Assembly: GCA_949480205.1 (NCBI GenBank)
Contig: CASXXK010000003.1
Location: forward strand, 1 to 60,049
DNA length: 60,049 nucleotides
Source of the DNA: an uncultured Candidatus Saccharibacteria bacterium
GTDB taxonomy: Bacteria > Patescibacteriota > Saccharimonadia > Saccharimonadales > Saccharimonadaceae
Reading direction: 5' to 3'
In this document: positions 1 to 60,049 of the stretch, in pieces
Numbering within the stretch: position 1 is the stretch's first letter
How the letters are laid out: each line of letters opens with the position of its first letter
Notes under the pieces: generated by a model
What the model saw: only the letters and a program-made list of their open reading frames with translations
Told to the model about the DNA's origin: nothing
Database searches by the model: none
Position numbers and translations under genes: made by a program

Positions 1-57
1 CCAAACAACCGTTACTACGGTTTCCCCCTCCGCTGCCTTAGTACTGTATTAGACATG
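1..57 (+). repeat. Cassette A: 3' part of FISUMP-like silent cassette
   Basis: The 3' end of a repeat cassette enters the window from the left. The reading frame gives NNRYYGFPLRCLSTVLDM and then runs EEYG to a stop at 70-72. The 3' core (TTTCCCCCTCCGCTGCC, then TTAGTACTGTATTAGACATG) is shared almost base for base with eleven other copies in this window. The 5' part lies outside the window. Similarity stops right after GACATG at 57. Confidence 0.85.
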
Positions 58-70
58 GAGGAGTACGGGT

Positions 71-107
71 AAGCAGGAGATAAGAAGTACCTTCTTATCT
101 CCTGCTT
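71..107. terminator. Perfect 17-bp hairpin
   Basis: AAGCAGGAGATAAGAAG (71-87), loop TAC, and the exact complement at 91-107. There is no T-run on either side. It sits 14 bp beyond the 3' core of cassette A, so it is either a strong hairpin acting as a two-way terminator or a structural part of the cassette locus. Confidence 0.5.
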
Positions 108-120
108 CGAGTCGACGCTA

Positions 121-145
121 TGTCACATAACGCAGTTATGTGACA
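121..145. other. Second perfect hairpin next to cassette A
   Basis: TGTCACATAA (121-130), loop CGCAG, TTATGTGACA (136-145): a perfect 10-bp inverted repeat 13 bp after the previous hairpin. It could be an operator or a cruciform-forming element. No gene starts directly beside it. Confidence 0.45.
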
Positions 146-195
146 GGTAGAGATTTAGAAAACAAAATAACACCATTTCTGGTGCATTCTGCTAA

Positions 196-217
196 TGGTG
201 TCCGCGACCGGACTTGT
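196..217 (-). repeat. Partial copy of tRNA-Leu 3' end
   Basis: The 22 bases at 196-217 repeat the first 22 bases (3' end on the minus strand) of the tRNA-Leu gene at 275-296 with three differences. They cover CCA, the discriminator base, the acceptor 3' strand and part of the T-arm. The interval 218-274 holds a CCGGC-TGA-GCCGG hairpin but no complete tRNA. It may be an integration-site remnant or a decayed tandem tRNA; the offset of 79 nt is about one tRNA length. Confidence 0.6.
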
Positions 218-274
218 AGCCTTGGCGCCGGCTCAGCCGGTTCCAGCAATGCTACTTCGCCCCTGTTAGGGCCG

Positions 275-359
275 TGGTGCCCGCGACTGGACTTGAACCA
301 GCACGCCTTGCGGCATATGCTCCTAAGGCATACGTGTATACCAATTTCACCACACGGGC
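275..359 (-). tRNA. tRNA-Leu (anticodon TAG)
   Basis: Read on the minus strand, the acceptor GCCCGTG pairs with CGCGGGC, followed by A and an encoded CCA (275-277). The anticodon loop is CTTAGGA with TAG, the T-arm is GGTTCAAGTCC, and the long variable arm expected of a class II tRNA gives a length of 85 nt. It lies downstream of tsaC, whose product helps modify ANN-decoding tRNAs. Confidence 0.93.
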
Positions 360-386
360 ATAAATCTATTATAACACGAAATTTCG

Positions 387-983
387 TTATTGAGCAACTT
401 CCAATACCTGCTCTAGCGAGATTGGCCCCGATCGCAAGACCTTTAGCTCTTCAGTAGTACAATCAATAATTGTACTACTCATGCCAAAAGTTGGTTCACC
501 TTCCAAAATTCCATCAATTAGCGGGCAGGCTTTTTCAACCTCGTCCAAACTCTTGCAGGTTGGTTCGCCACCCTGGTTGGCGCTAGTCATAAAAAGCGGG
601 CTACCAGTCCGGCGAATCAACTCCGCAATCTCTGGAGATGACGCTAAACGAACCGCCACCGAAGTTTTGCCATTATTAGCGTATGAAGGCAAATCTGGAC
701 GCGCAGGCAAGACCAGCGTAATCGGGCCAGGCATAAAACGACGAACTAGCCGTTTAGCACGCTGATCTAATTCGGCAATGCGCGCAATCTGTATTTCGTC
801 CGAGCACATGATCGGAAACGGCTTTGAGGAAAGCCGTTTCTTGACACTTATGAGACGCCTGTGCGCAACTTCGGAATTGATGCGCGCACAGAGGCCGTAA
901 ACCGTATCCGTAGGCACCGCAATCACTCCGTCTTGACGCAAAATCTGTGCCAAGTCAGCCAGATTAGTTGAGCGCTCAACCAT
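387..983 (-). CDS. tsaC: L-threonylcarbamoyladenylate synthase (TsaC/Sua5 family)
   Basis: Makes threonylcarbamoyl-AMP from threonine, bicarbonate and ATP, the first step of t6A formation at position 37 of ANN-decoding tRNAs, in the cytoplasm. The 198 residues match a single YrdC domain: VIAVPTDTVYGLC near the N terminus, the basic KKRLSSKPF motif, GPITLVLPA, and SVAVRLASSPEI. At this length it is the short TsaC form without the Sua5 C-terminal domain. ATG follows an AAAGGT ribosome-binding site, 1 nt after the rsmD stop, so it is the last gene of a three-gene operon. The tRNA-Leu gene follows 28 nt downstream. Confidence 0.95.
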   Translation of the reverse strand: MVERSTNLADLAQILRQDGVIAVPTDTVYGLCARINSEVAHRRLISVKKRLSSKPFPIMCSDEIQIARIAELDQRAKRLVRRFMPGPITLVLPARPDLPSYANNGKTSVAVRLASSPEIAELIRRTGSPLFMTSANQGGEPTCKSLDEVEKACPLIDGILEGEPTFGMSSTIIDCTTEELKVLRSGPISLEQVLEVAQ

Positions 984-984
984 T

Positions 985-1623
985 TTAGTTTACCTTTCGG
1001 TATAATGCGATTCCAGCAGCCGCATATTTGCGCGCCGTCAGCAACTCCAGATTGTTAAATTCTGGCGCGCCTTGCGCAAACGGGTACGATAACGCCAGGA
1101 TACCGTCTTTATGCAATAATTTGGGCAATTCCGCTAGTTCTGCAGCGTCAAAGCCGTCATATGGCGGGTCGGCCAAAATTACGTCAAAAACACCCACTGC
1201 GGCCGGATTTTGAGCAAAATCTCTTGCGGAAGTAGTAAAAATATTGTAAAAAACAGTGTTTTTCGCTTTAGAATCAACCACTGCGGTGTCACCGCCTATT
1301 GGGAGTAAAGTCGCTGAAATCGCCTCTAAATGACCTTTTTCGGCAATTGTGGTGAGATTTTGGCGGATAATTTTGGAGATTTGGGCGGATTTTTCGACAA
1401 AAAATACTTGCCTGGCACCACGGCTTAGAGCCTCAATTCCCAGGGCGCCTGAACCGGCATAAATGTCCAACACCACGGCACCTTCCAGATAGGACTGGAG
1501 CATATTAAACAGAGCGATTTTTTCGCGAGACCCCATCGGATGCGTAAAAGACGAATGGGGCGATTGTAGCGGTATACCCTTAAAACGTCCCGAAAGCACG
1601 CTAAAATCACTTCTTGCGGGCAC
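985..1623 (-). CDS. rsmD: 16S rRNA (guanine966-N2)-methyltransferase RsmD
   Basis: Methylates G966 of 16S rRNA during small-subunit maturation, using S-adenosylmethionine. Visible motifs are VLSGRFKG (the usual RsmD N terminus), VLDIYAGSGALGIEALSRGA (SAM site) and the catalytic LADPPYDGF. An ATG at 1677 would add 18 poorly matching residues. The GTG at 1623 lies 6 nt after AAAGGAG and puts the SGRFKG motif near the N terminus as in the family, so I choose it (212 aa). It overlaps the upstream gene by 17 nt, which suggests translational coupling, and is followed 1 nt later by tsaC. Confidence 0.92.
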   Translation of the reverse strand: MPARSDFSVLSGRFKGIPLQSPHSSFTHPMGSREKIALFNMLQSYLEGAVVLDIYAGSGALGIEALSRGARQVFFVEKSAQISKIIRQNLTTIAEKGHLEAISATLLPIGGDTAVVDSKAKNTVFYNIFTTSARDFAQNPAAVGVFDVILADPPYDGFDAAELAELPKLLHKDGILALSYPFAQGAPEFNNLELLTARKYAAAGIALYRKVN

Positions 1624-2479
1624 TTTGGTCTCCTTTTGTAGCCTTTTTGGCTGTTTTCTTAGGCTTATGCAGACCATAAGCTTCTTCGGCTGCCGAATAC
1701 CAGATTAAGGCTTCAGCACGAACCATCTCAGGCAAAACCAGCTTCTTAGTCTCTAAGGCCAGTTCGGTAGTCCAGCCATCTTTGCGGAAATTGTCATAAA
1801 TCTTAGCTGGTTGGATGCGATTAATCGCCTCAAACAACGTTTTCTTGGCATCTACATATTGGAATTCAGCCTTGCCTACTTCGGGCATAATCTTACGTTG
1901 TGGTAGGGTGGCAGCAATTATTACCACTCCGTACTCGTATGCCATATGTTTGGAGAAATAGCCACCAGCACCCCAATACAGCCAGTTATTGCGTGCGGTT
2001 TCGATAGCATTGCGCCCATGCATAATACCCTTGATGGGCTCGCCAAAAATCTTCACAAATTCTTTGTTCGACATCAGCTCTTCTTTGGCTTCAGAAAGCG
2101 GGAAGTGGTGTGCTGGGGTCAGGGCGTCGGTCACCTTGTGTGCTAGCCAGGCTGCCTCAAATGCCGCCCGGACTTCGTTGTGGTTCTTGAGAGCTTGCAC
2201 CAAATTGTAATGATGATCCATGATTTGCTGTACTAATGCGGTGCCGTTTTCGCCGTCAAACATGTGTGACGGATCGTCGTCATCGGGGCTCTTACGCTTG
2301 AGACCATCCGGACCAAGCGCTCCTGAGAAATGTCGAATTTCTTTGATGTTCGGAAAATAACGCCCGCGCGGCAAATGCTTGGCAAGGAGCTTACGTGCGG
2401 CTTGGTCGAGCTGTTGATGGGTGCCTACAAGTTTTCCAGTGAGCTTGGAATTCTTGGCTAAAGTAGTAGTAGAATACAT
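1607..2479 (-). CDS. Zinc-dependent phospholipase C / P1-nuclease-like protein
   Basis: A 290-residue protein with no signal peptide. The segment WLAHKVTDALTPAHHF resembles the His-rich metal-binding motif of the phospholipase C/P1 nuclease fold (H-x3-D-x5-HH), and MDHHYN before it could add ligands. The C terminus is a lysine-rich tail (KPKKTAKKATKGD), possibly for nucleic-acid or membrane binding. The start follows AGAGGT and a TATAAT box. It leads the operon with rsmD and tsaC. Substrate unknown; the family assignment rests on one motif. Confidence 0.6.
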   Translation of the reverse strand: MYSTTTLAKNSKLTGKLVGTHQQLDQAARKLLAKHLPRGRYFPNIKEIRHFSGALGPDGLKRKSPDDDDPSHMFDGENGTALVQQIMDHHYNLVQALKNHNEVRAAFEAAWLAHKVTDALTPAHHFPLSEAKEELMSNKEFVKIFGEPIKGIMHGRNAIETARNNWLYWGAGGYFSKHMAYEYGVVIIAATLPQRKIMPEVGKAEFQYVDAKKTLFEAINRIQPAKIYDNFRKDGWTTELALETKKLVLPEMVRAEALIWYSAAEEAYGLHKPKKTAKKATKGDQSARKK

Positions 2480-2551
2480 AATTAACCTCTATATTATACC
2501 CCAAAATGACGGTTTTGACACTATCCATCTGGGTTTTGTTATAATAAGCTT

Positions 2552-3514
2552 ATGCAGCGCGAAGAATTTACAATCAAAAGTCAACACGATAATCTGGAAC
2601 TGGGCGTTAGTCTAAGAATCCCAGCCGGCAAACCACGGGGGATTTTGCAGCTAGTGCACGGCATGGCGGAGCACCGTGAACGTTACCATGATTTTATGGA
2701 TTATTGCGCTAAGCAGGGATTTGTAGTAATCATTCACGACCATCGTGGACACGGTGCGAGCGTCAAATCCGCCGAAGATTATGGCTATTTTTATCAAAAT
2801 GGCGTACAGGGAATTATTGATGACGTGCATCAAGTGACGGAATATGTTAAGCATCGATTTCCAGGGTTGCCACTGACGCTGCTTGGACATAGTATGGGTT
2901 CACTAGTAGTGCGCTGCTATATGCAGCAGTATGATGCGGATGTGGATGGACTGATAGTCTGCGGCTCGCCCAGTAAGCGTATTAGTGCGGGCACCGGTAA
3001 GTTGATTGCTAAATTCTTGCAAATCTTTCATGGTGATAAATATCGCAGTAAATTCGTCAACCAACTAGCGTTCGGCGGGTATAACCAGAAATCTGCCAAG
3101 TTAGCGCGTCAAAACGGCCAGCATGTAGACATGAATGGGCATTATCCAACGCCAAACTCTTGGATTGTAAGTGACCCAGCAGTAGTGGCAGCTTACGATG
3201 CTGACCCGCGCGATGGCTTCACCTTCACTTTGAATGGCTTTGAGACACTGTTTGGTTTGGTGCAACGGGCGTATAGTAAGCAGGGTTGGAAAATGGCGAA
3301 CCCTGAGGCGCCGATTTTCTTTATTTCCGGTGCTGACGATCCGTGCTTGATTAGCCATAAAGATTTCGCCAAGGCGGTGAATTTTATGCGCCAACGAGGG
3401 TATCAGCATGTTACGAGCAAGCTTTATCCTGGCATGCGGCACGAAATCCTCAACGAAGTCGGTAAAGCAGAAGTTTGGCGCGATGTGGTGGTGCATTTGC
3501 AAAGCGTGCTATAA
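2552..3514 (+). CDS. Alpha/beta hydrolase, monoacylglycerol-lipase-like
   Basis: A serine hydrolase of the Hydrolase_4 (lysophospholipase/monoacylglycerol lipase) type, 320 residues, without a signal peptide. Key parts are LVHGMAEHRERY (oxyanion region), HDHRGHGAS, the nucleophile elbow GHSMGS with Ser114, the acid-bearing SGADDPC, and the terminal His in GMRHEIL. Its likely role is processing host-derived lipids, which is inferred. TATAAT at 2540-2545 ends 6 nt before the ATG and no ribosome-binding site is visible, so the mRNA is probably leaderless; TTGACA lies at 2515-2520. Confidence 0.9.
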   Translation: MQREEFTIKSQHDNLELGVSLRIPAGKPRGILQLVHGMAEHRERYHDFMDYCAKQGFVVIIHDHRGHGASVKSAEDYGYFYQNGVQGIIDDVHQVTEYVKHRFPGLPLTLLGHSMGSLVVRCYMQQYDADVDGLIVCGSPSKRISAGTGKLIAKFLQIFHGDKYRSKFVNQLAFGGYNQKSAKLARQNGQHVDMNGHYPTPNSWIVSDPAVVAAYDADPRDGFTFTLNGFETLFGLVQRAYSKQGWKMANPEAPIFFISGADDPCLISHKDFAKAVNFMRQRGYQHVTSKLYPGMRHEILNEVGKAEVWRDVVVHLQSVL

Positions 3515-3533
3515 TATAATTATTATCAATTAA

Positions 3534-3625
3534 TAGAGTAGGATCAAAATAGTTAAGACTTGCGGGACGGGAAGTTGTTCGCAAGGCAAGGGTAACCGCT
3601 GATTTTGGTTCGCATTCCGCTATGA
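3534..3625 (+). promoter_or_regulatory. Candidate tetrahydrofolate (THF) riboswitch
   Basis: The leader of the ECF S gene carries the ordered landmarks of the class I THF aptamer: GAGTAG at the 5' side, ATCAAAAT pairing with ATTTTGGT (P2), GTTAAG, a CTTGCG/CGCAAG stem (P3) enclosing GGACGGGAAG, then GCAAGGGTAACCGCTGA and GCATTCCGCT at the 3' side. CCGCTAT (3617-3623) can also pair with ATAGCGG (3652-3658) next to the AAGGAG ribosome-binding site, a plausible translation switch. It fits a folate transporter operon. I matched it by eye, not by covariance model. Confidence 0.75.
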
Positions 3626-3670
3626 TGAGAGTGCTTTTGCCAACCTCGTAAATAGCGGGGAAGGAGTTTT

Positions 3671-4249
3671 ATGTCAAACCACCACCCCGCGTCCCGGACC
3701 ATGCCACGGGCGCGCAAGGTAATTTTAACCGCAATTTTGATTGCACTCACGATTGTGCTACAGCGCTTGTTGGCGTTCCGGACGCCAATTATCCAAATTA
3801 ACTTCATGTTTGTGCCGATAATGTTGGCCGGGATGTTGCTGGGCTGGCCAGGAGCGACTTTTGTCGCAACGGTAGCGGACTTGATCGGCGCGATATTGTT
3901 CCCATCGGGTAGCTTTTTCTTTGGTTACACACTGACGGCAATCTTGACCGGGTTTACGGCGGGAATTTGTTTGTATCGCCCCGACGGTGTCAAGCTTGAC
4001 CGTAATTTTGTAATTCGGCTGGTACTTTGCATCTTGATTATTACGGGCGTCTTAAACGGTGGGCTAAATACAATTTGGGTCTTGATGATGACAGGCGACG
4101 CAAGTAATATTATTGTGCCGGTGCGAATCGTGAAGCAATTAGTGATGGCGCCGATTATGCTGTTGACGATGTTGGCGCTGATGAAAATCTTTGCTCCGCG
4201 CCTGAATCGCCTGCTGGGAGTTGAGCGTGATCAGACTCAAACAGTTTAG
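3671..4249 (+). CDS. folT: ECF transporter substrate-binding (S) component, folate family
   Basis: Integral membrane S component of an energy-coupling-factor vitamin importer, 192 residues with about six hydrophobic segments after a short basic N terminus. GLNTIWVLMMTG followed by an Arg-containing helix resembles FolT proteins, and the THF-type riboswitch upstream supports folate as substrate. ATG follows AAGGAG by 5 nt. Its stop overlaps the A-component start, so S, A and T are made together. Folate specificity is inferred from family pattern and riboswitch; another vitamin is possible. Confidence 0.8.
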   Translation: MSNHHPASRTMPRARKVILTAILIALTIVLQRLLAFRTPIIQINFMFVPIMLAGMLLGWPGATFVATVADLIGAILFPSGSFFFGYTLTAILTGFTAGICLYRPDGVKLDRNFVIRLVLCILIITGVLNGGLNTIWVLMMTGDASNIIVPVRIVKQLVMAPIMLLTMLALMKIFAPRLNRLLGVERDQTQTV

Positions 4250-5045
4250 CTGTGGCTACCCCAACAGCCCAGTTTTAGCGCAAACGGATTTGACAATTGC
4301 TGCAGGCAAAATTACCGTCGTAATCGGACGAAATGGTAGTGGTAAATCTACCCTAGCACAAGTTCTCGCCGGGCTAAAACTCGATTTTTCCGGAGAAGTT
4401 TGGTTGGATGAGTTGCACCTGAAGCGTTCTACGCCGATGCGCGAATTGCGCCAAAAAGTTGGCCTAGTACTGCAGAATCCCGATCACCAAATTTTGTTCG
4501 GTAGAGTGCAGGACGAAATCAGCTTTGCGCTGCAAAATCTTGCACTACCAGAGATTACCGATTTACCTAAGGATAAACGCGCACGGCAATCAGCTATTCA
4601 AGCTAAACGCCAAGAGATAGTGCTTGAAGTGTTGACGCAAGTAGGCTTGGCGGACAAAATTAATGCTAATCCACGCGAGCTCTCGGGCGGGCAAAAACAA
4701 CGTCTAGCTTTGGCTAGCGCGCTAGCTTTGCACCCGGAATATCTCATCTTAGATGAGGTGGCCTCCATGCTGGACTTGCCTAGTCGGCGTAGTGTATATC
4801 GGATTATAGAAAAACTCAAGCAACAGGGAATTGGCGTTGTGATGATGACTAATTTGCTGGATGAGATTCTACTAGCGGATACGGTGTTGATCTTGGATAA
4901 TGGCAAGGTTACTATCGTAACCCCAGCGGAGATTATTCGCAACCTGGACATATTAACCCAGCATGGCTTGGAGGCGCCACTTTTGCTGCAGGTGGCGAAA
5001 AAAATCAATGTAGAGAGCCTACGCGACTTACAGGATAAACTATGA
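4227..5045 (+). CDS. ecfA: ECF transporter ATPase (A) component
   Basis: Energises the importer by ATP hydrolysis at the inner membrane face. Motifs are GRNGSGKST (Walker A), LVLQNPDHQ (Q-loop), LSGGQKQRLALA (signature) and YLILDEVASMLD (Walker B/D-loop). The switch region reads VVMMTNLLDEI, so the usual His is Asn. GTG at 4227 lies 6 nt after GGGAG and is preferred over TTG at 4221. It overlaps folT by 23 nt. Only one ATPase gene is present, so the complex would carry two copies of it or borrow another. Confidence 0.9.
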   Translation: MIRLKQFSCGYPNSPVLAQTDLTIAAGKITVVIGRNGSGKSTLAQVLAGLKLDFSGEVWLDELHLKRSTPMRELRQKVGLVLQNPDHQILFGRVQDEISFALQNLALPEITDLPKDKRARQSAIQAKRQEIVLEVLTQVGLADKINANPRELSGGQKQRLALASALALHPEYLILDEVASMLDLPSRRSVYRIIEKLKQQGIGVVMMTNLLDEILLADTVLILDNGKVTIVTPAEIIRNLDILTQHGLEAPLLLQVAKKINVESLRDLQDKL

Positions 5046-5611
5046 AAGCTGCGCTGCTAATCTTGGGATTTATCATATATAATATATGGTTATTCTGGGT
5101 GGAGGATTATTGGGTTTTGGCCGGTCTACTGGTTATCGATTTGCTCTACTTATTCTGTCGGCGACGCAATTGGCGAGCGCAAGGGCACTTTTTGCTAAAA
5201 AATTGTGGCTTTGTGACGTTCGTGGTTCTGTGTAATCTGCTGATTTCTGATTGGCAACAGGCGCTATTGCTAGGAGCTAGGCTAGGACTGGCGATTGAGG
5301 CAACTTATATTATTTCGCAAATCTTAAGTATGCAGGAATTTGCGCAGGGAATAGCAGGCTTGTGTGCTCCGTTGAGACTTTTTAAAGTTGATACTGACGA
5401 ATTGGCTTTGAGTGTGGCTGTAGCGCTGACTTTTGTTCCGCTACTGACCCGAGAAGCTAAGCAGTTACAAAATAATCTCAAACTCAAGGGTTGTACTTGG
5501 AAAACACTATGCCGACAGCCGCAGGTCTACGTGATTGGAATTGTGACACAGCTTCTGGACTACGCCGAAGCCGCAGAGCAGGCTCTGCGGCTAAAAGGCT
5601 ATAACCAATAG
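5042..5611 (+). CDS. ecfT: ECF transporter transmembrane (T) component
   Basis: Membrane scaffold that couples the ATPase to the S component. The 189-residue protein has several hydrophobic helices and ends with two short motifs, LKLKGCTW and LRLKGYNQ, at the places where EcfT proteins carry their paired Ala-Arg-Gly-type coupling motifs. It is shorter than typical EcfT (about 250-270 residues). The start ATG overlaps the ecfA stop as ATGA. It completes a minimal S-A-T operon. Confidence 0.85.
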   Translation: MKAALLILGFIIYNIWLFWVEDYWVLAGLLVIDLLYLFCRRRNWRAQGHFLLKNCGFVTFVVLCNLLISDWQQALLLGARLGLAIEATYIISQILSMQEFAQGIAGLCAPLRLFKVDTDELALSVAVALTFVPLLTREAKQLQNNLKLKGCTWKTLCRQPQVYVIGIVTQLLDYAEAAEQALRLKGYNQ

Positions 5612-5614
5612 CAA

Positions 5615-8155
5615 TTAGTATCTTGGCGCCAGTTCACGCGTATAACTTTCGGTATAACTAGAATCGTAACGTCCGGCCTGAGCGTAAGCCCAGAGGTAAG
5701 TATCGGCGCGTAGGTTGAAGACTTCGCCAGCGGCTTGCCGTGTGGAAGCGGTGCCAAAGGTGCCAGTGCGCGTTATCAGAGGATCAGCACCGAAGGAGCG
5801 AGTAAGAACTAAGTTATTTGCTAGCACTGGTCCGTTAAATACGAGCTGTTTATTGCAAGTGTCACGAAGACGGCTAATGGCGTCAGCTTCAGTGAGACCA
5901 GATTGGAATTCGCTACAAGTATTGATTTTGCCGTCCACTATTAGCCAGGCATCAATCCGAGTAACATCGCTAGCAATTTCTAGATCACCGTGTACGAAAA
6001 TCACAACTTGTGGAACATGATAAATGCTGTTGTATGGTCCAGGCGCGGTGGTGATGTTGCCAGTGATTTTGAGATTGCCATCATAGCGCAAAATCCTTGT
6101 GTCCGATACATTCGACATTGCTCCGAGCTCGCTACCCCCAGGGCGCATGGCTTGGTTCTCGAGGAAAGTGGTGAGACGAGTGCGGTAAGTAGAATTATTG
6201 AATATTCCCGAACTACCCAACTTACCATTGTTTGAAATCGTAAGCGTAGAGTTGTCGAGCGTGAGTGGATTGCTCTTGGGCGCAGCCAAGTTCTTGGAGC
6301 CAATCGCGAAGCTGGAGCCAGAACCAAAGTAAGTCACATTGCGTCCAATAGCTGCCAGGTGCTCTACCCAGGCACCGTAGAGGGTCTTGAAACCTCCAGC
6401 GCTAGACTCGGTTCCCATTATGGGGCTGTCGAAACGCGGCGAAGACGAAGTAGTAATACCGCCAGCAGTCATCATATTGCTATTCCAGATTGCCACGGTT
6501 GGTTTTTTGGCGATGGTACGGCAACTCGCATCTTGAATACGCCAATAAGATTTATCAAAATTCCATCCATCACCACCACTGCTAGAAGAGTACCACCAAT
6601 ATTCGTAACGATAACCGAACGAATTACAATACTTGTAGCCCACTTGGTCTGGTACTACGATGTTGGCGGATTCATTATACGAATGGCTCTGACCACTGTC
6701 ACCGAAACTGCCACTACGACCATTAAGAATATTGCAGTAGTCATGATTGCTATACCACTGACAGACGTTAAGCGACTGATTGCCTTGTAAGTTTCCTCTA
6801 GTCCCAGTATATAAGCTTGAAGAATTTAACACATTAACATTGACTCGGTAGACCACAGCCTGCCACTCGCGTAGGCGACGAGTGTCAACACTGCCGCCAT
6901 TTACGTTCCAACTAATGTCAGCAGTTTCACCGGCAAACATTACATTACTACTGGTAGAGCCAGTGCCGCCAGTACCGTCACCAGTATCTGGACCATCAGG
7001 ACGAAAAACGGTAGCACAGACACTAGACTGTCCGTTCCCAGAGCCAGTAGGATTATTATAGATATAATAATCTGGGGTTGCGCCAGCCTTCAATGTGCTA
7101 GTACCAGTAATATAAGCACTGGCAGGATAATGAGCTGTTTTTGTATATGTGATATATTTTGGATCATATGCAACAGTTTGACACACGGTCTTTGTCTGAC
7201 CAGGGTCTAATGTTACCGTTACGGTAGGTGACAATACCTCACTACTAGTGGAAGCGCCGTCGGCAGCTGTAAGCTTGGTATCCGTATGGATACTGTTACC
7301 GCGACTACCGGAACTATTAGATTGGTAAACATTCCATGTCGTATCAGTATCATCAACAACGTCACTAGCGCCAAAAGTAGTCTCGTTTGTGTACCCTACC
7401 GTGTGAGTAAATTTAATCCTTACGGACGGCAAATCGGTACTAAACTTGATATCTGCTGTGCCGTCCTCTGTGGAAGTTGCTACGATGCCAGACGGCACGT
7501 CAGCGCCAGCGACGGCTTCTACCTTTGACTTAGACCAGAAATGACCGTTGGACGTGCTCGGCGTCGGAGTTGGAGGGACGGGGCAATCTGGATCGCCTGG
7601 AGGACAATCCCAAGATGAGTCATAGCAGAACGCCCCCGTTTCTAGCCATGAAGTCTTTGTAACGCCATAACTCTCGGCTACCAAAAAAGCTGCGTTTGCC
7701 GTACTCCAAGAAACGGCATTTCGATCTTCTCGCAAGATTGTATTTGGTGATTGCGCTAAAGCTACATCTAGCAACCCGTCATAAACATAGCTAGTGCCAC
7801 CTTTATAATTGAACACAAGATTCGACTCGCTGCCTTCTAGAGATGTTCGTAGATAGGATAGACGATAATATCCATCTATGCCAGGACACTCCAAAGATGA
7901 TGCCCCCGGACCAGTTATATTCACGTGCGAAGTCGATGGATCCTTGCTCTCATAAAACCATGCCACGCCCAAGCGTGAACATAAGTGATATTTGCCATCA
8001 TTTAAGAATCCTATAATATTGGTACAGCTTCCAGCTGCTCCAGGTGCTGTCGAATCACCAACAGCTGCCGAAACGGGATACCAATTAACTAATGCAGCAA
8101 CAAAAGTCACCACGGGTAATAAGAAGAGATAACCCTTTATATTTTTATGCGCCAT
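5615..8155 (-). CDS. Large exported protein, possible surface/adhesin protein
   Basis: Unrecognised 846-residue secreted protein. A lysine-containing N terminus and a hydrophobic stretch (YLFLLPVVTFVAALV) end near VSA, a signal peptide. The mature part is Ser/Thr/Gly/Asn/Tyr-rich, with an acidic proline linker around residue 190 (CPPGDPDCPVPPTPTP) and many cysteines. The C-terminal 200 residues (GDLEIASDVTRIDAWLIVDG, FNGPVLANNLVLTR) look like beta-rich export-associated domains and end FNLRADTYLWAYAQ. It starts 6 nt after the upstream gene, which encodes a membrane-anchored helper. Confidence 0.7.
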   Translation of the reverse strand: MAHKNIKGYLFLLPVVTFVAALVNWYPVSAAVGDSTAPGAAGSCTNIIGFLNDGKYHLCSRLGVAWFYESKDPSTSHVNITGPGASSLECPGIDGYYRLSYLRTSLEGSESNLVFNYKGGTSYVYDGLLDVALAQSPNTILREDRNAVSWSTANAAFLVAESYGVTKTSWLETGAFCYDSSWDCPPGDPDCPVPPTPTPSTSNGHFWSKSKVEAVAGADVPSGIVATSTEDGTADIKFSTDLPSVRIKFTHTVGYTNETTFGASDVVDDTDTTWNVYQSNSSGSRGNSIHTDTKLTAADGASTSSEVLSPTVTVTLDPGQTKTVCQTVAYDPKYITYTKTAHYPASAYITGTSTLKAGATPDYYIYNNPTGSGNGQSSVCATVFRPDGPDTGDGTGGTGSTSSNVMFAGETADISWNVNGGSVDTRRLREWQAVVYRVNVNVLNSSSLYTGTRGNLQGNQSLNVCQWYSNHDYCNILNGRSGSFGDSGQSHSYNESANIVVPDQVGYKYCNSFGYRYEYWWYSSSSGGDGWNFDKSYWRIQDASCRTIAKKPTVAIWNSNMMTAGGITTSSSPRFDSPIMGTESSAGGFKTLYGAWVEHLAAIGRNVTYFGSGSSFAIGSKNLAAPKSNPLTLDNSTLTISNNGKLGSSGIFNNSTYRTRLTTFLENQAMRPGGSELGAMSNVSDTRILRYDGNLKITGNITTAPGPYNSIYHVPQVVIFVHGDLEIASDVTRIDAWLIVDGKINTCSEFQSGLTEADAISRLRDTCNKQLVFNGPVLANNLVLTRSFGADPLITRTGTFGTASTRQAAGEVFNLRADTYLWAYAQAGRYDSSYTESYTRELAPRY

Positions 8156-8161
8156 TGCCGT

Positions 8162-8803
8162 CTATTCCCCTAAAACATTTAAAGTTAATGCCATATTCAT
8201 ATACTCATCGCTCTTAACGCTATTGCCAATACTGCTATATCCGAGCGAAGCCAAGTTGTAAAACATGATTTTTTGATCATATGATAAGTTCTCTGGATTC
8301 ACTTCTTCAGCATATTTGACTAGCTCATCATAGTACCCGTTGTAGTAGTAAAATGACATAGCCGAAAGCCTAATTTGATCAGCGTACTTTTTGTTTTCTG
8401 CATTATTCAAAGTTGAAACGAAGAGTTGAGACGCTGCTTCAATATTTCCGCTAATAGTGAATTCGCCATCAGTGCCAACCGAGGCCGAAGCGTCAAAAAC
8501 GTCATCTGCTAAATCTCTTAGCGTATCAATCTCTTCTATCGACCCAGAGCCAAGCGTAATGCCAGCGTTATCACTGCTGCTCGTTTGTGACATAAGCACA
8601 GCTAACCATGCAATTAAACCAGCTAAAAGTATGATAACTAACGTCCCACCAATCCACAGCGCAAGCTTAACTTGCTTCTTTTGTTTAGCTTTCTTTTCGG
8701 CCCGTTGTTTGTTCTGCTCGGCAAAATAATCCGCTGGCTTTTGGCTAGCAGTCTGCATGTCCGACCGAAAGACAATCTTGTCTGGTGGCGTTGGCTCGCT
8801 CAT
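8162..8803 (-). CDS. Membrane-anchored TPR-like protein
   Basis: 213 residues: a charged cytoplasmic N terminus with a Lys/Gln/Ala-rich stretch, one transmembrane helix (LALWIGGTLVIILLAGLIAW), then an extracytoplasmic part with paired helices (AMSFYYYNGYYDELVKYAEE, IMFYNLASLGYSSIGN) like tetratricopeptide repeats. The ATG at 8803 follows GGAGGT by 4 nt; an upstream in-frame ATG at 8866 lacks a ribosome-binding site. It is cotranscribed with the large exported protein and may help its export or assembly (inference). Confidence 0.7.
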   Translation of the reverse strand: MSEPTPPDKIVFRSDMQTASQKPADYFAEQNKQRAEKKAKQKKQVKLALWIGGTLVIILLAGLIAWLAVLMSQTSSSDNAGITLGSGSIEEIDTLRDLADDVFDASASVGTDGEFTISGNIEAASQLFVSTLNNAENKKYADQIRLSAMSFYYYNGYYDELVKYAEEVNPENLSYDQKIMFYNLASLGYSSIGNSVKSDEYMNMALTLNVLGE

Positions 8804-8880
8804 CGTACCTCCTATTAGCACTTCCATTATACCACGAAAGTGCTTGTGTGGGTAAAACTTCCGCATTTTTATGTTCTCTC

Positions 8881-9087
8881 CATGTCTAATACAGTACTAA
8901 GGCAGCGGAGGGGGAAACCGTAGTGGCGATATCTATAGTATGATGGCTTAACGATGTTAGAACTGGAACTGAAGCTAAGGTAGTAAGCGTAGTCAATATC
9001 AGAGTAAGACCATGATGACCACCAACTACCACTGTGGCTAGCGCTCCAGAACTTACCATCGTGCAAAACAAGATCTCCGCTGCGCAC
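8881..9087 (-). repeat. Cassette B: complete silent cassette
   Basis: Reads VRSGDLVLHDGKFWS...GSWWSSW...YAYYLSF...RYRHYGFPLRCLSTVLDM from a GTG in the 5' core GTGCGCAGCGG. No ribosome-binding site precedes it. The 3' core is at 8881-8917. It is unpaired: 5' of it is about 50 bp without a second cassette. It lies between the start of the membrane-protein operon and the terminator of the nuclease gene. Confidence 0.85.
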
Positions 9088-9142
9088 GGAATACTGAAGA
9101 GCTAAGCTTAGGTTAGCGCTAAATTCTTTAAGCGTTATTTAT

Positions 9143-9189
9143 AAAAAAGAGGATAGCAACCGGCGCATTACAGTTCCGGTCCTATCCTC
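9143..9189 (-). terminator. Rho-independent terminator of the nuclease gene
   Basis: On the minus strand GAGGATAG + ACCGG stems pair across a 12-nt loop, followed by TTTTTT (9143-9148). It lies 22 nt after the stop codon of the gene at 9211-9627. Confidence 0.85.
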
Positions 9190-9210
9190 GCTGGATTTAG
9201 TATACTATAA

Positions 9211-9627
9211 CTATTTGATGAAGTCAATGATTTTATGCGTTTTTGTAATTATCATAAGTCGTTTGAGCCTTTTGAGATCATGAAAATTTTTCTTTAACTC
9301 TTGTAAACATTTGGTTTGATGAATTTTGATGCGATATAGGTCTATAACTAGATTTTCTGATTGATGTGCTGCTCTGTGCAGGGTATTTTGAATTAAGTAT
9401 TTACCCTCACCTTTTGGTGCTTTTATTTCCCACTCTAGGCCCGACATAATTATATCTGCAGTACGCTCACCTTGTTTATTGCTTTTGGGGATGAGCTCAA
9501 TATCAAAACTTTGGGATAGCAAAAAATTTACCGTCCTTTGTTCGTGAAGTTGCAGGATGACGCCATTAGTAATATATAGACCTTGTTTTTGGTCTTTCGT
9601 CTGACTTTGTAGCATAGTTCGCTTCAT
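9211..9627 (-). CDS. CdiA-CT-like PD-(D/E)XK nuclease
   Basis: A stand-alone 138-residue protein that resembles the C-terminal tRNase-type toxin domain of contact-dependent inhibition proteins. It has HEQRTVNFLLSQSF, then RTADIIMSGLEWEIKAPKGEG with the D...E-x-K catalytic pattern, and QNTLHRAAHQSENLVIDL. No signal peptide or delivery domain and no obvious immunity gene are present, so it may be an orphan toxin, a housekeeping nuclease or part of the cassette system. It lies between cassettes B and C. The start codon is not backed by a clear ribosome-binding site. Confidence 0.7.
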   Translation of the reverse strand: MKRTMLQSQTKDQKQGLYITNGVILQLHEQRTVNFLLSQSFDIELIPKSNKQGERTADIIMSGLEWEIKAPKGEGKYLIQNTLHRAAHQSENLVIDLYRIKIHQTKCLQELKKNFHDLKRLKRLMIITKTHKIIDFIK

Positions 9628-9692
9628 GAACTTAAGCCTAGCACATCTCGAGACAAATTACCAAGCGCAAGCATGACTCCTGTCTACTCTTG

Positions 9693-9916
9693 CATGTCTA
9701 ATACAGTACTAAGGCAGCGGAGGGGGAAACCATACCAACGATTGCTTGGCCCAGCCGATGAATAGACGCTTGAGGCACTAAAGTCGAGGTTACGCGCAGC
9801 GGCTGAAGTTGAGGAAGTGTAGGCAGTTGCTCGTAACGACCAATAGTAACCAGTGAGGCCAGCATTCCTAAAAACACCAGCAGTGCTACTGAAGTTAAAC
9901 CCCCCGCTGCGCACGA
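9693..9916 (-). repeat. Cassette C: complete silent cassette, paired with D
   Basis: From GTG at 9914: VRSGGFNFSSTAGVF...TGYYWSLR...ARNLDFSASSVYSSAGPSNRWYGFPLRCLSTVLDM. The 3' core is at 9693-9729 and the 5' core at 9904-9915. It faces cassette D head to head across a 12-nt spacer. Confidence 0.88.
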
Positions 9917-9941
9917 AGTAATCTGGTCTCGTGCGCAGCGG
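9904..9941. repeat. Palindromic joint of cassettes C and D
   Basis: CCGCTGCGCACGA (9904-9916), spacer AGTAATCTGGTC, TCGTGCGCAGCGG (9929-9941): a perfect 13-bp inverted repeat. The same spacer sequence recurs in the I/J joint at 53780-53817. Confidence 0.9.
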
Positions 9942-10128
9942 ATTCATTTATCCAGTTGATGGTAGGTATTGGAACGTTACCAGCGGCCGTTGGTGGTCTT
10001 CCCGGTCTTACTCTGATACTGCCCGCGCTTACTCCCTCGATTTTGGTGAATCTGGCGTATTCTCATCGAGCAATAACGATTTGTACCGTGGTTTCCCCCT
10101 CCGCTGCCTTAGTACTGTATTAGACATG
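9929..10128 (+). repeat. Cassette D: complete silent cassette
   Basis: From GTG at 9931: VRSGFIYPVDGRYWNVTSGRWWSSRSYSDTARAYSLDF...LYRGFPLRCLSTVLDM, stop at 10129. The 3' core ends at 10128, only 14 bp before the -10 box of the P-type ATPase gene. With C it forms a 436-bp unit with inverted ends of about 36 bp. Confidence 0.88.
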
Positions 10129-10153
10129 TAGAATGATATGCTATACTTAACTT

Positions 10154-12694
10154 ATGGCTAATTTTTACAACCAAACAGTAAAAGAAACTCTAGGCGAATT
10201 TGCAGTTGATCCAGAAAAAGGTCTCAATCTGCGCGAGGTGCACAAGCGACAGGAAGCTTACGGTAAAAATATCCTTAAATTTAAGGAGACTCCGCTTTGG
10301 CGCAAACTGCTTGAGCCATTCATGGACATCTTTATGGTAATTTTGTTAGTGGCCATGCTATTATCAGCGATTCAGCAGGACTGGATTGAGACTATTGCTA
10401 TCGGCGTTATTATCGTGGCGGATACCATTATATATTACATACAACGATTCTCGACCGAACGAATTCTGCGTTCACTAAAGTCCAATACGCAGCACGGTGT
10501 GGCGGTGATTCGTGATGGTGAAGAACAAACTCTTGACGCCACGGAACTGGTTCCCGGCGACGTCGTAGTCTTGCGTGAGGGAGATCGCATTCCGGCCGAT
10601 GGTCGCATCATCAATGAATCTGGTTTATTGGCCGATGAGGCAATGTTGACCGGCGAATCGACTGCGATTGCCAAAGATGCGCGGGCGATTTCTGGCATCA
10701 AAAAGGTTTACGAGCAGCGCAATATGGTGTTTGCTGGCTCGTTTGTGGTGACCGGTACGGGCAAGGTCCTGGTGACTGCCACAGGTAATGATACTGAGTA
10801 TGGCCGTATCGCGTCGTTGGCTTCATCGGTAGAGGAAAGCAGCCCTATTTCCGAGAAGATTAATAAGTTGGTTTTTAAAATTGCTATTGTGGTAGTGGCG
10901 CTAGCAGCAGTAGTACTAGTCGTGCAACTAGTTGACGGGATCAATCTTCTTGACGCGCTCAAATTTACGCTGGCCATGATTGTCTCGGCGGTGCCTGAGG
11001 GTCTACCAATTGCGATTTCGATCATCTTGGCACTTTGCGCTAAACGCATGGCAAGGAAACAAGCTCTGATTAAGGAGCTTAAGGCGATTGAATCGATTGG
11101 GATTGTGACAACTATTGCCAGCGACAAAACTGGTACGCTCACCGAGAACCGTCTAGAGCTTAAAGAGATTTGGACGCCAACTGCCAAGGCAAACTTTAAG
11201 GATAGCTTGGCGCGGGCCACTTTACTACAATCTTCATTGATTGACGCGTCAGGTGGGTCATCGGTGGCTGACCCATTGGATATTTGCTTGCTTAATTATT
11301 TGCAGACACAGAACTATCCATTAGATAAGTTAACCCCACTCAAAACTTATGCATTTGACCAAAGCCTCAAGTTGTCTGGTAATCTATATAGTGACAAACA
11401 AGGCAATCTGCAACTAACTGTGAAGGGCGCTCCTGAAGTAATTCTAAACCGCGCACAGCTCAAGCAAAAAGACCGCGAGTTGATTGAAGCACAGCTCCTG
11501 GAGCTGGCAGGCAAAGGCTACAAAGTGATTGCGCTAGGTAGTGGCAAGCTCAAACACGAAATCAACGAGCTGGTGCGACTCGAAAAAGACGACAAACTAA
11601 CCTTTGAAGGTTTTATTGCAATTGCAGACGCTATCCGCCCCGAAGCCGCTCAAGCTATCAAGCAGACTGCGCGCATGGGGGTCAAGACCAAGATGGTAAC
11701 TGGCGACCACGCTAGCACGGCCTACGCTATTGGTAAGGAACTAGGTTTAGCTAAGGATGTTTCTGAAGTTTTAGATTGCTCCAAACTAGGGAATATTAAT
11801 GATGACGACTTGGCAGACTTGGTACGTACCACCACCGTCTTTGCTCGAGTGACACCGGAGGATAAGTTCCGCATTCTGAAGGCGATTAAGGAGAACGAAA
11901 TTTGTGCCATGACCGGTGACGGGGTCAACGACGTACCAGCCTTGATGGGTGCGCACGTCGGGATTGCCATGGGCGATAGTTCATCTATCGTGCAAGATGC
12001 GGGTGACATTGTGCTTTTGGATAATAACTTTAAAAATATCACGGAAGCGATCCGGGAAAGTCGCACCGTATTAGCAAATATTCGCCGCATGCTGGGTTAT
12101 TTGTTGGCAACTAACGCTGGCGAAGCTCTTACCATGCTCGGAGCTCTGCTGTTGTTCGGCAATCACATCTTGACGCCAATTCAGATTTTATGGATTAACT
12201 TAGTGACAGATTCGCTCCTGGTAATTCCGCTAGGACTGGAGCCGCCCGAATCGCAAATTCTACGTCGCAAGCCGGAGCATAAGGATGCAGCTATTCTCTC
12301 AAGCAGCATGGTGATTCGAATGATTATTATTGCTGTAACTATGACGACTATTACGCTAGGAACATATTTTGTTTCAAACCTCGTCTTACATTCGCCTGAG
12401 CAGGCCAATACGCTAGCCTTTACGGCGCTTGTGGTAATGCAATGGAGTAGCGCAATTACGGCACGAGGAACTTATGAATCGGTCTGGCAACGCCTCAAGG
12501 TGCGCAATCATGGCTTCATTTGGGCGCTATTTGCGGCGGTGTTGCTTCAGGTTTCAGCGATTTTTGGACCACTGATGAGCATCGTGGATACGGTGACAGT
12601 CCCATTGGCGGCTTTGGCAATTGTAGTCGTGGTGGCATTCTTGATCCCGTTTGTGGTTGTGGAAATCTATAAAAAATTGCAAAGCCAAAATTAA
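10154..12694 (+). CDS. Cation-transporting P-type ATPase (P2, calcium-type)
   Basis: An ion pump that drives cations across the membrane with ATP. The 846 residues hold the N-terminal actuator (LTGEST), a transmembrane AVPEGLP motif typical of Ca2+/Na+-type P2 ATPases, the phosphorylation site SDKTGTLTEN (Asp324), KGAPE in the nucleotide-binding domain, TGDHASTA and GDGVNDVPAL, then C-terminal membrane helices. The transported ion (Ca2+ likely) is inferred. TATACT at 10142-10147 stands 6 nt before the ATG, so the mRNA appears leaderless. It is a single-gene unit between cassette D and nrdD. Confidence 0.92.
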   Translation: MANFYNQTVKETLGEFAVDPEKGLNLREVHKRQEAYGKNILKFKETPLWRKLLEPFMDIFMVILLVAMLLSAIQQDWIETIAIGVIIVADTIIYYIQRFSTERILRSLKSNTQHGVAVIRDGEEQTLDATELVPGDVVVLREGDRIPADGRIINESGLLADEAMLTGESTAIAKDARAISGIKKVYEQRNMVFAGSFVVTGTGKVLVTATGNDTEYGRIASLASSVEESSPISEKINKLVFKIAIVVVALAAVVLVVQLVDGINLLDALKFTLAMIVSAVPEGLPIAISIILALCAKRMARKQALIKELKAIESIGIVTTIASDKTGTLTENRLELKEIWTPTAKANFKDSLARATLLQSSLIDASGGSSVADPLDICLLNYLQTQNYPLDKLTPLKTYAFDQSLKLSGNLYSDKQGNLQLTVKGAPEVILNRAQLKQKDRELIEAQLLELAGKGYKVIALGSGKLKHEINELVRLEKDDKLTFEGFIAIADAIRPEAAQAIKQTARMGVKTKMVTGDHASTAYAIGKELGLAKDVSEVLDCSKLGNINDDDLADLVRTTTVFARVTPEDKFRILKAIKENEICAMTGDGVNDVPALMGAHVGIAMGDSSSIVQDAGDIVLLDNNFKNITEAIRESRTVLANIRRMLGYLLATNAGEALTMLGALLLFGNHILTPIQILWINLVTDSLLVIPLGLEPPESQILRRKPEHKDAAILSSSMVIRMIIIAVTMTTITLGTYFVSNLVLHSPEQANTLAFTALVVMQWSSAITARGTYESVWQRLKVRNHGFIWALFAAVLLQVSAIFGPLMSIVDTVTVPLAALAIVVVVAFLIPFVVVEIYKKLQSQN

Positions 12695-12702
12695 CAGGTA
12701 TA

Positions 12703-12725
12703 AGCGTTGTATTTAATACAACGCT
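12703..12725. other. Hairpin between ATPase and nrdD genes
   Basis: AGCGTTGT pairs with ACAACGCT across ATTTAAT. There is no T-run after it, so termination is possible but not certain. Confidence 0.5.
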
Positions 12726-12732
12726 AAAGTTA

Positions 12733-12785
12733 TTGACACGCTATATCTAGTGTCTTAAAATAAGTATAGACACTAAATGTAGGGT
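12733..12785 (+). promoter_or_regulatory. nrdD promoter with two NrdR boxes
   Basis: TTGACA (12733-12738), 17-bp spacer, TAAAAT (12756-12761). Two 16-bp sites match the NrdR box consensus: ACGCTATATCTAGTGT (12738-12753, 14/16) and ACACTAAATGTAGGGT (12770-12785, 13/16). They lie 32 bp apart start to start, the three-turn spacing usual for NrdR. The first covers the promoter spacer, so nucleotide-bound NrdR would block transcription. Confidence 0.8.
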
Positions 12786-12843
12786 CAACAAAGAAATAAA
12801 ATAAAAATTCATCAGAACATATCAAGAGGAGGTAATATTTTTT

Positions 12844-15207
12844 ATGTTCAAAAAAATTGTGAAACGGGATGGGAAAATTGTAGATTTTGACCCAGAAAAA
12901 ATTACTGAAGCTATTGTTAAGGCCGGGCTTTCAACTGAAGAATTCAAGCGCGATCGTGCTAAGCAATTAGCGGAGAAGGCTGTTAAGCGGGCGCAGGAAA
13001 CCATTAAGCAACGCACGCCGTCAGTCGAGCAGATTCAAGACATCGTTGAAGAAGTTTTGATGGAATCAGCTTTCAAGAAAACTGCCAAGGAATATATTAC
13101 TTACCGCCAAGAGCGCAACCGCGTACGCGAAGCCAAGAGCAACTTGATGAACATCTACAAGACAATTGCTGTGGCAGACGCTTCTGAAGATTCCGATGTG
13201 AAGCGTGGCAATGCTAATGTTGACGGCAACTCTGCTATGGGCAAGATGTTACAGTTCGGCGCTGAGGGCTCCAAAATCTTTGCCAAGACCTTGTTGATGA
13301 AGCCAGAATTTGCTCGTGCACACGATGATGGTGATATTCACGTGCACGACCTTGATTTTTACGCTACCGGTACGTTGACCTGCTGTCAGACCGATCCCTT
13401 GCAGTTGTTTGCCGACGGTGGGTTCAATACCGGTCACGGTCATCTGCGTACCCCGAACTCTATTGGCAGCTACGGTGCGCTCGCAGCAATTATTCTGCAG
13501 GCCAACCAAAATGAGCAACATGGTGGTCAAAGTATTCCTAACTTCGACTACGCCATGGCGCCAGGTGTCAACAAGAGTTTCCGCAAAGCATTGAGCCGTG
13601 CGATTCGTCAGTACAATCGTTTCAGCGGCAACAAAGAAATCGAAGTTAAGATTCCTGAAGACCTTGAATATGGTGACGAAAAGGCTCTCAAGAAGCTGAA
13701 ATTGCCAGATGGCATCATCGAAAGCGCAAACGAAGATGTGGCGCGCCAGACATTCCAGGCTATGGAAGGTTTCATTCACAATCTCAATACGATGCATAGC
13801 CGCGCGGGTGCACAGGTGCCATTCACTAGTATCAACTTTGGTACAGATACTAGCGAAGCTGGTCGCTTGGTAGTACGCTGCTTGCTTGATGCTACTGAAG
13901 ATGGTTTGGGCCACGGCGAGACGCCAATCTTCCCAATTTCAATCTTCAAAGTTAAAGAGGGTGTCAACTACAATCCTGGCGATCCGAACTACGATTTGTT
14001 CAAACGCTCAATGGAAGTTAGTGCCAAACGCCTCTTCCCGAACTTCGTCTTTATTGATGCGCCATTCAACTTGGAGGGCTATGTGCCAGGCGATTATCGT
14101 ACCGAGATTGCCACGATGGGCTGCCGCACGCGCGTCTATGGTAGTATCTTCCCAGAAAGCGACCATATTACTACCGGTCGTGGCAACTGTAGCTTTACCA
14201 CTATCAACCTAGTACGTTTGGGCATCAAACACGGTATTGCTTTGGGTGAGCGCAAAGAGGCCGACTGGTCTGGTTTCTACAAAGATCTCGACGAAAAGAT
14301 GGACCTCTGTGCTGATGAGCTGCTCGAACGCTATGAGTTCCAAGCCAATCAGCACGTACGCAACTTCCCATTCTTGATGGGTGAGCACAACTGGTTTGGT
14401 AGCGAGAAGCTAGGTTGGAACGATACTTTACGCGATGTCATCAAACACGGGACACTCAGTATTGGCTTCATCGGTTTGGCTGAATGTCTAGTAGCAATGA
14501 CTGGCAAGCACCACGGCGAAGATGAAGAATCTCGTGAACTTGGCCTCGACATTATCACTCACATGCGTGAACGCTGCGATATGTACATGAAGAAATACCA
14601 TCTCAACTTTAGCCTTTTGGCTACCCCAGCTGAAGGTATTGCTGGCCGTTTCACCAAGATTGACCGCAAAGAATATGGTGCCATCAAGGGTGTTTGTGAC
14701 CGCGATTACTACACCAACAGCTTCCATGTGCCGGTATATTATCCGATCAGCGCTTTTGATAAAATCGAAATCGAAGCTCCATATCACGCACTCTGTAACG
14801 CTGGTCATATTACCTACATTGAGCTTGATGGTGACCCAACTCAGAACATCGAAGCTTTTGAGGCTGTCATTCGCAAAATGAAGGAGAGTGGTATTGGCTA
14901 TGGTAGTGTGAACCACCCAGTAGACCGCGACCCGGTTTGCGGCTACTCTGGCATTATCGAAGGCGATCGCTGTCCGTCCTGCGGACGTCACGAGAGCGAA
15001 GGGGACGTGCCGTTTGAACGCTTGCGCCGTATTACGGGTTACCTAGTAGGCAGCTTGGAGCGCTGGAATGACGGTAAAAAGGCCGAGGAACATGACCGCG
15101 TGAAGCACACTGTCGCTTGCAACAAAGCCGGCGTCTATACTCCAGAAGAGAAGAGTAAGCGCGAGGCTGCCAAGCGTACGCAAAAGTCAATGACGGGGAA
15201 GAAGTAG
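12844..15207 (+). CDS. nrdD: Anaerobic (class III) ribonucleoside-triphosphate reductase
   Basis: Reduces ribonucleoside triphosphates to deoxy forms with a glycyl radical, in the cytoplasm without oxygen. The 787 residues start with an ATP-cone regulatory domain (KIVKRDGKIVDFDPEKI), then the catalytic barrel, a zinc-ribbon-like DPVCGYSGII...CPSCGR, and the glycyl-radical segment RRITGYLVG near the C terminus. The start follows AAGAGGAGG. The 5' leader holds the NrdR boxes. Its stop overlaps the nrdG start by one base (TAGTG). It is the only RNR in the window and implies anaerobic growth. Confidence 0.96.
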   Translation: MFKKIVKRDGKIVDFDPEKITEAIVKAGLSTEEFKRDRAKQLAEKAVKRAQETIKQRTPSVEQIQDIVEEVLMESAFKKTAKEYITYRQERNRVREAKSNLMNIYKTIAVADASEDSDVKRGNANVDGNSAMGKMLQFGAEGSKIFAKTLLMKPEFARAHDDGDIHVHDLDFYATGTLTCCQTDPLQLFADGGFNTGHGHLRTPNSIGSYGALAAIILQANQNEQHGGQSIPNFDYAMAPGVNKSFRKALSRAIRQYNRFSGNKEIEVKIPEDLEYGDEKALKKLKLPDGIIESANEDVARQTFQAMEGFIHNLNTMHSRAGAQVPFTSINFGTDTSEAGRLVVRCLLDATEDGLGHGETPIFPISIFKVKEGVNYNPGDPNYDLFKRSMEVSAKRLFPNFVFIDAPFNLEGYVPGDYRTEIATMGCRTRVYGSIFPESDHITTGRGNCSFTTINLVRLGIKHGIALGERKEADWSGFYKDLDEKMDLCADELLERYEFQANQHVRNFPFLMGEHNWFGSEKLGWNDTLRDVIKHGTLSIGFIGLAECLVAMTGKHHGEDEESRELGLDIITHMRERCDMYMKKYHLNFSLLATPAEGIAGRFTKIDRKEYGAIKGVCDRDYYTNSFHVPVYYPISAFDKIEIEAPYHALCNAGHITYIELDGDPTQNIEAFEAVIRKMKESGIGYGSVNHPVDRDPVCGYSGIIEGDRCPSCGRHESEGDVPFERLRRITGYLVGSLERWNDGKKAEEHDRVKHTVACNKAGVYTPEEKSKREAAKRTQKSMTGKK

Positions 15208-15698
15208 TGCAGATTCGACTTTCCGGTCCACTAGAGCACGATAATATCGTCAATGGGTACGGCCTTCGGGCCGTACTCTGGACCCAAGGCTGTGCCCGGC
15301 ACTGTATGGGTTGTCAGAACCCCGAAACTTGGGACTTTGACGGTGGCTTCATGGTGGAAGTGGACGAAATTAAAGACCGCCTGAGAGAGTTCAAAGGCCA
15401 AGCGGGCATCACGTTTTGTGGTGGAGAGCCTTTTGAACAACCTGAAGCCTGTCTAGAAATTAGTAACTGGTGTCGTCAAGAATTTGGGTGGAATGTTTGG
15501 AGCTTTAGTGGCTATACCTACGAACAACTTCAAGAAATTGGCGGCGCCAAGTGGGAGTTCCTCAAGAGCTTAGACGCTCTGATTGACGGGCCATTTATCC
15601 TGGCCGAACGTGATTTGACTGTGAAATTCCGCGGTTCACGTAACCAACGGTTACTGCATCTTGAATATGGCACCGGTAAAATTTTGGAGATTGAGTGA
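15207..15698 (+). CDS. nrdG: Anaerobic ribonucleotide reductase activase
   Basis: A radical-SAM enzyme that installs the glycyl radical on NrdD. The 163 residues carry TQGCARHCMGCQNPETW with the Cx3Cx2C iron-sulfur motif, and TFCGGEPFEQ, the SAM-binding GGE. The GTG start overlaps the nrdD stop (TAGTG), so translation is coupled. The next gene, folA, overlaps its stop by one base. Confidence 0.95.
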   Translation: MQIRLSGPLEHDNIVNGYGLRAVLWTQGCARHCMGCQNPETWDFDGGFMVEVDEIKDRLREFKGQAGITFCGGEPFEQPEACLEISNWCRQEFGWNVWSFSGYTYEQLQEIGGAKWEFLKSLDALIDGPFILAERDLTVKFRGSRNQRLLHLEYGTGKILEIE

Positions 15699-16189
15699 TG
15701 AAGAATTTAGCAATGATCGCTTGCGTCAGTCGCGATGGTGGCCTAGGAAAAGGGAATGACTTACTTTGGCGTTTTCCAGAAGACCAGAAATTTTTCCGCG
15801 ACACCACTATGGGGAGCGCAATCGTCATGGGGGGCAAAACGTTTGCTAGCATTGGACGAGCATTGCCAGGACGAGAAAATATCGTGTTGTCGCGATCTGA
15901 AATTACTAATGACGACGTAAAAGTTTTCCATGATAAGGTGGAGCTTGATGGGCATTTGGATTCTTTGCCAGGCAAAAAGTTCATTATTGGTGGAGCAAGT
16001 CTCTACGAAATGTACTTACCAGAAGCAGAGATAATTTATTTGACTGAAGTAGATGCTAATAAGCCAGCGGACGTCTTTTTCCCCAGATTAAATCGTCAGC
16101 AATACACAGCAGAAGTTCTACGGGCTGGCGAAACTAACGGCGTGAAATATCAGATAATTAAATATACCCGAAAGGAAACGAAATGTTGA
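15698..16189 (+). CDS. folA: Dihydrofolate reductase
   Basis: Reduces dihydrofolate to tetrahydrofolate with NADPH. Seen are MIACVSRDGGLGKGNDLLWRFPED (the Met20-loop and active acid region), VMGGKTFASIG, LPGRENIVLSR and the FIIGGASLYEMY nucleotide-binding segment; 163-164 residues is typical. GTG at 15695 is a possible alternative start one codon earlier. It is coupled to nrdG, so dNTP supply and folate turnover share one NrdR-controlled operon. With the folate-type ECF importer it supports folate salvage. Confidence 0.93.
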   Translation: MKNLAMIACVSRDGGLGKGNDLLWRFPEDQKFFRDTTMGSAIVMGGKTFASIGRALPGRENIVLSRSEITNDDVKVFHDKVELDGHLDSLPGKKFIIGGASLYEMYLPEAEIIYLTEVDANKPADVFFPRLNRQQYTAEVLRAGETNGVKYQIIKYTRKETKC

Positions 16190-16296
16190 CTGAATCCCAA
16201 GAACTAGCCTTTTCTCCTGCCACCGAAAAAACCGCGCGCGCCGAGCTGTCTGAAGAAATCATGCGGGCACGGATTGAGGAATTTCTACAACAATGA
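16183..16296 (+). CDS. Small ORF (37 aa) coupled to cysteine desulfurase
   Basis: The sequence runs MLTESQELAFSPATEKTARA...IEEFLQQ. It has AAAGGAAACG before its ATG, overlaps folA by 7 nt and overlaps the next ATG as ATGA, so it has the spacing of a real operon member. The C-terminal half looks helical and charged. I recognise no family; it may serve only to carry ribosomes into the next gene. Confidence 0.5.
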   Translation: MLTESQELAFSPATEKTARAELSEEIMRARIEEFLQQ

Positions 16297-17432
16297 TTCA
16301 GCAAACATATCTAGACTATGCGGCGACGTCGCCAATGTTGCCTGAAGTGAAACAGGCTATGTTGGCGGCGATGAAAGCTGGATATGGCAATGCCTCGGCC
16401 TTGCACGGTGCTGGAAACGCCGCTAAACGAGTAATAGAAGAAGCCCGCCAGGCGGTGGCGCGACTAATTAATGCCGAGCCTGATGAAATTATCTTCACTT
16501 CTGGCGGCTCCGAAGCAAACAATACTGTCGCAGAAATATTCCGTGGCAAAAAAGTCGCAGTGAGCGCGATTGAGCATCCATCAGTATTAGAGTCGATGCG
16601 GGTGCGCGCCAAAGAGTGTAAGGTCATTCCTGTGGATCAAGCGGGGCGCGTGAATCTTGCGAATATTCCTGCAGACGTTGATTTAGTATCAGTGATGCTA
16701 GCTAGCAATGAGCTTGGCACTATTGAGCCGATTGCGGAGATTGTAAGATGTTGTAAGAAACACAACACTTTAATACATACAGACGCTACACAAGCTGTAG
16801 GCAAAATTAAGGTCGACGTTAAAGCACTGGGAGTGGATTATTTAACTTTGAGCGCGCATAAAATTGGTGGGCCAATTGGTATTGGCGTTCTGTATGTCAA
16901 GAATGGTGCGCCTTATTGCCCATTAATCGTGGGTGGACATCAAGAACAAAAACGCCGCGCCGGTACAAGTAACGTTTTGGGCATTGTGGGTCTGGGGGCG
17001 GCCGCCACTTGGTGCTGGGATAATTGGAGCTGTAAGATTTTTGCCGAAAAAGTACGCCCGCTCCGTGACAAACTACGTGAACGGATTTTGCGGGAAATAC
17101 CATACAGCAGCTGCAATAGTCCAGAAGAAGGCTGCCTGCCAAATATTCTTAATGTAAGTTTTCGGGCAGCGGAAGGTGAGTCGATCCAGCTTTATCTGGA
17201 TGCTGAAGGAATCATGGTTTCGACCGGTTCGGCCTGCGCTGCGGGCGACATCAAGCCTAGCCATGTTCTGATGGCGACCACTGGCGACGCCGAAATTGCG
17301 CATAGCAGTATTCGAATTAGCCTGGGGCTAGACACAACGCAGAAGGATATTGATAAAGTAATGGAAGTGCTGCCAGGAGTTATTAAAAAACTACAGGATA
17401 TGAGTACCATAAAGCTTAACAATGAGCTATAG
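16293..17432 (+). CDS. Cysteine desulfurase (IscS/NifS family)
   Basis: A PLP enzyme that removes sulfur from cysteine for Fe-S clusters and thiolated tRNA. The 379 residues show LDYAATSPM at the N terminus, FTSGGSEANNTV, the PLP lysine in SAHKIGG (Lys190) and the persulfide cysteine in GSACAAG (Cys315). It lies in the run nrdD-nrdG-folA-small ORF and is followed 15 nt later by an IscU-type scaffold, so it feeds Fe-S assembly, perhaps for NrdG. Confidence 0.94.
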   Translation: MIQQTYLDYAATSPMLPEVKQAMLAAMKAGYGNASALHGAGNAAKRVIEEARQAVARLINAEPDEIIFTSGGSEANNTVAEIFRGKKVAVSAIEHPSVLESMRVRAKECKVIPVDQAGRVNLANIPADVDLVSVMLASNELGTIEPIAEIVRCCKKHNTLIHTDATQAVGKIKVDVKALGVDYLTLSAHKIGGPIGIGVLYVKNGAPYCPLIVGGHQEQKRRAGTSNVLGIVGLGAAATWCWDNWSCKIFAEKVRPLRDKLRERILREIPYSSCNSPEEGCLPNILNVSFRAAEGESIQLYLDAEGIMVSTGSACAAGDIKPSHVLMATTGDAEIAHSSIRISLGLDTTQKDIDKVMEVLPGVIKKLQDMSTIKLNNEL

Positions 17433-17447
17433 AGAGGAATTATAATT

Positions 17448-17837
17448 ATGCAACCTTGGGTTTATTCTGAGACTGTCAAAGAACACTTTTTAAATCCCCG
17501 CAATTTTTTGATGGGTGACGAGACTAAATATCCACACGACACCGAAGGAGTAGTGGGAAATCCAATTTGTGGTGATCAGATGAAGATGTTTCTATGTGTG
17601 CAAGATGGTAAAATTACCGATGTCAAATGGAAGACTTATGGCTGCGCTAGTGCTATTGCTTCGACCTCGGCGCTGTCGGAACTCGTGAAAGGTAAGACTC
17701 TGGATGAAGCTCTGAAGGTTGGGCCACGGGAGATTACTGATTGCCTAGGTGGTTTACCTAAGCACAAGATACATTGTTCGGTACTGGGTCACGAAGCACT
17801 TGCCGCGGCCATTGAAAATTATCGCAAAAGCGAGTAA
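17448..17837 (+). CDS. iscU: Fe-S cluster scaffold protein (IscU/NifU-N)
   Basis: A scaffold on which the desulfurase builds iron-sulfur clusters. The 129 residues contain the three conserved cysteine regions: GNPICGDQMKMF, TYGCASAIASTSALSELVKGKT and HKIHCSVLG. The Asp next to the first Cys (CGD) is present. The start follows AGAGGA. It is the last gene of the nrdD-to-iscU run. Confidence 0.95.
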   Translation: MQPWVYSETVKEHFLNPRNFLMGDETKYPHDTEGVVGNPICGDQMKMFLCVQDGKITDVKWKTYGCASAIASTSALSELVKGKTLDEALKVGPREITDCLGGLPKHKIHCSVLGHEALAAAIENYRKSE

Positions 17838-17846
17838 AATTAACTT

Positions 17847-18830
17847 ATGGCTAAAATGCGTTTCTGGTTGTCGGTAGGCTACAAGCTCATTGCTGGTATT
17901 GTTGCTGGAATAGCGCTTTGGTTGCGGTTTGAATCACTCGGTCTAAACGCGTGGCGACTATTAGAAACATGGTTATTGGTTGTTACTCTAGGGTATTTCT
18001 TGACGGCAGCCATAACTGAATGGTTTCAACGCAAAGCGCCGATGCCGCATCGCTCGTTTTGTCCACTAATTCAGGGTGCAATTATCGTAATTGGCATTAG
18101 TTTGGGGATTTTACGCATTACCTACGAAGCTAATCATCTAGAATGGTTGGGTGTGCGTGATTTTCTGAATTATGTTGAACTACTGGCTCTACCGCTTCTT
18201 GCAATTGGTGACTGGCTATTTTTCACCAAAAAAGGCCAATGGAGCCTCAGCTATCCTTGGTATTGGCTGGGTATTGTAATTAGTTACGGCTGTTTGATAT
18301 TATTAACAGCAGATTTCATTCCTAGCTCCCAGGGCGAGTGGAAATATCCGTATTTCTTACTCAATTATCCCGAAATTGGCATTGATTCAATGCTGTGGTG
18401 GATGGCTTTGGTTGTAGTAGTAATGTTGGTGCTTGGCTACTGCTTCATGCTGCTCGATTTTGCGCTTAGCGGACAGTTGGGCAAACACGTGGTGCTACCA
18501 AAGATTAAAACCATTGTTATCGAAGAAGAACCAGTAATCGAACCGGAGGTTATTGTTGCGGAGGAAATTTTGCAACCTAAGCCCGAAACGCCGAAAGCTC
18601 AGCCCGTGAAACCCAAAGCAAAACCAGACACTACGGCCAAGACTAAAACTTTGTCTAAACCTAAAAAGCCCAGTATGGATATCGTCAGACCAGTCGAAGG
18701 GCTTAAAGATCGTAAATTTGCACAAAAGCTACATCGTCCCAGCAAAAGCAAGTCGGACATTATCGCTGACATGCGCTTGCAAGTCAAAGGTAACAAAAAC
18801 TCACAGTCCAAACCGCGGAAGAAATCCTAG
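17847..18830 (+). CDS. Multi-pass membrane protein with Pro/Lys-rich tail
   Basis: Unrecognised 327-residue protein. About six hydrophobic helices cover roughly residues 8-215, followed by an acidic stretch (EEEPVIEPEVIVAEEI) and a long lysine/proline-rich tail (KPETPKAQPVKPKAKP...) that ends basic (SKPRKKS). The tail looks disordered and cytoplasmic and could bind nucleic acid or the envelope. TAAAAT overlaps the iscU stop and ends 6 nt before the ATG, so a leaderless transcript is possible. Confidence 0.65.
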   Translation: MAKMRFWLSVGYKLIAGIVAGIALWLRFESLGLNAWRLLETWLLVVTLGYFLTAAITEWFQRKAPMPHRSFCPLIQGAIIVIGISLGILRITYEANHLEWLGVRDFLNYVELLALPLLAIGDWLFFTKKGQWSLSYPWYWLGIVISYGCLILLTADFIPSSQGEWKYPYFLLNYPEIGIDSMLWWMALVVVVMLVLGYCFMLLDFALSGQLGKHVVLPKIKTIVIEEEPVIEPEVIVAEEILQPKPETPKAQPVKPKAKPDTTAKTKTLSKPKKPSMDIVRPVEGLKDRKFAQKLHRPSKSKSDIIADMRLQVKGNKNSQSKPRKKS

Positions 18831-18894
18831 CTGTCACCATTTTGTCACTTTGGTTTGGTAAAATGTGCTTGTAAACATTAAAACTGAGGTAACA

Positions 18895-19572
18895 ATGAAG
18901 ATTCTAGAAGTAAAGAACCTAGTTAAAACCTACGGTAAGGGTGAAAATAAAGTTCGCGCCGTGGATGATATTAGCTTTTCCGTAGATGAAGGGGAATTTG
19001 TAGCAATTGTTGGTGCTAGTGGTTCAGGCAAGTCTACGCTCCTGCATCTGCTGGGCGGCGTCGATCGTCCTACTAGCGGCAAAGTTTTTATTGATGGCAA
19101 AGATATTTATGAACTTTCGGACGACGCCTTGGCAATTTTTCGCCGTCGCCAGGTAGGCATTATTTATCAGTTCTATAATCTAATTCCAATTTTAAATGTC
19201 ATTGAGAATATTACATTGCCTCGTGACTTGGATGGTAAGACCGTAACCAAAAATCACCTAAGTGAATTGCTCAAAACTTTGGGACTAGAAAATCGTACCT
19301 CGCATCTCCCTAATCAGCTTTCGGGTGGGCAACAGCAGCGTGTATCAATCGGCCGGGCACTAATTAATAATCCGGCACTGATTTTGGCTGACGAACCCAC
19401 GGGCAACTTGGACTCCAAAGCTGGTGATGAAATCGTCTCGCTACTCAAACTCTCCAATAAAAAATATCACCAGACGATTATTATCATTACGCACGATCTC
19501 GAAATTGCTAGCCAGGCCGATCGCATCATTACCTTTGAAGATGGCAAAATTGTGAAAGATAGTCAAAACTAG
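18895..19572 (+). CDS. ABC transporter ATPase (LolD/MacB type)
   Basis: ATP-driving subunit for the FtsX-type permease encoded next. It shows [17 protein letters not shown] (Walker A), [11 protein letters not shown] (Q-loop), [14 protein letters not shown] (signature), [13 protein letters not shown] (Walker B/D-loop) and IIIITHD (H-loop). ATG at 18895 follows GAGGT; an upstream ATG at 18865 has none. Family members export peptides, lipids or antimicrobials. The following regulator pair makes a drug- or peptide-response module likely. Confidence 0.92.
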
Positions 19573-19584
19573 GGGGCACTCGAA

Positions 19585-21861
19585 ATGAAAGTTTTACAAC
19601 GTTTAACCCTTGCTAATCTACAGAAGAACAAGCGCCGCACCGCGGTGACGATTATTGGTGTGATTTTGTCTTCTGCCTTGATTTTGGCGGTAGTGGGGAT
19701 GGTGACCAGTTTCCAGAAAATGATGGTCAATTACACAATTGCTGAGCGCGGCGACTTCCATGAGATGTACCAAGAGGTGCCCGTGGAGGCGCTCAAATAT
19801 GTGGAAGAGAATCAACATGTAGAATCCTATTATTATTCGCGTCCGCTTGCTAAGGCAGACTTAGACGAAGATGTGTGGGATAACTATCAGACTTATCAGC
19901 ACCAACCATATAAGGCCGAATATTATGAGCGTTTGGACACTCTGCCAAATGACGCCAAAGGTACATATGATATATACGTCCGCTATGACAATCCTAAGGA
20001 ATATGAAGCCAATCGTGAAGCGATTCAGAACGCTCTCAAAACCGCCACGGGTGAATATATTAATTATCGCACCCATAGTGATTTGTTGAAATATGAATCT
20101 TTTGTGATGGGCGATGCGGCCTTGGCGACGCTGTATAGCATGGCAGCAATTGTTATCGGTATTATCGTGGTGACTAGTGTATTTGTGATTCGTAATAGTT
20201 TCAGTATTTCGGCCACAGAGCGAATGCGCCAGTTTGGTATGCTGTCGAGTGTTGGTGCCACGCCACGTCAGATTCGCCATAGTATTTTCTTTGAAGGATT
20301 AGTGATTGGCGCGATTGGAATTCCATTAGGAATTTTGCTAGGTATTGCCGCCGTGGCAATATTGGTGTGGCTAGTAAATACTTTATTGGCTGGCATGATT
20401 GAGGGTGTAGTGGTATTCTCCATGCCATTCTGGGTTTTTCCGGTGGCGATTGGCCTAAGTTTGATTACGATTTTCTTCTCCAGCTTGATGCCAGCGATTC
20501 GAGCCGGACGCATGTCGCCGATTGAAGCAATTCGTGGTAACCAAGACATCAAAGTTAAAGCCAAGAAGCTCCATACTTCCAAGCTCGTCAAAAATACTTT
20601 TGGCATCGGCGGCGTAATTGCGGACAAGAACCTCAAACGTAGTCGCAAAAAATATCGTACCACGGTAGTCTCAATCGTATTATCAGTGGCAACCTTTATC
20701 GGGCTCTATAGTTTCATCAATTACGGTCAGGATATGATTGGCTTACAGTATAGCAATACAGATATCGACTTTGCCATGAGCGGAGACGACGATGTTGAGA
20801 TTTATCAAGACCTCATCTCGCGTTTTAATCTCCAAGAAACTGCTTTTTATCGTCACCACTCCTCTTCGCATGAAATTCCGGTATACGCGATGGATGAAAA
20901 GAATTTCGCCGAATTCGCTAAAAGCGTGGGCGTACACGAAAAAGATTATAGTAAGGTAGTTTTGGTAAATGACTACGGTATGAACATGCGCGAGCAGGGC
21001 GGGTATGCGCTGGGGCGTGTGACCGACCTGAAGGACGGCGATACTTATAAGATGAAGATTATTCCAGAAGTTCCAGAGAAATGTATTACGCAAGAGCCGC
21101 TGGAAATGGATGGCGAGCAAATTGGTTACTACGTTAATGTTGAAGAAGCTTGTGTGAACGCCGCTGGCGCTGGAGAATATGAAACTGAAGTCAAAGTCAC
21201 GAAAATGATTAGCAACTGGCCGCTAGGCTATGAAGAAGCTCATATGCCAATGATGATTGTGCCAGCGACGCCAGAGTTCCTCAAACAGTTTGCGCTAGAT
21301 AAGGAATATATGAGCCAGTTCTACGCTGCCAATGTGGAAGATGTTCCAGCTATCACGAGTTATCTCGACCAATATTTTGAGGATCACAAGACAGAAAATC
21401 AGTATTATTACACCGATGTCAAAGAGGGTGTAGCTGAAATGCGTCGCATGTATCTATTAATTTCCATCTTCCTTTACGGCTTTGTGATTGTAGTAACTTT
21501 GATTGGCGTGACGAATATTTTCAATACCATCACTACCAATATTGCTCTGCGTGCTAAAGAATTTGCCATGCTGAAGTCGATTGGTATGACAAGCAAAGAG
21601 TTTAATCATATGATTCGCCTGGAAAGTTTGATGTATGCCAGTAAGGCCTTAATCATTGGCATTCCACTTGGGCTCCTGCTATCGTATGCCTTCTATCAAT
21701 CGGTTGCTAACTCGGTTGATTTTGGCTGGATGATTCCATGGATGGCAATCTTAATCTCAGTAGTAGCCGTTGGGTTGCTGATTAGTATCATTATGCGTTA
21801 CTCTGTCAAACAGGTGGAAAAGCAGAATATTATCGAGACCATCCGCTCGGAAAATATATAG
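19585..21861 (+). CDS. FtsX-like ABC permease
   Basis: 758 residues. An N-terminal helix (ILSSALILAVVGMVTSF) is followed by an external domain, three helices around residues 180-310, a second FtsX-like unit starting with another membrane helix (TTVVSIVLSVATFIGLYSF), a large external domain, and three C-terminal helices. Such duplicated permeases work with LolD/MacB-type ATPases in mechanotransmission or peptide export and detoxification. It starts 12 nt after the ATPase gene. The two-component genes follow directly, which suggests sensing of the substrate. Confidence 0.88.
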   Translation: MKVLQRLTLANLQKNKRRTAVTIIGVILSSALILAVVGMVTSFQKMMVNYTIAERGDFHEMYQEVPVEALKYVEENQHVESYYYSRPLAKADLDEDVWDNYQTYQHQPYKAEYYERLDTLPNDAKGTYDIYVRYDNPKEYEANREAIQNALKTATGEYINYRTHSDLLKYESFVMGDAALATLYSMAAIVIGIIVVTSVFVIRNSFSISATERMRQFGMLSSVGATPRQIRHSIFFEGLVIGAIGIPLGILLGIAAVAILVWLVNTLLAGMIEGVVVFSMPFWVFPVAIGLSLITIFFSSLMPAIRAGRMSPIEAIRGNQDIKVKAKKLHTSKLVKNTFGIGGVIADKNLKRSRKKYRTTVVSIVLSVATFIGLYSFINYGQDMIGLQYSNTDIDFAMSGDDDVEIYQDLISRFNLQETAFYRHHSSSHEIPVYAMDEKNFAEFAKSVGVHEKDYSKVVLVNDYGMNMREQGGYALGRVTDLKDGDTYKMKIIPEVPEKCITQEPLEMDGEQIGYYVNVEEACVNAAGAGEYETEVKVTKMISNWPLGYEEAHMPMMIVPATPEFLKQFALDKEYMSQFYAANVEDVPAITSYLDQYFEDHKTENQYYYTDVKEGVAEMRRMYLLISIFLYGFVIVVTLIGVTNIFNTITTNIALRAKEFAMLKSIGMTSKEFNHMIRLESLMYASKALIIGIPLGLLLSYAFYQSVANSVDFGWMIPWMAILISVVAVGLLISIIMRYSVKQVEKQNIIETIRSENI

Positions 21862-21873
21862 TATAATATTGGC

Positions 21874-22539
21874 ATGAAACTACTACTCGTCGAAGATAAT
21901 CCGTTGACCGCCAAGGGATTGCAATATCTCCTAGAGCGTGAGCAATATGATGTCGATGTGGCGAGTAGTTTGGCTGAGGCTGAAGCGGCCTTAGCGATGT
22001 CCAGATATCGGCTAATACTGCTTGATGTTGGTTTGCCAGATGGTGACGGTTTTACGCTTGCTGAAAGCGTGCGCCAGAAAGCTGACATGGCGGTTATTTT
22101 TCTTACCGCCAAAGATGACGAAGCGGATATAGTTAAAGGTTTGGAGCTCGGAGCTGAAGATTATATTACCAAGCCGTTCCGTAATCGCGAACTATTACTG
22201 CGGATTCAAAAGGCTTTGCGTCCGCGCGGAGCGCAAGCGCGGCCACTGCAGGCAGGGAATTTGTCATTTGATGTTGCTAGCGGCCAAGCGATTATTGCTG
22301 GTAAAGCAGTTAATCTTAGCGCCGTGGAGCGTCGCTTACTGATTTGCTTGCTCGAGAATGCCGGCCGGGTGGTTACGCGCGAGCGGCTGCTGGATGAAAT
22401 TTATGACGCTTCGGGCAGTATCGTGAACGACAATACGCTTTCGGTCTATCTCAAACGTCTCCGCCAAAAACTGGGACAAGAAGTTGTTATCAAAACCGTT
22501 AAAAACCTGGGCTACTGCCTAAATGTGGGGGACGCATGA
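21874..22539 (+). CDS. OmpR-family response regulator
   Basis: A DNA-binding regulator phosphorylated by the kinase encoded next. The receiver domain (residues 1-115) has the acidic pocket VEDN, the phospho-acceptor LLDVGLPDG (Asp51) and the TKPF lysine; a winged-helix DNA-binding domain follows (VERRLLICLLENAGRVVTRERLLDEIY). TATAAT at 21862-21867 begins right after the permease stop and ends 6 nt before the ATG, so a separate leaderless transcript is likely. It overlaps the kinase gene by 4 nt. Confidence 0.94.
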   Translation: MKLLLVEDNPLTAKGLQYLLEREQYDVDVASSLAEAEAALAMSRYRLILLDVGLPDGDGFTLAESVRQKADMAVIFLTAKDDEADIVKGLELGAEDYITKPFRNRELLLRIQKALRPRGAQARPLQAGNLSFDVASGQAIIAGKAVNLSAVERRLLICLLENAGRVVTRERLLDEIYDASGSIVNDNTLSVYLKRLRQKLGQEVVIKTVKNLGYCLNVGDA

Positions 22540-23747
22540 AACGACGTTTTTTGCAAAAAATTATCCTGCCAATTTTTGCTATAACTGTAGTTATCGGTTT
22601 AGTTGCGACGCTAGCACTGACCGAAATTGGTCAACGCTTCCGCCAGGATAGCAACCAAGAAATCTCTGCCATCGTGGGTGTAGCAGCTACGGGCGGAGAT
22701 GACGCAGAGGTTATCACTAACTTGCGTAACCCTAGCCCGGAACAAGTTTCATTAGGTGCTGAGCTACTTCGTCAATACGGTTATTTTCCCAGCGATTACG
22801 CTTCGAATAGCGCTGTTCGGTTCTTTACCTGCACGCTTGTGGTTATTTTAATTGTGCTTGCGGTATTTGCGCTTATTGTTTGTGTTTACTTTTGTTGGCA
22901 CGATTGGCGTCGCAGTCAACAGATTATCGGTCTGATTGATTACATGCAGCGCTTAGGCGAGCGAGTCTATGATTTGCATTTAGACGAGAACAGCGAGGAC
23001 GAGCTATCAGTACTTTCGAATGAGTTATATAAGATTATGGTGCTGCTACGCGAAGCTGCTGACAGTAATCAAAAGGCGCGCCAGCAACTTGAGACTGCGC
23101 TGGCCGATATCTCGCACCAACTACGTACGCCACTCACGTCCATGCAAGTGATGGTGGACAATATTTATGATGACACAGAAATGCCCGTTGACGTGCGGCA
23201 GGATTTTTTGCGTTCAATTAGCCGTCAGGTGGAATCGATGTCCAGCCTGGTAATGACTTTGTTAAACCTCGCCAAGTTTGATAACGGTTCAATTCGTTTA
23301 CAGCAGCTTCCGATCGAAGCTGGCGAACTTCTGACGGAAGTTCGCCAAAAGTTGGAGGTGCTAGCCGATTTGCAGGATGTTAATATCGTACTGACAGGCG
23401 ATCTGCGAGCCAAGGCGCGCCTTGATCGGCGTTGGCAAGTTGAAGCGCTAACGAATATCGTCAAAAACTGCTTGGAGCACAGCCAGGCAGGCGGCGAAGT
23501 GAAGATTACAGTAATAAACAGTCCGCTATTTTTGCGATTCAAGATTCGTGACACTGGCGAAGGAATCGCCGCAAAGGATTTACGCCACATTTTTGAACGA
23601 TTCTATAAAGCCAAGAATTCCGCTGCTGGCAGCATTGGTATTGGACTGTCTTTCGCGAAAACCGTGATTGAAGCCGATAATGGTCAAATTTCTGTTAAGT
23701 CCGAAGAAGGTAAAGGCGCGGAATTTACAGTGACATATTTTAAATAG
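22536..23747 (+). CDS. Sensor histidine kinase
   Basis: A membrane kinase of 403 residues: two transmembrane helices (near residues 9-30 and 100-125) enclose a short external loop, then a dimerisation domain with the phospho-acceptor ADISHQLRTPLTSM and a catalytic ATPase domain (NIVKNCLEHS, DTGEGIA, FERFYK, GIGLSFAK). The short sensor loop is like those of kinases that detect their stimulus through an adjacent ABC permease. ATGA-type overlap with the regulator gene. Confidence 0.93.
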   Translation: MKRRFLQKIILPIFAITVVIGLVATLALTEIGQRFRQDSNQEISAIVGVAATGGDDAEVITNLRNPSPEQVSLGAELLRQYGYFPSDYASNSAVRFFTCTLVVILIVLAVFALIVCVYFCWHDWRRSQQIIGLIDYMQRLGERVYDLHLDENSEDELSVLSNELYKIMVLLREAADSNQKARQQLETALADISHQLRTPLTSMQVMVDNIYDDTEMPVDVRQDFLRSISRQVESMSSLVMTLLNLAKFDNGSIRLQQLPIEAGELLTEVRQKLEVLADLQDVNIVLTGDLRAKARLDRRWQVEALTNIVKNCLEHSQAGGEVKITVINSPLFLRFKIRDTGEGIAAKDLRHIFERFYKAKNSAAGSIGIGLSFAKTVIEADNGQISVKSEEGKGAEFTVTYFK

Positions 23748-23785
23748 TATTTCGTGGTATTATATTAGTATAAAGTGAGGTAATT

Positions 23786-24790
23786 ATGAAGACAATTTAC
23801 ATTATTACGGGAGCGAATGGTTTTTTGGGTAATAATTTAGTACGAGAGCTAATGAAGAATCCGGATAACGAAGTACGCGCGCTGGTGTCTTCCGCTCAGC
23901 GCGCTGATGCCCTGCAAGGGTTAAATTGTCAATTATTCGTTGGCGATATTACTAAGCCAGAGTCATTGGCAGAAATTTTTACCGTACCGAAGGACTCTAT
24001 AGTCTATGTCATTCACTGTGCGGCTATCGTTTATATCAAATCAAAGCCCAATCCAATGGTATACCAAGTTAATGTACTTGGTACGAAAAATATCGTCGTC
24101 AAAGTTTTAGAAATTGGTGCAAAATTAGTTTATGTCAACAGCGTGCATGCTATCCCTGAATTGCCTAAAGGTAGAGTAATAACGGAAATTAATGACTTTG
24201 ATCCGGACAAAGTAGAAGGTGAATATGCTAAGTCAAAAGCAGAGGCTGCGCGCTATGTTCTTGAAATGGTCAAGACTAAGGGGTTAGACGCCTGTATCGT
24301 GCATCCATCTGGAATCATTGGCCCGCATGATTACAAGATTAGCCACTTAACGCAACTAATTATGGATACTGCCAATGGGCATTTACGTGCAGGTGTGCGG
24401 GGAGGATATGACTTTGTAGACGTTCGTGATGTTGTAGCTGGGATTCTAGCCGCCTGCACAAAGGGTAAAGCTGGAGAATGTTATATTTTGTCCGGTCATT
24501 ATGTAACCATTCCAGAATTATTGCATATGATAACGTCAGCTGCTGACAAAAAGCCAATTACCACCTTCTTGCCCTTGTGGTTTGCTAAAATTACGGCTCC
24601 ATTGTCAGAGGCATACTATAACATCAAAAAGCAACCACCATTATATACGAAGTATTCGCTATATACTCTCCAGTCAAATGCTAACTTTTCCTATGCCAAG
24701 GCAGAAACAGAACTTGGGTACCATCCGCGCGCGTTGCAGGAAACCATCACTGATACGGTAAAATGGCTACGCACTGCAGGAAAAATTTAA
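23786..24790 (+). CDS. NAD(P)-dependent epimerase/dehydratase-like (extended SDR)
   Basis: 334 residues with a Rossmann start, IITGANGFLGNNLVREL (TGxxGxxG), and a YAKSKAEA motif that supplies the Tyr-x3-Lys pair. Overall it resembles dihydroflavonol-reductase-like or nucleoside-sugar epimerase proteins. The product and substrate cannot be told from sequence. ATG follows GTGAGGT. It is a single gene with its own -10-like sequence, downstream of the kinase. Confidence 0.85.
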   Translation: MKTIYIITGANGFLGNNLVRELMKNPDNEVRALVSSAQRADALQGLNCQLFVGDITKPESLAEIFTVPKDSIVYVIHCAAIVYIKSKPNPMVYQVNVLGTKNIVVKVLEIGAKLVYVNSVHAIPELPKGRVITEINDFDPDKVEGEYAKSKAEAARYVLEMVKTKGLDACIVHPSGIIGPHDYKISHLTQLIMDTANGHLRAGVRGGYDFVDVRDVVAGILAACTKGKAGECYILSGHYVTIPELLHMITSAADKKPITTFLPLWFAKITAPLSEAYYNIKKQPPLYTKYSLYTLQSNANFSYAKAETELGYHPRALQETITDTVKWLRTAGKI

Positions 24791-24796
24791 GACGCG

Positions 24797-24814
24797 TTGG
24801 CTGGGCCTGCAGGA
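24797..24814 (-). repeat. Partial copy of tRNA-Gln 3' end
   Basis: TTGGCTGGGCCTGCAGGA matches 24912-24929, the 3' end of tRNA-Gln on the minus strand, at 17 of 18 bases. The similarity ends in the T-arm. It lies just after the SDR gene stop. Confidence 0.6.
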
Positions 24815-24873
24815 AAGTCAATCTCGCTACGCTCGATAACGAACCTAAAACCTTCCAATTCTGGACTATCCAT

Positions 24874-24914
24874 CAAGATAAATCCCCTCGCCGAAGCGGG
24901 GGGGATTTATCTTG
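24874..24914. terminator. Long hairpin next to tRNA-Gln
   Basis: CAAGATAAATCCCCTCGC, loop CGAA, and its complement with one extra G (896-914): about 18 bp of stem. Its end overlaps the CCA of tRNA-Gln by two bases. Strong but without a T-run; likely terminates from both sides. Confidence 0.6.
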
Positions 24915-24987
24915 GCTGGGTCTGCAGGATTCGAACCTGCGAATGCTGGGACCAAAACCCAGTGCCTTACCACTTGGCGAAGACCCA
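24913..24987 (-). tRNA. tRNA-Gln (anticodon TTG)
   Basis: On the minus strand the acceptor TGGGTCT pairs with AGACCCA, then G and encoded CCA. The anticodon stem CTGGG/CCCAG encloses TTTTGGT with TTG, and the T-arm reads GCAGGTTCGAATCCTGC. 75 nt. It follows the AI-2E-family gene by 33 nt and may share its transcript. Confidence 0.95.
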
Positions 24988-25020
24988 CCATAAGTAGAAC
25001 CAGTATTATTGTATCACAAG

Positions 25021-26163
25021 TTACTTGTCTTGACCAGAGCAGTTTTTGTCTATGAGTCGTGCTTCGGCAACGTCTTCTTTAGCCTCTGCTTCACGTAAGT
25101 TTGGAATTTCTTCCGCAATCACCTTAATACAACCAGCAATTGGAATTGCAATAATTGCACCAAGCAAACCGAAGACATTCATACCAATAATAATTGCCAC
25201 CAACACCATCGTAGCTGGTAAGTTGAGCGCATTCCCCTGAATCTTCGGCGCGATAACATTGTTTTCGACTTGGGCATAAATAATGTAGAAGACTAAGAAA
25301 ATCGCCGCTGCTACTGGAGAGCTAAAGAGCAATACGATTGTGATTAAGAAACAGCTAATAATTGGCCCAAACATTGGTATCAAATAGAACACCATCGCTA
25401 CTAGCCCCATCGGTAGAGCTAGGCCGCTAGGTAGCCCAAAGACGAATGATAACAGTAATACTGCAATCATTACTACTAATCCATCCAATAATGCTACCAT
25501 AGCTTGATGCGAAACATAAGTTGACACCACGTCCACCATACGACCAGCCAGACGCTTCCAGGCACTAACAGCGGAATTCTTACGTTTGCCTTCCAGCATT
25601 TCCCATGCTGAATCCACGATTGCTGGCCCTTCTAGGGAGAAGAACAACGTCAAGACGATTGTCAAAATAATATTAGTTAGCACTTTGGCTACTGTTCCAA
25701 CGCTCATTACGAGGGCATTACCGATATTGGAGACAAAGCCACTAGAGAAATTCTGCAGGGCGGTCATAATTTCATTCTGAAGGTTGTCAATTCCGAGTGA
25801 TTGCCCAAAATCATTGATACCATCCCAGCCACCCAAAGTATGTTCAAAAGTAGCTGGCAACTGCTGCACGAACTGAGTGGTCTGCTCAATTACTACTGGA
25901 CCCACCATCGAAACCACAATTCCCAACACGCCAATCACAATTGCGTAAGCAATCACGGATGATGAAGCCGAGTGATCCTTTTTGGTTAGGCGATTAATCT
26001 GTTGCGCTAGCGGACGAATTGCGATAGTCAAAAACAGGGCGATGCCAATAATCACCAGCGCCTCCCAGGCCTTCCAGACGAACAAAGCCGCCAAACCAAA
26101 GCCCAAAATCACCAACCAAAACCGGACAAAAGTCTTTGTGTCTACCTCAATCGTTTTACTCAT
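25021..26163 (-). CDS. AI-2E family transporter (PerM-like membrane protein)
   Basis: 380 residues with paired N-terminal helices, a long amphipathic region rich in Gln/Phe, and C-terminal helices including LPMGLVAMVFYLIPMFGP and GMNVFGLLGAIIAIPIAG, the pattern of the AI-2E_transport family. Members include proposed autoinducer-2 exporters and sodium/proton antiporters; the substrate is unknown here. ATG follows AGGAGGTCGC. It is 24 nt after tgt and ends 33 nt before tRNA-Gln. Confidence 0.88.
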   Translation of the reverse strand: MSKTIEVDTKTFVRFWLVILGFGLAALFVWKAWEALVIIGIALFLTIAIRPLAQQINRLTKKDHSASSSVIAYAIVIGVLGIVVSMVGPVVIEQTTQFVQQLPATFEHTLGGWDGINDFGQSLGIDNLQNEIMTALQNFSSGFVSNIGNALVMSVGTVAKVLTNIILTIVLTLFFSLEGPAIVDSAWEMLEGKRKNSAVSAWKRLAGRMVDVVSTYVSHQAMVALLDGLVVMIAVLLLSFVFGLPSGLALPMGLVAMVFYLIPMFGPIISCFLITIVLLFSSPVAAAIFLVFYIIYAQVENNVIAPKIQGNALNLPATMVLVAIIIGMNVFGLLGAIIAIPIAGCIKVIAEEIPNLREAEAKEDVAEARLIDKNCSGQDK

Positions 26164-26187
26164 GCGACCTCCTTCTTAACTACTATC

Positions 26188-27516
26188 TTAACACAAATCC
26201 GCGTTCGTATAATATTTTGTCAAAAAATCGTGCTTGTAGGCATCAAAGCATCCTTCTAGCATTGCAACGCGAATTTCTTCAGTCAAGCGCACGATAAAAC
26301 GTAAATTGTGAATTGAAGCTAGATTATAATATTTAGCCTTTTTCTCAATATCGCCCGAGCGCCAGAGCGCGCGCAAGCTTCCTCGTGTCCAGCCTGCCTT
26401 GCAAGTAGCGCAGTCGCAGTCGTGGTCTAACGGTTCGCCAGCGTCACTGTATTTGCGTAAATTGATATTGCCTTCACGAGTATAAATTTTGCCGTGCCGG
26501 GCTTCGCGCATTGGCGCTACGCAGTCAAAAGTGTCCGCACCCATTTCGGCACCGATTAGAATATCATCGGGGTGTGACAAGCCCAGCAAGTGGCGAGGTT
26601 TGTTCATTGGTAACTCTTCATTACACCAGCGCAAAATTTCGCCTAAATCCTCCTTCAAGAAGGCTCCACCCAGGCCAAATCCATCAAATTCTATCCCGTC
26701 AACATTCATTTTACCCAAAGTCTGCGCGGTCTGGCGTCGCAAGTCCTCCCAACGCCCACCTTGCAAGACACCATAAAGATTTTGTCGATAGCCCAAGTCG
26801 TCGCGATGCTTGATGTGCTCACGTAGACTTCGTTCTGCCCAACGCTCGGTGCGCGCCATTGCTTCAATATTATATTCATAAGTGTCAGCCAGGGAAGTTA
26901 GCTCATCAAAAGCCATATGGATATCGGCACCAATCTGACACTGAATTTGCATAGATTCTTCCGGACCGATGAAATCTGGTTGACCGTCAAATGGATCAAT
27001 AAAGCTCACGCCGTCTTCCGAAACGTGCGCCAAGCGCTCTTTATGTGCGGTATTAGTAACGTGACGTTCCTTTTCCATTGATACAACCTTGCCCAAGCCG
27101 GACCCAAGTGACATTACCTGGAAGCCGCCACTATCAGTTAGCGTTGGACCTTGCCAAGACTCGCTGCCTGGCAAATATCCAGCTGCTTCCTGAGCGACGC
27201 GTCGCTCAGGCCCGTCGTTACGGGCTTCGCGCGCTGCATGCTCGGCCGTAGCCTCCGCACCCGCCCAAAAAGCAGCCGAGATATTCGCCAGTCCCCCGGC
27301 CTTAGCAATCTCTGGCGCTTGCCGACGGAGGTGGTAGCCATTAGAAAGCATCGCTTGCGCACCCAACATGTGTAGTTCCTGGGGTGATATAAAACGCACA
27401 TACCCCCGCGTCCCCACCGCCATAAAAGCGGGCGTTTTAATCTCACCATGCGCGGTTTTTATCGTACCAACCCGGCCTAGCCCGTTTGGCAGCACCTTCT
27501 CAATCTCAAATTCCAT
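26188..27516 (-). CDS. tgt: tRNA-guanine transglycosylase (queuine/preQ1)
   Basis: Swaps guanine at position 34 of GUN-anticodon tRNAs for a queuosine precursor. Visible are TPAFMAVGTRGYV, LTDSGGFQVMSLG (catalytic Asp), GGRWEDLR, the nucleophile region FDCVAPMREARHGK and the zinc site CDCATC...H. At 442 residues it is longer than usual (about 375): an Ala/Glu/Arg-rich insertion sits at about residues 79-119, just before the catalytic Asp. PTR of the family reads PMR. TATAAT at 27523-27528 ends 6 nt before the ATG: leaderless. tRNA-Tyr (GTA) in this window is a natural substrate. Confidence 0.93.
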   Translation of the reverse strand: MEFEIEKVLPNGLGRVGTIKTAHGEIKTPAFMAVGTRGYVRFISPQELHMLGAQAMLSNGYHLRRQAPEIAKAGGLANISAAFWAGAEATAEHAAREARNDGPERRVAQEAAGYLPGSESWQGPTLTDSGGFQVMSLGSGLGKVVSMEKERHVTNTAHKERLAHVSEDGVSFIDPFDGQPDFIGPEESMQIQCQIGADIHMAFDELTSLADTYEYNIEAMARTERWAERSLREHIKHRDDLGYRQNLYGVLQGGRWEDLRRQTAQTLGKMNVDGIEFDGFGLGGAFLKEDLGEILRWCNEELPMNKPRHLLGLSHPDDILIGAEMGADTFDCVAPMREARHGKIYTREGNINLRKYSDAGEPLDHDCDCATCKAGWTRGSLRALWRSGDIEKKAKYYNLASIHNLRFIVRLTEEIRVAMLEGCFDAYKHDFLTKYYTNADLC

Positions 27517-27539
27517 TCTTATATTATACCATAAAAATA

Positions 27540-27556
27540 CCTCCCTTGTAGGGAGG
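27540..27556 (-). terminator. Terminator after the queuosine-precursor transporter gene
   Basis: CCTCCC, loop, GGGAGG, then TATTTTTAT on the minus strand. It lies between the transporter stop and the tgt promoter, so the two genes can be expressed separately. Confidence 0.75.
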
Positions 27557-27591
27557 CGGGTGTTGTGTATACTGTGTGATTCCGTTCAAAT

Positions 27592-28350
27592 TTAAAGTTC
27601 GTTTTTGCCATCGGTATAGCATAATCTCCAGCGTAAATTAATCGCTATATGCTTCACCCCAAAACTCAACACAAATTCCAGTGCTAAGCCAGCGATGTAA
27701 GCAAATAAAGCTTGCGTAATAAAGTCACTGGGCGACACTCGGCCCCAAAAGGCCAGTGTTTCAAAAACTAAACTATCCAAAATCCGGGCAATCGCAGATG
27801 AAATTATTTCTCGCCGATGAAAGTCTCCTTCATCGCTGACTTCATTTTGAATATCATTGCGCCGCATGCTGGCAAAAATTCGGTTATTGGTCAGTTGGCT
27901 AATCAGGAATCCGGCCACACTGGCCAGGAAGATTCTTCCTGTAGCGCTTTGGACGATGTCAAAAGCGCTATTATCTACTCCGGGAAAGCCCGGAAGAGCG
28001 ACTTTTGCAAAATACATTACAGCAGCAACGATTAGTGCAAATAGCGAGCAATAGACTGCAACCAAATTGGAGACTTTTTCACCATAAATATCCACCAGCA
28101 AGTCGCCTACGACATACGATAGTGGGAATAACCAAATTCCGGCATCCACCGGTATGCCCCAAGCGTTCCAAATTTTTAAAGCCGCCAAATTACTTGCAAT
28201 CAGAATAATACCGTTTGCAACGCTCAAAAAGAGCAGCAGCTTTAATACCGGAAAAGACATGGGCTCCGGGTCATCAACCTTATTACCAATGTGAAGAAAA
28301 TTCAGCATAGCCTGATAAAATTGTTTCAGCCATTGAATAATTTTTTCCAT
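27592..28350 (-). CDS. yhhQ: Queuosine precursor transporter (YhhQ/QPTR, VUT family)
   Basis: Imports a queuosine precursor (queuine or preQ1/preQ0) across the membrane. About six transmembrane helices and the family block PLSYVVGDLLVDIYGEK are visible, plus FLASVAGFLISQLTNNRIFA. The ATG at 28350 follows GAGAGGAG; an upstream ATG at 28368 lies ahead of that site. Located before tgt on the same strand, with no queuosine biosynthesis gene here, so the pair points to salvage from the host or community. Confidence 0.9.
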   Translation of the reverse strand: MEKIIQWLKQFYQAMLNFLHIGNKVDDPEPMSFPVLKLLLFLSVANGIILIASNLAALKIWNAWGIPVDAGIWLFPLSYVVGDLLVDIYGEKVSNLVAVYCSLFALIVAAVMYFAKVALPGFPGVDNSAFDIVQSATGRIFLASVAGFLISQLTNNRIFASMRRNDIQNEVSDEGDFHRREIISSAIARILDSLVFETLAFWGRVSPSDFITQALFAYIAGLALEFVLSFGVKHIAINLRWRLCYTDGKNEL

Positions 28351-28388
28351 GATTAACACTCCTCTCAACGTACAACACCCTATCTTCC

Positions 28389-28417
28389 ATTATATCACAC
28401 ATTGCTAAAAAAGTCAA
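28389..28417 (-). promoter_or_regulatory. Promoter of the yhhQ gene
   Basis: On the minus strand TTGACT (28412-28417), 17 bp, TATAAT (28389-28394), with TGTGA before the -10. An inverted repeat ATTGCTAAAAA/TTTTTAGCAAT (28400-28439) spans the -35 and could be an operator. Confidence 0.75.
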
Positions 28418-28480
28418 TAGAACAGGCCTTTTTAGCAATCAAATCTTGACTCTGCCAAAAATTAGCGTTATCATAGTCTA

Positions 28481-30244
28481 ATGTTAAAGTTATATCGATA
28501 CTTAAAACCTTATCTTTGGCAGGCAATTTTGCTACTTGCTACTATTGCGCTACAGGTGTGGGCTAACTTGCAGCTCCCAGCCATGATGGCAAATATTATT
28601 AATAACGGTATTATGGCGGGTGACCTAGATTACGTATGGGGGACTGGCGTAGGAATGATTGGTTTCGCTCTGTTGGGCTCAGTCTGCGCTTTTTTGGCTA
28701 ACTTCCTTTCATCTTGGATTGGCGCTCGCATTACACGTGACATTCGCGGTGATTTTTTCGTCCATATCCTGAGCCTGAGTACCGCCGAAATCGATAATTT
28801 TTCTACAGCCTCGCTTATCACCCGTACTGTCAATGATATTTTCCAAGTACAGCAAGCCATTGTGATGACGCTTTCGATGGGTCTGCGCGCACCGCTAACC
28901 TGTGTTCTGGCTATTGGGCAAGCGATTGCAACCGCACCTGATATGACCTGGATTATTGCTCTAGCAGTAGGAGTTATTCTTGGCCTAACAGTCTTAATTA
29001 TGTCAATTGTGATGCCGAAATTCAAAATTATTCAGAAACTTGCCGACCGCGTCACGTTGCTCACGCGCGAAAATCTCACTGGACTTAGGGTAATTCGCGC
29101 CTTCAACAATGAGAAACTCGAGAAGCGCAAGTTTGACCGCACCAACAACGATTACTCACATCTTAACGCTTGGGTAGATGTGATTATGTCATTAGAGAAC
29201 CCACTGATTAGCTTAGTTTTCAATGGCACGACATTGCTTTGCGTCTGGATTGGCATTTCGCTAATTACTAAGGATTTTGCTTACCTTGGTAATATGATGG
29301 CCTTTATGCAGTATGCAATTCAGGTGGTGATGTCCTTCCTCTTCCTCACGATGCTCTTTGTGATTTTGCCACGAGCCAGTGTCTCGGCCAAACGCGTTAA
29401 CGAAGTTATGGACACTAAATCTAAGATTACCTGGAAGCCACAAACCATAGGCAAGCCCAGCCTGAAGCCGTCCGTGGAATTCTCACATGTCGACTTTGCT
29501 TACAGTGGGGCGGAAGAAAAAGTCTTACATGATATTTCCTTTGTGGCCAAGGCGGGTGAATCCACGGCATTTATCGGTTCTACCGGTTCGGGTAAATCGA
29601 CTTTGATTAATCTGGTACCACGTTTCTACGAAGCAACGGCTGGCGAGATTAAGATTAATGATATTAATATCAAAGATTACGCTCAGAATGATTTGCTGCG
29701 GCGCATTGGTTACGTGCCGCAGCGCGGTGTACTCTTTGAGGGTACGGTTAAAAGCAATATTCTTTTTGGCGCGCCTGAAGCCAGCGAAGAGCAGTTACAT
29801 CTGGCTGCGCGGGTGTCGCAATCGGCAGAATTTATTGATAAGCTAGATAAAAAGTATGATTCGCATATTGCGCAGGGCGGCACCAACGTTTCTGGTGGCC
29901 AGCGTCAGCGACTCTCGATTGCGCGGGCAATTGCCAAGAACCCAGATATTTATATCTTTGATGACTCTTTCTCGGCACTTGATATGAAGACGGACGCCAA
30001 ATTGCGCCATGACCTCAAGCCGATTACCAAAAACGCAGTCACCCTGATTGTGGCACAACGTATCAGTAGCATTAAGGATGCCGAACAAATTATCGTGCTC
30101 AACCAAGGCAAGGTAGTGGGCAAAGGCACACATTTAGAATTGTTAGGGAACTGCAAAGTTTATCGTGAGATTGCTAAATCACAACTTTCGGATCAAGAAT
30201 TCCAACAGGAAATGGCTCGCAGCCAGGAGGAAAATCATGCCTAG
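28481..30244 (+). CDS. ABC exporter half-transporter, degenerate-site subunit
   Basis: 587 residues: six transmembrane helices followed by an ATPase domain (GSTGSGKST, VSGGQRQRLSIARA). Walker B reads IFDDSFSALD, with Asp in place of the catalytic Glu, and the switch reads VAQRIS with Gln for His. This is the pattern of the inactive site of heterodimeric type IV exporters; the next gene supplies the active one. TTGACT (28446-28451), 17 bp, TATCAT, then 6 nt to the ATG: a leaderless promoter. Substrate unknown (drugs, peptides or lipids). Confidence 0.92.
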   Translation: MLKLYRYLKPYLWQAILLLATIALQVWANLQLPAMMANIINNGIMAGDLDYVWGTGVGMIGFALLGSVCAFLANFLSSWIGARITRDIRGDFFVHILSLSTAEIDNFSTASLITRTVNDIFQVQQAIVMTLSMGLRAPLTCVLAIGQAIATAPDMTWIIALAVGVILGLTVLIMSIVMPKFKIIQKLADRVTLLTRENLTGLRVIRAFNNEKLEKRKFDRTNNDYSHLNAWVDVIMSLENPLISLVFNGTTLLCVWIGISLITKDFAYLGNMMAFMQYAIQVVMSFLFLTMLFVILPRASVSAKRVNEVMDTKSKITWKPQTIGKPSLKPSVEFSHVDFAYSGAEEKVLHDISFVAKAGESTAFIGSTGSGKSTLINLVPRFYEATAGEIKINDINIKDYAQNDLLRRIGYVPQRGVLFEGTVKSNILFGAPEASEEQLHLAARVSQSAEFIDKLDKKYDSHIAQGGTNVSGGQRQRLSIARAIAKNPDIYIFDDSFSALDMKTDAKLRHDLKPITKNAVTLIVAQRISSIKDAEQIIVLNQGKVVGKGTHLELLGNCKVYREIAKSQLSDQEFQQEMARSQEENHA

Positions 30245-32069
30245 AGGTGCTCGTACTACCGAAAAACCCAAGAGCTTGGGTCGCGCTTTCAAAATGTTTG
30301 CCCGTTCACTCAAACCTTGGATGATCCCGCTGATTTTTGCTATCGTTTTGGCAATCGCAGCTACAATTTGTTCGATTTTTGGCCCAAATATTCTTGGCCA
30401 AATGACCAACTCTGCTGTTGAAGACTACCAAACCGCTATGGTGCAGGCAGGTGGTCAGATTCCAACCGCCGAACAACTGAATGCGGCTCTTAATTGGGGA
30501 CGGATTGGGCGTCTAGCGCTAACATTGATTGCGCTTTATGTCGCTTCGGCTATCCTAAATTACATCCAAGGCGCTATTTTGTCGGTGATTTCAGCTCACT
30601 ATGCTCGTAAAATGCGTGCCGAGATTATTGCAAAGATTGCACGTTTACCAATTTCGTATTTCGATCAACATCAAATTGGTGACACGCTTTCGCGCATGAG
30701 TAATGACGTTGGCACTGTGGCTAACACCCTCGCTAATGTTCTGACGCAAATTATCACCAGCCTCACGACCGTCATTGGTATTTTGATTATGATGATGTCG
30801 ATTTCAATTTGGCTCTCGGTGATTGCCTTAATTGCTGTGCCGCTGTCACTAATCTTCATTAGCCTGATTGCCAAAAAATCGCAAACTTATTTCCGTACGG
30901 CGCAATCTACTTTTGGCGTGCTTAATAGTAGTATTGAAGAAGATTTTTCTGGGCAAAGTATTATCAAGGCTAATAGCTATGAGCCTACTGCGATTACCAA
31001 ATTTGGCAAGTCCAATGACAAGCTCTGCGAAATGACCTGGAAGGCCAACTTCCTCTCGGCTCTAGCTTTTCCAATCACCAATATGTTTACTAACCTTAGC
31101 TATGTCGCCATCTGCGTCGTGGGCGGGCGCATGGCGATTGATGGTAAGCTACTTATTGGTAGCGTGCAAGCTTTTATTCAGTATGCCAGTCAGTTCAACC
31201 GCCCAATTACCGAGGTTTCGCAAATTGCTTCCAATATCCAGCAAACTTTGGCAGCCTCAGAACGTATCTTTAATTTCTTGGAGGAACCAGAAGAATCTCC
31301 GGATATGGAGCCAGCCTTGGAGATTTCAGACGTCAAAGGCGCCGTCGAATTTCATCAAGTTAATTTCTCCTACGACAAGACTCGTCCAATTATCCAAGAC
31401 TTCTCGGTAAAAATTAAACCGGGTATGCAGGTGGCAATTGTTGGGCCAACCGGTGCCGGTAAGACCACAATCATCAATCTTTTGATGCGTTTTTACGATC
31501 CAGACACGGGCTATATTGCGATCGACGGCGTACCTACCAAGCAGATGAAGCGCTCTGATGTGCGCAAACTCTTCGGCATGGTCTTGCAAGATACTTGGCT
31601 CTTCTCTGGTACGATTGAAGAAAACTTGCGTTATGGCAAAACTTCGGCCACCCACGAAGACATTGTGCGAGCCACCAAAGCCAGCAGTATTCATCATTTT
31701 ATTGAATCACTGTCGCATGGTTACAATACGATGATTTCCGAAGATTCTGATAATATCTCGGCGGGCGAGAAGCAGCTACTTACGATTGCTCGCGCCATGG
31801 TGGCGGATCCACCGATGATGATTCTGGATGAAGCCACATCCAACGTGGACACACGCACTGAACAGCTGATTCAGGACGCTTTTGCTAAGCTTACACATGG
31901 TCGTACTTCTTTTGTGATTGCACATCGCCTTTCTACGATTCGCAACTCAGATCTGATTCTCGTGATGCGGGATGGCAATATTGTGGAACAGGGTACACAT
32001 GATCAGCTTTTGGCGCAGAATGGTTTCTATGCCGAACTCTACAACTCGCAGTTTGCCGAGAATGAGTAA
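30237..32069 (+). CDS. ABC exporter half-transporter, catalytic subunit
   Basis: 610 residues, six transmembrane helices and an intact ATPase domain: VGPTGAGKTT, ILDEATSNVD with the catalytic Glu, and VIAHRLS with the switch His. The signature is altered to ISAGEKQLLTIARA, as in the partner-facing site of heterodimeric exporters. ATG at 30237 follows AGGAGG and overlaps the upstream gene by 8 nt; an upstream in-frame start at 30165 has no such site. It forms a heterodimer with the preceding product. Confidence 0.92.
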   Translation: MPRGARTTEKPKSLGRAFKMFARSLKPWMIPLIFAIVLAIAATICSIFGPNILGQMTNSAVEDYQTAMVQAGGQIPTAEQLNAALNWGRIGRLALTLIALYVASAILNYIQGAILSVISAHYARKMRAEIIAKIARLPISYFDQHQIGDTLSRMSNDVGTVANTLANVLTQIITSLTTVIGILIMMMSISIWLSVIALIAVPLSLIFISLIAKKSQTYFRTAQSTFGVLNSSIEEDFSGQSIIKANSYEPTAITKFGKSNDKLCEMTWKANFLSALAFPITNMFTNLSYVAICVVGGRMAIDGKLLIGSVQAFIQYASQFNRPITEVSQIASNIQQTLAASERIFNFLEEPEESPDMEPALEISDVKGAVEFHQVNFSYDKTRPIIQDFSVKIKPGMQVAIVGPTGAGKTTIINLLMRFYDPDTGYIAIDGVPTKQMKRSDVRKLFGMVLQDTWLFSGTIEENLRYGKTSATHEDIVRATKASSIHHFIESLSHGYNTMISEDSDNISAGEKQLLTIARAMVADPPMMILDEATSNVDTRTEQLIQDAFAKLTHGRTSFVIAHRLSTIRNSDLILVMRDGNIVEQGTHDQLLAQNGFYAELYNSQFAENE

Positions 32070-32087
32070 TGCGCTATAATAATAAAT

Positions 32088-32540
32088 ATGAAAGTGCGAG
32101 GTTTTGAGATTGCTAAAGGCTGGGAGGATAAGGACATCCACCTGCCAGTGCGTAGCACCGCCGGCGCAGCAGCTTACGATATTGAAGCCGCTGAAGATGT
32201 TACGGTGCCAATTTTTCGCCCCGGAATTGCGCCCACGGTGATTCCTACTGGGCTCAAGGCGTATTGCCAACCCGACGAGTATTACATTATCGCCAATCGC
32301 AGTTCGGGCGCCAAAAAAGGGATTGTGCTGGCTAACGGCATTGGTATCATTGACCACGATTATTACGGTAATCCACAGACCGACGGGCATTTTAGTGTGA
32401 TTATCTTTAATGTTTCCGACCACGAGCTCGAAATCAAAAAAGGTGACCGTATTGCGCAGGTTATTTTCCAGAAGTTTTTGACAATAGATAACGATAATGC
32501 CACCGGCATACGCCAAGGCGGATTCGGGTCTACCGATTAA
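32088..32540 (+). CDS. dut: dUTP pyrophosphatase family protein
   Basis: Hydrolyses dUTP to dUMP, keeping uracil out of DNA and feeding dTMP synthesis. The 150 residues show the five-motif pattern: AAAYDIEA, NRSSGAKKGIVLANG, GIIDHDYYG, GDRIAQVIF and the C-terminal RQGGFGSTD. A dCTP-deaminase-like protein is the alternative, but the terminal GGFGST favours dUTPase. TATAAT ends 7 nt before the ATG: leaderless. It complements Ung encoded at 44.7 kb. Confidence 0.92.
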   Translation: MKVRGFEIAKGWEDKDIHLPVRSTAGAAAYDIEAAEDVTVPIFRPGIAPTVIPTGLKAYCQPDEYYIIANRSSGAKKGIVLANGIGIIDHDYYGNPQTDGHFSVIIFNVSDHELEIKKGDRIAQVIFQKFLTIDNDNATGIRQGGFGSTD

Positions 32541-32558
32541 CCTAAAAGGAGGCAAAAT

Positions 32559-33488
32559 ATGGCCAAAGCCAAAGTCTACTATACCAAAGATATCACGCCA
32601 GAGAGCTTGGTGCGGATTTATGATACGCTGGGCGTAAAGCTGCCAGGCAAAGTCGGCATCAAAATTTCCACTGGTGAAGCAGGGAACAATAATTATCTCA
32701 AGCCTGAGTTAATCAAGGATTTAGTTACGAAGCTAGACGGCACGATTGTCGAATGCAATGTGGCTTACGCTGGTGGCCGCAACCAAACCGAACGCCACCT
32801 CGAGACGGCACGCGAACATGGATTTTTGGATATTGCCGATGTAGATATTATGGACGCTGAGGGAGAGATTGAAATCTCGGTGGAGAATCATAAATGGCTA
32901 CCCGTCGATATTGTGGGTGAGCATATTAACAACTACGATTCTTTCCTTAATTTGGCACACTTCAAAGGTCACGAAATGGCTGGTTTTGGTGGCGTGATTA
33001 AAAACCAATCAATTGGTTTTGCTTCGGCTAGTGGCAAAGCATATATTCACTCACTCGGCGCCACGCGTAGCCCCGAAGAGATGATGGCCGGTATTATGGC
33101 TGATGTCGAGGGGAGTCTCACGGCTAAGCAGGATGGTTTCTTGGAGTGCATGGCAGAGACCGCCAAGGCGGTATCGGATTACGTTAATGGTAAGGCTAAT
33201 GACGGTCAGCCGCACATAGTTTATATTAATGTTCTCAATAATCTCTCACGTGATTGCGACTGCTCGGCGACACCGGAAGCACCCTGTATGGCGGATATGG
33301 GAATTATGGCCTCAACTGACCCAGTGGCGCTTGACCAAGCTTCTCTTGATATGGTTAAAAACTCTACCGATTCCGGCCGCGACAGCTTTATGGAACGCGT
33401 CAACGACCAAAATGGCGAGTATATTCTGGAATATGCCGAACAGATTGGCCTTGGCAACCGTGACTATGAATTGGTCACTTTAGATTAG
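32559..33488 (+). CDS. DUF362 domain protein
   Basis: 309 residues, start after AAAGGAGG, 18 nt from dut. Features are GVKISTGEAGNNNYLKPELI, HFKGHEMAGFGGVIKNQSIG and a cysteine cluster DCDCSATPEAPCMADMG, then GIMASTDPVALDQASLD, the usual DUF362 ending. The cysteines suggest an iron-sulfur or metal site. Function unknown; members are sometimes fused to ferredoxin domains, which is absent here. Confidence 0.82.
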   Translation: MAKAKVYYTKDITPESLVRIYDTLGVKLPGKVGIKISTGEAGNNNYLKPELIKDLVTKLDGTIVECNVAYAGGRNQTERHLETAREHGFLDIADVDIMDAEGEIEISVENHKWLPVDIVGEHINNYDSFLNLAHFKGHEMAGFGGVIKNQSIGFASASGKAYIHSLGATRSPEEMMAGIMADVEGSLTAKQDGFLECMAETAKAVSDYVNGKANDGQPHIVYINVLNNLSRDCDCSATPEAPCMADMGIMASTDPVALDQASLDMVKNSTDSGRDSFMERVNDQNGEYILEYAEQIGLGNRDYELVTLD

Positions 33489-33509
33489 CCATCGCTCAGT
33501 TCATCTCCC

Positions 33510-33733
33510 CATGTCTAATACAGTACTAAGGCAGCGGAGGGAGAAAGCGAACCAACGTTCGCTGGGACCATATGATGGGTTGACGCCTGAAGCACCAAAT
33601 GCAAGACTATAACCACTGGGGACTGCTGTACCATCGCTGCGAGTAGATGTACCTCGTGACGGCCACCAATAACCGTTAGCGCCAGCATACCAAGCTTTGC
33701 CGTCGTAGAGACTAAGACGTCCGCTGCGCACGA
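33510..33733 (-). repeat. Cassette E: complete silent cassette
   Basis: From GTG at 33731: VRSGRLSLYDGKAWYAGANGYWWPSRG...SGYSLAFGASGVNPSYGPSERWFAFSLRCLSTVLDM. FPLRC is FSLRC here. The 3' core is at 33510-33546, 22 bp after the DUF362 stop. It is head to head with F across 116 bp instead of 12. Confidence 0.87.
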
Positions 33734-33734
33734 A

Positions 33735-33838
33735 AAAGTGGTACGCTTTTGCATTTTTGTACCACTTGTTTTTACATCTCACCTCTGTTAATGATAATTG
33801 TTGACTGGTACAAAATTTAAAATTTGTACCAGTCTGAA
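33735..33838. other. Two hairpins between cassettes E and F
   Basis: AAGTGGTAC pairs with GTACCACTT (about 33737-33769), and ACTGGTACAAA with TTTGTACCAGT (about 33805-33834), both with GGTAC/GTACC stems. They replace the short 12-nt spacer found in the other pairs. Only non-coding sequence is seen here. Confidence 0.55.
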
Positions 33839-33849
33839 CTATTGGAGCT

Positions 33850-34066
33850 TCGTGCGCAGCGGGTTACTTAATCCGAATGATGGCAAATCTTGGCGCATTG
33901 GCTTTGACGGACGCTATTGGTCGACACGCGAAGCAAGCATGCGAGACGATGGTACTGATATGCCCAGTGCTTATTATCTGTATTTTAGTACTGGAGTATA
34001 TGCATCAAATGGCCCGACCAATCAATCTAACGCTTTCCCCCTCCGCTGCCTTAGTACTGTATTAGA
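33850..34066 (+). repeat. Cassette F: complete cassette with altered end
   Basis: From GTG at 33852: VRSGLLNPNDGKSWRIGFDGRYWSTRE...SAYYLYFSTGVYASNGPTNQSNAFPLRCLSTVLE. The 3' core is intact up to CTGTATTAGA and then diverges (ATATG instead of CATG), marking the true boundary of the repeat. Twenty bases further on is the -10 box of the NERD gene. Confidence 0.87.
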
Positions 34067-34097
34067 ATATGCAGAGACGGTATGCTAAAATAAAACC

Positions 34098-34718
34098 ATG
34101 TTAACCTTTTTGGACATCTTTGACTATGTTTTTCATCATTCGGAACATAAAACCCTTGGACAAAGCGGTGAACGATTTCTTTATCTAGAATTACAACAGA
34201 ACGGCATTCCGCGTAAACAGATATTTCGCAATGTTTATATTCCGGCGTTCAATAAGAACGGGCAAGAGAATGACAAGACTACAGAGATAGATATTGTGGT
34301 TTTATCCCATAAGGGCATATTACTCTTTGAGCATAAAGCATATAGCGGAAAGATCTACGGCGATGGTCGGCGCAAGCAGTGGGTACAGTATCTTGGTAGT
34401 AAGAAAACCTACTTTATGAGCCCAGCAGAACAAAATCGTTATCATCGTTATTGTTTGCAACGATATTTAAAGTTAGATATTCCGATCTATCTGTTTATTT
34501 CTCATTCTCAATGTGGGCACTGGCGCGTACGCAATTTACCGCAAGACGTGCATTTTCTAAATCGTAAAGGTAGCTTTCGCCAAATTTACAATCAGTTACC
34601 AAAAATTACGATTCCTATAGAGATATTTAATGAATTACAACAAAGATTTCAGACTCTATCGCGACCTACTGATGGTACAAGGGAAAAACACATCGCCAAT
34701 TTCTCCCACAAACCCTGA
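34098..34718 (+). CDS. NERD-domain nuclease-like protein
   Basis: 206 residues. The N-terminal two thirds match the NERD domain: GERFLYLELQQNGIPRKQIFRNVYI, then TTEIDIVVLSHKGILLFEHKAYSGKIYG with the D...E-x-K nuclease pattern, and W(V)QYLG...NRYH. NERD is related to PD-(D/E)XK endonucleases and is tied to DNA processing; the actual substrate is unknown. TAAAAT (34086-34091) ends 6 nt before the ATG: leaderless. It sits directly behind cassette F, as other nuclease genes sit beside cassettes. Confidence 0.85.
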   Translation: MLTFLDIFDYVFHHSEHKTLGQSGERFLYLELQQNGIPRKQIFRNVYIPAFNKNGQENDKTTEIDIVVLSHKGILLFEHKAYSGKIYGDGRRKQWVQYLGSKKTYFMSPAEQNRYHRYCLQRYLKLDIPIYLFISHSQCGHWRVRNLPQDVHFLNRKGSFRQIYNQLPKITIPIEIFNELQQRFQTLSRPTDGTREKHIANFSHKP

Positions 34719-34812
34719 ATCCGTGCTATACTAGATAAAAGCACGAGTGGGAACAAAAAGGGAAAATCGCCTCTGGGCAGGGCATAAACTTAACGGAGAG
34801 TGGAGGCCCCGC

Positions 34813-35214
34813 ATGAGCAAAAAATCTGCCGATTCAGACGTCGCAACGCAAGACTTTGATGTTGCTGAGCTGAGTAAGGCAATTATTAAAAAAGACAACA
34901 AAATTGCCGAGCTGGAACAGCGGCTCAGCCGTATTGAAAAACGCACCAAAAGCAACGAGCGATTTGCGCGCACACTATCAGAGTGTCTAGGTACTCAAGT
35001 TTACGCCATTGACGCTGTGGCCGGAGTTCTACGTCGGAGTTTACGTGAGGATGCTGTAGTGCAAGACGAACTCATGGCGGCCATCAAAGATTACGACAAA
35101 CATAAATTCCGCCGTTGGCTGTCCGGTTTTTGTGGCGTGCTACTTTGGGTTGGCTCAGTCACGCTGGCGGTTTTTATCGGCGCCTTTGTCTATTGGGTTT
35201 TCTCTGGACAATAA
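34813..35214 (+). CDS. Coiled-coil protein with C-terminal membrane anchor
   Basis: Unrecognised 133-residue protein. Residues 20-55 are predicted by eye to form a coiled coil (SKAIIKKDNKIAELEQRLSR), and the C terminus is one transmembrane helix (FCGVLLWVGSVTLAVFIGAF). ATG at 34813 follows GGAGAGTGGAGG; the longer ATG at 34747 lacks a site. A TATACT -10 lies near 34730, giving a leader of about 70 nt. Confidence 0.65.
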   Translation: MSKKSADSDVATQDFDVAELSKAIIKKDNKIAELEQRLSRIEKRTKSNERFARTLSECLGTQVYAIDAVAGVLRRSLREDAVVQDELMAAIKDYDKHKFRRWLSGFCGVLLWVGSVTLAVFIGAFVYWVFSGQ

Positions 35215-35240
35215 ACACAGACATTATATAATACAAACAT

Positions 35241-35924
35241 ATGCCACCCGAAGAACTGCAATCACGCCTATTTGACCTGCAAGATGTGGGATATCGTGAA
35301 TTTCACCTAAAAACCTGCCCGCAGGCTCAAAATGTCATTGGCGTGCGAATTCCTGAGCAACGTAAGCTCGCCAAGGAGATTGCTAAAGGTGATTTTTGGC
35401 AATTCCTCGACCAAATCCAGCCACATTATTATGAAGAAGTGTTGGTTACTGGAATCGTTATCGCCACCGCACCTATGGGACTAGCTGAGCGCCTTGATTA
35501 TACTGCTTGGTTCATCCCGCAAATCAATAACTGGGCGATTTGCGATACTTTTTGTGCCAGTTTTAAACCCAAAAGTCAGGATTTACCAACACTCTGGGAC
35601 TTTATTTTGCAATATCGCGCCAGCCGGCAAGAATACGACTTGCGATTTTTGCTCGTTATGATTCTGGATCACTTTGTCTTGCCAGATTATCTTGACCAAA
35701 TTTTCCAGCTTTTGGACGAAATCAAATCTGACAAATATTATGTCGAAATGGCCCAGGCTTGGCTGGTTGCCGAACTGTTCGCCAAATTTCGCAACGAGAC
35801 TCTGGATTATCTGCAGCGTGACCAGCTTTCGGTTTTTGCGCACAATAAAGCTATCCAAAAAGCTCGCGAATCACGGCGCATTAGCGAGGCGGACAAACAA
35901 CTTCTTAACTCCATGAAACTTTAA
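35241..35924 (+). CDS. alkD: DNA alkylation repair protein (AlkD family)
   Basis: A HEAT-like-repeat glycosylase family that removes alkylated bases such as 3-methyladenine and 7-methylguanine. The 227 residues are all-helical, with NVIGVRIPEQRKLAKEI near the N terminus (the family hallmark), YYEEVLVTGIVI, INNWAICDTFCASF (the conserved W-x-x-C/VD region) and RKISE-like terminal residues (SRRISEADKQLL). TATAAT (35227-35232) ends 8 nt before the ATG. Single-gene unit. Confidence 0.9.
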   Translation: MPPEELQSRLFDLQDVGYREFHLKTCPQAQNVIGVRIPEQRKLAKEIAKGDFWQFLDQIQPHYYEEVLVTGIVIATAPMGLAERLDYTAWFIPQINNWAICDTFCASFKPKSQDLPTLWDFILQYRASRQEYDLRFLLVMILDHFVLPDYLDQIFQLLDEIKSDKYYVEMAQAWLVAELFAKFRNETLDYLQRDQLSVFAHNKAIQKARESRRISEADKQLLNSMKL

Positions 35925-36146
35925 CTATTTCCAACCCAACCAGACCAAAATCGTCGGAATGAGTAAAAGTTCTACAATGTGAAACAAGATATGCAGGGCA
36001 AAGAGCACCACGCCAAGTGCGCCAAATTTCTTCAAATTACGCGTGCAAAAGTGTTTACTCAGCCAGCCATGCTTATGGTGGCAGGAAGCATGCTCAGAAT
36101 CATGAACGCTGTTGTGGGTTTTCGTGGTATTCTTTTCCTCGGTCAT
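35925..36146 (-). CDS. Small His-rich single-pass membrane protein
   Basis: 73 residues: MTEEKNTTKTHNSVHDSEHASCHHKHGWLSKHF-type N terminus rich in histidine, then a hydrophobic helix (GVVLFALHILFHIVELLLI). Possibly metal binding, but unrecognised. TATAAT on the minus strand (36153-36158) ends 6 nt before the ATG at 36146, so I prefer it over the ATG at 36188. It is convergent with alkD (adjacent stops) and divergent from the UbiB-like gene. Confidence 0.6.
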   Translation of the reverse strand: MTEEKNTTKTHNSVHDSEHASCHHKHGWLSKHFCTRNLKKFGALGVVLFALHILFHIVELLLIPTILVWLGWK

Positions 36147-36152
36147 GATAGT

Positions 36153-36201
36153 ATTATACCACAAGAAGCTTATTGACAAATTCAACAAAGTGTGCTACAA
36201 T
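36153..36201. promoter_or_regulatory. Overlapping divergent promoters
   Basis: Plus: TTGACA (36173-36178), 17 bp, TACAAT (36196-36201) for the UbiB-like gene. Minus: TTTGTC (36175-36180), 16 bp, TATAAT (36153-36158) for the small membrane protein. The two -35 boxes overlap, so the promoters likely compete. Confidence 0.7.
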
Positions 36202-36218
36202 GATAGTAAGAAGGTGTT

Positions 36219-37634
36219 ATGCGTCTATATTTTTACGGTTTTCTACTTCTGATACAAAAAATCATTCTACGCCAAAGCACGGGCAAAGTTTTGTATCGCT
36301 TTGCCACGCGTATGGGTGTAGTTTACATCAAAATCGCTCAAATTATCGCCATGCAAAACTATGGCAACATTTTCACAGAAGAAGACCGGGTCCAACTTTC
36401 GAAGATTTGCGATGACTGTAATCCAATACCATATCATAAAATTGCTAAACAAATTGAAGCAGAATATAATCGTCCCCTTGAAGAAATTTTCCAGTATATT
36501 GACCCGAATCCGGTTGGCTCGGCTTCAATTTCGCAAGTCCACCGCGCGGTTCTGCTGGATGGGCGCGAAGTCGCCCTCAAAGTCAAACGTCAGGATGTTG
36601 TCAAAAAAGTTCAACACGATACGCGCCAAATCCGTCGCTTCATTCATCGTTTCGGCAAGCTAGCCAAATTTCGCAATTATCTTGGCAGTGACAAAGCCCT
36701 TGAGTTGTGGGCAAGCTGGATTGAGCAAGAGACCGATTTTCGCCACGAGCAGCAGAATCTGCTTGCCTACCAGAATTTTGCTGACAGTGTGAACGGCAAG
36801 ATTGCCGGTGCGGTTTCTATTAAAGTTCCAGCGCTTATACCTGAACTTTGCACAGACAATATCATTGCGATGGAGTTCATTTCTGACCCGACCATCAATC
36901 AACTTGAGCTCACTGCTGAAAATAAAACGCGTATCCGTCGCGGCATGAATGACTATGTCAATCTATCGTTTTATGCTTTACTGCACGGCTTGCCAGTAAC
37001 ATTTCACGGCGATCCGCATAGCGGCAATGTCTATCTTGATGCCGATGGTAACGTTGGGTTTCTTGATCTTGGCCTCAGTTTTTCTTTTAGTGGCGAGGAA
37101 GCAGATTTTGTCCGGCAGCTTTTTCTTAATGCTTACAACGTGCGCACGGATAAATTAGTTGAATTGTTATTGCAAAACGGCAAATATACTGATCTTGATC
37201 ATGAGCAATACCGTGCTGACGTTGAAGCTCAAGCCAAACGTTTTCGCAGCATTCATGCGTCGCAATTCTTTGTGGAAATGATGAATATTTATACGCGCTA
37301 TAACATTGAGCCACCCGAAATCACCTACAAACTTGGCAAAGCCTTTCTGGCACTTTACGGCATGAATAATTTTGTCGAAAATCCAATTAATACCAAGGAG
37401 TTGTTAGGGGCGCAAGTCATCGAATATTACCTCAATCGTGCTGCAGATGACGTCACTACGCTAGTTGCGTCGGGGTTGGAAATCCTACCTAACTTCCTGA
37501 CCACCGCTAGCGAACGGGGAATTGTTCGTGGGTTAGCTGAACAATTGATTAGTCTTGATCGACTCAAGAATCAATTTAGTGCAGCACTCGATCATTGTGA
37601 CGAAATTTTGGCCTTTTTTAATTCCCAACTATGA
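36219..37634 (+). CDS. ABC1/AarF/UbiB family kinase-like protein
   Basis: An atypical kinase family linked to ubiquinone synthesis or membrane lipid handling. The 471 residues have QIIAMQNYGNIFTEEDRVQLSKICDD, the Ala-rich nucleotide loop GSASISQVHRAVLLDGREVALKVKRQ, FRHEQQNLLAY, and the catalytic FHGDPHSGNVYLD and VGFLDLGLSF. No quinone genes are visible here, so its role is open. An AAGGTG site precedes the ATG. It overlaps the AraC-type gene as ATGA. Confidence 0.9.
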   Translation: MRLYFYGFLLLIQKIILRQSTGKVLYRFATRMGVVYIKIAQIIAMQNYGNIFTEEDRVQLSKICDDCNPIPYHKIAKQIEAEYNRPLEEIFQYIDPNPVGSASISQVHRAVLLDGREVALKVKRQDVVKKVQHDTRQIRRFIHRFGKLAKFRNYLGSDKALELWASWIEQETDFRHEQQNLLAYQNFADSVNGKIAGAVSIKVPALIPELCTDNIIAMEFISDPTINQLELTAENKTRIRRGMNDYVNLSFYALLHGLPVTFHGDPHSGNVYLDADGNVGFLDLGLSFSFSGEEADFVRQLFLNAYNVRTDKLVELLLQNGKYTDLDHEQYRADVEAQAKRFRSIHASQFFVEMMNIYTRYNIEPPEITYKLGKAFLALYGMNNFVENPINTKELLGAQVIEYYLNRAADDVTTLVASGLEILPNFLTTASERGIVRGLAEQLISLDRLKNQFSAALDHCDEILAFFNSQL

Positions 37635-38428
37635 CTTTTTATAATAATCTCAATTCGGCAATGGACTATCTCGAACAACATCTTGACGGGAAGTTGGATT
37701 ATTATGTTTTAGCGCGCAAAGCAGGCGTAAGTCTTGGCACTTTGCAACGCATCTTCCCACTTTTTGCTGGCATCACACTTACGGATTATATTCGACGTCG
37801 TCGCCTAACTCTGGCCGGTAAAGACCTCGTGCAAACCGATGCGCGCGTAATCGACGTTGCCGTTAAATACGGTTACGAATCAGCGGTAGCTTTTTCGCGG
37901 GCTTTTCAAAAGTTTCATGGCATTAAGCCTAGCATGGCTAAAAATAATACTGTCGAACTCAAATATTACCCCAAACTTATTTTCTCGCCACCTCAACTTG
38001 AGCCCGAACTTGATTACGAAATCATTAAATTGCCCGCTATGCAGCTTTTTGGTTGTAGCATTTTGACCGATAACCAACACATCAAGCGCGATGCCCCGCA
38101 ACTTTATCTTGAAATTGAGCGCCAATATCCCGATTTACCACATCCAGATTATGGTATGATCAACTATCTTGCAACTCGTGACTCGCTTGAATCTTACGAA
38201 TATTGGGTTTTATGGCAAGAATATCATTCCGGCATGAAAAGCTACCATGTTCCAGCATCACGTTGGCTCAAAATTTGCATTCCTTCGCAAGAAGCTCGCG
38301 ACATTCAAGAAATGTCCGACCGTTTCTATGAAAAGTTCCTCCCCACGTGTTGTTATCGTCTCAAGCCAGACCCAGAACTTGAACATTATCATGATAATGT
38401 TACGGATTTTCTGATCCCAATTTATTAA
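37631..38428 (+). CDS. AraC-family regulator with GyrI-like effector domain
   Basis: 265 residues. The N-terminal third has two helix-turn-helix motifs (YYVLARKAGVSLGTLQRIF and IDVAVKYGYESAVAFSRAFQKFHGIKPS), the classic AraC signature. The C-terminal part resembles GyrI-like/effector-binding domains (LPAMQLFGCSI, WVLWQEYHSG), which bind small hydrophobic ligands. The start overlaps the UbiB-like gene stop (ATGA). The shared operon suggests ligand-dependent control of its neighbours. Confidence 0.9.
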   Translation: MTFYNNLNSAMDYLEQHLDGKLDYYVLARKAGVSLGTLQRIFPLFAGITLTDYIRRRRLTLAGKDLVQTDARVIDVAVKYGYESAVAFSRAFQKFHGIKPSMAKNNTVELKYYPKLIFSPPQLEPELDYEIIKLPAMQLFGCSILTDNQHIKRDAPQLYLEIERQYPDLPHPDYGMINYLATRDSLESYEYWVLWQEYHSGMKSYHVPASRWLKICIPSQEARDIQEMSDRFYEKFLPTCCYRLKPDPELEHYHDNVTDFLIPIY

Positions 38429-38489
38429 ACTGACTTTTCTGGTTGCCAAAAAATCGGGCAAAGCCACCGTTTTTGCATACAATGGTTTC

Positions 38490-40343
38490 ATGTGCGACTT
38501 TGGCTATGAGGTATTCTTAGGGACTAGCTATATCTCCCCGGCTGACTGGCAGGACTTTTTAGTGGCAGTCCAACGTCAAATTGGTAGTCTCCGAACTTGG
38601 TCACTGCGAATTCATTTTGATCGCCAAGTAATTCACTACTTTGTGCAGAGTCCAGTTGAGCTGCCACCCAGTATGCAACTTGCCAAGTTCTTGCTCAAGC
38701 CTGCCACTTTGCCAGCAGAGCCCCAAGTGGATATGGGCTGGCCGCTTGTACATCGGCTTGAAGATAACTGTACGGCACTGGCGGCTTCGTTGATACGCAA
38801 GCATCAACATCTATCAATGCTAGTCTTGAGGCTAAATGGCTGGCGCCAGGGCATTGTTGCCTCCGTTGATGCCGTCGTAAATGATAATACGCAAGCTTTG
38901 CGGCGGCGCTTACTACTCTCCTCGCCAGCTACGTTATTGAGCGTAGATTTTGCTCAAAATCGGAATTTTAGTTATAAGAAAATCCCCAAATACCTAAATA
39001 TTGATAAAATTTCCAAACTTTTACTCCCCATAGGGCAGTCTAGCTTGCTTGAAGTTGATGTCTTTCCGTATAGCATAGCGAAATCGTATTTGCAGCTGGA
39101 ACAATATGATTTTGCGCGCCACTCGCTCATTCTTGGTGGTAGTGGTATGGGCAAGTCTAAATTTATCGCTAGTATGGTGAATCAACTTTATCATCAGCAT
39201 CGCGACGAATATCAGATTGTTATAATTGACCCTCACGATGTCCTCAAAACTGATTTGGCGCACATTGCTGACCGCAGGGTAGTTGACTTTGTTGACTCGG
39301 CTAATGGTATTAACTTGTTTACCGCAAGCTCGCAAGGGCTTAGTGCTAGTATTGAGCTTCTGCTTGGGCTATTCCAGTCGTTCATCGCCAATAACTATAA
39401 TAGTCGCCTGGAGCGCGTCTTGCGACATGGTATCTATCTGCTCTCCACGGCGCAGATTTTTTCTTTCACAACGCTGCGTGAGCTATTAACTAATCTTGAG
39501 TATCGTCAACAGTTGCTCAACCAGTGGCAGAATAAATTGCCCGCTAGTGTCGCTCAATTTTTCCTCACTGATTTTCAGGAACTCAAAACCAAAGCTTATA
39601 GTGAATCCATTGCGCCAATTATCGCCTTCATCGACGAAATGCAAATGGTACCCGCTTTTAACCAGGAGTGTAAAACAGTTGGCCTCGAGGGCGTTTTGCA
39701 GAGCAACTTCCTGACGATTTTCTCACTTAACCGTCTCAAATTTGGTGATAAGGTCGTTCGAACGTTGGCTGGTCTGCTCGTGCAACAACTCTTTTTGCTG
39801 GCGCAGAATCGTTCCGAAAACCGTCACTTGATCGTGGTGATTGATGAGGTCGCGGTGGTTGAAAATCCGATTTTGCCACGCTTTTTGTCCGAACTGCGCA
39901 AGTATGGCGTTTCGGTATTTCTAGCTGGCCAATACTTCGCGCAAATTAGCCCTAACTTACGCGACTCAATTTTTGCCAACGTCTCCAATTTCTATCTTTT
40001 TCGGGTGTCACGAGCAGACGCAAATTTGCTTGCCCAAAATTTAGAAATCAAGTTAGTGGGCAGTGATATTGTGGATGACCAAGCTAAATTATTGGCCGGT
40101 CTCAAAAGTCGCGAATGCCTTGTGCGGATTAGTTCTGAGGGTAAAAATCTTCCCATTTTTAAAGCTAGTACTACAGATTATATCAGTGGAGAACCAGTTC
40201 CAGCCAAACCTATTCCGCAGGTATCTGTCGCTCAATCCTCAGATGTTGCAACGGACTCCAATTTTGACTTCGCTTTTGATGATGCTGATATTGGCGACTT
40301 AATGCCGAGTATTAGCACCAGCCGTCAAACCTTAAAACATTAA
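38490..40343 (+). CDS. VirB4/HerA-like ATPase (type IV secretion or DNA-transfer type)
   Basis: 617 residues. The C-terminal two thirds form a P-loop ATPase of the HerA/VirB4/TraG kind: ILGGSGMGKSKFIASMVNQL (Walker A near residue 220), VIIDPHDVLK, LIVVIDEVAVVENP (Walker B near residue 446) and the arginine-rich ELRKYGVSVFLAGQYFAQI. In CPR genomes such proteins often stand near pilus or DNA-uptake genes; none is adjacent here. TACAAT (38478-38483) ends 6 nt before the ATG. It is followed 16 nt later by the unknown gene at 40360. Confidence 0.82.
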   Translation: MCDFGYEVFLGTSYISPADWQDFLVAVQRQIGSLRTWSLRIHFDRQVIHYFVQSPVELPPSMQLAKFLLKPATLPAEPQVDMGWPLVHRLEDNCTALAASLIRKHQHLSMLVLRLNGWRQGIVASVDAVVNDNTQALRRRLLLSSPATLLSVDFAQNRNFSYKKIPKYLNIDKISKLLLPIGQSSLLEVDVFPYSIAKSYLQLEQYDFARHSLILGGSGMGKSKFIASMVNQLYHQHRDEYQIVIIDPHDVLKTDLAHIADRRVVDFVDSANGINLFTASSQGLSASIELLLGLFQSFIANNYNSRLERVLRHGIYLLSTAQIFSFTTLRELLTNLEYRQQLLNQWQNKLPASVAQFFLTDFQELKTKAYSESIAPIIAFIDEMQMVPAFNQECKTVGLEGVLQSNFLTIFSLNRLKFGDKVVRTLAGLLVQQLFLLAQNRSENRHLIVVIDEVAVVENPILPRFLSELRKYGVSVFLAGQYFAQISPNLRDSIFANVSNFYLFRVSRADANLLAQNLEIKLVGSDIVDDQAKLLAGLKSRECLVRISSEGKNLPIFKASTTDYISGEPVPAKPIPQVSVAQSSDVATDSNFDFAFDDADIGDLMPSISTSRQTLKH

Positions 40344-40359
40344 CTTTTGGAGAAAACTT

Positions 40360-41061
40360 ATGACCGAAGCCACAACTCTAGCTATCACTAATCAGATTTT
40401 TCAAGCAATTTTTGGCCAAGATAATCCCTACACTTTGGAGCAGCTCAAGGCGCAGTTTGCGTCTGATATTCAGCTTCCAACTGCAGTTAAAGATTCAACA
40501 ACGGGCGAAATTACTTATTCTGCCATGCCGAACGCCGAAAAATATATTACCGATGCTAATTCTGGCAAACGCAGCGAATCGCAGGGTTGGCTTCAACCTC
40601 AGCGTCCAATTAAAGGTATGAAAGATCTTCTTCAGGCCTGGCAAGAGATTAACTATATTACTACCGAACGCGTCTATGATAGTGAGAATGTTGCCATGAG
40701 CGATCCAATCTACCATTCGCAAAATGTCTACAATTCTACCAACTGCGGTGGTTGCAAAAACATTATTTTCTGTGACGGTACTTATGATTCTGAGTTTGCT
40801 ATTGCTTGCCAGCGTAGCACAGGCGCTAATTTCTCAATACGTGTAGATGATTCCAATACTTGCGCCAATTCATACCATGTGATCTGTTCTAGCAAAATTA
40901 GTAATTCGCTATTTATCCAGGATGCCAGCGATTTGTATGAATGCATGTTTTGTAGTCACCTTAATAATCAGAAATATTGCATTGCCAATATACAGTTTGA
41001 CGAAAAAACTTATTTCCAAATCAAAGCCAAAGTCATTCAGTGGATTTTACGCCAGAAATAA
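40360..41061 (+). CDS. Cysteine-containing protein of unknown function
   Basis: 233 residues, not recognised. The middle part (DPIYHSQNVYNSTNCGGCKN, FCDGTYDSEFAIACQRSTG, CANSYHVICSSKISNSLFIQ) repeats short turns with Asn/Ser/Cys that look like a beta-helix. The end has CMFCSHLNNQKYCIAN, a Cx2C pair plus Cys, perhaps a metal site. ATG follows TGGAGAA. It is probably in one operon with the VirB4-like ATPase. Confidence 0.6.
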   Translation: MTEATTLAITNQIFQAIFGQDNPYTLEQLKAQFASDIQLPTAVKDSTTGEITYSAMPNAEKYITDANSGKRSESQGWLQPQRPIKGMKDLLQAWQEINYITTERVYDSENVAMSDPIYHSQNVYNSTNCGGCKNIIFCDGTYDSEFAIACQRSTGANFSIRVDDSNTCANSYHVICSSKISNSLFIQDASDLYECMFCSHLNNQKYCIANIQFDEKTYFQIKAKVIQWILRQK

Positions 41062-41075
41062 CTATAATATATAGT

Positions 41076-41297
41076 ATGATTTATACTGTTACGGTCAAAC
41101 CCGGCTCCAAAAAGGGCCCATTAGTGCTGCAAAATACTCATGAGTTAACGGTTTATATACGAGAGAAGCCAATTGGCGGCGAGGCCAACGTGGCGTTAAT
41201 TAGGTTATTAAGTAAACATTTTGGCGTGGCTAAATCTTGCGTCGTCATCAAAAGTGGCACAACTAGTCGACAAAAGCTGATTGAAGTAGTACAATAA
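41076..41297 (+). CDS. DUF167/YggU family protein
   Basis: 73 residues beginning MIYTVTVKPGSKKGPLV, then LTVYIREKPIGGEANVALIRLLSKHFGVAKSCVVIKSGTTSRQKLIEV-like sequence, the whole YggU/DUF167 fold (KPGSK...EGKAN...G..SR.K). Function unknown. TATAAT (41063-41068) ends 7 nt before the ATG at 41076, which I prefer to 41040. Confidence 0.9.
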   Translation: MIYTVTVKPGSKKGPLVLQNTHELTVYIREKPIGGEANVALIRLLSKHFGVAKSCVVIKSGTTSRQKLIEVVQ

Positions 41298-41334
41298 GGT
41301 TAACTGGTAAAAATAGTCATAGAGAGGTTATGGT

Positions 41335-41796
41335 ATGGCAGAAATATTAAGTATCAACGGCGCAGAGGTAAAAATCGGCGAAGATGACGGCAAAGTGGTC
41401 ACTACTCCAATTGCGGCACTGCAATTCGCCAACCCGAAGGTTGGCGACAAAGTCGATGTTTACCGCGATGGTAAAGATTTCATCGTCAAGCGCACCGAAG
41501 GCGGAATTTGCGCAACTGTCGACGGTGAGCGCACCATCAACAAGCATATCTTCGTTTGGATTGGAGCTTTTATGTTTGGCGGCTTTGGCGTAGATCGTTT
41601 TATGCGTGGTCAGACTGGTCTCGGCGTACTTAAACTTTTACTTTGCACGATTGGTTGGATTACAATCATTGGTGGTTTTGCTGGCTGGATTTGGACTTTG
41701 GTAGACTGGATTAACGGCATCGTCAAGGCTTACGGTGGTGCTTATAGTAACGAAGAGAACTTTACCTTCGACGAAAACGGTAATTACACCGAATAA
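41335..41796 (+). CDS. TM2-domain membrane protein
   Basis: 153 residues: a small N-terminal beta-type region (VKIGEDDGKVVTTPIAALQFANP), then two transmembrane helices with the TM2 pattern (VWIGAFMFGGFGVDRFMRGQ, GLGVLKLLL, GGFAGWIWTLVDWINGI). The DRF motif between the helices is typical. Role unknown. RBS GAGAGGTT. It starts a run with the acetyltransferase and two membrane proteins. Confidence 0.85.
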   Translation: MAEILSINGAEVKIGEDDGKVVTTPIAALQFANPKVGDKVDVYRDGKDFIVKRTEGGICATVDGERTINKHIFVWIGAFMFGGFGVDRFMRGQTGLGVLKLLLCTIGWITIIGGFAGWIWTLVDWINGIVKAYGGAYSNEENFTFDENGNYTE

Positions 41797-41813
41797 ATTT
41801 AGGGGTACAAAAA

Positions 41814-42251
41814 ATGGAGGTAGAATTTCGCATCGCTAAGCGCGCTGATCTGGCAGACATCATTAGTCTTACCAACGAATGTTTTGATGAGGAGACCCCA
41901 CTTGCTTATGTAGAGAAAATCTGGGACCAATATGCGCATGATCCAAACCAGATTTATCTCAATGGCTATCTAGATGGCAAGATCGTAGCACACACCAAGA
42001 TTACGATTATTCCTACAATCTATGAAGATATGAATACATATGCTATTCTTAACCACGTCTGCGTCAAGCCAGATATGCGGCGGCATCATCTTGGCACTAA
42101 GTTGCTAGATGAAACTTTTCGCATTTGCAAGAAGTGCGGCGTTAAAACCGTAGAGCTCTGGTCCAAAAATTTCCGCCAGCCAGCACATGCTTTATATCAA
42201 AAATACGGCTTCGAGGTAGTCGACGCGAAGTTCTTCTCTAAGGATATTTAG
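41814..42251 (+). CDS. GNAT-family N-acetyltransferase
   Basis: 145 residues with the GNAT core: ILNHVCVKPDMRRHHLGTKLLDETFRICKKCG contains the acetyl-CoA loop (R-R-H-H-L-G), and ALYQKYGFEVVDAKFF the terminal strand. Substrate unknown. Spacing of 17 nt after the TM2 gene suggests one operon. Confidence 0.88.
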   Translation: MEVEFRIAKRADLADIISLTNECFDEETPLAYVEKIWDQYAHDPNQIYLNGYLDGKIVAHTKITIIPTIYEDMNTYAILNHVCVKPDMRRHHLGTKLLDETFRICKKCGVKTVELWSKNFRQPAHALYQKYGFEVVDAKFFSKDI

Positions 42252-42273
42252 GAAAGGTAAAAGGGAGGCAAAA

Positions 42274-43455
42274 ATGAAAATCCACAGCATTTATATCGGT
42301 GGATGGTTCCAACGCACGATGTTGCAACTTTCTGAGGTGTATGATTTTCTACGCAACGGGGAATCACAACTCAAACTTAACAAAAAGAAATTAGCCGAGC
42401 TACGCAAGAACCTCGACCTTGGTAGTGTCGAATACGGTGTTCAGGGCGAAGAGTTCGTGATGTTTGTTACGAGTGAACATTTGCGAGTCAAAATCTTTGA
42501 AGACGGATTAATCGTTATTGGTAGCGAACGCGTAAGTGAGGAGACTCTTTTCGCCGATGTGGAGCATCTCAAGGATTATTATGAACAAAAATTATCTCCG
42601 GCTATCAATTACATTTTCAGTCTTGGTGCACCTGTGCCTAAGGAGCTAGCTCATATCGAAAACATTTATCCATATTTTGTGGTCTGCGACAATGCTTCGC
42701 GCGAGGATATTGCCGAATTGCTTTCCAAGACCGAACGTCAGAAATACTTTGAGTTTGACAACAAGAGCTACAGTGTGTTGCGTGGTGACAAATATTATTT
42801 CATCAACAATAAGAAAACTTCTCAGCCCAAGATCGAGCGCTATGTGGAAGAACAGATTTTTATCCGAGAGTTTAAAGGACAATTGCACCGCTATCTCAAT
42901 CTCCACCGTATTATTTGGGAAAAGATTGACCAAGTTAAGGATCGCGCCAAAGTTCGTGGTAGCGATGTGATTAAATTCTCCACCAAACTTGAATCTTATG
43001 CTAAGACGGTAACTTTGATTGACGGACGCATTCGCCAGATGTCTACCTACATCTCTACACGTGAGCGCATCGCCAAGCAAGATAAAGAACTTGAAGAATT
43101 TTTGGCGATTTCCGGATTTAGGTATGAGACCTTGCGCAATACACTAGAATACATCAAAGACCTCTGGGATATGACCAAGAATTATGTCCAATCCGCGCAA
43201 AAATTGTTTGATGGCATCAAACAGGATGTGACATCAAGCTCAATCAACAGCTTGACCATCGTTACCTCAATGTCAGCCGGTGCGGCAATCCTCGATCTGT
43301 TTACTGAGTCCGAACCAAGCTTTACGACTTTCGGTTTCGTTTACTTCTTTATCCTTGCCTTAGTTGGTTGGATAGCCACCAAATTACTCAATAAGGTTGC
43401 CGAGAAGCGCAAATACGAAATTTCTGATATTGATATTGACACTAATATTAAGTAA
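42274..43455 (+). CDS. Membrane-anchored coiled-coil protein, unknown
   Basis: 393 residues without a signal peptide. The N-terminal part is mixed alpha/beta; residues 195-330 are helical and coiled-coil-like (VKDRAKVRGSDVIKFSTKLE, RERIAKQDKELEEFLAISG). Two transmembrane helices follow (SMSAGAAILDLF and FVYFFILALVGWIATKLL). The layout recalls CorA-type proteins, but no GMN motif is present, so I do not assign it. RBS GGGAGG. Confidence 0.6.
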   Translation: MKIHSIYIGGWFQRTMLQLSEVYDFLRNGESQLKLNKKKLAELRKNLDLGSVEYGVQGEEFVMFVTSEHLRVKIFEDGLIVIGSERVSEETLFADVEHLKDYYEQKLSPAINYIFSLGAPVPKELAHIENIYPYFVVCDNASREDIAELLSKTERQKYFEFDNKSYSVLRGDKYYFINNKKTSQPKIERYVEEQIFIREFKGQLHRYLNLHRIIWEKIDQVKDRAKVRGSDVIKFSTKLESYAKTVTLIDGRIRQMSTYISTRERIAKQDKELEEFLAISGFRYETLRNTLEYIKDLWDMTKNYVQSAQKLFDGIKQDVTSSSINSLTIVTSMSAGAAILDLFTESEPSFTTFGFVYFFILALVGWIATKLLNKVAEKRKYEISDIDIDTNIK

Positions 43456-43466
43456 CAAGGAGTATG

Positions 43467-44681
43467 ATGAAAAAATTATTAATTAGTCTGGTAGGGGTAT
43501 TGGCGGTAAGCTTTGCCAGTTTAACCGCAGTTCCCGCATTTGCAATTGAGGCTGCCGACGGCGCCAGAACCACAAACGATGTCGAAGCAACATCTTTGGA
43601 AGATTCTCGATCTGAAGACGCTTCTAAAAGTGAAGAAATTGCTCCAACTTTCGCCACTGAGCTCAACGAGAGTGAGCGTTCGGTTAAGTTTAAGCTCGGA
43701 CACAGCCTGATTCTCACGGGCAATAATCTCACGAGTGACATCAGCAACAAAACTGGCATCATGCTTACGGTTGGCAATAACCTCTCTTTGCGCACCGCCT
43801 CCGAGTATAGCTTCTTGGTTGGTAATACTATTAACTTTGCCGGTGAGACTGTGCGCGATCTCTATATCGTGGGCAACTCAGTGGCGCTTGCACATGACGC
43901 CAAAATCGGCCGCGACGTTTTTGCAGCTGCTAATACTCTCACTATTAACACCGATATTGCTGGTGATTTAGCGGTTACGGCCGATACGATTTTGCTCAAA
44001 GATGTCAAAATTGCGGGTAACCTTAATCTCAGCGTCGCCAATGTTGAGTTCGCAGGCAAAGTCGAGGTTGCTGGCACCCTAGTTTATAATGACGACGCTA
44101 ACGTTACCGGCTTGGATCGAGTTAAATCTGGTAGTGTCGAAGTCTATCATGTCGAGCAAATTGATCAAGCTACGCGCATGATGGCGCAGGTTTATGGCCA
44201 AATTATGAGCATAGTCGCATTATTCTTGGCGATGGTGATTATTTGTGCAATTTTCCCACGACTACATGCCAAGGTTGCTGATGAGGCGACGGTGGGGCGT
44301 TTTGGTACTAATCTCGCCATCGGTCTGGGCGTCCTGATTGCTGTACCGATTGTGGCGGTTTTCGCCTTCTTCACGTTGTTGGCCGCACCGCTCGGTATCA
44401 TCGCACTTGCGTTGTATCTGATTGCGATTTACCTTGCTCAGGGATTCGCTGGCGCTTGGCTTGGGCATGTGATTGTAGAGAAACTCTGCAAGGTAAAAGG
44501 CAATATCTTTGTTGAAGCCTTGATCGGTATTGTGATTTTGGGCTTACTTAGCTTAGTCCCGTATCTCGGTGCGATTACTGGATTTCTCGGCCTGTTACTG
44601 GGGCTGGGCCTCATCGTCAGTAGTATCAAACCTGCACAGAAAGTTGCCAAAGCCAAAGAAGCTAAGCAGATTAAGGCTTAG
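43467..44681 (+). CDS. Exported bactofilin-like/polymer-forming protein with membrane tail
   Basis: A signal peptide (KKLLISLVGVLAVSFASLTAVPAFA) is followed by an acidic stretch, then short repeated strands of the beta-helix kind (GNNLTSD, VGNNLSLRT, VGNTINFAG, VGNSVALAH, AANTLTIN, DIAGDLAV), as in bactofilin-like polymer-forming domains. Three to four transmembrane helices and a lysine-rich tail end it. Probably an envelope scaffold. AAGGAG lies 5 nt before the ATG at 43467 and only 2 nt before that at 43464. Confidence 0.7.
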   Translation: MKKLLISLVGVLAVSFASLTAVPAFAIEAADGARTTNDVEATSLEDSRSEDASKSEEIAPTFATELNESERSVKFKLGHSLILTGNNLTSDISNKTGIMLTVGNNLSLRTASEYSFLVGNTINFAGETVRDLYIVGNSVALAHDAKIGRDVFAAANTLTINTDIAGDLAVTADTILLKDVKIAGNLNLSVANVEFAGKVEVAGTLVYNDDANVTGLDRVKSGSVEVYHVEQIDQATRMMAQVYGQIMSIVALFLAMVIICAIFPRLHAKVADEATVGRFGTNLAIGLGVLIAVPIVAVFAFFTLLAAPLGIIALALYLIAIYLAQGFAGAWLGHVIVEKLCKVKGNIFVEALIGIVILGLLSLVPYLGAITGFLGLLLGLGLIVSSIKPAQKVAKAKEAKQIKA

Positions 44682-44690
44682 GAGCACGAA

Positions 44691-45338
44691 ATGCACGAAA
44701 GCTGGAAACCTTTTCTCGAAGCCGAGTTCGCCAAACCGTATTTCGTCGAACTCAGTAAGTTCCTCCATTCGGCTTACGAAACGCAAAGGGTTTTTCCAGC
44801 TAAGCCGCAAGTTTTCCGCGCCTTTACCACTGACCTCAATCAGGTGAAAGTAGTGATTTTGGGACAAGATCCTTACCATACGCCCGGTGCAGCACATGGT
44901 TTGGCCTTCTCGGTGCCAAATTCTCAGTCCATCCCGCCATCGCTCATCAATATTTATAAAGAAATCGACAGTGAATATGGTCAGCATGCCAATCCAACAG
45001 GGAATTTAACACCATGGCAACAACAAGGCATACTTTTGTTGAATAATGTCTTGACGGTGGAGGCGCATAAAGCTGGCTCTCATCGCGGCAAGGGTTGGGA
45101 AATTTTCACCGAGGCAACGGTGCGCTATCTCAATGAAAAATGCGACCATTTGGTTTTTATCCTTTGGGGTCGCGACGCTCGTAGTAAGAAACCCTTAATC
45201 GATACAAATAAACATCTTATTCTAGAGTCGGCGCATCCTTCGCCGCTCTCGGCACACAGTGGTTTCTTTGGTAACGGACACTTCCGCAAGGCTAATGATT
45301 TTCTCAAAGAGCATGGCCTAACGGAAATCACGTGGTAA
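44691..45338 (+). CDS. ung: Uracil-DNA glycosylase
   Basis: Removes uracil from DNA. The 215 residues contain VVILGQDPYHTPGAAHGLAFSVP with the catalytic Asp60, IPPSLINIYKEI, LLLNNVLTVEAHKAGSH and HPSPLSAHSGFFG, all diagnostic of family 1 UNG. It starts 9 nt after the preceding gene. Hairpins at 45337 and 45377 end the unit. Confidence 0.97.
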   Translation: MHESWKPFLEAEFAKPYFVELSKFLHSAYETQRVFPAKPQVFRAFTTDLNQVKVVILGQDPYHTPGAAHGLAFSVPNSQSIPPSLINIYKEIDSEYGQHANPTGNLTPWQQQGILLLNNVLTVEAHKAGSHRGKGWEIFTEATVRYLNEKCDHLVFILWGRDARSKKPLIDTNKHLILESAHPSPLSAHSGFFGNGHFRKANDFLKEHGLTEITW

Positions 45339-45376
45339 GTGTTGTATTTTTCACAACACTTATGCTAAAAACTAAT

Positions 45377-45405
45377 CCTCTAGCGGTTGCAGCTAGAGGA
45401 TTTTT
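45377..45405 (+). terminator. Terminator after ung
   Basis: CCTCTAGC, loop GGTTGCA, GCTAGAGG, then ATTTTTG. A further hairpin, AAGTGTTGT/ACAACACTT at 45337-45361, overlaps the ung stop. Confidence 0.85.
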
Positions 45406-45516
45406 GTACCATAAAAACACTAATTTTGACGTTTTATCACGCTTGTGATTGTAAAATTCAGCAAAATTTTGTTATACTCGCGCCAATATTAAAAATTTCA
45501 TGCAAATTGGAGGAAA

Positions 45517-47607
45517 ATGCGCAGAATTTTACAAATTATTTTAACAATCACTTTTGGCATTGGCAGTTGCTTCGTTGGGCTACCTACTCAAGTTGTTGTA
45601 GCATCTGGCTGTGATGACGTGCAGTTTATTTTTGCTCGTGGTTCAGGCGAAAGTTTGAATGATAGTAGTTATCAAAGCTGGCGCAGTGCAATTGAAGAAC
45701 AGCTGGCATCAAGTGCCCTCAAGTATAATTTTTATGAACTTGGGAGCCAACCGCAGGGTGGAGCTCAATATCCGGCTGTAGCCGTGGCTGGATCGCTGAG
45801 CGGATTTGGCAATTTGCTGGGCGCGTTTATTAGTGCCGGGCATAGTTTTGAATTTGGCAAGTCAGTTTTGGTTGGTCGCAACGAGCTCAAAGCCTATCTA
45901 CACAAGACTACGACAGTTTGCCCGAGCACCAAATTTGTTTTGGGTGGATACTCCCAGGGTGCCATGGTAATTTCCGGTGCACTTGACGAAATTGATGCGT
46001 CAAAGATTATCTACATTGCGACTTTTGGCGATCCCAAAATTTATCTTCCCGAGGGCGCTGGCAATCGCCCCGATGCTTGTCGAGGCAAAAATCTCTCTAA
46101 TTATCGTGCCTATGTCCCCGATTGCCATACCTACGAGGGAGTACTTGGTAGTTATCAACCTTATCAATCAGCCGAGTATATAGACAAACTTGGTACTTGG
46201 TGTAATGGTCAAGATATTATGTGTAGCTCTGGCATGAGCATCGGTGACCATACTGCCTACTCTAGCTCGGGTCTCTACCGTAGCGCTGCTAGTGTTATCA
46301 CCTATAAACTGCGCCAGATCTTTGCCATTAAGTTTCCTAACCAGAGTATCCCCGACATTTCGCCTGCCTTAGTGCCACATGATATGGTCATTATGCTACA
46401 TGGCGGTGGCGGAATGGAGGGGCTAACTTTGGCAAAGTATAAAGCGGCCGCTCAACGTCTAGCAAATCAAACTTACAGCTTGGGCGGCCGGGTGGCCTTA
46501 TATGTTTACGGCGATAATAGCAAATGGGCCTCGCGCCAACTTTGCGACTTCTCTTGTACAGCCGAAGAATTCAACCAGCAGCTAGCGCGAATCACGCATC
46601 AGCTGTCTGCGGTTGACTATTATAATTCCGCTTTGTCTAGTCTCTACCGTTCTATGTCAGAGCTAGATTGGCAAATCGGCGCTACCAAATCGGCAGTTTT
46701 GCTAACTGATCAGCCATATTCGCAGGTCGATTACGACGGGCGTACGGTGGCAGAAGTTGCTGCACTTAGTCTTAGTATTGATCCGGTTAATATTTATGCA
46801 CTAACAAATCGACATAATCTTGAGGCGGTACAGCCACTTACTCAAGCTACCAACGGCAAGGCTTACGATATTGAGGATGCGACAATAGCTATCACCGAAA
46901 TTACTGGCCGCCCAGTGGCGAGTTTGTCGCTGGAATCTTACGAAGGTATAGTTGGCGAGGAAATAGTTTTTGACGCTAGCAACAATCTCGGTCAGGAAAT
47001 CGTGCACTATGATCGGGATCTCGACGCTGACGGTGTTTTCGAAATTCAGGATGGAAATTCCCAGGTGCGCAAGACATAATCATCGCCGATTTCTGGATAT
47101 ATCCAAGTACGTATTACTGACCGCCAAGGATATAGTAGTACGATGTCGGCCAGCCTCAAGATAACAGTTACAGCACCTACGCCGCCCGAAATTTCTGATT
47201 TGCAGATTACACAGGAGACCGCTACATCTTATCGCATAGATTTTACTACCGATGCCGAGAAAATCTTGGTCGCAATAGATGATACTCCTATGGGGCAAAC
47301 TCGTACTACTATGCAAAAATACCTCATTATCGAGGATGTTACTAGCCAGATCGCCGTGCGTCTTATCCCGTACTCTAGTCGTACGGGCCGTGGTGTGGCG
47401 ACTATAGTCAAACTTGGCCAAGCCCCAGAAGTATCTAGTGATCCAGAATTGCCAGACGAAGCTGATCCTACGCCAGGAAATCAAGATGGTGATAATGTTG
47501 TGTCAAACTCTCGCCCTACGCCAGGCGTTATCAAACGACCAGCGCAAACCTCTAGCCCGTCCATATTTATTCCCAAAGCCCCTAATACCGGTGTCAAACC
47601 TAATTAG
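45517..47607 (+). pseudogene. Cutinase-like exported protein interrupted by an in-frame TAA
   Basis: One frame of 697 codons with a single stop (TAA, 47077-47079). It has a signal peptide, a cutinase-like hydrolase domain (FARGSGES, nucleophile elbow GGYSQG with Ser146, conserved Asp/His region GDHTAY), a von-Willebrand-like region (DMVIMLHGGG, KSAVLLTDQPYSQ) and a PKD-type domain. The stop falls where PKD domains have Thr-Tyr-Ser-Ser-Pro: the frame reads QVRKT-stop-SSPISGYIQVRITDRQG, so TAT to TAA is likely. The end, PKAPNTGVKPN, holds a sorting-like motif but no membrane helix. The 520-residue product may still be secreted and active. Confidence 0.75.
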
Positions 47608-47789
47608 CCGTGCGAACTTAAATGCCAGTGGTCGCCATACTCGCATTTATATACGCCTAGTTTGGGCGCGCCATAATCATGTTCTGCAACCAAGGCAGCC
47701 GCCTCGGCTTCCTCGCGGGTGGCATAGCATACCTTTTGTTGTTCGCCCACCCAGCACTTTTTGGGAATTTTAGCAGAAATTGTCCTCAT
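47604..47789 (-). CDS. Small protein, unknown (61 aa)
   Basis: Starts MRTISAKIPKKCWVG and ends YKCEYGDHWHLSSHG; two Cys and several His could bind a metal. Unrecognised. The stop overlaps the cutinase-like gene end. On the minus strand TTGACT (47819-47824), 17 bp, TATAAT (47796-47801), then 6 nt to the ATG, a strong case for a real leaderless gene. Confidence 0.7.
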   Translation of the reverse strand: MRTISAKIPKKCWVGEQQKVCYATREEAEAAALVAEHDYGAPKLGVYKCEYGDHWHLSSHG

Positions 47790-47795
47790 CCTTCC

Positions 47796-47824
47796 ATTAT
47801 AGCACACATTACGAGAAAAGTCAA
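47796..47824 (-). promoter_or_regulatory. Promoter of the 61-aa gene
   Basis: TTGACT, 17 bp ending TGTGC, TATAAT. An inverted repeat ACGAGAA/TTCTCGT surrounds the -35. It is nearly the same as promoters at 28389-28417 and 55886-55914. Confidence 0.75.
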
Positions 47825-47883
47825 TAGTTCTCGTGCTAAATCTTCTGTGTTATACTAAACATAAGTGTTAATTAGGTGGGAAG

Positions 47884-49473
47884 GTGAGTAAACTTGCTAA
47901 ATATCTGAATCGGCATATTGTTGGCAATGTTTTTGAGCGCCCGTCCATCCTGCAGGCTTATAATTCCGACCGTTCAGTATTACAATATACTCCACGTTTT
48001 GTTGCTTTTCCTGAAACGGCTGACGACGTACGTCGCCTGGTACGATTTGCTAATCAATTAGCCATGCGCAATTTTCGTTTACCGATTACCGTGCGTGGCA
48101 CGGGGCTTGATAAGACTGGCGCCGCTATCGGCGATGGTATGCTGATTTCTACAAGGCGCTTAGACAAAATCGAGGAAATTGACGTGCATGGGCGCTTAGC
48201 GCGTGTGCAGCCTGGTATTACGCTCGGTTGTCTTAATACTGCGCTTAATTTGCATGGCCTAACTTTGCCCATCGGCGCAGACCCACGCGTTACGATTGGT
48301 GGACTAATCGCTAATTGTCCGAATGATGATCTGGCCAGCCGTCACGGTGGAATATATCATTATGTCGAACAAGCCGAAGTCGTATTGGCGAGTGGCGATA
48401 TTATCCAGATGCTGCCATATACTATGCGCGCCGTGGAGGCCAAAACCCAGACTACTTCTGCTGAGGGGGTATTGTATCGACGAATTGAACAACTGTTGGA
48501 CCAGCATGGTGACACGGTGACCGAGCGGACCATGCGCCCTTTCGATACTGCTGGCTACGCTAATATTACGCGTGTGCGCCAAGGGCGCGCGACCAGCTTA
48601 CTGCCACTGCTTTTTGCGTCTCAGGGAACTTTGGGGATTGTGACAGATGTAATCCTGCGCCTCGAGCTGGCTGCCCCATCCAAACGTAGCATGGTTGCAG
48701 TATTGCGCGATACCAAGGCGCTGTTGCGCGCGTTGGATTTCATCAAAGATCTTGAGCCAGCCATAGTGCGTGTCTACGACATGCGCATTATTGAGCTAGC
48801 GGCAGTTGAAGGTAATCGCCCAGATCTTCTAGAACAAAGTCCAGACGACGGCTGGCTTCTAGAAGTAAGCTTTGATTTTCGCAAAGGTAAGACGGAGCGT
48901 AAGATCCAGCAGTGTCTGGGTGTGCTACCACCGGGAACTTTTGCCGTTGCCGAAGACAAAACGAATAGTGTGGATTTTCGGGAATTTCGTAATGCCTTGC
49001 TCAGCTTCCTTAACTCAACTAGTGATGACGAGCGCATCGCAGCGCTAGACGATGTTTATATTCCAAGTTATAAATTTGCTGATTTTGTGACAGACTTGCA
49101 GGTTTTGGAAGAAACTTTGGGTATTACTTTGCCACTTTTTGGCTCGTTTGCTACATCCAACTATTCCGTACGCCCTAGTATAGATTGCTCGTCGCTAGCC
49201 GGGCGACAGCTCCTGATGAGCTTTTTGCGACAATATTCGCGTCTGGTGGTGAAACATGGCGGTTCGCTTACGGGTGGCAGTCCAGAGGGGCGCGTCAAAT
49301 CCTTACCTGGCGTGCAGGTGCTTCCTGCCAACGAACAGCAATTATATCAGGAAATCAAAACAGCTTTTGACCCGCAAAACATTCTTAATCCGGGCGTCAA
49401 ACTGAATGTTGATACCAAGGATACGATTCGGCATTTGCGTACCACCGCACGTACGGGATTGATTACGCCGTAG
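47884..49473 (+). CDS. FAD-binding oxidoreductase (GlcD/FAD_binding_4 type)
   Basis: 529 residues: YTPRFVAFPETADDVRRLVRFANQ and PITVRGTGLDKTGAAIGDGMLISTRRL form the PCMH-type FAD-binding domain, and the C-terminal part ends with FDPQNILNPGVKL, the GlcD/lactate-dehydrogenase ending. It likely oxidises a 2-hydroxy acid or similar; the substrate is unknown. The start is GTG after GGGAAG. The upstream -10 TATACT gives a leader of about 25 nt. Confidence 0.88.
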   Translation: MSKLAKYLNRHIVGNVFERPSILQAYNSDRSVLQYTPRFVAFPETADDVRRLVRFANQLAMRNFRLPITVRGTGLDKTGAAIGDGMLISTRRLDKIEEIDVHGRLARVQPGITLGCLNTALNLHGLTLPIGADPRVTIGGLIANCPNDDLASRHGGIYHYVEQAEVVLASGDIIQMLPYTMRAVEAKTQTTSAEGVLYRRIEQLLDQHGDTVTERTMRPFDTAGYANITRVRQGRATSLLPLLFASQGTLGIVTDVILRLELAAPSKRSMVAVLRDTKALLRALDFIKDLEPAIVRVYDMRIIELAAVEGNRPDLLEQSPDDGWLLEVSFDFRKGKTERKIQQCLGVLPPGTFAVAEDKTNSVDFREFRNALLSFLNSTSDDERIAALDDVYIPSYKFADFVTDLQVLEETLGITLPLFGSFATSNYSVRPSIDCSSLAGRQLLMSFLRQYSRLVVKHGGSLTGGSPEGRVKSLPGVQVLPANEQQLYQEIKTAFDPQNILNPGVKLNVDTKDTIRHLRTTARTGLITP

Positions 49474-49505
49474 CGTATCTCTGTTTTCTGTGCTATACTA
49501 TCAGT

Positions 49506-50846
49506 ATGAAGACTACAACAAAGAACTTATCTGATACCAAGGTGGAAGTCAAGGTTGTGCTGGACAGCTCCGACCTCAAGATTGCTCGCGAGAAAGCTGT
49601 GGCTAATCTTGCTAAAGAAGTTAAATTGCAAGGTTTCCGCAAGGGCAAAGCTCCAGCCTCAATGGTGGAGAAGAGCCTTTCGTCTAACGATATCGCCAGC
49701 GAGACGATTGATATTGCCGTGCGCACCACGATGCCAGCAGCTTTTGACCAAGCCAAATTGATGCCACTCGCTATTGAAAAAGTAGACGTTACTAAATACG
49801 TTCCTGACGAAAGCGCCGAATACACGGCTAAAGCCGATATTCTGCCAGAAATTAAGCTCGGTGACTACAAGAAACTTAAGGCCAAAATGGACAAAATTGA
49901 GGCTTCCGCGGCAGACGTGCAAGAAATTGTTGATAATATTATCGATGCTTATGCTGAGAAAAAGGTTGCCAAGAAGGCTGCCGAAAACGGCGACGAAGTC
50001 ATCATTGATTTTGTTGGCAAACGTGACGGCGTTGAATTTGCTGGTGGCAGCGCCAAAGATCATCATCTAGTACTCGGCTCAGGCCAATTTATCCCTGGAT
50101 TTGAAGAGGGAATCATCGGTCACGCAGCAGGTGACAAGTTCGATCTCGAAGTGACTTTCCCCAAAGAATATCCAGAGAAAACCCTTGCTGGCCAGAAGGC
50201 TGTGTTTGAGACTTTGGTGAAGCAAGTCAACGAAGTGGTCAAGCCTAAAGAAGACGACGAGCTAGCCAAGAAATGCGGTAATTTCAAAAATATGGATGAG
50301 CTACGGGCCGATATCAAGAAGAATCTTGAAGCACAAAATGCGCACCGAGTTTCCGAAAAATATCGCGACGATTTGGTCAACGAACTAGTCAAAGCTTCCA
50401 AAGTTTCTGCTCCAGAGGTCTTGATTAATGACCAAATGCGGTTTATCCGGAACGACATTAATCAAAATGCCGCCAGCCACGGCATGACTTTTGAGCAATA
50501 CCTAGAGCGTACCGGTCAAAGTCAAGAAGACTGGGAGAAACAAGCCAAAGAATTAGCCGAAGCGCGAGTTAAGGCTTCGTTGGTGCTGCAGATTTTGGCG
50601 CGTGACGAAAAAATCGAAGCTAGCGAAGAAGAAGTTGACGCCAAAATTGCCGAACTCAAAGATGTCTACCAGAAGTCCAAGGAAGCTCTGGCCAACCTCA
50701 AGAAACCAGAAGTGCGCCAGGACATCAAAAATCGTATGACGATTGATAAGACTTTGGATTTCTTGGTTGCCGCCAACCAGCCCAAAGCGGAAAAACCAGC
50801 CAAAACCGAGAAAAAACCTGCTGCGAAGAAGACTACTAAGAAATAG
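49506..50846 (+). CDS. tig: Trigger factor (ribosome-associated chaperone, peptidyl-prolyl isomerase)
   Basis: Binds nascent chains at the ribosome exit. The 446 residues comprise the ribosome-binding domain with the signature GFRKGKAPASMV, an FKBP-type isomerase domain (GDEVIIDFVGKRDG, LGSGQFIPGFEEGIIG, FPKEYPEKTLAG), the helical C-terminal chaperone domain, and a Lys/Ala/Thr-rich tail. TATACT (49494-49499) ends 6 nt before the ATG: leaderless. A clear terminator follows at 50861-50890. Confidence 0.97.
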   Translation: MKTTTKNLSDTKVEVKVVLDSSDLKIAREKAVANLAKEVKLQGFRKGKAPASMVEKSLSSNDIASETIDIAVRTTMPAAFDQAKLMPLAIEKVDVTKYVPDESAEYTAKADILPEIKLGDYKKLKAKMDKIEASAADVQEIVDNIIDAYAEKKVAKKAAENGDEVIIDFVGKRDGVEFAGGSAKDHHLVLGSGQFIPGFEEGIIGHAAGDKFDLEVTFPKEYPEKTLAGQKAVFETLVKQVNEVVKPKEDDELAKKCGNFKNMDELRADIKKNLEAQNAHRVSEKYRDDLVNELVKASKVSAPEVLINDQMRFIRNDINQNAASHGMTFEQYLERTGQSQEDWEKQAKELAEARVKASLVLQILARDEKIEASEEEVDAKIAELKDVYQKSKEALANLKKPEVRQDIKNRMTIDKTLDFLVAANQPKAEKPAKTEKKPAAKKTTKK

Positions 50847-50860
50847 TTATTCTCAATGAC

Positions 50861-50890
50861 AAAAGGAGCCCTTTGGAAGGCTCCTTTTTG
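50861..50890 (+). terminator. Terminator after trigger factor
   Basis: AAAAGGAGCC, loop, GGCTCCTTTTT. Also usable from the convergent gene at 50913. Confidence 0.9.
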
Positions 50891-50912
50891 GTGGCGTAAT
50901 TCTCAACGCAAG

Positions 50913-51677
50913 CTATTCGGTAAAGTTAATGTCAACACCTAATGCTTTTGCAATCTCCGTCATGGTTTTTAGCTCTTCCGCTTCGCCAGATGCAACATAA
51001 TGCAGAAGCCCCAGACTATCGGCGCTCGCCTGCGCACGTTTTAAGGCGTGGCATAAATTTTCCTGCTCGACTACTATAGCTTTTTGGTTGAGCTCCGCCA
51101 AAATATTCTGAGGCGGTTTTTTCATGGAAGCTATCAGGTCATGCATTTCCCGCACCGAGACCATTGGTGACAGATCGTCATGCTCTACATCAAATTGCAC
51201 AATATACGGCACACAGCGAATGCGTCGTAAAAGATACTGCAACTGATCGTACTTGTCCCGGTTGAAGAACGTGCATTTTTCCGTGATACTGCGTGGTGGA
51301 CGTCGGCGCGTTCGGACAGCACGCGGGAAACTCTCCCCGGCCACTGCAAGATAACGACGTTGCATATCGGGCGTGATCGCATCATACATCCACTTCATCG
51401 GGTATTTCAAGATTCGATCAATCCGTTTTTGTAGGTAATGCAATTCGTTAATATCTGTCGCAGCCTTCTCGCTACTGATACTGATGGTAGAGTAGGCCAA
51501 AGCAACCAAGAAGTCCCACGGCCGCTCCTCTGCATTAAAATTATCATCAGTCAGCAATCCGCGGATTTTACCCGGAGTTTTGAGCTCCGGGTAAATACTG
51601 TCTAAGGTTGACATTTCTTTGACAATTGCCAGCAGTCCTTGTTTACTTGTTTCTTCATTTAATTTCGTGAATAACAT
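50913..51677 (-). CDS. Hypothetical protein (254 aa)
   Basis: Unrecognised, mainly helical and soluble. The middle has a basic stretch (RAVRTRRRPPRS) and the C terminus resembles a phosphopantetheine- or HTH-like helix set (EELKTMTEIAKALGVDI). Start after AGGAGG; a GTG one codon upstream is possible. Promoter on the minus strand: TTGACA (51778-51783), 17 bp, TAAAAT (51755-51760). Confidence 0.6.
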   Translation of the reverse strand: MLFTKLNEETSKQGLLAIVKEMSTLDSIYPELKTPGKIRGLLTDDNFNAEERPWDFLVALAYSTISISSEKAATDINELHYLQKRIDRILKYPMKWMYDAITPDMQRRYLAVAGESFPRAVRTRRRPPRSITEKCTFFNRDKYDQLQYLLRRIRCVPYIVQFDVEHDDLSPMVSVREMHDLIASMKKPPQNILAELNQKAIVVEQENLCHALKRAQASADSLGLLHYVASGEAEELKTMTEIAKALGVDINFTE

Positions 51678-51805
51678 CACTCGTCCCTCCTTAATCTGTC
51701 CTAGCGTATCAAAATCACACTAATTTTAAGCTGCTAGGAACATTCCTTACCTTCATTTTACCACAGACTACTAATTTTGTCAATAGCATTAATGCTTTTT
51801 ACTAC

Positions 51806-51863
51806 AAAAAGCCACCTCAAATAACGGGGTGGTTTTGTAAAGCACTACTCTCGGAGAGTAGTG
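51806..51863. terminator. Two hairpins between the unknown genes
   Basis: AAAAAGCCACC/GGTGGTTTT (51806-51836) is a two-way terminator. CACTACTCTC-G-GAGAGTAGTG (51843-51863) is a perfect 10-bp stem just after the stop of the gene at 51868. Confidence 0.75.
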
Positions 51864-51867
51864 GATG

Positions 51868-52617
51868 CTATTGTTCCGGCAGAACAGCAGCATCCAAAGA
51901 TTCTTTTAAGGAATGATATTGCGCCATCAACGGACGCAGCTGCGCTACGGTGAAAGTTAGGCGGTTGAGATCCTTCTCTGAAAACTCAAAAATCTGCGTC
52001 GCAAACTCAAGATTGGGATAGTTGCGTATCGTCGGTAGCATGAGTTCTACCCTGACCATGCCGTCATTACTATTCCAGCGATTGACAACTTTGCCGCCCA
52101 GCTCGGTGCACACGATATTAAGCAAGATTTCAAACTGCGGTTTCACTTTGGCAACTTCATCCGTATTCCGCATCTTCGTCGCTTCCTGCTTAGCATTCCT
52201 TTCCGCAGCTTCCTGCCTTTTGCGCTCAATGATCTGCTCTATACGGGCAATTTGCTCGCAAATCTCGTCCAATACTGCCTGGGTATAGAAGCAGATGACG
52301 ATATCCGCCGCCTGTCCCGAAAGCAAAAGTTTACGCTCTCTCTTGTTGCTGTGGCGAGTCCATGCAGCAATACCGAGCATCACGCCAATCGGGGCAGTAA
52401 TAGCAGTTATAAGTACGATTTCTAAATCCTGACGGACAATGCTAATAACGATAAAGAGACACATGACAGTTAAGATCGCACAGATTATGGGCGATACTCT
52501 GTGCGAAGTATATACGACACGACGTTCGTACTCATACCCATTTTCATCAGCGAATTCATCGTATCTTGCCTCCAGTTCTGCCAATTTCGCCATAATCTGA
52601 CTTTTTCTCTTTCTCAT
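51868..52617 (-). CDS. Hypothetical membrane protein with coiled coil (249 aa)
   Basis: Unrecognised. A basic N terminus (MRKRKSQIMAKLAELEARYDEF) is followed by two transmembrane helices (SPIICAILTVMCLFIVISIV and VLITAITAPIGVMLGIAAW), a coiled coil (ICEQIARIEQIIERKRQEAAE) and a soluble C-terminal domain (VCTELGGKVVNRWN...). GGAGG lies before the ATG. A possible leader ORF ends one base before it. Confidence 0.6.
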   Translation of the reverse strand: MRKRKSQIMAKLAELEARYDEFADENGYEYERRVVYTSHRVSPIICAILTVMCLFIVISIVRQDLEIVLITAITAPIGVMLGIAAWTRHSNKRERKLLLSGQAADIVICFYTQAVLDEICEQIARIEQIIERKRQEAAERNAKQEATKMRNTDEVAKVKPQFEILLNIVCTELGGKVVNRWNSNDGMVRVELMLPTIRNYPNLEFATQIFEFSEKDLNRLTFTVAQLRPLMAQYHSLKESLDAAVLPEQ

Positions 52618-52618
52618 A

Positions 52619-52684
52619 TCATTTCCTCCATGTTAAGGTGAATTTAGCGCGTAGGTCCGCTAGCGACCATAGGGGTAACCCCAT
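52619..52684 (-). CDS. Possible leader peptide (21 aa)
   Basis: Begins MGLPLWSLADLRAKF and ends TWRK, with the stop one nucleotide before the next gene's ATG. TGTCAA-complement TTGACA (52714-52719), 17 bp, TACAAT (52691-52696), then 6 nt to this ATG. It contains GGGG-TTA-CCCC and GGTC...GACC hairpins. It may be a coupling or attenuation leader, or a chance ORF. Confidence 0.35.
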   Translation of the reverse strand: MGLPLWSLADLRAKFTLTWRK

Positions 52685-52737
52685 ACCCTCATTGTATCAC
52701 AGATTTGCAATTTTGTCAATAGTTATAATGGTTTCTA

Positions 52738-52949
52738 CATGTCTAATACAGTACTAAGGCAGCGGAGGGGGAAAGCGATATAGCGCTCGCTATTAAGCAA
52801 TGGATTAATAGCACCAGTAAGTTGTATATAAAGAACGTATGCATAAGTTCCATTAGAATAAGCTCTTGATGACCACCAGGCACCACCCGCACCAGCATGC
52901 CAAAAAGCATTACCAGCGCTGAGTAAACCAATCCATCCGCTGCGCACGA
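52738..52949 (-). repeat. Cassette G: complete silent cassette, paired with H
   Basis: From GTG at 52947: VRSGWIGLLSAGNAFWHAGAGGAWWSSRAYSNGTYAYVLYIQ...SERYIAFPLRCLSTVLDM. The 3' core is at 52738-52774. Confidence 0.88.
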
Positions 52950-52974
52950 AATTAACGGATCTCGTGCGCAGCGG
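52937..52974. repeat. Palindromic joint of cassettes G and H
   Basis: CCGCTGCGCACGA, 12-nt spacer AATTAACGGATC, TCGTGCGCAGCGG: perfect 13-bp inverted repeat with the same spacer length as the C/D and I/J joints. Confidence 0.9.
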
Positions 52975-53194
52975 GGCTGTAGCCCCATCCAGGGGTGCTG
53001 TGTCTGGTAATGCTGGTGTCTTATGGATTATGGGTATAAACGGACATTTTTGGTCTTCACGTAGTTACGATAACTCCGACGCGGCTTATGGAATGACCTT
53101 TAATGCAAGTAGCGTAATCCCATCTTATGGCAGTATCTACATTTACCGTTACTACGCTTTCCCCCTCCGCTGCCTTAGTACTGTATTAGACATG
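52962..53194 (+). repeat. Cassette H: complete silent cassette
   Basis: From GTG at 52964: VRSGAVAPSRGAVSGNAGVLW...NGHFWSSRSYDNSDAAYGMTFNASSVIPSYG...YRYYAFPLRCLSTVLDM. Stop TAG at 53195. It ends 62 bp from tRNA-Tyr. Confidence 0.88.
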
Positions 53195-53222
53195 TAGCGA
53201 TAATTAAAAAGGTATAAAATAA

Positions 53223-53253
53223 AATTAACTTGACTTACCGTCAAGTTAATTTT
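53223..53253. terminator. Terminator between cassette H and tRNA-Tyr
   Basis: ATTAACTTGAC, loop TTACC, GTCAAGTTAAT, TTTA. It ends the tRNA-Tyr transcript on the minus strand and also blocks plus-strand reading. Confidence 0.8.
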
Positions 53254-53255
53254 AC

Positions 53256-53340
53256 TGGTGCTGGAAGTAGGACTCGAACCTACGAAGGCCGAAGCCGAGA
53301 GATTTACAGTCTCTTGTCATTGCCACTAGACGATTCCAGC
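53256..53340 (-). tRNA. tRNA-Tyr (anticodon GTA)
   Basis: On the minus strand acceptor GCTGGAA pairs with TTCCAGC, then A and CCA. The anticodon stem AGAGA/TCTCT encloses CTGTAAA with GTA. The long variable arm and T-arm GTAGGTTCGAGTCCTAC give 85 nt, a class II tRNA. It is a GUN tRNA and so a substrate for the Tgt encoded at 26 kb. Confidence 0.95.
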
Positions 53341-53401
53341 AATGTTTTCATTGTAGCAAAGGTTGCAGTTTTTGGCAAGGTTTGATAAACTAATGGTAGT
53401 T

Positions 53402-53477
53402 GCCGTGTTAGCTCAGTTGGTAGAGCAGCCGCCTTGTAAGCGGCAGGTCGTCAGTTCAAGTCTGACACACGGCTCCA
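53402..53477 (+). tRNA. tRNA-Thr (anticodon TGT)
   Basis: Acceptor GCCGTGT pairs with ACACGGC, then T and encoded CCA. The anticodon stem GCCGC/GCGGC encloses CTTGTAA with TGT, and the T-arm reads GTCAGTTCAAGTCTGAC. 76 nt. It lies divergent from tRNA-Tyr. Confidence 0.96.
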
Positions 53478-53487
53478 CGAGAAGAGC

Positions 53488-53510
53488 GCAAGCAAAAAGC
53501 TTGCTTTTTT
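53488..53510 (+). terminator. Terminator after tRNA-Thr
   Basis: GCAAGC, AAAAA, GCTTGC, TTTTTT. Confidence 0.9.
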
Positions 53511-53545
53511 GATTATGTTCGACGAGTGGAGCGTGGCCGAAGGTT

Positions 53546-53557
53546 CACACGGCTCCA
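53546..53557 (+). repeat. Partial copy of tRNA-Thr 3' end
   Basis: CACACGGCTCCA is identical to the last 12 bases of tRNA-Thr (53466-53477), 80 nt further on and beyond the terminator. It lies 17 bp before the 3' core of cassette I. Confidence 0.55.
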
Positions 53558-53573
53558 TTTTTAGAATTTTTTA

Positions 53574-53792
53574 CATGTCTAATACAGTACTAAGGCAACG
53601 GAGGGGGGTAACCGTAGTAACGCTGACTAAAGTTTGATGGACTAAGGGTTGAAGCGTAGATTTGAAGATTATAAGCAGTAGAGGCGCTAGTGGTAGAGTA
53701 TGCTGCGCCTCTGGATGACCAGCTATACCCCCACTCTACTGGCATTCTGATAGTATCGACATTGGTTAGGTATATAACCCCGCTGCGCACGA
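53574..53792 (-). repeat. Cassette I: frameshifted silent cassette, paired with J
   Basis: From GTG at 53790: VRSGVIYLTNVDTIRMPVEWGYSWSSRG...TAYNLQIYASTLSPSNFSQRYYGY, then one extra base in the C-run of the 3' core shifts the frame to PPPLP and a stop. The core also has one substitution (CCGTTGCC). The conserved Arg-Cys pair is lost. Confidence 0.88.
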
Positions 53793-53817
53793 AGTAATCT
53801 GGTCCCGTGCGCAGCGG
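53780..53817. repeat. Palindromic joint of cassettes I and J
   Basis: CCGCTGCGCACGA, spacer AGTAATCTGGTC (identical to the C/D spacer), CCGTGCGCAGCGG. One mismatch at the inner stem position. Confidence 0.9.
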
Positions 53818-54007
53818 GTATATCCACTTACCTACTACTGCTGGTACTTTGAGGGACGCTGGCTTCGGTGCTGTCTATTGGTCGTCGCGTGCTGATGCTA
53901 CTACTGCGTACTACCTCTACTTCAGTACTGCCGTCTACCCGTCGGATGGCCCGGCTTACCGTTACGACGCTTTCCCTCTCCGCTGCCTTAGTACTGTATT
54001 AGACATG
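53805..54007 (+). repeat. Cassette J: complete silent cassette
   Basis: From GTG at 53807: VRSGYIHLPTTAGTLRDAGFGAVYWSSRADATTAYYLYFSTAVYPSDGPAYRYDAFPLRCLSTVLDM. Its N-terminal block (VRSGYIHLPTTAGTLR) is closest to cassette K (VRSGYIHISTIAGTLR) on the other side of rpsL-rpsG. The frame continues about 50 codons past the core without a stop. Confidence 0.88.
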
Positions 54008-54129
54008 CAGGAAGATAGAAAACTCTTGCATTTTCTAGGCTTTTGCGCTATAATGAGTACAGAGTTTCGGGCATTTTGCATTGCTGTAAACGAAATGCCA
54101 AATATTAAGTTTAATCAGGGAAGTAAATC

Positions 54130-54540
54130 GTGCCAACTATTAATCAGTTGATTCGTAAACCACGCCAGAAAGCCGCTAAGAAATCTAAGGCTCCAGCGCT
54201 CGGTTCCATTGTTAATACGCTTAAGACCAAGCGTTATGAACAGGCTGCCCCACTCAAGCGCGGCGTCTGTCTTAAGGTCACTACCAAGACTCCAAAGAAA
54301 CCAAACTCTGCGTTGCGTAAAGTCGCTCGTGTACGCTTGACTAACGGTCAAGAAGTTTGGGCTTACATTGGTGGCGAAGGTCACAACCTCCAGGAGCACG
54401 CTGTAGTGCTCGTGCGTGGCGGTCGTGTGCCAGACCTTCCAGGTGTGCGCTATCACATCGTACGTGGTACGCTCGACCTTCAGGGTGTACAAAATCGTAA
54501 ACAAGGCCGTTCTAAATACGGTGCTAAGAAGGGAGAATAA
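54130..54540 (+). CDS. rpsL: 30S ribosomal protein S12
   Basis: Part of the decoding centre of the small subunit. The 136 residues include [30 protein letters not shown] and the decoding loop [15 protein letters not shown], all typical. GTG start after GGGAAG; TATAAT near 54047 gives a leader of about 75 nt. It heads the rpsL-rpsG operon, which sits between cassettes J and K. Confidence 0.98.
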
Positions 54541-54543
54541 TCT

Positions 54544-55023
54544 ATGTCACGCAAAGTTACTAAATCTCTTCAACGCAAGACTAATCCTGATCGTAAGTAT
54601 CAGTCAGTCTTGGTACAACGCCTCATCAATAAATCCATGCTTGATGGTAAAAAGCAGGCCGCAGAGCGGGCAGTTTATGCTGCTCTCGAAGGTGCTGCTA
54701 AGAAATTGAACTCTGAGGATCCAGTAGCTGTCTTTGAGAAGGCTTTGGCTAATATTAGCCCGGATTTCGAGGTTAAGTCCCGCCGTGTCGGTGGCGCAAA
54801 CTACCAAATTCCGTTCCCAATTTCTGGCCACCGTCAGCAGCACTTTGCTTTCTCTTGGCTCGTGCAGGCTGCACGAGCTCGCCAGGGAATGCCTTATGCT
54901 AAGCGCCTTGAGCTCGAGATCATCGATGCTTACAATGAAACCGGTACTGCCTTCAAGAAGAAGGAAGACTGCCACCGCATGGCTGAGGCCAACCGCGCCT
55001 TTGCTCACTTCGCAAGAGCGTAA
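54544..55023 (+). CDS. rpsG: 30S ribosomal protein S7
   Basis: Primary 16S rRNA-binding protein of the small-subunit head. The 159 residues show SVLVQRLINKSMLDGKKQAAERAVY, SRRVGGANYQIPFPISGHRQQ and HRMAEANRAFAHFA. It follows rpsL by 3 nt. Unlike most bacterial str operons, no fusA or tuf follows: a strong terminator (55083-55109) and cassette K come next. Confidence 0.98.
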   Translation: MSRKVTKSLQRKTNPDRKYQSVLVQRLINKSMLDGKKQAAERAVYAALEGAAKKLNSEDPVAVFEKALANISPDFEVKSRRVGGANYQIPFPISGHRQQHFAFSWLVQAARARQGMPYAKRLELEIIDAYNETGTAFKKKEDCHRMAEANRAFAHFARA

Positions 55024-55082
55024 AATTCAATTCTGCGATGAGCTGGGTTTACATAATTTCTCTGAACCCAGTGTTGTCTCCC

Positions 55083-55109
55083 AAAAAAGAGCCTATCAGG
55101 CTCTTTTTT
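55083..55109. terminator. Terminator of the rpsL-rpsG operon
   Basis: AAAAAAGAGCC, loop TATCA, GGCTCTTTTTT: symmetric, works in both directions. Confidence 0.95.
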
Positions 55110-55132
55110 GATTCGATGCGTTACGATTTTTA

Positions 55133-55344
55133 CATGTCTAATACAGTACTAAGGCAGCGGAGGGGGAGACCGTAGTAACGGTCACTACGGTACGACGAAT
55201 TCACAATGCCACTATATTGCCAGTACAAATCATTTGCATGAGTATTAACGGCGTCAGATCTTGATGACCACCATGCGCCTTCCATGCCAACATATCGTAA
55301 AGTGCCAGCAATTGTAGATATATGGATATACCCGCTGCGCACGA
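55133..55344 (-). repeat. Cassette K: complete silent cassette
   Basis: From GTG at 55342: VRSGYIHISTIAGTLRYVGMEGAWWSSRSDAVNTHANDLYWQYSGIVNSS...RYYGLPLRCLSTVLDM (FPLRC is LPLRC). Unpaired. Next to its 5' core is a GTGTTGTA/TACAACAC hairpin (55346-55366), then the nuclease gene. Confidence 0.87.
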
Positions 55345-55383
55345 AGTGTTGTATATTTTACAACACCATGTTAAGATGAGAAA

Positions 55384-55770
55384 GTGAAGTTTGATATTAT
55401 TGTCTCTACTAATTTGAGGCCAATGCCTACTAATGACGAAATTACTGTTGCGGAGGTGCTGGCTAAATTTTTTCAAAGCAACATTGAATTTGTCGCTCGT
55501 GGGATTTCACATACACCAGATGTATATGTGATACGTTTTAGCCAGTATTGGGAAATTAAAAATATTCGTGGTAATAGTTCAAAAACAATAGAAAACACAC
55601 TACGAACTGCCCAATATCAATCAGGGAATATAGTTATATCTTTAGCCCGTAGTAAAATGAGTGCCAGCCAAGCGGTTGGCAGGATAAATCTTTGCTTACG
55701 CAGAAGCCATGTTGCCGCAAAGAGAATTATAGTAATCTCCAAAAACAAAAAAGTTCTTGTCGTAAAATGA
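55384..55770 (+). CDS. CdiA-CT-like PD-(D/E)XK nuclease
   Basis: 128 residues, stand-alone. DEITVAEVLAKFFQSNIEFV is followed by HTPDVYVIRFSQYWEIKNIRGN, with the Asp...Glu-x-Lys pattern, and IENTLRTAQYQSGNIVISL, the same order of motifs as the nuclease at 9211-9627 but with low identity. It resembles the tRNase-type toxin domain of CDI systems. TAAGAT (55372-55377) ends 6 nt before the GTG start, which suggests a leaderless mRNA. It lies 39 nt from cassette K, divergent from it. No immunity gene recognised. Confidence 0.7.
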   Translation: MKFDIIVSTNLRPMPTNDEITVAEVLAKFFQSNIEFVARGISHTPDVYVIRFSQYWEIKNIRGNSSKTIENTLRTAQYQSGNIVISLARSKMSASQAVGRINLCLRRSHVAAKRIIVISKNKKVLVVK

Positions 55771-55789
55771 GTAATATGCTAAAATAAAA

Positions 55790-55879
55790 TCAACAAGAGA
55801 CGGATGCGATACTGAATTGAATCAATAGACCGTCTCTTTTTATATATTCTTTCAATCCTAATTGAGGGACACACCCCAT
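55790..55879 (-). CDS. Possible small leaderless gene (29 aa), antisense to terminator
   Basis: Begins MGCVPQLGLKEYIKRDG and ends ASVSC. Its promoter on the minus strand is strong: TTGACT (55909-55914), 17 bp, TATAAT (55886-55891), then 6 nt to the ATG. The ORF runs through the AAGAGACGG/CCGTCTCTT stem that ends the nuclease gene. It may be a small protein, a regulatory RNA opposite the nuclease mRNA end, or an accident of the promoter. Confidence 0.4.
   Translation of the reverse strand: MGCVPQLGLKEYIKRDGLLIQFSIASVSC
55795..55845 (+). terminator. Terminator of the nuclease gene
   Basis: AAGAGACGG (55795-55803), 26-nt loop, CCGTCTCTT (55830-55838), TTTATAT. Confidence 0.75.
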
Positions 55880-55885
55880 ACTATC

Positions 55886-55914
55886 ATTATATCACACATC
55901 ATCGAAAAAGTCAA
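55886..55914 (-). promoter_or_regulatory. Strong minus-strand promoter without a known gene
   Basis: TTGACT, 17 bp ending ATGTGTGA, TATAAT. It matches the promoters at 28389-28417 and 47796-47824 closely. Confidence 0.7.
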
Positions 55915-55976
55915 TACTTTCAGCGTAAAAAGTTTATGATATAATGAAATAAAGTAGAACTAGGAGGCAAAAACAA

Positions 55977-56981
55977 ATGGTGAGGTTAGCAATCAACGGA
56001 TTTGGGCGAATCGGACGTTGCGCATTCAAGATTGCTTTTGAACGCCAGGATGCCGAAATTGTAGCGATTAACAGCCTAGGGGATCCAGCCACTTTCGCCC
56101 ATTTGCTTAAATATGACTCCGCTTATGGCGTTTATGGCCATGAAGTGAGTTTTGACGACAAACACATCATTGTCGATGGCGTAAAAATTCTTTTCATGTC
56201 GGAGCCAGACCCAATCAAGCTTCCTTGGGATAAGCTCGAAATTGACACTGTAATGGAATGCACGGGGCGCTTTTGCAATCCAGCGGATGCCCGGCTACAC
56301 ATTAAGGCCGGTGCGCGCAAAGTGGTAATCTCTGCCCCAGCCAAGGGCTCTGGTGCCAAAACGGTCGTCCTTGGCGTCAACGAAGAAGTGGTTACTGCTG
56401 ATGATGACATTCTGAGCTGCGCTAGCTGCACGACTAACTGCATCGCCCCAGTGATGAAAGTAATTGAAGACAATTTTGGTATCGAAAAAGCCATGATGAC
56501 CACAGTGCATTCTTATACTGCTTCGCAAAAGCTAGTGGATGACGCTGCCAAGGATATTCGTGAAGCTCGAGCAGCGGCGGTCAATATTGTGCCTACGACC
56601 ACTGGCGCTTCCAAGGCTGCCGCACTGACAATCCCTAGTTTAGAGAAAAAATTCAACGGTCTTAGTGTGCGCGTGCCCAGCTTAGTAGTGTCACTTGCGG
56701 ATATCACTGCGGTACTTAAGCGAGATGTAACGGTCGAAGAGATTAACGCCGTGTTCGAAAAAGCCGCCGAAGAGCCGTATTATGAGGGGATTCTGGACGT
56801 GACGCATGACGAACTAGTATCGTCAGATTTCCGGGGAAATTCACACTCAGCCGTGGTGGACTTGCCATTGACTGATGTCGTGGGTGGAAATTTAGTCAAA
56901 GTTGTGGCTTGGTACGATAATGAATGGGGTTATTCTAATCGCCTAGTAGAACTTTCGGTTGATTTTGGGCGCGAAGTGTAA
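55977..56981 (+). CDS. gap: Glyceraldehyde-3-phosphate dehydrogenase
   Basis: Oxidises glyceraldehyde 3-phosphate to 1,3-bisphosphoglycerate in glycolysis. The 334 residues begin RLAINGFGRIGR (NAD site) and contain the catalytic SCTTNC (Cys151), PTTTGASKA, RVPSLVVSLADIT (usually RVPTPNVSVVDL) and WYDNEWGYSNR. ATG after AGGAGG; TATAAT about 35 nt upstream. It starts a run of sugar-phosphate genes (rpiB, rpe-like, pfkB-like). Confidence 0.97.
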   Translation: MVRLAINGFGRIGRCAFKIAFERQDAEIVAINSLGDPATFAHLLKYDSAYGVYGHEVSFDDKHIIVDGVKILFMSEPDPIKLPWDKLEIDTVMECTGRFCNPADARLHIKAGARKVVISAPAKGSGAKTVVLGVNEEVVTADDDILSCASCTTNCIAPVMKVIEDNFGIEKAMMTTVHSYTASQKLVDDAAKDIREARAAAVNIVPTTTGASKAAALTIPSLEKKFNGLSVRVPSLVVSLADITAVLKRDVTVEEINAVFEKAAEEPYYEGILDVTHDELVSSDFRGNSHSAVVDLPLTDVVGGNLVKVVAWYDNEWGYSNRLVELSVDFGREV

Positions 56982-57008
56982 TAGACTAAAGAAAATAAAG
57001 GAGGATTT

Positions 57009-57536
57009 ATGCCAGAATATCATATCTACGTCGGAGCAGATCACCGTGGTTTTCAAAAGAAAGAAGACCTATTACCTCTGATTCGCGATTGTCACGAAAA
57101 CGTTATTGTTGAAGATTTAGGCGCCGAGAGCTTGGTAGAAGATGATGATTTTAATGACCCGGCATTGGCGGTGGCCAAGGCAGTAGCTAAGGATAAATAT
57201 AGCTTTGGTGTTTTGATTTGTGGCTCGGCACATGGTGTCTGTATGCAGGCTAATCGTGTCAAGGGAATACGCGCTATCAACGCTGGCACTGTAGCTAGTG
57301 TTGAAGCTGGTCGTGCTGATGATCATGCCAATGTTTTGTGCCTCTCGGGGGATGAACTTGATGTCGATACAATGGAAAAGCTAATCAAAACTCTATGCCA
57401 TACTCGCCCCAAGATGGATGAGCGCTATGTGCGCCGAGTTAAGCGTCTCGATGAGGAACATGCCAAAGCACCAGGCGGGGTTGAATTCCGCCTCAAGGTT
57501 GCAGCCGATGACGAAGAGGATGACGAGGAAGAGTAG
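57009..57536 (+). CDS. rpiB: Ribose-5-phosphate isomerase B (RpiB/LacAB family)
   Basis: Interconverts ribose 5-phosphate and ribulose 5-phosphate. The 175 residues show YVGADHRGFQKKEDLL, FNDPALAVAKAV, GVLICGSAHGVCMQANRVKGIRAI (the family usually has CGTGIG with Thr; here Ser-Ala-His), and RADDHANVLCL. An acidic tail (DDEEDDEEE) is unusual. The change in the active loop leaves a related sugar-phosphate isomerase possible. RBS AGGAGG, 27 nt after gap. Confidence 0.85.
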   Translation: MPEYHIYVGADHRGFQKKEDLLPLIRDCHENVIVEDLGAESLVEDDDFNDPALAVAKAVAKDKYSFGVLICGSAHGVCMQANRVKGIRAINAGTVASVEAGRADDHANVLCLSGDELDVDTMEKLIKTLCHTRPKMDERYVRRVKRLDEEHAKAPGGVEFRLKVAADDEEDDEEE

Positions 57537-57538
57537 AT

Positions 57539-58186
57539 ATGGCTATCATTGTGCCCACCATCACCACTGATAATCGAGCCTTTTTCGATGACAGCATGGC
57601 TAAATTTAGCCAATTTTCTAAGCGGGTACAAGTTGATGCCTCGGATGGTAGTTTTGCCCCTACCACATTGGTACCAATTGCCGATATACGGGCTCCAGAA
57701 GGCGTAACAATTGATTTGCACGTTATGTCGGCACGTCCCTCCGAGCACTTGTCAGATATTCTTAGTCTCAAGCCACGACTTTGTATCCTGCACGCCGAAG
57801 TTGACGATGATCTGGAGGGACTGTTCACACAGTTGCGTTCAGCCGGTATCAAGGTTGGTCTCGCCATGATTAAGACCACTTTTCCAGGCCGTGTGGCTAG
57901 CCTGATTCAATCTGCCGATCATGTAATGATTTTTGCCGGTGAATTAGGTAGCCAAGGTGGGACTATCGACATGATGCAGATTGAGAAAGTTCCATTAATT
58001 CGCGCGATTCGGACTGACATCGAAATTGGCTGGGATGGTGGTGCTAACTTGAGTAATGTGCGTGCTTTGGCGCATGCTGGAATCGATGTAATTAATGTCG
58101 GCAGTGCCATTACGCAAGCAGCAGATTCGGCAGCCATGTATCAATCTTTGCTGGCAGAATGTGAAAAGAAAGGCGTTTTGATCTAG
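57539..58186 (+). CDS. Ribulose-phosphate 3-epimerase-like protein
   Basis: 215-residue TIM-barrel protein related to Rpe, which links ribulose and xylulose 5-phosphates. VQVDASDGSFAP stands where the family has H-x-D-x-MDG-x-F-V-P, so the first metal-binding His is Gln. DLHVM and GWDGGAN keep the second His and the Asp. The phosphate-binding INVGSAI is present. The reaction may be altered. It starts 2 nt after rpiB and its stop is directly followed by the kinase ATG. Confidence 0.8.
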   Translation: MAIIVPTITTDNRAFFDDSMAKFSQFSKRVQVDASDGSFAPTTLVPIADIRAPEGVTIDLHVMSARPSEHLSDILSLKPRLCILHAEVDDDLEGLFTQLRSAGIKVGLAMIKTTFPGRVASLIQSADHVMIFAGELGSQGGTIDMMQIEKVPLIRAIRTDIEIGWDGGANLSNVRALAHAGIDVINVGSAITQAADSAAMYQSLLAECEKKGVLI

Positions 58187-59182
58187 ATGGCGCGAATTGT
58201 CTCGTTAGGTTCGGCCTTACAGGATATCTACCTGATTGACCGTGATGATTTTGTGGGGTCCGACGTTGGTGGTCAGTCGATTTTTGGCCAACTTGTCATT
58301 GGGACTAAAGTCGATATCGACAAAGTCGCCTTTGAGGTGGGCGGCGGTGGCACTAACGCCGCCGTGAGCTTCGCTCGTCACGGCCACGAAACAATTTTTA
58401 TGGGGAATTTGGCCCACGATGCTGCAGGCGAGGCGGTTCTTGCCTGTCTTGATGAAGAAAACATTGATAGTAGCTATGTTGAGTTTCAGCGTGGTAAAAC
58501 CGGCTGCTCGGTGGTGATGCTTGATGCCAAGAGTGGTGAGCGTACAATTTTAACCCATCGCGGCGTTTCTGGCCGATTCAATAATCTTTCCGCGGACGAT
58601 TTGGAACTTATCGCGCCAGATTGGCTCTATGTCACTAGTTTACGTGGCGATATGGATACGCTCCTGGCCTTCTTTGAGGCAGCTCACGCCAATGGCGCTA
58701 AGATTATGTTTAATCCCGGTGAGCTCGAAATCGAACAACTACCGAAGTTGATTGGGCTGCTGGATGATGTCGACATCCTGCTCGTCAACAAGCGTGAGGC
58801 AGCTAAGATTGTTCCTGGCGTAGTTTTGACCGAGCTCTTGGTCCACCTTGCCACCTATTGTCAGACCGTTATTATCACCGATGGCGAAATGGGCTCAATT
58901 GCCACCGATCACCAAGAAGTCTATCGCCTGGGCGTCTATGAGCAGGTTAAGATGCGCGACGCTACTGGTGCCGGTGATGCCTTTGGTGCTGGATTCTTGG
59001 CGGCTTACGCAAGCGAACCGGCAGGAAAAGCCAAAGAAAGTCATTTTGCTCATGCTCTGCAGTTTGCGGCCGCCAATGCCGCTAGCGTGGTACAGAAATA
59101 TGGTGCCAAAGCTGGGATATTATCTGGCGATGAAGATTTGCACCCCATGCCAATTCAAAAAATTACAGATTTAACTTTATAA
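58187..59182 (+). CDS. PfkB-family sugar kinase
   Basis: 331 residues of the ribokinase fold: GGGGTNAAVSFARHGHETIFMGNLAHDAAGE near the N terminus, GVSGRFNNLS, VNKREAAKIV, and the catalytic/anion-hole motif DATGAGDAFGAGFLAAY. The substrate (fructose, ribose, adenosine or a sugar phosphate) cannot be told. It begins directly at the previous stop, so it belongs to the sugar-phosphate operon. Confidence 0.92.
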   Translation: MARIVSLGSALQDIYLIDRDDFVGSDVGGQSIFGQLVIGTKVDIDKVAFEVGGGGTNAAVSFARHGHETIFMGNLAHDAAGEAVLACLDEENIDSSYVEFQRGKTGCSVVMLDAKSGERTILTHRGVSGRFNNLSADDLELIAPDWLYVTSLRGDMDTLLAFFEAAHANGAKIMFNPGELEIEQLPKLIGLLDDVDILLVNKREAAKIVPGVVLTELLVHLATYCQTVIITDGEMGSIATDHQEVYRLGVYEQVKMRDATGAGDAFGAGFLAAYASEPAGKAKESHFAHALQFAAANAASVVQKYGAKAGILSGDEDLHPMPIQKITDLTL

Positions 59183-59193
59183 GAAAGGGAACT

Positions 59194-59925
59194 ATGTTAG
59201 ACGAAAAGATTTTAGCCGAACTTGAAGCTGCCGACGTGGAGCGCGCCAAAGCTTATGCCAATGACCTCGAACGTGGTCTCAAAATTGCCCGCACCTACCC
59301 ACAGGGTGTCACCATCTTTGGTTCCGCACGGTTACCTCAAGACAACAAATATTGCAAGAAAGCTCGCGAACTTGGTCAATTGCTGGCGCAGAATGGTCAC
59401 GCCGTGATTACCGGTGGCGGTCCGGGGATTATGGAAGCCGCCAATCAAGGCGCGTTTGAGTATGGTGGGCGCAGTATCGGCTTGAATATTACCCTTAAGC
59501 ATGAACAATTTCCTAACCCCTATCTCACCGATACGATGCAGTTCCAATATTTCTTCGCGCGTAAGGTTATGCTGGCAATGTCGGCCAAAGTTTACGTCAT
59601 GTTCCCAGGTGGCCTTGGTACGATGGATGAACTTTCGGAGATTATTATCTTGATGCAAGAAGGCAAGATGCCCAAAATGCCCGTCTTTTTCTATGGCAAG
59701 AGTTTTTGGCGCCCACTAGACAAGTTTATCCAGAGCAAAATGTTGCCACTCGGCCTGGTATCCAAGAATGACCTCAAAATCTATAAGATTACAGACGACC
59801 TTAAGGAAATCGTCAAGGCCGCCAATAAAATCGGGCATCCCGCAGTTAAAACAAACTATTACGACGGATTTACCTCGGCGGCCGGTTTTCAGCAGCTGTC
59901 AGACGACGAAAAATTGATTAAATAG
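59194..59925 (+). CDS. LOG-family protein (nucleotide phosphoribohydrolase)
   Basis: 243 residues with TIFGSARLPQDNKYCKKARELG, GGGPGIMEAANQGAFEYGG and MFPGGLGTMDELSEIIILMQ, the PGGxGTxxE signature of LOG/YgdH proteins, which cleave nucleoside 5'-monophosphates such as cytokinin ribotides to base and ribose 5-phosphate. Released ribose 5-phosphate would feed the upstream RpiB/Rpe steps. RBS AAAGGGA, 11 nt after the kinase gene. Confidence 0.92.
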   Translation: MLDEKILAELEAADVERAKAYANDLERGLKIARTYPQGVTIFGSARLPQDNKYCKKARELGQLLAQNGHAVITGGGPGIMEAANQGAFEYGGRSIGLNITLKHEQFPNPYLTDTMQFQYFFARKVMLAMSAKVYVMFPGGLGTMDELSEIIILMQEGKMPKMPVFFYGKSFWRPLDKFIQSKMLPLGLVSKNDLKIYKITDDLKEIVKAANKIGHPAVKTNYYDGFTSAAGFQQLSDDEKLIK

Positions 59926-59957
59926 CTTCTGTATATTGACTTTTTAGGTAACAACAA

Positions 59958-59988
59958 AATCCCCCAGCTGGTCTGGGGGATTAATTTT
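59958..59988 (+). terminator. Terminator of the sugar-phosphate operon
   Basis: AATCCCCCAG, loop CTGGT, CTGGGGGATT, AATTTTCTTT. Confidence 0.9.
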
Positions 59989-59994
59989 CTTTAT

Positions 59995-60049
59995 ATGTCT
60001 AATACAGTACTAAGGCAGCGGAGGGGGAAAGCGAAACTACGGGAATGCG
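59995..60049 (-). repeat. Cassette L: 3' part, cut by window edge
   Basis: The minus strand reads HSRSFAFPLRCLSTVLDI. The 3' core is intact except that CATG is TATG at its end, so the last Met codon becomes Ile. The 5' part lies outside the window. Confidence 0.85.

Follow-up and report, generated by a model that had tools for sequence, protein, structure and literature searches.

In a member of the Saccharibacteria, a THF-I riboswitch very probably governs the expression of a dedicated folate importer and would switch import off at sufficient folate. Both lie within a stretch of 60,049 nucleotides (referred to as the window) from an uncultured Candidatus Saccharibacteria bacterium (assembly GCA_949480205.1, contig CASXXK010000003.1). 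Most cofactor pathways are missing from CPR bacteria, and the host-dependent bacterium considered here probably adjusts its folate uptake to supply. The THF-I class (RF01831) was reportedly described by Ames in 2010 and by Trausch and Huang in 2011, and its P1 to P4 architecture, conserved L3 and 3′ strands and location upstream of folT are all found again in the window. The window aptamer differs from known THF-I members in its host phylum, in a junction that is missing a U, a bulged G and the first base of GAA, in its AU-rich P1, and in an expression platform that by eye is unlike those of Firmicutes comparators. Judged by its sequence, the aptamer is a genuine THF-I member found outside the usual phyla in an unexpected lineage, and is ordinary in principle. 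THF-II riboswitches (the folE motif) share only the ligand class with THF-I; passages of PMC6800512 describe them as simple in architecture and located ahead of folE in Rhizobiales.

An Rfam scan (cmscan) of the whole window recovered one THF aptamer and four tRNAs. The aptamer match on the forward strand at 3532–3624 scores 56.5 bits (E = 4.6e-10), about 20 bits over the gathering score of 36 bits, and covers the model from position 1 to 99 of 99. It is the sole THF match in the 855 kb genome and is located upstream of folT at a distance of 46 nt. The preliminary description had recognized a THF aptamer by the order of its motifs and proposed the Rfam model as a check; the full-length match agrees, and the individual elements fall where they were read, namely GAGTAG (3536–3541), GTTAAG (3552–3557), the L3 loop ACGGGAAGTTG (3567–3577) and CGCATTCCGCT (3611–3621). 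The features of the aptamer region are as follows.

3510–3515, forward strand: probable −10 box TATAAT, read directly, just 5′ of the aptamer
3532–3624, forward strand: THF-I riboswitch aptamer RF01831 (full-length match at 56.5 bits; covariation in four relatives)
3541–3553 with 3598–3600 and 3602–3611, forward strand: P2 (Rfam match, covariation)
3557 and 3559–3566 with 3578–3585 and 3587, forward strand: P3 (Rfam match, covariation)
3590–3591 with 3596–3597, forward strand: P4 (Rfam match, covariation)
3567–3577, forward strand: L3 loop ACGGGAAGTTG, predicted half of the pseudoknot ligand site (Rfam alignment)

Boxes like TATAAT also precede the aptamer in two genomes of the same genus, G172 and G169; a promoter consensus scan instead paired another, weaker set of hexamers at 3497–3526. 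Read from the sequence, GGAA of L3 can pair with TTCC at 3615–3618.

The aptamers of the window, G172, G169 and a fourth genome of the genus, G197, were aligned without reference to structure and then scored on the 29 pairs of the Rfam structure, a count that omits the pairs of P4 after the second as well as the position of an A/G mismatch. On this structure 97.4% of cells are paired, with changes on both sides in 12 of the 29 base pairs and a covariation of 0.609 for the four aptamers alone. All 500 shuffles fell short on each of the five measures, and structures slid along the alignment pair merely 34–48% of cells. The outermost pair of P1 is open in three of the four aptamers. These diverged sequences show no change in L3 or in the CGCAUUCCGCU strand, and since this invariance is accompanied by covariation beyond that of all 500 shuffles, the aptamer is under selection for structure and pocket and is not a chance resemblance. 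Its score lies below those of six Firmicutes aptamers (72.9–91.6 bits). The G197 aptamer (L005, 1501–1643) has an enlarged P4, with 51 positions falling in a gap of the Rfam alignment, and an aptamer of E. faecalis (L028) also carries a long P4 insert, of 71 positions.

The genes behind the aptamer, together with a DHFR gene further downstream, are listed below.

3671–4249, forward strand: folT, S component of the folate family of ECF transporters, 192 aa (TIGR04518, 109.9 bits, cut-off 60)
4221–5045, forward strand: ecfA, a single ECF ATPase (TIGR04520, 219.9 bits, below the equivalog cut-off of 315; PF00005, 98.6 bits)
5042–5611, forward strand: ecfT, transmembrane coupling protein (PF02361, 43.4 bits, cut-off 25)
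15695–16189, forward strand: DHFR gene folA (PF00186, 140.7 bits), 10 kb downstream of the operon, after nrdD and nrdG

The FolT-like gene that had been noted behind the leader is confirmed by NCBIfam and Pfam as FolT accompanied by a lone ECF ATPase and EcfT, the last of which has no NCBIfam match of its own. FolT finds its best PDB match in 4z7f_A (E = 1.9e-18) and belongs to the same S-component family as the solved ECF folate transporters (TIGR04518; 4z7f, 5d0y, 5d3m, 4huq), and D70, N129, W136, R152 and K155 are invariant between it and the FolT proteins of Enterococcus and Roseburia. In the comparator stretches seen, annotated folT genes stand without adjoining ecfA or ecfT, whereas the folT of the window is followed by a single EcfA and by EcfT. 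Among 17 genomes searched, EcfT exceeded its cut-off in three, all of them aptamer carriers, and the contig of the fourth carrier (G197) ends before EcfT would be reached. The three genes probably form a folate importer. Because ecfA starts at TTG 4221 or GTG 4227, where it overlaps the last part of folT, and ecfT likewise begins before ecfA has ended, the three genes are probably translated in a coupled manner. Just past the operon, on the opposite strand (5615–8155), the window encodes a large Ser/Gly/Thr-rich protein with a signal-like start.

DHFR had also been named in the preliminary description, and is present at the coordinates listed above, with nrdD and nrdG identified by a profile scan; it is found in 154 of 174 genomes of the genus and is nothing special to this one. 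The suggestion that the organism is unable to make folate has gained support: FolP was not found in its genome (87.6% complete), nor in any of the 17 genomes searched, a set that contains all four carriers, by a search that recovered it from 13 of 14 controls. No carrier reached the FolC cut-off, against four of the 17 genomes overall; weaker matches were set aside because they resemble Mur ligases, as judged by score alone. With FolP undetected and DHFR in the window, folate salvage is plausible. The cell would probably import reduced or oxidised folate and then reduce it, with DHFR the likely consumer of what is imported.

The description of the genome as CPR-like proved correct, as the named relative with an 83% identical FolT is itself an uncultured Ca. 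Saccharibacteria MAG, in which the same aptamer (57.9 bits) lies ahead of folT. The aptamer is carried by four of 174 genomes of the genus (that of the window, G172, G169 and G197), and in all four folT is the next gene. In overlapping samples from the family, order and phylum it was found in 4 of 394, 3 of 392 and 1 of 379 genomes, respectively, and never outside this one genus, under stricter filters by which weak matches can be lost. FolT exceeded its cut-off in six of the 174 genomes, the four carriers and two (G002 and G117) that had no aptamer match. In a FolT tree of 11 rows, from which 40 N-terminal residues of G197 and the whole Vescimonas FolT were left out, the proteins of G002 and G117 sit on a long separate branch away from the carriers, and the four carriers fall to one side of a branch that sets them apart from five Firmicutes (support 87/87). 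FolT identity between carriers ranges from 37 to 83%, and their neighbourhoods are of three kinds: those of the window and G172 are alike, the G169 unit lies between dnaE-like and metG-like genes, and that of G197 adjoins nrdG and nrdD (gene names in the last two assigned by eye). From the three neighbourhoods and this spread of identities, the THF-folT unit is taken to be an old one among these bacteria, though either patchily distributed or mobile. In G197 (L010, 1744–2479) the unit directly follows nrdG, a place taken in the window, within 12844–16189, by DHFR. G002 (L012, 7817–9622) and G117 (C22, 48306–50075) have a second kind of FolT-family gene that adjoins folC and shows neither a THF aptamer nor a convincing EcfT; it is perhaps a different solution to folate uptake.

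The four Saccharibacterial aptamers depart from the family in one place.

3557–3589, forward strand: deviating P2/P3/P4 junction (Rfam alignment of four carriers against seven comparators)

In every carrier an A at model position 27 faces G at 56, the bulged G of position 28 is absent, and the GAA of positions 58–60 is by eye reduced to AA (for the window and G172 the program aligned AAG). The U, the G and the GAA are kept in all seven comparators, none of which shows any of the three deviations, and the Rfam consensus gives G28 and CGAA in capitals. These comparators, few and biased, are five Firmicutes FolT leaders, Vescimonas and the viral contig L045, obtained from five plasmid FolT matches, one similarity to the L. 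eligens leader and one pattern scan; a further plasmid match (H6), equal in species and score to H5, was left out. The junction variant was present in no stretch of viral_contigs, a plasmid search with the leader gave no match, and no viral relatives of FolT were found. The key contact at the junction site is presumably U25. Under the mapping of the U7/A8/A34/U35/U42/G44 numbering that we take to hold for the window aptamer, equivalents of U7, A8, A34, U42 and G44 are present, and position 35 is C, which is also what the Rfam consensus gives and the Clostridia comparators carry, with U in Enterococcus. These six residues (U7, U35, U42, A8, A34 and G44) make up the pseudoknot ligand site, one of two in THF-I, which regulates, the other being the site at the P2/P3/P4 junction (PMC11477058). 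Passages of PMC6614920 hold the pseudoknot site to be more important for control, and according to parts of PMC6800512 some THF-I members bind their ligand 1:1, so that the junction site is not a strict defining feature of the class. The shared deviations suggest that the second ligand site has been lost or altered in the Saccharibacterial aptamers, that of the window possibly being a one-site version. It is conceivable, at somewhat less than even odds, that this THF-I branch gave up the junction site and retains a pseudoknot-only, non-cooperative switch suited to folate scavenging in a host-dependent bacterium. The junction change also amounts to a natural experiment on the role of the second THF-I site.

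The expression platform of the window consists of the following elements.

3617–3623, forward strand: switching strand CCGCTAT, in which the conserved 3′ strand ends and which also contains the 3′ strand of P1 (Rfam match, shuffle test)
3652–3658, forward strand: ATAGCGG, complement of the switching strand, read directly and ending 2 nt before the Shine-Dalgarno sequence
3661–3666, forward strand: Shine-Dalgarno sequence AAGGAG, read directly
3685–3690, forward strand: CCCCGC in codons 5–7 of folT, able to pair with GCGGGG (3655–3660) once P1 has formed, as a hypothetical sequestering hairpin

CCCCGC is also found in G172, 3 nt closer to the start codon, and G172 has both strands. It had been proposed that CCGCTAT pairs either in the aptamer or with ATAGCGG, and the two are perfect 7-bp complements. 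For the window's leader, 31 of 2000 dinucleotide shuffles gave a Watson-Crick run as long and 23 of 2000 a duplex as stable. By energy against shuffled platforms, G172 (24 of 2000) and G169 (21) give similar results, whereas in G197 the helix is no better than dinucleotide shuffles (495 of 2000), and the shuffle tests thus back the proposed pairing for three leaders but not for the fourth. The platforms of the window and G172 are identical, so there are two independent cases for the switch helix and one without support.

Folding was carried out under constraints that impose either P1 or the alternative helix, for states picked after the sequences had been seen and with pseudoknot and ligand ignored. 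Near the full length of the leader the two states differ by no more than about 1 kcal/mol in the window and by about 1 kcal/mol in G169, and in the shortest transcripts the alternative helix is favoured by 8–10 kcal/mol. With P1 formed, the G169 Shine-Dalgarno sequence is covered by an 11-pair hairpin (unpaired 0.01), and with the alternative helix it is released (unpaired 0.58); as modelled, this is a textbook OFF-switch layout with a perfect anti-Shine-Dalgarno hairpin. The corresponding values in the two states are 0.64 and 0.60 for the window and 0.55 and 0.59 for G172, and the site in G197 is about equally open in both. Simple unconstrained folding of the window's leader gave no difference in access either, and with this equal access folding favours neither an ON nor an OFF direction for it. 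In its P1 state the Shine-Dalgarno sequence and the AUG come to lie within a hairpin closed by GCGGGG and the coding-sequence CCCCGC, and OFF control is inferred here. A terminator scan found no intrinsic terminator in the leader, and transcriptional control is therefore less likely.

The proposed mechanism is as follows. Reduced folate would bind where L3 and the CGCAUUCC strand form the pseudoknot and would hold P1 closed, which would withhold CCGCUAU from AUAGCGG. The freed AUAGCGGGG side could then help to hide the ribosome-binding site, in the window together with CCCCGC inside folT and in G169 through its anti-Shine-Dalgarno hairpin, so that import would cease once the cell is well supplied with folate. 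Under folate shortage P1 would open, CCGCUAU would pair with AUAGCGG and folT would be translated, with translation of ecfA and ecfT following via the overlapping reading frames. The scheme is supported by the Firmicutes comparators, whose FolT genes likewise lie behind THF aptamers.

The same elements could be read the other way round, as a real, folate-binding aptamer acting as an ON switch in which the alternative helix beside the Shine-Dalgarno sequence blocks ribosomes until ligand closes P1. That helix does end 2 nt before AAGGAG in the window, and folding gives no better access when it forms, but the layout of G169 is clear and opposite, it would make less sense for an importer to be turned up by what it imports, and the E. 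faecium leader L031 by eye resembles an anti-anti-Shine-Dalgarno OFF switch; the ON reading is accordingly considered unlikely. Slightly less probable still is an aptamer that has drifted, keeping its fold after losing the ability to bind or now binding another pterin or reduced cofactor. The junction changes common to all four carriers and scores below those of the Firmicutes members would fit such drift; against it, L3 and the CGCAUUCCGCU strand stay invariant while the helices change with compensation, which has the look of a kept pocket, and the gene behind the aptamer belongs to the folate family.

Contamination of the MAG by a Firmicute contig would account for the rarity of the element in the genus and for a class that passages of PMC3766115 describe as mostly limited to Firmicutes. 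It is nevertheless highly improbable, because two assemblies share one layout: in the separately assembled G172, aptamer and DHFR lie 11–12 kb apart on one contig, as in the window. The separation of the carriers' FolT from the five Firmicutes and the absence of the junction variant from all seven comparators speak in the same direction.

No published THF riboswitch from Saccharibacteria or other CPR was found in the open-licence literature, though Rfam members may include unremarked ones; if the reading is right, neither a folate riboswitch nor a regulated folate importer would, within that literature, have been described in CPR before. According to parts of PMC11974145, most CPR genomes contain folA, glyA and folD, and the CPR bins named there show no folate transporter; the paper proposes that hosts receive folate cofactors from their CPR partners, and treats the folate genes without riboswitch or FolT. 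Passages of PMC4508563 report that Parcubacteria yielded no riboflavin riboswitch. An importer under feedback control in four Saccharibacteria would argue for folate uptake, at least in this group, and bears on how CPR obtain and meter cofactors.

A wide THF pattern picked out 34 viral stretches, of which one (L045) exceeded the Rfam threshold and the other 33 were taken as chance. Contig L045 carries a full THF-I aptamer on the reverse strand (2768–2861); what follows it is no recognised folate gene but one for a protein of unrecognised kind whose start resembles a membrane anchor, and the same stretch also bears a SAM riboswitch.

Follow-up and report, generated by a model that had tools for sequence, protein, structure and literature searches.

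DGRs rewrite expressed genes in place, and the old variant is erased. Neisseria pilS/pilE, Treponema tprK and Borrelia vls are silent-cassette gene conversion systems. With DGRs (Bordetella phage BPP-1 type and CPR DGRs), the system described here shares TR/VR pairs, adenine-biased changes, a C-terminal VR, a template located in a structured RNA, and a GC-rich 3′ stretch that is common to TR and VR and is followed by differing sequence (IMH-like). Moreover, canonical DGRs of the same genus use the same domain. However, 10-12 templates are dispersed here, and 65 or more VRs lie in startless intergenic cassettes, mostly head-to-head. Like pilS/pilE, tprK and vls, the system comprises many silent partial copies of a surface gene, with conserved flanks and with segmental copying, presumably into one expressed gene. 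Unlike in those cases, its diversity bears a retroelement signature from RNA-embedded templates, and the donors are dispersed head-to-head pairs. Several templates and many variable regions per genome are also a feature of multi-VR DGRs, such as that of Pseudomonas costantinii with 6 TRs (PMC6642488), and Thiohalocapsa PB-PSB1 contains several complete DGRs (PMC10907252). The VRs of multi-VR DGRs mostly overlap target-gene ORFs, whereas none of the complete cassettes found here (65 in this genome and 68 in a sister species) forms the end of a longer gene. Finally, BPP-1 requires a hairpin downstream of its VR (PMC3240598); in the present case, the perfect hairpin is located at the 5′ joint instead. 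No earlier report of silent DGR cassettes was found in the literature searched, subscription journals and preprints being outside its coverage.

The window, that is, the whole stretch of 60,049 nucleotides analysed, is contig C3 of a Saccharibacterium genome of 855 kb in 28 contigs, 87.6% complete. The DNA inspected comprised the stretches around cassettes, templates, RT and FISUMP genes. With at most 2 mismatches allowed, the window contains 11 copies of the core CCGCTGCGCACGA, versus 1.6 expected and a maximum of 5 over 100 shuffles. As proposed in a sequence-only reading of this DNA, cassettes C/D, G/H and I/J face each other head-to-head across 12-nt joints, the right-hand core of I/J, CCGTGCGCAGCGG, being one mismatch off. 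The lengths of 434-457 bp given there for the units also hold, with 436 bp for C/D (9693-10128), 457 bp for G/H (52738-53194, joint AATTAACGGATC) and 434 bp for I/J (53574-54007). The 12-nt spacer is indeed identical in C/D and I/J (AGTAATCTGGTC in both), and E/F has the described 116-nt joint with two hairpins. The inverted ends are real, with 40 bp that are 100% complementary in C/D, but these "ends" are where the coding sequence of each arm has its conserved 3′ terminus. Similarly, the arms are variable as stated, but they are DGR-type variable regions made of in-frame coding sequence. The features of the window are collected in Table 1. In addition, positions 3532-3624 (+) of the window contain a tetrahydrofolate riboswitch (Rfam RF01831, 56.5 bits).

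Table 1 Cassettes, joints and nuclease-like ORFs along the window.
Feature	Position	Strand	Basis or remark
3′ end of a cassette, cut by contig start	1..57	+	3′ core at 30-53; the sister assembly also breaks at this locus
Cassette A, single, VRSGDLVLHDG...GFPLRCLSTVLDM	8881..9089	-	cassette search
CdiA_C (PF18451) nuclease-like ORF, 138 aa, between A and C	9211..9627	-	Pfam E=7e-13; E/D/ExK conserved in alignment
Cassette C, frame intact, VRSGGFNFSSTAG...GFPLRCLSTVLDM	9693..9916	-	translation
12-nt joint of C/D, AGTAATCTGGTC	9917..9928	.	flanked by two 13-nt inverted heads; 13-bp stem if folded
Cassette D, frame intact, VRSGFIYPVDG...GFPLRCLSTVLDM	9929..10128	+	translation
Cassette E	33510..33733	-	DNA identical to C2:13530 elsewhere in the genome, where the joint is different
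E/F joint, 116 nt, two hairpins around CCTCTGTTA	33734..33849	.	sequence
Cassette F	33850..34066	+	cassette search
Cassette G	52738..52949	-	cassette search
12-nt joint of G/H, AATTAACGGATC	52950..52961	.	sequence
Cassette H	52962..53194	+	cassette search
Cassette I	53574..53792	-	sole frameshifted complete cassette of this genome
12-nt joint of I/J, AGTAATCTGGTC	53793..53804	.	identical to C/D joint
Cassette J	53805..54007	+	nearest of all cassettes to a template (C12:2191); 14/23 differences at template A
Cassette K, single	55133..55344	-	cassette search
CdiA_C (PF18451) nuclease-like ORF beside head of K	55384..55770	+	Pfam E=6.5e-9
3′ end of a cassette, cut by contig end	59994..60049	-	3′ core at 59998-60021

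Between the 13-nt head core (GTG CGC AGC GG) and the 3′ core, each arm stays in frame and reads VRSG...(F/Y)xLRCLSTVL(D/G)M, an example being the intact reading-frame fragment VRSG…FPLRCLSTVL. The ATG of the 3′ core usually has a stop right after it. When compared with Pfam, the arms gave a sub-threshold match only, which lies at the C-terminus of Fib_succ_major (E=0.09). The assignment of the arms to the C-terminal portion of a Fib_succ_major (FISUMP) surface domain is firmer from relatives than from Pfam, because full-length FISUMP proteins of the same genus end in a homologous segment. The AlphaFold model of the FISUMP domain had a mean pLDDT of 42 and was unusable.

Genome-wide, 84 copies of the 3′ core, 86 protein matches and 65 complete cassettes were identified; in the sister species, G290, 68 cassettes and 12 templates were counted. 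Many contigs stop within a 3′ core, showing that these repeats break the assembly. The frames upstream of the cassettes are short and mostly startless, so that the cassettes, like the donors of silent-cassette systems, are silent and devoid of start signals. Long open frames at C19:5892, C5:42547 and C2:13918 were considered as expressed genes and rejected, as they result from downstream read-through. Among the 129 unique cassettes of the two species, none contains an in-frame stop and 127 keep the frame; only 6-8% of shuffles are open, and the other frames of the same cassettes are mostly closed. Non-coding MITE arms were therefore rejected, nearly all arms being in frame.

Ten further copies in this genome, in which Asn codons abound, have no 3′ core and behave as template repeats. 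The templates of both species start with AAAGATCGTGAAG or AAAGATCGTGAGG, 135-191 nt upstream, and end with GGTGCCGATCTT. Nineteen templates were folded jointly, with their 5′ and 3′ parts joined. Besides the closing stem AAAGATCG/CGATCTTT, the consensus fold has two covarying elements, the stem GAAGTTC/GAACTTC and the hairpin GGCTAnGGTC; of its 31 pairs, 13 show compensatory changes. Because the closing stem never varies, covariation is no test of this stem. A covariance model of the leader recovered each of the 22 templates, with no further hit in 548 kb of the two genomes; it also matched a third MAG contig (54 bits), a leader copy beside the DGR reverse transcriptase of G151 (IGNLTSQ and YVDD motifs, E=0.006) and another beside the RT of a DGR locus in G062 (E=0.02). 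No Rfam family for the template RNA was found in the sources scanned. At the 3′ end, CCCCCTCCGCTGCC is common to VRs and TRs and is followed by AGTACTGTATTAG in VRs and by GCCGCGG..GGTGCCGATC in TRs, forming a putative IMH. Elsewhere, a repeated CCGTGAACTTCTCCAAAAATACGTG element lies near an Asn-rich template-like segment in another member of the genus (G134, L161:199, 5426 and 5931). A contig of an "uncultured bacterium" MAG (CAMWUN010000070.1, L204) carries a cassette and a template RNA of the present kind (554-739 and 3445-3900), adjoining two ORFs that resemble tyrosine recombinases and genes that seem foreign to Saccharibacteria; either transfer or misassembly may be the cause.

Comparison of the cassettes with their closest template revealed an excess of transversions from A, with 155/700 versus 183/2672 for the three other bases (OR 3.9, p=4e-28). 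The test includes only cassettes within 29% of a template, and its p-values treat sites as independent, although the cassettes are related and their sites are not. Ordinary fragments of a gene family, evolving by mutation and positive selection, could in principle show such a bias if it reflected Asn codons at binding positions, and the variable positions of the template-like copies are indeed rich in AAC/AAT codons. Since selection on Asn codons could yield the bias, it was retested outside these codons, where it persists at positions 1-2 (38/270 for A versus 84/1631 for the others; OR 3.0, p=6e-7) and at third positions (OR 2.5, p=0.004). Furthermore, canonical DGRs in the genus use this segment as their VR, and the templates are embedded in a conserved structured RNA, which makes the gene-family explanation very improbable. 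Within the genus, G126, G089 and G151 possess canonical DGRs that use the homologous segment as TR and VR; in G126 and G089, which served as positive controls, the TR-VR changes of this segment occur mainly at A. In the cassettes, changes at non-A bases are mostly transitions and affect 22-45% of third codon positions versus 6-15% of positions 1-2, a concentration that would be expected for coding DNA under constraint.

Most cassettes are about 60-75% identical to any extant template, the closest reaching 87%, hence recent direct TR-to-VR copies are few. A DGR reverse transcriptase (IGNLTSQ, YVDD) was not found in either of the two incomplete assemblies (88% and 91% complete, both broken at repeats), a difference from known DGRs as far as these assemblies go, and no accessory protein was found. 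The only RVT_1 match in this genome is AbiP2, and G290 has no RVT_1 match at all. The reverse transcriptase of contig C8 (G000, L124:8002-9507) was thus rejected as the DGR enzyme, being the AbiP2 defence RT (PADLOC E=7e-173). Given that many contigs end at repeats, a short RT contig may be missing from both bins. Because no DGR RT was found, we refer to a "DGR-derived archive" and not to a complete DGR.

Among the 174 genomes of the genus that were scanned, the tail core is present only in this genome and in G290 (1 of the 173 others), so that the carriers of the system are two species, plus one doubtful contig. The flanks of the cassettes are about 70-94% identical between the two species, and many sites are shared. 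Nevertheless, in 26 site-matched comparisons, the cassettes had a mean identity of 56%, versus 57% for random cross-species pairs, whereas templates are recognizable in both species, several at 92-95% identity. Hence, the contents of the cassettes are replaced while sites and templates persist. Identical or near-identical cassettes (89-100%) occur at other sites, in 3 cases here and 9 in G290. The copied cassettes that were inspected have different joints or partners, and in most of them the differences are found at the ends. These 3 + 9 copied pairs represent segmental copying between silent sites, as in silent-cassette systems; mosaics among cassettes are rare and the mosaic-tract signal is weak. 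The archive might also be a relic of a DGR that was active in an ancestor and has since lost its RT, leaving cassettes that now only drift and recombine. This would account for the failure to find the RT in either assembly, for C-to-T and G-to-A changes overlaying the A changes, and for the small number of cassettes near a template. However, the lack of stops in 129 cassettes, the third-position bias of the other changes, the full turnover at orthologous sites in the face of conserved templates, and the exact recent copies all argue against mere decay, and we consider a relic unlikely.

Neighbouring cassettes of this genome are arranged head-to-head in 25 cases versus 5 tail-to-tail and 3 tandem, and 49 of the 61 neighbours at most 1.5 kb apart in the two genomes together are head-to-head. 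Their joints fall into families of 10-12 nt, about 80-88 nt, 114-147 nt and longer. In this genome, 9 joints have exactly 12 nt and 2 have 10 nt; read in a single orientation, 8 of the 9 match AGTAATCYRGYC or deviate from it by one base. The idea that TTACT extends the head in all cassettes was rejected, as only 14/65 here and 9/68 in the sister have it. Several unrelated joint families of 80-147 nt (e.g. window 33734-33849) follow the plan palindrome - CTCTGTTA-like motif - palindrome. These families resemble small elements of a mobile or regulatory kind and may represent sequences upstream of CdiA_C ORFs. A CdiA_C (PF18451) ORF with invariant E, D and ExK residues in the alignment is present in some long joints and cassette flanks (E=7e-13, 6.5e-9 and 9.5e-10 for joint ORFs), and an element related to the ORF beside cassette K sits, in the sister genome, in a joint between two heads. 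Nine such ORFs here and 8 in G290 are above cut-off, versus 0-3 in nine relatives; 11 of these 17 have a cassette or template at a distance of about 1 kb or less, and a further ORF is directly upstream of the full-length FISUMP gene. With 12 ORFs counted, this proximity has a p of about 1e-5 if 20% of the genome is so close, the 20% being an estimate. A role of CdiA_C in starting recombination is speculation, and any function of the palindromic joints is likewise speculative; the cruciform at the joint suggested by the sequence-only reading is a possible starting point for recombination.

The same reading had compared the pairs to a MITE or an IS-derived element. Whole blocks are present or absent at three sites when the two species are compared: two pairs, at C9:8123-8565 and C10:5408-6430, and the window block A + ORF + C/D (8877-10130), all three being absent from the sister. 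No target duplication is evident at any of the three, in agreement with what had been noted from the window. The comparison of empty sites supports the gain or loss of whole units, but it is the single cassette and not the pair that is copied. A mobile unit made up of the pair and its inverted ends, and moved in trans by an enzyme that could be the joint CdiA_C-like nuclease, would agree with these whole-unit differences, with the recurrence of joint families at many sites, and with the number of CdiA_C ORFs and their location near cassettes or templates. Yet, unlike in MITEs and IS-derived elements, the ends are coding, no target duplication is seen, and single arms are copied alone, with other joints and partners; moreover, many sites are common to both species, whose flanks are about 80% identical, and among the genes next to cassettes no enzyme with matching ends was noticed. 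As a general explanation it is thus quite improbable, but it may account for how the pairs first spread. Site-specific shuffling of the shufflon or Rci type, at head or tail cores, would fit inverted short cores flanking alternative C-terminal segments. It is very improbable, because the cassettes are found all over the chromosome, the cores are degenerate and form part of the coding sequence, no recombinase is tied to them, and copies are duplicated and not exchanged. As a separate observation, a Xer-like tyrosine recombinase gene directly adjoins a cassette pair in G290 (L229:3675-4649, C2:109674-110648), and the syntenic flank in the present genome (C9:20326-21292) likewise adjoins a cassette pair.

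The sole full-length FISUMP candidate of this genome, C20:12499-13902, has a signal-peptide-like start. Its G290 ortholog on C13 is 82% identical, and both contigs break off immediately ahead of the VR, at the same codon to within 11 nt (G000 C20:13902, L125; G290 C13:14007, L245). A variant-rich gene end would break a short-read assembly in this way, although the assembly may have stopped there for other reasons. The remaining full-length FISUMP genes of the sister were rejected as targets, being devoid of the cassette DNA cores, and no expressed gene with cassette cores was seen in either assembly.

Overall, the cassettes make up an archive of DGR-like variable regions that is silent, codes for protein and conserves its frame; its templates are dispersed and embedded in RNA, its contents turn over fast, and single cassettes are copied. 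We consider it likely that this is the dispersed silent archive of a hypervariable surface protein, made by a DGR system and feeding one expressed gene. The cassettes have apparently been diversified by an adenine-targeting retroelement and are probably held as spare parts for swapping into the active gene. In this explanation, ten scattered template RNAs each carry a TR within a conserved fold closed by AAAGATC...GATCTTT, as shown by sequence, covariation and occurrence in both species. The TRs would be copied with adenine-directed errors into VR cassettes; the A-bias and the TR-to-VR direction are observed, and the copying would proceed by reverse transcription, in trans. Each VR cassette is bounded by the 13-nt head core on one side and on the other by a 3′ end that is GC-rich and IMH-like and precedes the tail core. 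Lying in intergenic DNA with no usable start, often head-to-head, single cassettes are copied between sites, presumably by gene conversion. Since they stay open under protein-level constraint, they must at times be expressed, most likely via recombination into the full-length FISUMP gene C20:12499-13902. Speculatively, a head-to-head arrangement would place the 3′ end of every cassette on the outside, where it stays accessible to homing or recombination, and breaks may be favoured at the joint. A possible but doubtful extension is a two-tier system, in which a many-template retroelement writes an adenine-mutated silent library and gene conversion from the palindromic joints, possibly via the joint-encoded CdiA_C nuclease, rewrites one surface gene, as yeast mating-type cassettes do.

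Saccharibacteria are tiny and host-attached, and how they match host surfaces is a live question. If true, the archive would explain the fragmentation of such genomes at repeats and the missing end of a key surface gene in the assemblies. A store of silent variants under selection would give the DGR a memory and let variants be reused, and would join two mechanisms that are usually treated apart.
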